A stretch of DNA of 17,911 nt from Gemmatimonadota bacterium. Lineage in GTDB: Bacteria > GCA-2686955. The notes below the pieces were generated by a model. It did no database searches, was not told where the DNA came from, and was given only the letters and a program-made list of their open reading frames with translations. The stretch covers positions 1 through 17,911 of the forward strand of contig NYZA01000086.1 of assembly GCA_002686955.1 (NCBI GenBank). The letters run 5' to 3'. The translations under genes and the position numbers were made by a program. Positions 1 through 17,911 of the stretch are shown here, in pieces (the stretch's first letter is position 1; each line of letters starts with the position of its first letter).

Positions 1-764
1 ACACGTGGGACGAAACCTACCGCGGTGCGTTTGCCTGGTCCGAACCGGAGACCCAGGCGATACACAATTTCGTCCATGGGCACGATATCAAATACGCGCT
101 GAGCTTCCACACCTACGGCGATCTCTATCTCTATCCCTGGGGCTACTACTACGGAACCTCGCCCGACAACTCCCACTTCCGCGACATTGCGCAGGTGATG
201 TCGGCCGACAATAACTACACCTACGGGCCGACCAGCTCGACTCTCTATCTGGTCAACGGGGAGTGCACCGACTGGCTCTACGGCGAACAAGGGACCAAAG
301 AGAAGATCTTCGGCTACACCGTCGAAATCGGAGACTGGTTTTGGCCGAGCCGCGGCGAAATCCCGGGCCTCGTCGAAGAGAACATGGAGCCGACCTTCTA
401 CTTCATCGAACAGGCGGGCGGACTGCACGACGGCGATGTTCCGCTCGAGCTAATGAACACTCCGAGCACGATCCAGCGAGGTTCGCGGGCAGAATGGGAC
501 GCCCATGTTCGAAACGTCGCCGGCGAAGACCTGAGCGTCGATTCATGGGTGCACGTGACTTCGACATCACTTCCCGTCGAAGGGGTGACCAAGGTGCTAG
601 CGGAGGGTAGGTTGGTTCCTTCGGGCTATGACGACACCGTGCTGGTCGGCGGCCTGATGCCGCTGAGTGCACCGATCGGAAGCTACACCTTTACGCAAAG
701 AATCGGAGATCGAGCGACCGGCGAGATCTACGGTGAAGATGTGTTCACGGCCGTCGTGCAATAG
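1..764 (+). CDS. M14 zinc carboxypeptidase, 3' part only
   Basis: Open from the window edge (frame begins at base 3) to a TAG at 762-764, giving about 253 visible residues. The reading matches the C-terminal half of the M14 catalytic domain. It shows a YRGAFAWSEPET segment, then SFHTYGDLYLYPWGY, whose His is the third zinc ligand position. Next is a TLYLVNGECTDWLYG stretch around the substrate-binding Tyr. Last is GYTVEIGDWFWP, whose Glu (codon 324-326) is the catalytic base of the family. The first two zinc ligands (HxxE) must lie upstream of the window. About 145 residues follow the catalytic Glu and read like a beta-sandwich appendage, common in secreted M14 enzymes. The role is removal of C-terminal amino acids from peptides, probably outside the cytoplasm. 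The next gene is convergent. The family call is firm; substrate preference cannot be read. Confidence 0.9.
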   Translation, partial: TWDETYRGAFAWSEPETQAIHNFVHGHDIKYALSFHTYGDLYLYPWGYYYGTSPDNSHFRDIAQVMSADNNYTYGPTSSTLYLVNGECTDWLYGEQGTKEKIFGYTVEIGDWFWPSRGEIPGLVEENMEPTFYFIEQAGGLHDGDVPLELMNTPSTIQRGSRAEWDAHVRNVAGEDLSVDSWVHVTSTSLPVEGVTKVLAEGRLVPSGYDDTVLVGGLMPLSAPIGSYTFTQRIGDRATGEIYGEDVFTAVVQ

Positions 765-773
765 TCGGCGAAA

Positions 774-812
774 GGGTCGCGCGAGAATAGCAAGTTGTTC
801 TTGCGCGAACCC
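774..812. terminator. Hairpin between convergent genes
   Basis: A 10-bp stem (778-787 with 798-807, one G-U pair) has a 10-base loop. It is extended by 4 bp (774-777 with 809-812) across a one-base bulge. It sits between the ends of the carboxypeptidase and the convergent crotonase gene, so it could end both transcripts. Neither side has a long T-tract (only CTTT on the minus side), so termination strength is uncertain. Confidence 0.55.
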
Positions 813-826
813 AAAGACTCAGGGAC

Positions 827-1582
827 CTATTTCTTACTCAAAGCCGCGACCCGGGCGATGACGGCGTGCATCGTTTCCGCTGATAGCCAGAGCTGGGTGA
901 GAGCGTCGCGTGCTTCCTGCGTCTCGGCGCCACACTGGGCGAGGGCCGGGTCCAGCAGATATTGCTTGTTGTGGGCGTAGCCCGCCGGAGGGTATTCGGC
1001 GAGCTTGCGTGCAAGGGTCATGCAGCGGTCCGACAGTTGGTCCCGCGCGACGATCTCATGCACGAATCCATGTTCTTTCGCTTCCGCGGGCTCGAAGGTC
1101 TCGGCCTCGAGAATCAGTCGCATCACTATCTCGTGAGGAAGTGATGCTCGTGCGATCTCGAGTGCCTCTCGCGGAAAGGCGATGCCGAACGATGTTTCGT
1201 TCAGCCCGATTCGGTGCGAGCCCTCGCAAGTAACACGAAAGTCACAGGCGAGTGCGAGGATCGCGCCACCGGCGATTGCGTGACCGCCGATCTCGGCGAT
1301 GGTCGGCTTGGACACGGTCCACAGGGCGAATATGCCGTCGTTTCGACCGAGTCGCGCCAGCTCGCCGCCGGCACCCGCCGCGAGCTCCTTCAGATCGAGC
1401 CCCGCCGAAAAGGTCCGCTCGCCGCCGCGCATCAAGATGACGCGCACTCCATGGTCTCTGGCGGCATCGTCGACTGCGGTCTTCAGATCGCGCAGCAGCT
1501 CTACGTTGATTGCATTTACCGGCGGACGGTCGAGCGTGAGAACTCGTATGCCGCCATCTTCATCGTGTGCTCTTACGGCCAT
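827..1582 (-). CDS. Enoyl-CoA hydratase/isomerase (crotonase) family protein
   Basis: The protein is 251 residues, the usual length for a single-domain crotonase acting on acyl-CoA esters. The two oxyanion-hole segments are clear: FSAGLDL at 58-64 and GGHAIAGG at 99-106, the latter followed by ACDFRV. Glu129 (in LNETSFG) falls where enoyl-CoA hydratases carry their first catalytic Glu. The position expected for the second Glu reads as Arg in the VMRLIL segment, by eye alignment. Classical hydratase activity is therefore doubtful; an isomerase or other crotonase reaction is possible. The ATG at 1580-1582 is preceded by AAGGAG with a 6-base gap, which supports this start. It is transcribed divergently from the pilin-like operon. 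No partner beta-oxidation gene is adjacent, so the substrate is unknown. Confidence 0.9.
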   Translation of the reverse strand: MAVRAHDEDGGIRVLTLDRPPVNAINVELLRDLKTAVDDAARDHGVRVILMRGGERTFSAGLDLKELAAGAGGELARLGRNDGIFALWTVSKPTIAEIGGHAIAGGAILALACDFRVTCEGSHRIGLNETSFGIAFPREALEIARASLPHEIVMRLILEAETFEPAEAKEHGFVHEIVARDQLSDRCMTLARKLAEYPPAGYAHNKQYLLDPALAQCGAETQEARDALTQLWLSAETMHAVIARVAALSKK

Positions 1583-1792
1583 CGAAGGCTCCTTCGGGAG
1601 TCGGGAGGTCGGGGGGTAGGCGATGCACCCATTCTACATCTTGCGATTGCGCTCGACGCCAACATCAGCGACCGCCCTTGCGCAAGGAATGGGCAGGTTT
1701 TGGGGACGGCAAGTGAAGACCTCGCCGCGTTCGGGAAGCGCAAGGGCCTGGCGTTCAAGCGTTTGTGAGGAAACTGGCGCGGGCGAGGACAC

Positions 1793-1808
1793 TTGGCATG
1801 TGGCATGC
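1793..1808 (+). promoter_or_regulatory. Possible sigma-54 (-24/-12) promoter
   Basis: TTGGCATG at 1793-1800 and TGC at 1806-1808 give GG-N10-GC (GG 1795-1796, GC 1807-1808), the spacing demanded by RpoN. Expected initiation near 1820 would give a short leader containing a Shine-Dalgarno-like CTGGAG (1825-1830) before the ATG at 1836. The match is partial: the -24 box fits well and the -12 box is weaker. Sigma-54 control is common for pilus genes. The rest of the 1583-1835 gap shows no convincing gene. Confidence 0.35.
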
Positions 1809-1835
1809 GATTGAACAGCTCGTTCTGGAGTCCCC

Positions 1836-2303
1836 ATGCAACCACTTCTTCTTCTCGGCGGCCTCGCCATCTTGTCGGTCGGCACCCTCGGCGTGAACTA
1901 TCTGCTGGTGGACACCCGCCAGGATCTGCAAGATTCGCGCATCGCCCTCCCCGCCATCAACTCCACCCACTCCTTGGTCGGGTGGGCCGCGTCGATGCGT
2001 TTCGACGAAGAGGGCTCGTGGCTCCCCCTGCAGCAACTCACCGACTGGGATGCTTTGGGTCCCGATTCGGGCGAGGGCGAAGACGAATTCGACGACGTCG
2101 ACGATCTCCATGGGCTGACACGGGCATTCGTGACCGAAGGGGTTACGGTCACGGCCAACTGCAGCGTGGAATACGTGGAAGAAGGAGCCCTCACTCTGCC
2201 GGTTCAAACCAGAACGCACCACAAGCTGCTCACGGTCACGGTCACGGGGGAGTTCCTGCCAGACCCAGTGATCTACCAGAGCGTTTTCTCCTCCGGGACC
2301 TGA
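1836..2303 (+). CDS. Small single-span protein, pilin-like operon gene 1
   Basis: The protein has 155 residues. A hydrophobic segment (about residues 2-24) starts at the N-terminus and is followed directly by a polar, acidic region, including a Glu/Asp cluster near residues 80-92. This is the architecture of minor pilins and pseudopilins. However, no short leader with a G/A-F-T-L-I-E prepilin peptidase site is present, and no in-frame upstream start adds one. CTGGAG lies 5 bases upstream of the ATG. The stop is separated by a single base from the next ATG, so translation of the three genes is probably coupled. I do not recognise a named family. The role is inferred from architecture and from the PilW-like and DUF4900-like neighbours: assembly or display of a surface filament or sheath. 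Confidence 0.65.
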   Translation: MQPLLLLGGLAILSVGTLGVNYLLVDTRQDLQDSRIALPAINSTHSLVGWAASMRFDEEGSWLPLQQLTDWDALGPDSGEGEDEFDDVDDLHGLTRAFVTEGVTVTANCSVEYVEEGALTLPVQTRTHHKLLTVTVTGEFLPDPVIYQSVFSSGT

Positions 2304-2304
2304 G

Positions 2305-2865
2305 ATGTACGGAATCTCCCTTGCCAGCTCTTTCATCATTGGTGCGATGGTCATCATACAGATCGCCGCTATGAATGCCACCGTCACCGATCAGCTCTAT
2401 CGATCGGGAACCGAGCGAACGGCTATCGAGGTCGCCGCTAGCCTCTCACAGCTGCTCGAATCGGATCTTCGCAAGATGGGTCTTGGACTCGAAGATCCCC
2501 GCACGTCCATCGTTGCGGCGGACAGCACATCGCTCGTATTCTGGGCCGATGTCGATCTGGACGACACGCCGGAACAGGTTTCCTACTGGCTAAGCTCTCC
2601 CGATTCAGCCGCGACCACCGCCAATCCCGACGATCGCCTTTTCTATCGCACGGTGGATGGTGAGCCGCTCGCCGACCCGGCGCTCGGCGTCGTCGATGTG
2701 GAGTTCCTTTTCTTCGATGGTACGGGAGCTCAAACAACCGACTGGGGAACGGTGCGCAGTATTCGCTACACAATCGCGGTCGAGCCTCCGGAGCCGATGG
2801 ACGAATTCGATCCGGTGAGCGCCGTGACATCGGGAAGCGTCTTCCCGAAGAACCTGGTCTTGTAG
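2305..2865 (+). CDS. PilW/GspJ-like minor pilin-type protein
   Basis: The protein has 186 residues. A hydrophobic helix covers about residues 4-24. It is followed by a polar helix whose ASLSQLLESDLRKMGLG stretch resembles the 'sDLRxaG' signature after the helix in PilW and GspJ minor pilins. The C-terminal half reads as beta-rich: FYRTVDGEPL, VEFLFFDGTGAQ, then VRSIRYTIAVE. That order is typical of PilW-like globular domains. As in the preceding gene, no prepilin leader or Phe-Thr-Leu-Ile-Glu cleavage motif is visible, which is odd for a true pilin. The gene starts one base after the previous stop and ends 10 bases before the next start. PilW-like architecture is moderately well supported; membership of a working type IV pilus or type II secretion system is inference. 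Confidence 0.65.
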   Translation: MYGISLASSFIIGAMVIIQIAAMNATVTDQLYRSGTERTAIEVAASLSQLLESDLRKMGLGLEDPRTSIVAADSTSLVFWADVDLDDTPEQVSYWLSSPDSAATTANPDDRLFYRTVDGEPLADPALGVVDVEFLFFDGTGAQTTDWGTVRSIRYTIAVEPPEPMDEFDPVSAVTSGSVFPKNLVL

Positions 2866-2875
2866 GGGACGGAAT

Positions 2876-4075
2876 ATGGGCACGGCGATTCTGTTTCTGG
2901 CTTTGGGCTTCGTCGCCTCCGTCGGCGTGACGATGTTGAACATGAACCGAGTACGTTCCGACGCCACACACGCCCATGTCAGCGCCTACGAGGATCACGT
3001 GGCCCGGGATTGTGCCCGCAGCGGCGCCCATCTGGCGCTCCGGAATCTCATGGAGGACGCCGATTGGCGAGACGGATACCAAGACACCAATCTCGCAACA
3101 GGGGCTTTCTCCGCGACGATCGACGATGCCGGCACCGATGGAACGCTGGCCTACAATGAGATCCGCATCACTTCGCAAGGTGACTTCGCGGGAGCCGATC
3201 AGACCATCGTTGCGATGCTCGAGCGCCGCGCCTTCTCACACTACGCATATTTCACGGGCTACGAACCCCAAATCTGGTTCATTACCGGAGACACGATCCA
3301 AGGGCCGGTGCACACGAACGGCCAGTTCCATATTTGGGGAGGGCCGGTCTTCCAGGGGCATGTGACGAGTGTTGCGGAGGACTATGCGACTTGGCGCGGC
3401 TACCATTTCCCGGACTTCCAGGAAGGAGTGGAGTTCGGCGTACCTCCGATCGAGCTGCCGGTCGACTTGGAGATGACCGAGACGGCAGCGCAGCAAGGTG
3501 GGCATACCTTCTACGAAGAAACTTGGCTGAACTTCACCGAAGACGGCGATGTAGAGTGGGCCACGGAAGGCGGTGCAAACGGCACTTGGTCACTCAGCGG
3601 TTTCAACGGTGTGATTTATGTCGATGGAGGCTACGATGTGCATGTCGAAGGTGTTGTCGATGGTGATGTGACTGTCGCTACCGAGGGGCGAATCAGTATC
3701 GATGCCGACCTGACCTACGCAAGCGATCCGCGAATCAACCCGGCATCGGACGATTTCGCCGGCTTGATCGCCTGGCAAGATGTCTACGTCGCGGATACGG
3801 CCCCCAACCAGAACAACTGCAATGTCCACGCATCGATCATGGCGGTGGAAGGCAGCTTCTACGTCGAGAACTACAGTCAGGGTTCACCCCGCGGCGTTCT
3901 GGGGGTCTTGGGAGGCGTGATCCAGCAGCAGCGCGGGGCCGTCGGCACTTTTAATCGCTACGGCATCGTATCGGGCTACCAGAAGAAATATATCTACGAT
4001 GAGCGCCTGATGGAATCGGCGCCCCCCGCGTTTCCGGTGATCGACCGGCCCGTTCTCGTCACTTGGGCCGAGTAG
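2876..4075 (+). CDS. DUF4900-type, PilX-like surface protein
   Basis: The protein has 399 residues. A hydrophobic helix (about residues 3-22) leads into a polar helix with RDCARSGAHLALRNLM, resembling PilX-type minor pilins ('a.sG...Al..l'). A DUF4900-like region follows. It has GPVHTNGQFHIWGGPVF (143-159), then a beta-helix-like run rich in short G-D-V repeats (VEGVVDGDVTVATEGRISID). The C-terminal block contains GGVIQQQRGAVGTF, SGYQKKYIYDERL and PPAFP, which I associate with this family. A GGGGA-like Shine-Dalgarno sits upstream of the ATG. DUF4900 has no assigned biochemical function. In context it is probably the large exposed component of the trio. Again no prepilin peptidase site is visible. 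The operon seems to end here, as the next gene lies 139 bases away behind its own promoter. Confidence 0.75.
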   Translation: MGTAILFLALGFVASVGVTMLNMNRVRSDATHAHVSAYEDHVARDCARSGAHLALRNLMEDADWRDGYQDTNLATGAFSATIDDAGTDGTLAYNEIRITSQGDFAGADQTIVAMLERRAFSHYAYFTGYEPQIWFITGDTIQGPVHTNGQFHIWGGPVFQGHVTSVAEDYATWRGYHFPDFQEGVEFGVPPIELPVDLEMTETAAQQGGHTFYEETWLNFTEDGDVEWATEGGANGTWSLSGFNGVIYVDGGYDVHVEGVVDGDVTVATEGRISIDADLTYASDPRINPASDDFAGLIAWQDVYVADTAPNQNNCNVHASIMAVEGSFYVENYSQGSPRGVLGVLGGVIQQQRGAVGTFNRYGIVSGYQKKYIYDERLMESAPPAFPVIDRPVLVTWAE

Positions 4076-4082
4076 CAGAGCT

Positions 4083-4117
4083 TCGACACCCGGCCGGCGG
4101 GGTGCTAACCTCCCCGC
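4083..4117 (+). promoter_or_regulatory. Fumarase promoter with palindrome over the -10
   Basis: TCGACA (4083-4088), a 17-base spacer and TAACCT (4106-4111), preceded by an extended -10 TG at 4103-4104, form a good sigma-70-type promoter. Initiation is expected near 4118, with a leader of roughly 97 bases. An inverted repeat GCGGGG (4097-4102) / CCCCGC (4112-4117) brackets the -10 exactly, as an operator might. The same repeat could instead be a weak terminator hairpin for the upstream operon, but no T-run follows it. Confidence 0.5.
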
Positions 4118-4214
4118 ACCCACGAGCGCACCTTTCACCAAGAAACCCCGGTCGACTCGAGATGGTTCCATCCCCGGGCACTGTGCGCCTCCGGCATCCG
4201 TCAGGAGATGCAAG

Positions 4215-5096
4215 ATGACCTATGAGATGGACCTTGAGGAGGCTTTGGTCGAGCTGATTCGCCTCGCCTCGACCAACCTGCCCCCCGACCAGATCGCGGC
4301 GCTACGGGCGGCCGCCGCGCGGGAGTCCGAAGGCTCCATGGCGCGAAGGACCTTCGAGATGATGCTCGAAAACGCGCGCGCCGCGTCCGACAGCTCGACG
4401 CCGACCTGCCAAGACACCGGAACGCTGCTCTTCTACGTTGGCTACGGGCCGGAGTATCGCCAGAAAGAGCTAACCCGCACGATAGAGGGCGCGGTGAAGG
4501 AGGCAACGAGGCGCACTTACTTGCGCCCCAATGCCGTCGACTCCCTGACCGGCAGGAACAGCGGCGACAATACCGGCACTGGGTCGCCCTATGTGCATTT
4601 CGAGGAGCAAGACGAGCCCGGCCTGTCGGTCCGTCTGATGCTCAAGGGGGGCGGATCGGAGAATATGGGACGCCAATACACCCTGCCGGACACAGAGCTG
4701 GGCGCGGGTAGAGATCTCGAGGGAGTGCGGCGCTGCGTGGTCGATGCCGTATTCAAGGCTCAGGGCTTCGGCTGCGCACCCGGAGTGATCGGAGTCGGTG
4801 TCGGTGGCGACCGCATGTCCTCCTTTCTGGCATCGAAGGAATCGCTCTTCAGAGCCGTCGACGACGAGAACCCTGATACCGATATCGCAACGCTCGAACA
4901 GAGCTTGCTCGATGAGTGCAACGAGCTGGGAATCGGGCCGATGGGCTTCGGGGGCAAGACCTCGGCGCTCGGAGTCAAGATATCGTTCCGCCACCGCGTG
5001 CCCGCCAGCTATTTCGTATCGATCACCTACATGTGCTGGGCCAACCGCAAGGCGAAGATGAGCTACGTCGATGGTGTAGCCACCTACGAGCAGTGA
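4215..5096 (+). CDS. Class I fumarate hydratase, alpha (N-terminal) subunit
   Basis: The protein has 293 residues and matches the Fe-S-dependent class I fumarase / L(+)-tartrate dehydratase alpha chain in full length. Three Cys positions fit the [4Fe-4S] ligands: Cys65 (PTCQDTG), Cys187 (GFGCAPGVIGVGVGGDR) and Cys274 (YMCWANRKAKM). The segments PMGFGGKTSALGVKI and GGGSENMG are further family signatures. With the beta subunit encoded 12 bases downstream it should interconvert fumarate and malate. Tartrate or a related hydroxyacid cannot be excluded by sequence alone. Proximity to acnB favours the TCA-cycle role. AGGAG (4203-4207) lies 7 bases before the ATG. The enzyme class is oxygen- and superoxide-sensitive through its exposed cluster. 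Confidence 0.93.
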   Translation: MTYEMDLEEALVELIRLASTNLPPDQIAALRAAAARESEGSMARRTFEMMLENARAASDSSTPTCQDTGTLLFYVGYGPEYRQKELTRTIEGAVKEATRRTYLRPNAVDSLTGRNSGDNTGTGSPYVHFEEQDEPGLSVRLMLKGGGSENMGRQYTLPDTELGAGRDLEGVRRCVVDAVFKAQGFGCAPGVIGVGVGGDRMSSFLASKESLFRAVDDENPDTDIATLEQSLLDECNELGIGPMGFGGKTSALGVKISFRHRVPASYFVSITYMCWANRKAKMSYVDGVATYEQ

Positions 5097-5108
5097 GAGG
5101 ACGAGAAG

Positions 5109-5693
5109 ATGAACAAGAAGCTCAGCCTACCGGCTTCCGAAGAGGATATCCGTAGCTTACGCCGCGGTGATATGGTCGAGATCAGTGGAGTGATGGCCAC
5201 CGGCCGCGACAATGTACACAAATACCTCGTAGAGAACGATGACGAGCAGGCTCGCGAGTTGCTCGAGGGCAGGTTGATCTACCACTGCGGTCCCGTGGTG
5301 GACAAGGACGACGATGGAAACTGGCGTTTTGTCGCCGCGGGGCCGACGACATCGATCCGCGAGGAGCCCTACCAAGCGACGGTTTTCGAACGCTACGGTG
5401 TGAGAGGTGCGATCGGCAAGGGCGGAATGGGACCGAAGACTCTGGCCGCCTGCGAAGAGCTGGGAGCAGTCTACCTGCATGCCATCGGTGGCCTCGCGGT
5501 GCTCTTGGCCCGTTCGGTAAAACGGGTCATCGATGTGCTTTGGCTTGAAGAGTTCGGAACTCCGGAAGCTATGTGGGTCATCGACGTCGAGGATTTCCCC
5601 GCCATCGTTACGATGGATTCCCACGGCGAGAGTCTGCATGAAGATGTACTCGCGGCGTCGAGAGAAGAGCTCGATCGGTTGCTCGACAAATAG
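5109..5693 (+). CDS. Class I fumarate hydratase, beta (C-terminal) subunit
   Basis: The protein has 194 residues, full length for the swivelling beta chain of two-subunit class I fumarases and tartrate dehydratases. Visible signatures are GRDNVHK (32-38), which carries the family's conserved Arg-Asp and His, GPTTSIR (78-84) and IGKGGMG (102-108). It has no cysteine ligands of its own and completes the active site of the alpha subunit. The gene follows alpha after 12 bases with a GAGAGGA ribosome-binding region, so the two are co-expressed. Its stop lies only 11 bases from the stop of the convergent LysR gene, with no terminator between them, so transcripts from the two sides probably overlap. 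Confidence 0.93.
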   Translation: MNKKLSLPASEEDIRSLRRGDMVEISGVMATGRDNVHKYLVENDDEQARELLEGRLIYHCGPVVDKDDDGNWRFVAAGPTTSIREEPYQATVFERYGVRGAIGKGGMGPKTLAACEELGAVYLHAIGGLAVLLARSVKRVIDVLWLEEFGTPEAMWVIDVEDFPAIVTMDSHGESLHEDVLAASREELDRLLDK

Positions 5694-5704
5694 GGTACGC
5701 AACC

Positions 5705-6622
5705 TCATTGTCTCTCATCCGAGCGAGGACGATCCGGCGACACCCGGCCCTCGCCCCGCAGGAGTCGCGCGAACGCCGCCGCGGCGGGAGAGAGCGGACG
5801 ATCCCGTTTTCGAATCACCGCCAGTCCCCGTGTGATGCGAAGACCGCTCACCGAGAGCACCCGAATTCCGTCACCGCCCTGTCCGACGCCGAGCTGGCTT
5901 ACGAAGGCCAGCCTGTGTGTTGTCTCGACCATCCGCAGGATCGCCGGAATCGAGCGCAGCTCCATTACGACCTTCACCCGCACGCCCGCGGCCCGAAGCG
6001 CATCGTCGATCAGTCGCCGGATGGCGCTGGGGGCTTCGAAGGCAACCACGTCTTGTCCGTCGAGCTCGGAAACCGGAATTCGCTTGCGCCGGGCCAGCGG
6101 GTGGTCCGAAGCCGCCACCAATACGATGCGGTCCCTCTGCAGGGGGGTTAGCTCGAAATCCTCCGAGGAGACGGGCTGAGTCACGATTCCCAACTCCAGC
6201 CGTTCTTCCAGCACATCGCGCTCGATGTCGCGACTGCCGGCCTCCTTGACCTTGAAGATCACACCCGGGTGAGCGCGCTGTAGCTTCGCGATCGCCTCCG
6301 GCAGCAGAAACGAAATCGCCGTGGCGCCGCCGCCGACCCTCACCACACCCGCCTCGAGATTCGAAAGGGCTAGCACACCCTCGTGCATCGCTTCCCAGCG
6401 CTCCACCAGCAACCGGGCCTCGCGCTCGATATAGCGCCCTTGCTCGGTCGGTGCGATACCGCGCGCCGTGCGCTCGAGCAGGGGAGCGCCGAACTCGGCT
6501 TCCAGCTGCTGCAGTCGGCGAGAGAGGGCCGGCTGGGTGATATAGAGACGCCGGGCCGCCGATGTGATCGCGCCACACTCGATCACCTCGAGAAAAGAGC
6601 GGAGCAGCCGCAAATCTGCCAT
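5705..6622 (-). CDS. LysR-family transcriptional regulator
   Basis: The protein has 305 residues with standard LysR architecture. An N-terminal winged helix-turn-helix spans about residues 1-60 (SAARRLYITQPALSRRLQQL, then FGAPLLERTARGIAPTEQG). A linker helix follows, then a periplasmic-binding-like co-inducer domain from about residue 90, beginning VVRVGGGATAISFLLPEAI. It is divergent from acnB and convergent with the fumarase genes, so control of one or both is likely. In Bacillus the LysR protein CcpC controls aconitase, and in E. coli a LysR protein sits beside ttdAB; orthology to either is not claimed. The co-inducer is unknown; a TCA-cycle acid is a reasonable guess. The ATG at 6620-6622 coincides with the start point predicted from its promoter, so the mRNA may be leaderless. 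Confidence 0.93.
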   Translation of the reverse strand: MADLRLLRSFLEVIECGAITSAARRLYITQPALSRRLQQLEAEFGAPLLERTARGIAPTEQGRYIEREARLLVERWEAMHEGVLALSNLEAGVVRVGGGATAISFLLPEAIAKLQRAHPGVIFKVKEAGSRDIERDVLEERLELGIVTQPVSSEDFELTPLQRDRIVLVAASDHPLARRKRIPVSELDGQDVVAFEAPSAIRRLIDDALRAAGVRVKVVMELRSIPAILRMVETTHRLAFVSQLGVGQGGDGIRVLSVSGLRITRGLAVIRKRDRPLSPAAAAFARLLRGEGRVSPDRPRSDERQ

Positions 6623-6628
6623 GTTCCT

Positions 6629-6657
6629 AGTTTATGGGAGCCATCCATATTTATCAA
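6629..6657 (-). promoter_or_regulatory. Promoter of the LysR gene
   Basis: On the minus strand TTGATA (6657-6652), a 17-base spacer and TAAACT (6634-6629) form a near-consensus sigma-70 promoter. Only six bases separate the -10 from the ATG, so the A of the start codon is the expected first transcribed base. The LysR box at 6633-6649 fills the spacer, which predicts autorepression. Confidence 0.6.
6633..6649. promoter_or_regulatory. T-N11-A LysR-type operator
   Basis: TATGG (6633-6637) and CCATA (6645-6649) form a palindrome with a 7-base centre. The T at 6635 and A at 6647 give the T-N11-A pattern typical of LysR binding sites. The centre lies about 50 bases before the start point expected from the only acnB -10 candidate (TAGACT, 6681-6686, with a poor -35). 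That geometry suits LysR activation of acnB together with repression of its own gene. Confidence 0.55.
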
Positions 6658-6720
6658 TTCCCCGCATGAGCAGGACTCCATAGACTTCTGATGAGGAGTA
6701 CATCTCACGGAGAAGACCCC

Positions 6721-9279
6721 ATGCTGAAAAAGTATCGAGCCCACGTCGAAGAGCGCGCCACCCTCGGCATCCCTCCGCTGCCTCTCGATGCCGAACAGAC
6801 CGCCGCTCTCGTTCGACTGATCGAAGATCCGCCGGCCGGAGAAGACCCCGCCGTGCTCCTGACGCTGCTCGAGGAACGGGTCCCGGCCGGAGTCGACCCC
6901 GCGGCCTACGTCAAGGCCTCCTTTCTCTCGGCGATCGCCCGGGGCGAAACCTCTTCGCCGCTGATCTCCGCTCCCCGCGCGGTCGAGATCCTGGGCACGA
7001 TGCTGGGGGGCTACAACGTCGAGACGCTCGTCTCCCTGCTCGATCACGAAGCCCTGGGAAACCTCGCCGCAGATCAGCTCGAGCACACGCTCCTGGTCTT
7101 CGACGCCTTCCACGATGTCGAGGCGAAAGCGAAGGCGGGCAACGAGAACGCCGAGCGCGTGATGCGATCTTGGGCCGACGCCACCTGGTTCGCCTCGCGC
7201 CCGCCGGTGCCCGATCGCGTCACCCTGACCGTCTTCAGGGTCGAAGGCGAGACCAACACCGACGATCTCTCTCCAGCCCCCGACGCCTGGTCGCGCCCCG
7301 ACATCCCCTTGCACGCCCGCGCGATGCTCAAGATCCCTCGTCCCGGCATCACGAACTGCCTCGACCAGCTCGCCGAGCTCCGAAAGAAGGGGAACCCGAT
7401 CGCCTATGTTGGTGACGTCGTCGGGACCGGATCGTCGCGCAAATCAGCCACCAATTCGGTGCTCTGGCACATCGGCGACGACATCCCCCACATGCCGAAC
7501 AAACGCTCCGGAGGCTTCTGCCTGGGCGGCAAGATCGCTCCGATCTTCTTCAACACGATGGAGGATTCCGGCGCTCTCCCGATCGAGTGCGACGTTGGCG
7601 ACATGGCGATGGGCGACGTCATCACGATCGATCCCCATGAGGGACGGATCACGAACGAAGCCGGTGATCTAGTCACCGAGTTCGAGTTCAAGACCAAGGT
7701 GCTCCTCGACGAGCTGCGCGCCGGCGGCCGCATCCCCCTGATCATCGGCCGCTCCCTCACCGCCAAGGCGCGCGCGAGTCTCGGCCTCCGCGAGTCGGAT
7801 GTGTTCCGCGTGCCCCGGCCGCCCGCCGATTCCGACCGCGGCTTCTCTCTCGCCCAGAAGATCGTGGGCCGCGCCTGCGGCGTCGAGGGGGTTCGACCCG
7901 GCACCTACTGTGAGCCGCGCATGTCGACCGTCGGCTCCCAAGATACCACCGGTCCGATGACCCGCGACGAGCTGGAAGAGCTCGCCTGCCTCGGCTTCTC
8001 CGCCGATCTGGTGATGCAGTCGTTCTGCCACACCGCCGCCTATCCCAAACCGGTCGACGTCGAGATGCATCACAGCCTTCCCGATTTCTTCCAGACCCGG
8101 GGTGGCGTCGCGCTCCAACCGGGGGACGGCATCATTCACTCCTGGCTGAACCGAATGATCCTGCCCGATCAGGTCGGCACCGGCGGGGACTCCCACACAC
8201 GCTTCCCGCTCGGCGTCTCCTTCCCGGCCGGATCCGGGCTCGTCGCTTTCGCCGCCGCGCTCGGAACGATGCCCCTCGACATGCCGGACTCGGTGCTCGT
8301 TCGCTTCAAAGGAACGATGCGGCCGGGAATCACCTTGCGCGATCTGGTCAACGCGATCCCGCTGGCCGCCATTCGATCCGGCGACCTCACGATCGAGAAG
8401 GAGGGGAAGAAAAACATCTTCTCCGGTCGGATCCTCGAGATCGAAGGGCTGCCCGATCTAAAGGTGGAGCAGGCGTTCGAGCTTTCCGACGCAACCGCCG
8501 AGCGCTCCGCCGCGGGCTGCTCCATCCTCCTCTCCAGAGAGCCGATCATCGAGTATCTGAGATCGAATATCGTGATGCTGCGCTGGATGATCGCCCAGGG
8601 GTACGGCGACGCCCGCACCCTCGAACGACGCGCGAAAGCGATGGAAGCGTGGGTCGCGGAGCCGATCCTCCTCGAACCGGACCCGGATGCCGACTACGCC
8701 GCGGTCATCGAGATAAACATCGATCGAATCAGCGAGCCGATTCTCGCCTGTCCCAACGATCCCGACGATGTCAAACCCCTCTCCGAGGTCGCGGGCACGC
8801 CGATCGACGAGGTGTTCATCGGATCTTGCATGACCAACATCGGGCACTTCCGGGCGGCGGGTCGCCTGCTCGCGGAGTTCGGGGAACCGTTGCCGACCCG
8901 CCTGTGGGTCGCGCCTCCCACCAAGATGGACCGGGACCAGCTCATCGCCGAAGGGGTCTATAGCCAGTTCGCCAAGGCGGGCGCGCGCACCGAGCTGCCG
9001 GGTTGCTCGCTCTGCATGGGGAATCAGGCACGGGTCGCCGAGGCCGCGAGCGTAGTCTCCACATCGACCCGCAACTTTCCGAATCGGCTGGGCGACGGAG
9101 CCAACGTCTACCTGGCCTCGGCCGAGCTCGCGGCGGTCGCCGCGATCCTGGGCAAGCTTCCGACCCCTTCGGAGTACGCGCACTACGCCGCCCCCATCGA
9201 CGGCGAAGCAGGCGAACTCTACCGCTATCTCCAGTTCGACCGGATCGGCGAGTTCACCGAAGCGGCCGCTGCGTCGTGA
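6721..9279 (+). CDS. acnB: Aconitate hydratase B
   Basis: The protein has 852 residues and is collinear with AcnB over its whole length (E. coli AcnB is about 865). It begins with the family's [26 protein letters not shown]-type start and the N-terminal HEAT-like domain. The swivel domain comes next ([29 protein letters not shown]), then the catalytic domains ([24 protein letters not shown]). The [4Fe-4S] ligands are Cys703 (GSCMTNIGH), Cys762 and Cys765 ([11 protein letters not shown]). It isomerises citrate and isocitrate through cis-aconitate in the cytosol. AcnB enzymes can also act in the methylcitrate cycle. The ATG at 6721 is chosen because the homologous protein starts there and GGAGAA lies upstream. 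It is divergent from the LysR gene across a LysR box, so regulation by that protein is likely. Confidence 0.97.
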
Positions 9280-9282
9280 AAA

Positions 9283-9297
9283 TGACGCGCCGCGTCA
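9283..9297. promoter_or_regulatory. Palindromic operator upstream of phaR promoter
   Basis: TGACGCG and CGCGTCA surround a single central C, a perfect 7-bp-arm palindrome beginning four bases after the acnB stop. It lies just upstream of the phaR -35. Its half-site TGACGCG recurs directly at 9308-9314 and 9317-9323. The binding protein is not known. Confidence 0.55.
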
Positions 9298-9306
9298 AAT
9301 AGTGCA

Positions 9307-9335
9307 TTGACGCGACTGACGCGTTGCGTTAGCTT
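9307..9335 (+). promoter_or_regulatory. Promoter of phaR
   Basis: TTGACG (9307-9312), a 17-base spacer and TAGCTT (9330-9335) make a good sigma-70 promoter. Initiation is expected near 9342, with a leader of about 66 bases. Its -35 overlaps one TGACGCG half-site, and the second operator (9317-9331) fills the spacer, so a bound protein should block RNA polymerase. Confidence 0.6.
9317..9331. promoter_or_regulatory. Second, imperfect operator inside the phaR promoter
   Basis: TGACGC (9317-9322), a GTT centre and GCGTTA (9326-9331) repeat the TGACGC-N3-GCGTCA pattern of the site at 9283 with one mismatch. The two centres are 34 bp apart, roughly three helical turns, so two dimers could sit on nearly the same face of the DNA. 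It lies between the -35 and -10. Confidence 0.5.
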
Positions 9336-9354
9336 CCTGTCAGAAGCCGTTCAC

Positions 9355-9380
9355 CCGAGCCCCCACCGGCGGGGGCTCGG
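9355..9380 (+). other. Strong hairpin in the phaR leader
   Basis: A perfect 10-bp stem (9355-9364 with 9371-9380) has a six-base loop ACCGGC. It lies between the predicted phaR start point and its ribosome-binding site (AGGAGG, 9392-9397). It could end acnB read-through or act in the phaR leader as an attenuator or stabiliser. No T-run follows, so it is not a textbook terminator. Confidence 0.5.
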
Positions 9381-9407
9381 CCGGGACGGACCAGGAGGAA
9401 TCCCGCG

Positions 9408-9956
9408 ATGCCGCGTGTGATCAAGCGCTACTCGAACCGCAAGTGCTACGACACCGAGACCAGCCGGTACGTCAACCTCGACGATATCGAGAAGCTCGTC
9501 CGCGACGAGGTCGATATCGAGATCGTCGACAATGAGACCGAGGAAGACGTCACCGCCATCTACCTCTCCAAGATCATCATGACGCAAGAGAAGAAGGCGA
9601 AAGACGCCTTCACGCCCCTTTTCCTTCGCCAGGAGATCCAGCGTCGCTCCGAGCCGATCGTCGACGCGGTCAAACGCTCTTTGCGCGTGGGCTCGGGCTT
9701 CCTCTCCGACGAGGTCGAAGAGGGGAAGCGCGTGCTCTCACGGATCAGCGAGCTGGGCCGCGACTCGAAGAGCGGGCCGTCCGTGGCCAAGGAGTTCTTG
9801 GGCTTTCTCAATCTGCGCGATCAGAGGTTGATCAGCGAGATCGAGACACGCTTCCAGGAGTTCCTTGCCGGCCATGCGGTCGCGACGCGCGCCGATATCG
9901 AGGAGCTGGAGAAAAAGATCGACGAGCTCGGCGCTGCACTCGCAAAGCTAACCTGA
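9408..9956 (+). CDS. phaR: PhaR, polyhydroxyalkanoate synthesis repressor
   Basis: The protein has 182 residues. Residues about 3-62 are the PHB/PHA accumulation regulator DNA-binding domain, recognised from IKRYSNRKCYDTETSRYVNLDDIEKLV. Most relatives read RRLYDT where this one has RKCYDT. The remainder is helical. It ends in a predicted coiled coil (ATRADIEELEKKIDELGAALAKL) like those of phasin- and PhaE-type proteins, suitable for oligomerisation or granule contact. In other bacteria PhaR binds both promoter DNA and PHA granules, and releases phasin-gene repression when polymer is made. The phasin gene follows after 52 bases on the same strand, consistent with that circuit. AGGAGG is well placed before the ATG. 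No PHA synthase gene is in the window, so it must lie elsewhere. Confidence 0.92.
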   Translation: MPRVIKRYSNRKCYDTETSRYVNLDDIEKLVRDEVDIEIVDNETEEDVTAIYLSKIIMTQEKKAKDAFTPLFLRQEIQRRSEPIVDAVKRSLRVGSGFLSDEVEEGKRVLSRISELGRDSKSGPSVAKEFLGFLNLRDQRLISEIETRFQEFLAGHAVATRADIEELEKKIDELGAALAKLT

Positions 9957-10008
9957 CGAAAGGGTGACGCCGCCCGGCGGCCCGTCGCCAAGATGAGGAG
10001 TATCTCAA

Positions 10009-10704
10009 ATGAACTTCACCATTCCCGACACTGCCAAGAAGGGCATCGACACTGCCCGTGAAACCGCTGAAGACGCGCGCAAGACGATCCAGACGGGCGT
10101 CGAGAACGCGCTCGAGCTCACGCACGATGTGCTCATGGCCGGGCTCGGCGGCCTCGACTTCACCACTGAGCTCCCGCGGCGTCTGCGAGAGCGCGGCGAA
10201 GCCAGCAAGAACGAAGCGATCGTCCGCGCCCGTGAGCTGCTGGAACGTATGCCGCGTGAGATCCACATCCCAGGCGAGATCCACATCGACATCGAGCGGC
10301 CGAAGATCCCCTCGGTCGACGAGCTTCGCAAGTCGGCCGAAAACGTGGTCAGCGATGCCCGCAAAACCGCTGAAGATGCGGTCGCCGACGTCCGGAAATC
10401 GGCCGAGGATGTGGCCGAGAAGGTGGACGAAGCCCGCGGAGGAGCAGTCGAAGGGATTGAGCGGGTTCTCCATACCCTGCCGGGTTTCTTTCCAGCCTCG
10501 CAGAAGGAACTGAGCGGCCTGGAGGAGCGCGTGGAAGAGCTCACCGGCAAGGTGGAATCGATCAAGAAGGCCCGGGCGCGCGCCGCGGCCGCCAAGAAGC
10601 GCGCGGCGGCGAAGAGCGCTACGAAGACCTCCGTCACGACACGCAAACCAAAGAGTGAGAAGCCGGCTTCCGGCGCGCCCGCCGCCAAACCCCCGACGGC
10701 GTAG
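10009..10704 (+). CDS. Phasin-like granule protein with basic Ala/Lys tail
   Basis: The protein has 231 residues and is almost wholly helical and highly charged. The N-terminal part (to about residue 80) resembles phasins (ARETAEDARKTIQTGVENALELTHDV). A short IHIPGEIHIDIERPKIP linker leads to three 11-residue repeats (107-139). A region with LSGLEERVEELTGKVESI looks like the C-terminal coiled coil of PhaF-type proteins. The tail (about 186-231) is rich in Ala, Lys and Arg with AAAKKRAAAKSATKTS, like the histone H1-like DNA-binding tail of Pseudomonas PhaF. It probably coats PHA granules and may tether them to the nucleoid. GAGGAG lies upstream of the ATG. The position behind phaR supports the phasin call more than any single motif does. 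Confidence 0.75.
   Translation: MNFTIPDTAKKGIDTARETAEDARKTIQTGVENALELTHDVLMAGLGGLDFTTELPRRLRERGEASKNEAIVRARELLERMPREIHIPGEIHIDIERPKIPSVDELRKSAENVVSDARKTAEDAVADVRKSAEDVAEKVDEARGGAVEGIERVLHTLPGFFPASQKELSGLEERVEELTGKVESIKKARARAAAAKKRAAAKSATKTSVTTRKPKSEKPASGAPAAKPPTA
10327..10425 (+). repeat. Three in-frame 33-base (11-residue) repeats in the phasin gene
   Basis: Units at 10327-10359, 10360-10392 and 10393-10425 encode RKSAENVVSDA, RKTAEDAVADV and RKSAEDVAEKV. The 11-residue period predicts a hendecad coiled coil or an amphipathic surface helix. Codons differ between units, so the repeat is conserved at protein level rather than a recent DNA duplication. Confidence 0.75.
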
Positions 10705-10748
10705 GGGGGGGCCGCCGGCTGAGTCGAGGGGCTCTGGATCACCCGCGA

Positions 10749-10778
10749 GGCCCCGTGGTGCAAACGCTCCACGGGGCC
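10749..10778. terminator. Bidirectional terminator hairpin
   Basis: A perfect 10-bp stem (10749-10758 with 10769-10778) has a 10-base loop and lies between the convergent phasin and acyltransferase genes. The plus side is followed by GATTGCGTT, only a weak U-rich tail. Position and stem strength support a shared terminator. Confidence 0.7.
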
Positions 10779-10796
10779 GATTGCGTTCCGCCGGAG

Positions 10797-12152
10797 CTAC
10801 CCCAGAAAAGCGCTTCGCCGGTCCTTCAAGCCGGCATAGAGCATGTCTCTGATCTGGCTCTTGATCCGATCGGAGAGGTCGCTCACCAGAAGATCGTCTT
10901 CCGCGTCGGCCGCCGAATAGTCGGAGAGATCGATCGGTGCTCCGACCACGATGACCCATTTCGAGGGCAAGGGGATCAGGCCCAGAAGGCCCAGCCAGGG
11001 GAAGGTGAGCGTAATTGGGAAGTACGGGAAGTTGAAGAGCCGCGCCAGCCAGTCCGCCCGATAGAAGAGCGGGTAGATCTCTTCGCCCCCGACGATGGCG
11101 GTCGGGATGATCGGCGCGTGCGACTCGATCGCCAGTCGAACGTATCCGCCTCGGCCGAAACGCTGCAATCTGTAGCGGTCGGCATAGAGCTTGCCGATCC
11201 CTTTCAGTCCCTCGGGAAAGACGCCGACCAGATGATCTCGTTCGAGCAGCTGGCGCCCGTTTTCGGGGCAGGCACGGATCTGTCCGAGGCGCGTGAAAAG
11301 CGTGCCCAGAAAGGGGAGAGTGGCGAAGAGATCCAACATCAAGCAGCGAAGATGTCGCTGGTTCGGGTGGTGCCGGCGCAAGCCGGTGAAGAGCATCGTG
11401 GCGTCCCAGGGGACGACTCCGGAGTGATTGGCGACCAAGAGTGCGCGACCTCTGTCGGGAACATGCTCGATCCCGTGCAGATCGCAACGCCAATAGGTCG
11501 AGAACATGAACTCGAAGAGGGGCAGGAAGCGGTCGGTGAAACCCTCGTCGAAGCCGAACTCATCGACTTCGCAGAGATTGGTCGGGTGCAGGGGACCGAG
11601 CAATGCGTGGGCAACGTCGAGCCCCGCCCGCATCGCCCGAATCACCCGGGGCGGATCCAAAGCGTCGGCCGCCAGCCGGACCTGCTCGAGAGGAAGCGAG
11701 CCGACCAGCCACGTCACCATCTCGCCCATCAGATCGACCGGAGTCGATCCTCTCGGGTTCTCTCCGGTCGTGTCCCGCACCGCGCGCGCGAGCGCGTCTC
11801 GCAGGTCCTTCTCCGGAGTCTCCGAACCGAGCTCTTGGCGCAGCGACGATAGAGCCTCGCGGAGAATCTCCTCCGTCGCCTTGCGAGCCCCGCGTTCGGA
11901 GTCATCCCTGGCCCCAGCGACACCGCTCCGCGCGCCATCTAGCAGCACGGAAGGCGCGCCGAGCGATTCCTCCACCGGGCCGTTCCGCCCCTCGCGAACC
12001 AAGTCGCCCGGCTTCGGCGACGGGTCGTCGATCGCCGCATCGAGCGATCCCTCCTTGTCGAGGCGATTCCCGGCCTCGGTCGCCTTCGTTCTCTTCTTCT
12101 TTCGCGCTCGCTTCTCGCTGAAAGGGTCGTGACCCAGAACATCAGATGACAC
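10797..12152 (-). CDS. Lysophospholipid/glycerol acyltransferase family protein with long charged N-terminus
   Basis: The protein has 451 residues from a GTG start. The C-terminal 240 or so are a PlsC-like acyltransferase domain. It has the acceptor motif NHSGVVPWD (242-250) and FPEGLKG (312-318), then PIIPTAIVGGEEIYPLFY. The His-to-Asp spacing is wider than HX4D; I associate this HSG-x-x-P-x-D form with mycobacterial and myxobacterial-type relatives. Hydrophobic stretches near residues 375-395 could touch the membrane. The first 200 residues are polar, apparently disordered at the start, with a basic cluster EKRARKKKRTK near residues 13-23. The GTG at 12150-12152 is chosen because GGAGG (12166-12162) lies 9 bases upstream; it overlaps the parA stop by 11 bases, implying coupled translation. 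Likely role: acyl transfer to a lysophospholipid or glycerophosphate. Substrate unproven. Confidence 0.85.
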   Translation of the reverse strand: MSSDVLGHDPFSEKRARKKKRTKATEAGNRLDKEGSLDAAIDDPSPKPGDLVREGRNGPVEESLGAPSVLLDGARSGVAGARDDSERGARKATEEILREALSSLRQELGSETPEKDLRDALARAVRDTTGENPRGSTPVDLMGEMVTWLVGSLPLEQVRLAADALDPPRVIRAMRAGLDVAHALLGPLHPTNLCEVDEFGFDEGFTDRFLPLFEFMFSTYWRCDLHGIEHVPDRGRALLVANHSGVVPWDATMLFTGLRRHHPNQRHLRCLMLDLFATLPFLGTLFTRLGQIRACPENGRQLLERDHLVGVFPEGLKGIGKLYADRYRLQRFGRGGYVRLAIESHAPIIPTAIVGGEEIYPLFYRADWLARLFNFPYFPITLTFPWLGLLGLIPLPSKWVIVVGAPIDLSDYSAADAEDDLLVSDLSDRIKSQIRDMLYAGLKDRRSAFLG

Positions 12153-12909
12153 GTTTCCACACCTCCGCGGCGATGGCCGCCAACATCGCCGCACCTCTTG
12201 AGCGGGGGGCGAAGTCGAAAACCGTTCGACCGTGGCTCTGCGCTTCGTCGACCTTCACATCGTAACGGAGGACCGAGCAAACCCGATCCCCGAATTGCCT
12301 CTCGAGTCGAGCAACGATTTCGTCCGCGAGGCGGGTGCGTCGATAAAGGGTGGGGACCACGGCCTCGATCTTCAGTCCCTCGTTGCCCATCTGATCGCGT
12401 ACACGTCCGACCGACTCGACGATCTCCGCGCAACCGTCCAGCGCCAGATAAGTACAGTTGACCGGCACGACCACCGACTCCACGGCCATCAATATGTTTA
12501 CGGTGTGAATTCCGAGCGAGGGCGGTGCATCGCAGATCACGACGTCATAGTCGGAGAGCTTGCGGATCGCCTTCAAGAGACGCACATATCGGTCCGACGC
12601 ATCGGAGACGATCAGGGGGAAGTCGACCAGCGTCTTGTTCGCGGGTGCAACATCGAGACCTTCGATCTCGGTTGGCAGGACCAGAGCGTCGATCGGCAGA
12701 TCGTCCCGCGTCAGCCAATCCAACACCGTATCTTCCAAGTCCGCGACGTCCAGACCCAGCGACTTGCCGACCTGCCCCTGCGGGTCCAGATCGACGAGGA
12801 GCACCTTCAGGCCCTGCTCGCGAGCCAGGTGAGCGCCGGTATGTACGGTCAGGGTGGTCTTGCAGCTGCCACCCTTCTCGTTCAAGAATCCGATGGTCTT
12901 GGCTTGCAT
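12142..12909 (-). CDS. ParA/Soj-family partition ATPase
   Basis: The protein has 255 residues from the ATG at 12907-12909. It has the deviant Walker A KGGSCKTT (12-19) with both signature lysines. A Walker A' follows in LLVDLDPQG (37-45), then Walker B VICDAPP (124-130). The layout is that of a short ParA without an N-terminal DNA-binding domain. Such ATPases dimerise with ATP, bind DNA nonspecifically and position plasmids, chromosomes or cargo such as carboxysomes. No parB or centromere-like repeat is nearby, so this looks like an orphan ParA. The frame stays open upstream to 13125, but the extra 72 residues are low-complexity and homologous proteins start at MQAKTIGFLNEKGG. Its stop overlaps the acyltransferase start, so the two are co-expressed. 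Confidence 0.92.
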   Translation of the reverse strand: MQAKTIGFLNEKGGSCKTTLTVHTGAHLAREQGLKVLLVDLDPQGQVGKSLGLDVADLEDTVLDWLTRDDLPIDALVLPTEIEGLDVAPANKTLVDFPLIVSDASDRYVRLLKAIRKLSDYDVVICDAPPSLGIHTVNILMAVESVVVPVNCTYLALDGCAEIVESVGRVRDQMGNEGLKIEAVVPTLYRRTRLADEIVARLERQFGDRVCSVLRYDVKVDEAQSHGRTVFDFAPRSRGAAMLAAIAAEVWKRVI

Positions 12910-12915
12910 CGGGGT

Positions 12916-12921
12916 AGGATA
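12916..12921 (-). promoter_or_regulatory. Possible -10 of a leaderless parA promoter
   Basis: TATCCT (12921-12916 on the minus strand) lies six bases before the ATG, the same spacing as for the LysR gene. The parA start has no Shine-Dalgarno, which fits a leaderless transcript. No good -35 is seen at 16-18 bases, so support is weak. Confidence 0.25.
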
Positions 12922-12996
12922 CCCGCAAGCGTCGCCCGCGGTTCGATCCGAGTCGGAAAGCCCGCCGGAACGGGCCGAAGCGCATCCGTCCCCGCG

Positions 12997-14439
12997 ATGA
13001 AGTCTCTTTTCGTTTCCCGTCCCCACCGCCTGTGTGTCGTTCTCTGGCTGGTGCTCTACGGTTGTGGACTGTCGGTTCCCGATCAGATCGCTTCCCCCGG
13101 CTTCCGTCGTTTCGCTGGCGGCCATGAGGGCGATACCACGTTGCGCGCGGGAGAGAGCGAGCAGCTAATGCGCGAACGGGGGGCGGGCGTGATCCGCCGG
13201 GTGTGGATTCGGGCGCGCTCGTGCGACCCCTCCTATCTCGAGAAGTTGGTGCTGGAGGCCCGCTGGGACGACGCCGTCAACCCGGCGATCTCGGCTCCGC
13301 TCTCCACGCTATTCGCGGCCGGCCGTGCCTACAGTCCGCCCCTAGCCACCGAATTCACGACTTGGGCAAGGGGGGGAATGTCGATCCGCCTGGCGATGCC
13401 CTTCTCGGTGAGCGGCGATCTGCGCCTGCGCAACGTGGGGTCGGAACCGATCGAAGACCTTGCCTGGGAGATTGACGTCGAAAGCGGGGTCGTCGTGGGC
13501 CGCGAAGTGGGAAAACTGCACGCTCGCCACATCCGATCGATCGAAGCAGGCGGCGCGCGTCTAGAGATCTCCGGACAGGGTCGATATGTAGGCACCATTC
13601 TGATTGCCCGGGAGCTCGATCTCACGGAGAGCCGGATCTCTCTCTCGATCGACGCCGATCCGGCCCGCTCCGTGACCTCGCTGAATCTGGCGACCTTTTT
13701 TGGCGGGAGCGGCTTCCGGGACAGCGCCTCCTGGACCTCGGCCAAAGCCGGAATCCGCCGGCTCTCCGAGTCTCTGGCCGTCGCGCACCGCTGGCACGCC
13801 GACGCTCCGATCCCCTTCGCGCGATCACTCCTTTTGGAGCTGTCGACCGAGCAGAGCTCCCGGCGCCCCTCCGAGCTTTCGGTGCTCGCCTTTTGGTATC
13901 AGCCGAATCCGGCGGGACAGTCCCCCGTGAGCTATGTATCCGCTGACCCGGCGATCTTCGCCCTCGAGGGGGTGATCGAAGCCGAGAGCCTGATCCCCCC
14001 GCTCTACTCCAGCGGTGATCGTTGTCTGGCCGACATAACAACCCTCATGGGCGAGGGCTGGAGCGGCAACCGCCAGCTGCTTTTCCAGGCGGACGCACGA
14101 GACGATTTCGTCGTGCTCGAGATTCCGGTCGCGGAGCCCGGCGTATACGATCTCCACCTCGCTTATACGAGTGGATCGGGCTACGGCTCCGCCCGCGCTA
14201 CGATCGACGGTTTCGAACAAGACCATGCCCTGCTCCAGGCGAAGCCAAGCCCTTCACCGACGCGCGCGCTGAGCGTGCTCGGGGGAGTACGGGTCGAAAA
14301 GGGCTCCCCCACGCTTCGGCTCAGGTTGACGGTCGAGGAACCAGGACCGCCCTTCCTCATCGGACTGGACCACGTGCGGCTGGAAGCGGTAGACCTTCTC
14401 AGGAGTTCTTTCACTGAACCGGCGCCGGAGGGCGCGTGA
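12997..14439 (+). CDS. Lipoprotein of DUF2961 (GH172-like) family
   Basis: The protein has 480 residues. A basic N-terminus and hydrophobic stretch end in the lipobox LYGC, with Cys23 as the lipidated residue. The body follows the DUF2961 plan. A first beta domain has GAGVIRRVWIRARS, an ARWDDAVNPAISAPLSTLF segment and RLAMPF. A second has HRWHADAPIPFARSLLLEL and an FWYQ motif near residue 298. The last 150 residues (EAESLIPPLY, then GVYDLHLAYTSGSGYG) look like a carbohydrate-binding-type beta sandwich. GH172 members cleave fructo- or arabinofuranosides. The acidic EDY-type motif I expect in active relatives is not visible, so activity is uncertain. The frame is open far upstream, but those codons only shadow parA. 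The ATG has no clear ribosome-binding site. It probably heads the envelope operon. Confidence 0.75.
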   Translation: MKSLFVSRPHRLCVVLWLVLYGCGLSVPDQIASPGFRRFAGGHEGDTTLRAGESEQLMRERGAGVIRRVWIRARSCDPSYLEKLVLEARWDDAVNPAISAPLSTLFAAGRAYSPPLATEFTTWARGGMSIRLAMPFSVSGDLRLRNVGSEPIEDLAWEIDVESGVVVGREVGKLHARHIRSIEAGGARLEISGQGRYVGTILIARELDLTESRISLSIDADPARSVTSLNLATFFGGSGFRDSASWTSAKAGIRRLSESLAVAHRWHADAPIPFARSLLLELSTEQSSRRPSELSVLAFWYQPNPAGQSPVSYVSADPAIFALEGVIEAESLIPPLYSSGDRCLADITTLMGEGWSGNRQLLFQADARDDFVVLEIPVAEPGVYDLHLAYTSGSGYGSARATIDGFEQDHALLQAKPSPSPTRALSVLGGVRVEKGSPTLRLRLTVEEPGPPFLIGLDHVRLEAVDLLRSSFTEPAPEGA

Positions 14440-14459
14440 AACGATACGGAGACCATTCG

Positions 14460-15449
14460 ATGATGAACTCGAGCATCGGCCGCTTCACCTTGGTGGCACT
14501 TCTGGCCGCTGGCTGCGGTGGCGAAAAGAGCGAAGAGGTGGTGGCACGGGTCAACGGAGCACCGCTCTTGAGAAACGACTACGACCAACGGCTGAGATCT
14601 CTGCTGATACAGAACCAGGCGGGCGGCGACCCATCCGAGGCCCCGGAGGCGCTGCGGCAGCAGGCCGGCAAGGTGGTTCTCGACGCGATGATCGCGCAAT
14701 CGCTGGCGCACAACGCGGCCCGCGATGCCGGCATGGAGGTTTCGGATGACGAGGTCGAGCTCGAGCTCTCTTTCTCGAGAGCCCGCCACGCAAGCCGCGG
14801 CGAGTTCGAAGAAGAGCTGGCGCGTCGCGGTCTCACCGAGGAGGACTTTCGCCGGAACCTCAGCCGCGAACTCTTGATTCAGAAATACGTCGAAACCGCG
14901 CTCGCCAGTGGAATCGAGGTCGCCGACGAAGAGGTCCAGGTCTACTACGACGCCAATCCGATCGAGTTCAAGCGCGCCGAGTCGTTGCAGCTCCGCCAAA
15001 TCGTCGTGGGCGTCCCGCGGAGGGCGACGGCCGAAGAGCGAGCGGAAGCGCGTGCCGCCGTCGAACGTGCCCGCGAACGCGTGCGAACCGGTCAGGACTT
15101 CGGAGAGGTCGCGCGGGCCTTGTCGACCGACGCGAGCGCCGCCATCGATGGCAAGATCGGTGACGTGACGCTCGAGGAGCTCGTGCCCCCCCTGAGGGAC
15201 GCGGTCGAGGAGCTGCCGATCGGCGAGCTCTCTTCGGTCGTGGAGAGCCGTTTCGGCTACCACATGCTCCTCGTCGATGCCCGCCAGCCGGCGAAAGAGC
15301 TCTCGTTCGTCGACGCCGAAGAGATGATTCGCCAGCAGATCGTGGACCAGAGGAAGATGGCTCGGCGAGATCAGTGGATGAGGGGCCTCCGTGCCGAGGC
15401 CCGGGTCGAAGTCCTTTCGGTCGATCTGGTCGGGGGCGGAACCGGGTGA
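14460..15449 (+). CDS. SurA/PrsA-like peptidyl-prolyl isomerase lipoprotein
   Basis: The protein has 329 residues. A short signal segment ends in LLAAGCGG (Cys19), a lipobox. A SurA-type N-terminal chaperone helix domain begins VVARVNGAPLLRNDYDQRL. A parvulin (PPIC) domain covers about residues 175-278, with LRQIVVGVPRRAT, GQDFGEVARALSTDASA, GDVTLEELVPPL and ESRFGYHMLLVDAR. It should help fold exported proteins at the membrane. GGAG (14448-14451) lies 8 bases before the ATG at 14460. A GTG at 14436 overlapping the previous stop would add eight residues and is less likely; an ATG at 14463 is also possible. It sits between a lipoprotein gene and a protease gene with overlapping ends, so the three are one operon. 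Confidence 0.9.
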   Translation: MMNSSIGRFTLVALLAAGCGGEKSEEVVARVNGAPLLRNDYDQRLRSLLIQNQAGGDPSEAPEALRQQAGKVVLDAMIAQSLAHNAARDAGMEVSDDEVELELSFSRARHASRGEFEEELARRGLTEEDFRRNLSRELLIQKYVETALASGIEVADEEVQVYYDANPIEFKRAESLQLRQIVVGVPRRATAEERAEARAAVERARERVRTGQDFGEVARALSTDASAAIDGKIGDVTLEELVPPLRDAVEELPIGELSSVVESRFGYHMLLVDARQPAKELSFVDAEEMIRQQIVDQRKMARRDQWMRGLRAEARVEVLSVDLVGGGTG

Positions 15450-17797
15450 CCGCGGGCGCCCTGCTCGCCCTGGCGCTGCTGGGCGCGCCGGGCTTGGCGA
15501 ACGTGCCTTGGATCGAGCACGACCGAATCGCGGCGGTCGCTGTCGATGACGACGCCGCCGCGGTCGGAGTGAATCCGGCCGCGCTGGCCGCCGGCCGAGG
15601 GTTGAGCCTCGAGGGTTCGTTCGGTTTCGGCGCCTATTCCGGTGAGATCTCCCTGCGCGCCAACGCCGGTTTACTCGGAGGCCTCTCCTTCTTCCAAAGA
15701 GAAGATGGGCGGGGGCGCGGCTACGCTTGGAGTCGCGGCTTCGGTTCGCCCGGCGGGCTCGCCTGGGGACTGACCTATCGATGGGGTGAGGGCACCGATC
15801 CTGGGCAAACGACGCCGGGTCTCGACCTGGGATTCCTGCTGCGTCCCGGCGCCCGTCTATCTCTCGGCGCGACCCTATGGTCCCCCCTTGACGGTCTCCC
15901 CGGTGCGCGCGCCGGTCTGGCCCTTCGTCCCCTCGGCAGCGAGCGATTCGAGCTCTTCTCCGACCTCGTCTGGCGGCGAAGCGACGACGACCTGACGCAT
16001 GCCCTGGGAGCATCGGCCGAACCGATCATCGGCGTCGAGCTCAGAGGTGCATGGGAGAATGACGATGCCAGAGTGCAGCTTCGTCTCCGCGGAACGCATC
16101 TGGCACTCGCACTCATGGCGGATCGCCCGGAAGCGGGCGAATCGAGCCGCCCACGAGACGGAAGCGTACTCTGGAGGCTCGATTCCCGCCGATCTCCACG
16201 GCTGTTTGGGCGTTCCGGATCGCAGGTCGCCGAGATCGGCATCAGGGGGACGATTCGGGAGGAGCGCCCCGAACGGATCTGGATCCCCGATTCCGATCAA
16301 AGCTCGCTCCACGATCTGAGCCAGGCGCTCGACGCTGCCCTCGTCGACCCGGAGATCTGTGCCATCTACCTCGATGTCGGAGCGTTTCAGATGGGGTTGG
16401 GCGCCATTCAGGAGCTGCGTGCTCGGCTCGCCGACGCCTCCTCTCTGGAGGGAAAGCCGATCGTGGCCGGACTCCGTGTCCCGACCCGGTCCGGCTACTA
16501 CTTGAGCAGCGTGGCCGACCTCCTGATTCTGCCCCCGGCTTCGACATTGGAGCTGCCAGGAGCCGCCGCGGAGGTGCTCTTCTTCGGCGGTGCCTTCGAG
16601 CAGTTCGGCATCGAGGCGGATTTCGAGCGGATCGGTCCGTACAAATCGGCCGTCGAGAGCTACACACGGCAGGGAATGTCGGACCCCTTTCGCGAGCAGC
16701 TCGAGAGCCTCCTCGAAGATATCGACGGCAAGATGCTCGACGATATTGCATCTTCGCGGGGGATGAGTGCCGACGAGCTCGAGATGGCGATAGACGAGGG
16801 TTTCATCCCCGCGCCGGTCGCGCTCGAGCGAAAGCTGGTCGATCGACTCGGGGACCGCGAAGTGGCGATCGGAGCGGCCCGTCGCCTCGCGGGGCGCGAT
16901 TCGAACGACACCGAGACCGTCGATCCGGCCACCCGTCGGTACGCCCACCGCGCTTGGTCCACCCCCGATCCGGTCGTCGCCGTTCTGATCGCCGCCGGCA
17001 ACATGGTTCAAGGGGAGAGTCGCGACGAGCTGATTTCGGGCACTCGCCTGCTCGGGTCGCACACCATCGTCGACGCATTGGCCGAAGCCAGGGGCGATCC
17101 ATCCGTCGCGGCCGTCGTGCTCCGAGTCGACAGCCCCGGAGGATCCGCCCTGGCCGCCGGCGAGATCGCCCGCGAGGTCGATCGCCTCCAGGCCTCCGGC
17201 AAGCCGGTGGTCGTATCAGTGGCGAGTGTCGCGGCGAGCGGCGGCTACTACATCAGCGCCCGTGCCGATCGGATCGTCGCGAACCCATCGTGCGTCATCG
17301 GATCGATCGGCGTCTACTCCGGCAAGTTCGTCCTCCGGGGGCTCTACGAGAAGCTGGGCCTGCGCAAGGAGAGGGTCGACATGGGGCGCAACGCCTCTTT
17401 CTACTCCGATTTCAGCCCCTTCACCGATGCTCAGCGCAGCCTCTTGCGCGACTCGAACGAGCGATTCTACGAACGATTCGTGAACCGCGTCGCCGAGGGA
17501 AGAGAGCTCTCCTACGAGGAGGTCGACGCCGCCGGTCAGGGGCGGATCTTCAGCGCGGAAACCTCCCTGGATCTCGGCCTCGTCGACTGCATCGGCGGGC
17601 TCGATGACGCACTGGATCAGGCTGCGGGACTGGCCGGGATCGCCGGCTTCTATCGCATCGAGTTCCTTCCGGAGAAGCGAGGTCTCGTGGAACTGGTCCG
17701 CGAAGCGGGAGCCTCGACCCGACTGCCCGATCTGAGCTACTGGAGCAACGTCGAGAACTTTCGCCTTCTCAGCCCGATCGCTCTGGAGATGCGGTGA
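15446..17797 (+). CDS. sppA: SppA-like S49 peptidase with N-terminal barrel-like domain
   Basis: The protein has 783 residues from a GTG that overlaps the preceding stop (GTGA). A Sec-type signal (LLALALLGAPGLA) is followed by about 230 residues of alternating beta character that start DDDAAAVGVNPAALAAGRGL. That resembles the N-terminus of outer-membrane barrel proteins (FadL/PorV-like NPA motif). From about residue 268 the protein follows long-form SppA: two tandem S49 domains with Lys400 (GPYKSAVESYTRQGMSDPF) and Ser598 (VAASGGYYISARADRIVANP). The Lys-Ser spacing (198) matches E. coli SppA (Lys209/Ser409). DSPGGSALAAGEI supports the oligomeric S49 fold. SppA degrades cleaved signal peptides and other membrane-associated peptides. 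The alternative ATG at 15374 lies inside the isomerase gene and gives no signal peptide, so it was rejected. Confidence 0.9.
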   Translation: MTAGALLALALLGAPGLANVPWIEHDRIAAVAVDDDAAAVGVNPAALAAGRGLSLEGSFGFGAYSGEISLRANAGLLGGLSFFQREDGRGRGYAWSRGFGSPGGLAWGLTYRWGEGTDPGQTTPGLDLGFLLRPGARLSLGATLWSPLDGLPGARAGLALRPLGSERFELFSDLVWRRSDDDLTHALGASAEPIIGVELRGAWENDDARVQLRLRGTHLALALMADRPEAGESSRPRDGSVLWRLDSRRSPRLFGRSGSQVAEIGIRGTIREERPERIWIPDSDQSSLHDLSQALDAALVDPEICAIYLDVGAFQMGLGAIQELRARLADASSLEGKPIVAGLRVPTRSGYYLSSVADLLILPPASTLELPGAAAEVLFFGGAFEQFGIEADFERIGPYKSAVESYTRQGMSDPFREQLESLLEDIDGKMLDDIASSRGMSADELEMAIDEGFIPAPVALERKLVDRLGDREVAIGAARRLAGRDSNDTETVDPATRRYAHRAWSTPDPVVAVLIAAGNMVQGESRDELISGTRLLGSHTIVDALAEARGDPSVAAVVLRVDSPGGSALAAGEIAREVDRLQASGKPVVVSVASVAASGGYYISARADRIVANPSCVIGSIGVYSGKFVLRGLYEKLGLRKERVDMGRNASFYSDFSPFTDAQRSLLRDSNERFYERFVNRVAEGRELSYEEVDAAGQGRIFSAETSLDLGLVDCIGGLDDALDQAAGLAGIAGFYRIEFLPEKRGLVELVREAGASTRLPDLSYWSNVENFRLLSPIALEMR

Positions 17798-17911
17798 TGC
17801 GGAAGACAGCCTGTTTCGCTCTAGCCCGCATATCTCACCAACTTTCTGCTGTGGCGGCGCATCTCCGCACCCTGGCAGCACTTCCCCCCGTTTCGCTTTG
17901 TGCGACGTGCA
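17797..17911 (+). other. Window-end segment, uncertain
   Basis: An ATG overlapping the sppA stop by one base (17797-17799) stays open to the window edge for 38 codons, so a further operon gene is possible. The base composition after about 17815 differs from the coding style of the neighbours, with less regular GC at third positions, and no ribosome-binding site or motif is visible. I see no terminator hairpin here. Confidence 0.2.

Follow-up and report, generated by a model that had tools for sequence, protein, structure and literature searches.

A widespread S49/SppA-type protease fused to a predicted FadL/PorV-type outer-membrane barrel

Introduction

SppA (protease IV, the 67K member of family S49), whose Escherichia coli structures are 3bez and 3bf0, consists of a tandem pair of S49 domains with a Lys/Ser catalytic dyad, and has so far been studied as an inner-membrane enzyme. 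The original idea for its function was the digestion of signal peptides. In E. coli and Bacillus subtilis, site-2 proteases have been proposed as the main signal-peptide peptidases, RasP being the main one in B. subtilis, where SppA has a clearer role in the resistance to antimicrobial peptides, including lantibiotics (PMC7568657). Flavobacterium columnare has a single SppA of 589 amino acids, which starts with an N-terminal transmembrane helix (PMC13236525).

Two further groups of proteins are relevant to the locus described here, and both belong to the outer membrane. The OmpA-type layout consists of an N-terminal barrel followed by a C-terminal periplasmic domain and, in OmpA itself, the barrel has 8 strands and the periplasmic domain binds peptidoglycan. 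PorV/PorQ, FadL and BamG are, instead, 14-stranded, and PorV/PorQ proteins hold an NPA motif in their N-terminal plug. The 14-stranded BamG belongs to the FadL family and is part of the BAM complex of Flavobacterium johnsoniae (PMC12611786).

Here, we describe a gene found in a 17,911-nucleotide stretch of Gemmatimonadota DNA (the whole of which is called the window below) whose product combines traits of all these systems. It has the tandem S49 pair and the dyad of SppA but, whereas the E. coli-type enzyme begins with one inner-membrane helix, it begins with a signal followed by a barrel of 14 predicted strands. The predicted strand number and the NPA motif are those of PorV/PorQ; however, PorV, FadL and BamG are stand-alone barrels, while that of the window protein bears a C-terminal protease and is compact, with about 190 residues of strands. 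The OmpA-type layout is likewise shared, with a protease and a predicted 14 strands in place of the peptidoglycan-binding domain and the 8 strands of OmpA. In the open-licence literature we found no paper in which SppA is linked to an outer-membrane barrel, to PorV or to FadL.

Organization of the Fusion Gene

The fusion gene and the gene preceding it comprise the following features.

14436..15449, forward strand: SurA/PpiC-like peptidyl-prolyl isomerase gene, directly upstream (Pfam SurA_N_3 and Rotamase)
15446-17797, forward strand: gene of the barrel-SppA fusion, 783 residues, ORF confirmed
15446..15499, forward strand: Sec-type N-terminal signal MTAGALLALALLGAPGLA, followed by NVPW (by eye from the sequence)
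15521..15592, forward strand: N-terminal plug/hatch-like helices, residues 26-49 (short helices, low-confidence model)
15572-15580, forward strand: NPA motif, residues 43-45, within the plug/hatch-like helices
15611..16183, forward strand: predicted 14-stranded outer-membrane beta-barrel, residues 56-246 (models, homology, hydropathy)
16223..16945, forward strand: first S49 domain, residues 260-500 (Pfam, NCBIfam and PDB matches; VIA-align)
16643-16645, forward strand: catalytic Lys400 (IGPYKSA), aligned with E. coli SppA
16967..17674, forward strand: second S49 domain, residues 508-743 (best Pfam stretch 582-731)
17237-17239, forward strand: nucleophile Ser598 (VAASGGYY), aligned with E. coli SppA

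The signal of the window protein was assessed by eye, and a signal-like hydrophobic stretch precedes the domain in most of the named relatives too. The GTG at 15446 is given here as a provisional start codon: the signal read from it lacks a positive n-region, and an in-frame GTG upstream, at 15374, is also possible and would give 24 extra Arg-rich residues.

According to the coordinates, the stop codon of the isomerase gene overlaps the GTG start of the fusion gene by 4 bases (GTGA), and the two genes are possibly translationally coupled. The stop codon of a DUF2961 gene is likewise overlapped by 4 bases (GTGA) by the isomerase gene (window positions 12232-15449); since each gene overlaps the next by 4 bases, the arrangement suggests that the DUF2961, isomerase and barrel-SppA genes form one translationally coupled three-gene run. 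The relatives examined lack this three-gene unit, and none of the other loci inspected has an isomerase homologue beside its fusion gene. Furthermore, no conserved neighbour that could point to a function was found among 65 named loci.

A Full-Length SppA-Type Protease

The protease part is readily recognized by family models. PF01343 matches the window protein in two stretches with 204.7 bits (cut-off 24.9), and TIGR00706 matches the second S49 domain with 207 bits, over its cut-off of 155. TIGR00705 (SppA 67K) covers residues 285-752 with 290.1 bits, under the equivalog cut-off of 311.45; the protein shares the domain layout of the 67K SppA but is slightly outside the equivalog limit of this model. 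In a search of PDB sequences, E. coli SppA (3bez) matches residues 285-743 with an E value of 5e-52, and the fold of the modelled monomer agrees with 3bez and 3bf0, the superposition of residues 259-743 on 3bf0 giving a Z of 36.7 with 29% identity (VIA-align). The initial annotation, made from the sequence of the window, had assigned the catalytic roles to Lys400 and Ser598 with the spacing of the E. coli enzyme, and the alignments agree: 198 residues separate the two in the window protein and 200 in the E. coli chain (3bez alignment), and the positions are K and S, respectively, in 59 of 59 aligned homologues. Judged by its domains and dyad, the window protein is a full-length, 67K-type S49/SppA protease. 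The C-terminal motif LLPY.IEI was considered as a special trait of the barrel form and rejected, as short SppAs have it as well.

The genome of the window, which is 84.5% complete, has another S49 gene on contig 54 (L001), coding for a SppA of 605 amino acids that starts with the hydrophobic N-terminal anchor MKKWIVVLILFGVFFMAAMLGVVLW. The window protein has no transmembrane anchor directly before its first S49 domain and has a 230-residue beta domain instead, so two SppAs with different predicted anchors coexist in this genome. In our own reading of a whole-protein search, at least one further S49 gene is present in 11 of the 12 genomes that bear the fusion among the first 61.

The N-Terminal Domain

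The approximately 230 residues between the signal and the S49 part are matched by no Pfam or NCBIfam model. When the N-terminal domain was searched alone against Pfam, NCBIfam and PDB sequences, no significant match was found, these searches giving a single weak match to TraF_2 (E 0.01). Its relationships emerged from profiles. The profile A1, an alignment of 12 N-terminal domains, also matches stand-alone proteins of about 300 amino acids, which the NCBIfam models assign to the PorV/PorQ family or to its vicinity. PorV-family proteins were gathered with NCBI's own model for an independent profile-profile comparison with A1, which gave a probability of 97.3% (E 2.1e-11) with an alignment that starts at the NPA and extends over the strands; the control, consisting of the reversed profile only, gave 3.6%. 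The NPA of the domain, likened to that of FadL/PorV barrels from the sequence, aligns with the NPA of PorV-family barrels, and N43 and P44 are invariant in 59 sequences. The NCBIfam model of PorV/PorQ, NF033709, finds no match in the N-terminal domains of 12 members, and the domain is best described as a remote PorV/PorQ homologue which, by that model, is not a member of NF033709.

Structural models point in the same direction. The AlphaFold2 model of a Zixibacteria homologue, obtained with 53 rows, has a pLDDT of 88.3 and a pTM of 0.85, and its residues 67 to 274 contain 14 strands. Residues 31-276 of this model superpose on FadL (3dwo) with Z 24.2 and rmsd 3.1 over 237 aligned residues, on chain F of the type 9 secretion structures 8gl6/6h3i, which we take to be PorV, with Z 23.2, and on 9n2d_B from the F. 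johnsoniae BAM complex with Z 21.5. The AlphaFold2 model of the window protein also has 14 strands, with a mean pLDDT of 75; most strands lie at 71-82 and the first ones at about 50 (blocks of about 49-82). The hydropathy of these strands alternates with a value of 3.19, against 1.58 +/- 0.30 in shuffles, and this value was reached in 0 of 5000 of them. When the complete model of the window protein was used for a structural search, the rows listed were of the S49/ClpP fold only, one domain having filled the list and, because the protein's own structural searches listed these chains only, we infer the closure of its barrel from the homologues.

Structure prediction of the N-terminal region, which the initial annotation had put forward as a check of its barrel-like domain, gives a barrel of FadL/PorV type that has 14 strands and a plug at its N-terminus, predicted with confidence in the homologue and with moderate confidence in the window protein, whose model also has 14 strands. 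The proposal of a barrel domain is supported by the homology to PorV/PorQ and by the homologue model, while for the barrel of the window protein itself the prediction is less certain, with a pLDDT of about 71-82 in most strands.

Distribution and Relationships of the Fusion

It had also been suggested that the same fusion be sought in other genomes, where it recurs across many phyla. In the whole-protein search of 60 sampled genomes, matches over almost the full length came from several families unrelated to each other, and the A1 profile was found in frames of at least 721 amino acids in 49 of about 290 sampled genomes, according to our own tally from the search table. The S49 part is present in all of the 39 long frames with the barrel domain that were fetched from diverse genomes. 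A pattern scan of named genomes revealed 223 relatives, the best 80 of which were kept; among these best 80 of 223, 71 have a frame holding the search motif and 65 are complete by our own criteria, the complete loci scoring 1e-36 or better with the barrel profile. The relatives, of which the best 80 of 223 were kept, belong to Gemmatimonadota, Ignavibacteria and further lineages akin to Bacteroidota, KSB1, Zixibacteria, Calditrichota, Latescibacterota, WOR-3, Eisenbacteria, Fermentibacteria and Kapaibacteria. As far as these frames indicate, the barrel-S49 fusion is a widespread architecture and is not peculiar to the genome of the window, whose protein is far from the other 58 rows of the alignment (25-31% identity). 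A chance event or an assembly artefact was considered and rejected: the fusion occurs in dozens of genomes, and its presence in closed assemblies, including CP070758, CP070702 and CP070766, rules out stitching.

A tree built from the S49 parts mostly keeps the fusions apart from the short forms, and the nearest row to the window protein is the fusion from genome G282, with 97% support. The window's lineage is distant from all the sampled genomes except one, and the fusion of this only same-family genome (G001, L035) falls in a different clade. Since the window protein is nearest to G282 while the G001 fusion sits elsewhere, old paralogues or a transfer of the fusion gene within the window's lineage are likely. 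In this quick tree, in which three state changes are required, the fusions are mostly together and the deep forks are poorly supported; a single origin of the fusion may still be compatible with these forks.

Other PorV-type barrels are encoded in the genome of the window (G000), in which ten PorV_fam matches were found. One frame (G000:C108:26749-27897, reverse strand; loci L111 and L231) joins a PorV/PorQ-type barrel to a ComEA-type helix-hairpin-helix DNA-binding domain, scoring 6e-18 with TIGR01259 and 2e-11 with PorV_fam; matches spanning the barrel and ComEA parts also occur in G001, G130, G137, G073 and G104, and such a protein could serve in DNA uptake, as a receptor anchored in the outer membrane. 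In other genomes, PorV-family domains also lie in frames of 836-994 amino acids (G010:C22:48652, G026:C87:31038, G046:C136:29362 and G004:C34:23324), in which the barrel may again be joined to a different domain. The same genome encodes a homologue of SprA, the translocon of the type 9 secretion system (G000:C17:38438-42898, reverse strand; 522.7 bits over the frame).

Proposed Mechanism and Alternatives

In our proposal, the protein would be exported by the Sec pathway, and its N-terminal domain would then fold into a 14-stranded FadL/PorV-type barrel with the NPA plug inside. In FadL-type barrels the strand number is even, and the chain exits on the periplasmic side. The even strand count would put the C-terminus in the periplasm, as in OmpA-like proteins, and for this reason the S49 domains, which begin about 14 residues past the last strand in the window model, would be suspended on the periplasmic side of the outer membrane and would form a tetrameric bowl like that of E. 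coli SppA, with the Ser/Lys sites inside. This arrangement is expected because the fold of the protease part agrees with that of SppA from end to end (Z 36.7). The bowl would cut short hydrophobic or unfolded peptides near the outer membrane, acting beside the separate SppA with an inner-membrane anchor. Candidate substrates would be leftover signal peptides, fragments from the assembly or secretion of outer-membrane proteins, and incoming antimicrobial peptides, the first of these with the reservation that site-2 proteases have been proposed as the main peptidases for signal peptides in E. coli and B. subtilis. Anchoring to the outer membrane by the barrel is well supported by the homology and the models, and the Omp85 proteins encoded in the genome speak for it too; we infer the insertion, the periplasmic orientation, the oligomer, the activity and the substrate. 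On this basis, the window protein is probably an outer-membrane-tethered periplasmic SppA/S49 peptidase working alongside a separate inner-membrane-anchored SppA.

A more specific role in outer-membrane quality control, in which the protease would sit near the BAM complex or the type 9 translocon and clear failed outer-membrane proteins or released terminal signals, is possible, if on the unlikely side. It would fit the presence of the FadL-like subunit BamG in the BAM complex of Bacteroidota, the overlap of the fusion gene with the gene of a SurA/PpiC-like isomerase, and the type 9 SprA and six Omp85 matches in the window's genome; however, the isomerase is absent from the other loci inspected, no neighbour is conserved among the 65 named loci, and type 9 secretion was looked for in a minority of the genomes with the fusion.

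That the barrel serves instead as a conduit, through whose pore or lateral opening hydrophobic peptides would enter and be digested by the protease, either as nutrients or to defend the cell from antimicrobial peptides, seems to us unlikely. FadL is the best structural match (Z 24), hydrophobic substrates use a lateral opening in FadL proteins (PMC12611786) and the SppA of B. subtilis influences the resistance to lantibiotics and other antimicrobial peptides (PMC7568657), but in relatives of the FadL family such as BamG the fold has become a structural subunit (PMC12611786), and the 65 named loci share no neighbour that would suggest uptake.

Finally, a soluble and merely barrel-like beta domain, which would make the protein a free periplasmic SppA, agrees with the low confidence of the first strands in the window model and with the lack of significant Pfam, NCBIfam or PDB sequence matches for the domain alone, but is very improbable in view of the confident 14-stranded homologue model matching FadL and PorV, the profile-level homology to PorV-family proteins and the alternating hydropathy of the window strands.

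Concluding Remarks

The outer-membrane-tethered peptidase proposed here is a variant of SppA and not a separate new system. It would explain why these SppAs have a long N-terminal extension, for which there is no family model. It also suggests that PorV-type barrels act more generally as anchors for periplasmic domains. A bolder idea, which we consider rather doubtful, is that these proteins form a widespread, undescribed class of outer-membrane SppAs in which the barrel serves the S49 protease as an anchor and also supplies it with hydrophobic peptides; if true, many bacteria of the FCB group and of other phyla would own a peptide-degrading station at the outer membrane besides their inner-membrane SppA. 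Because many phyla conserve the barrel form, often in genomes that also have a canonical SppA, S49 proteolysis is probably placed also at the outer membrane in these bacteria, and this calls for a second role of SppA, be it in outer-membrane quality control, in the clearance of secretion by-products or in the defence against peptides.
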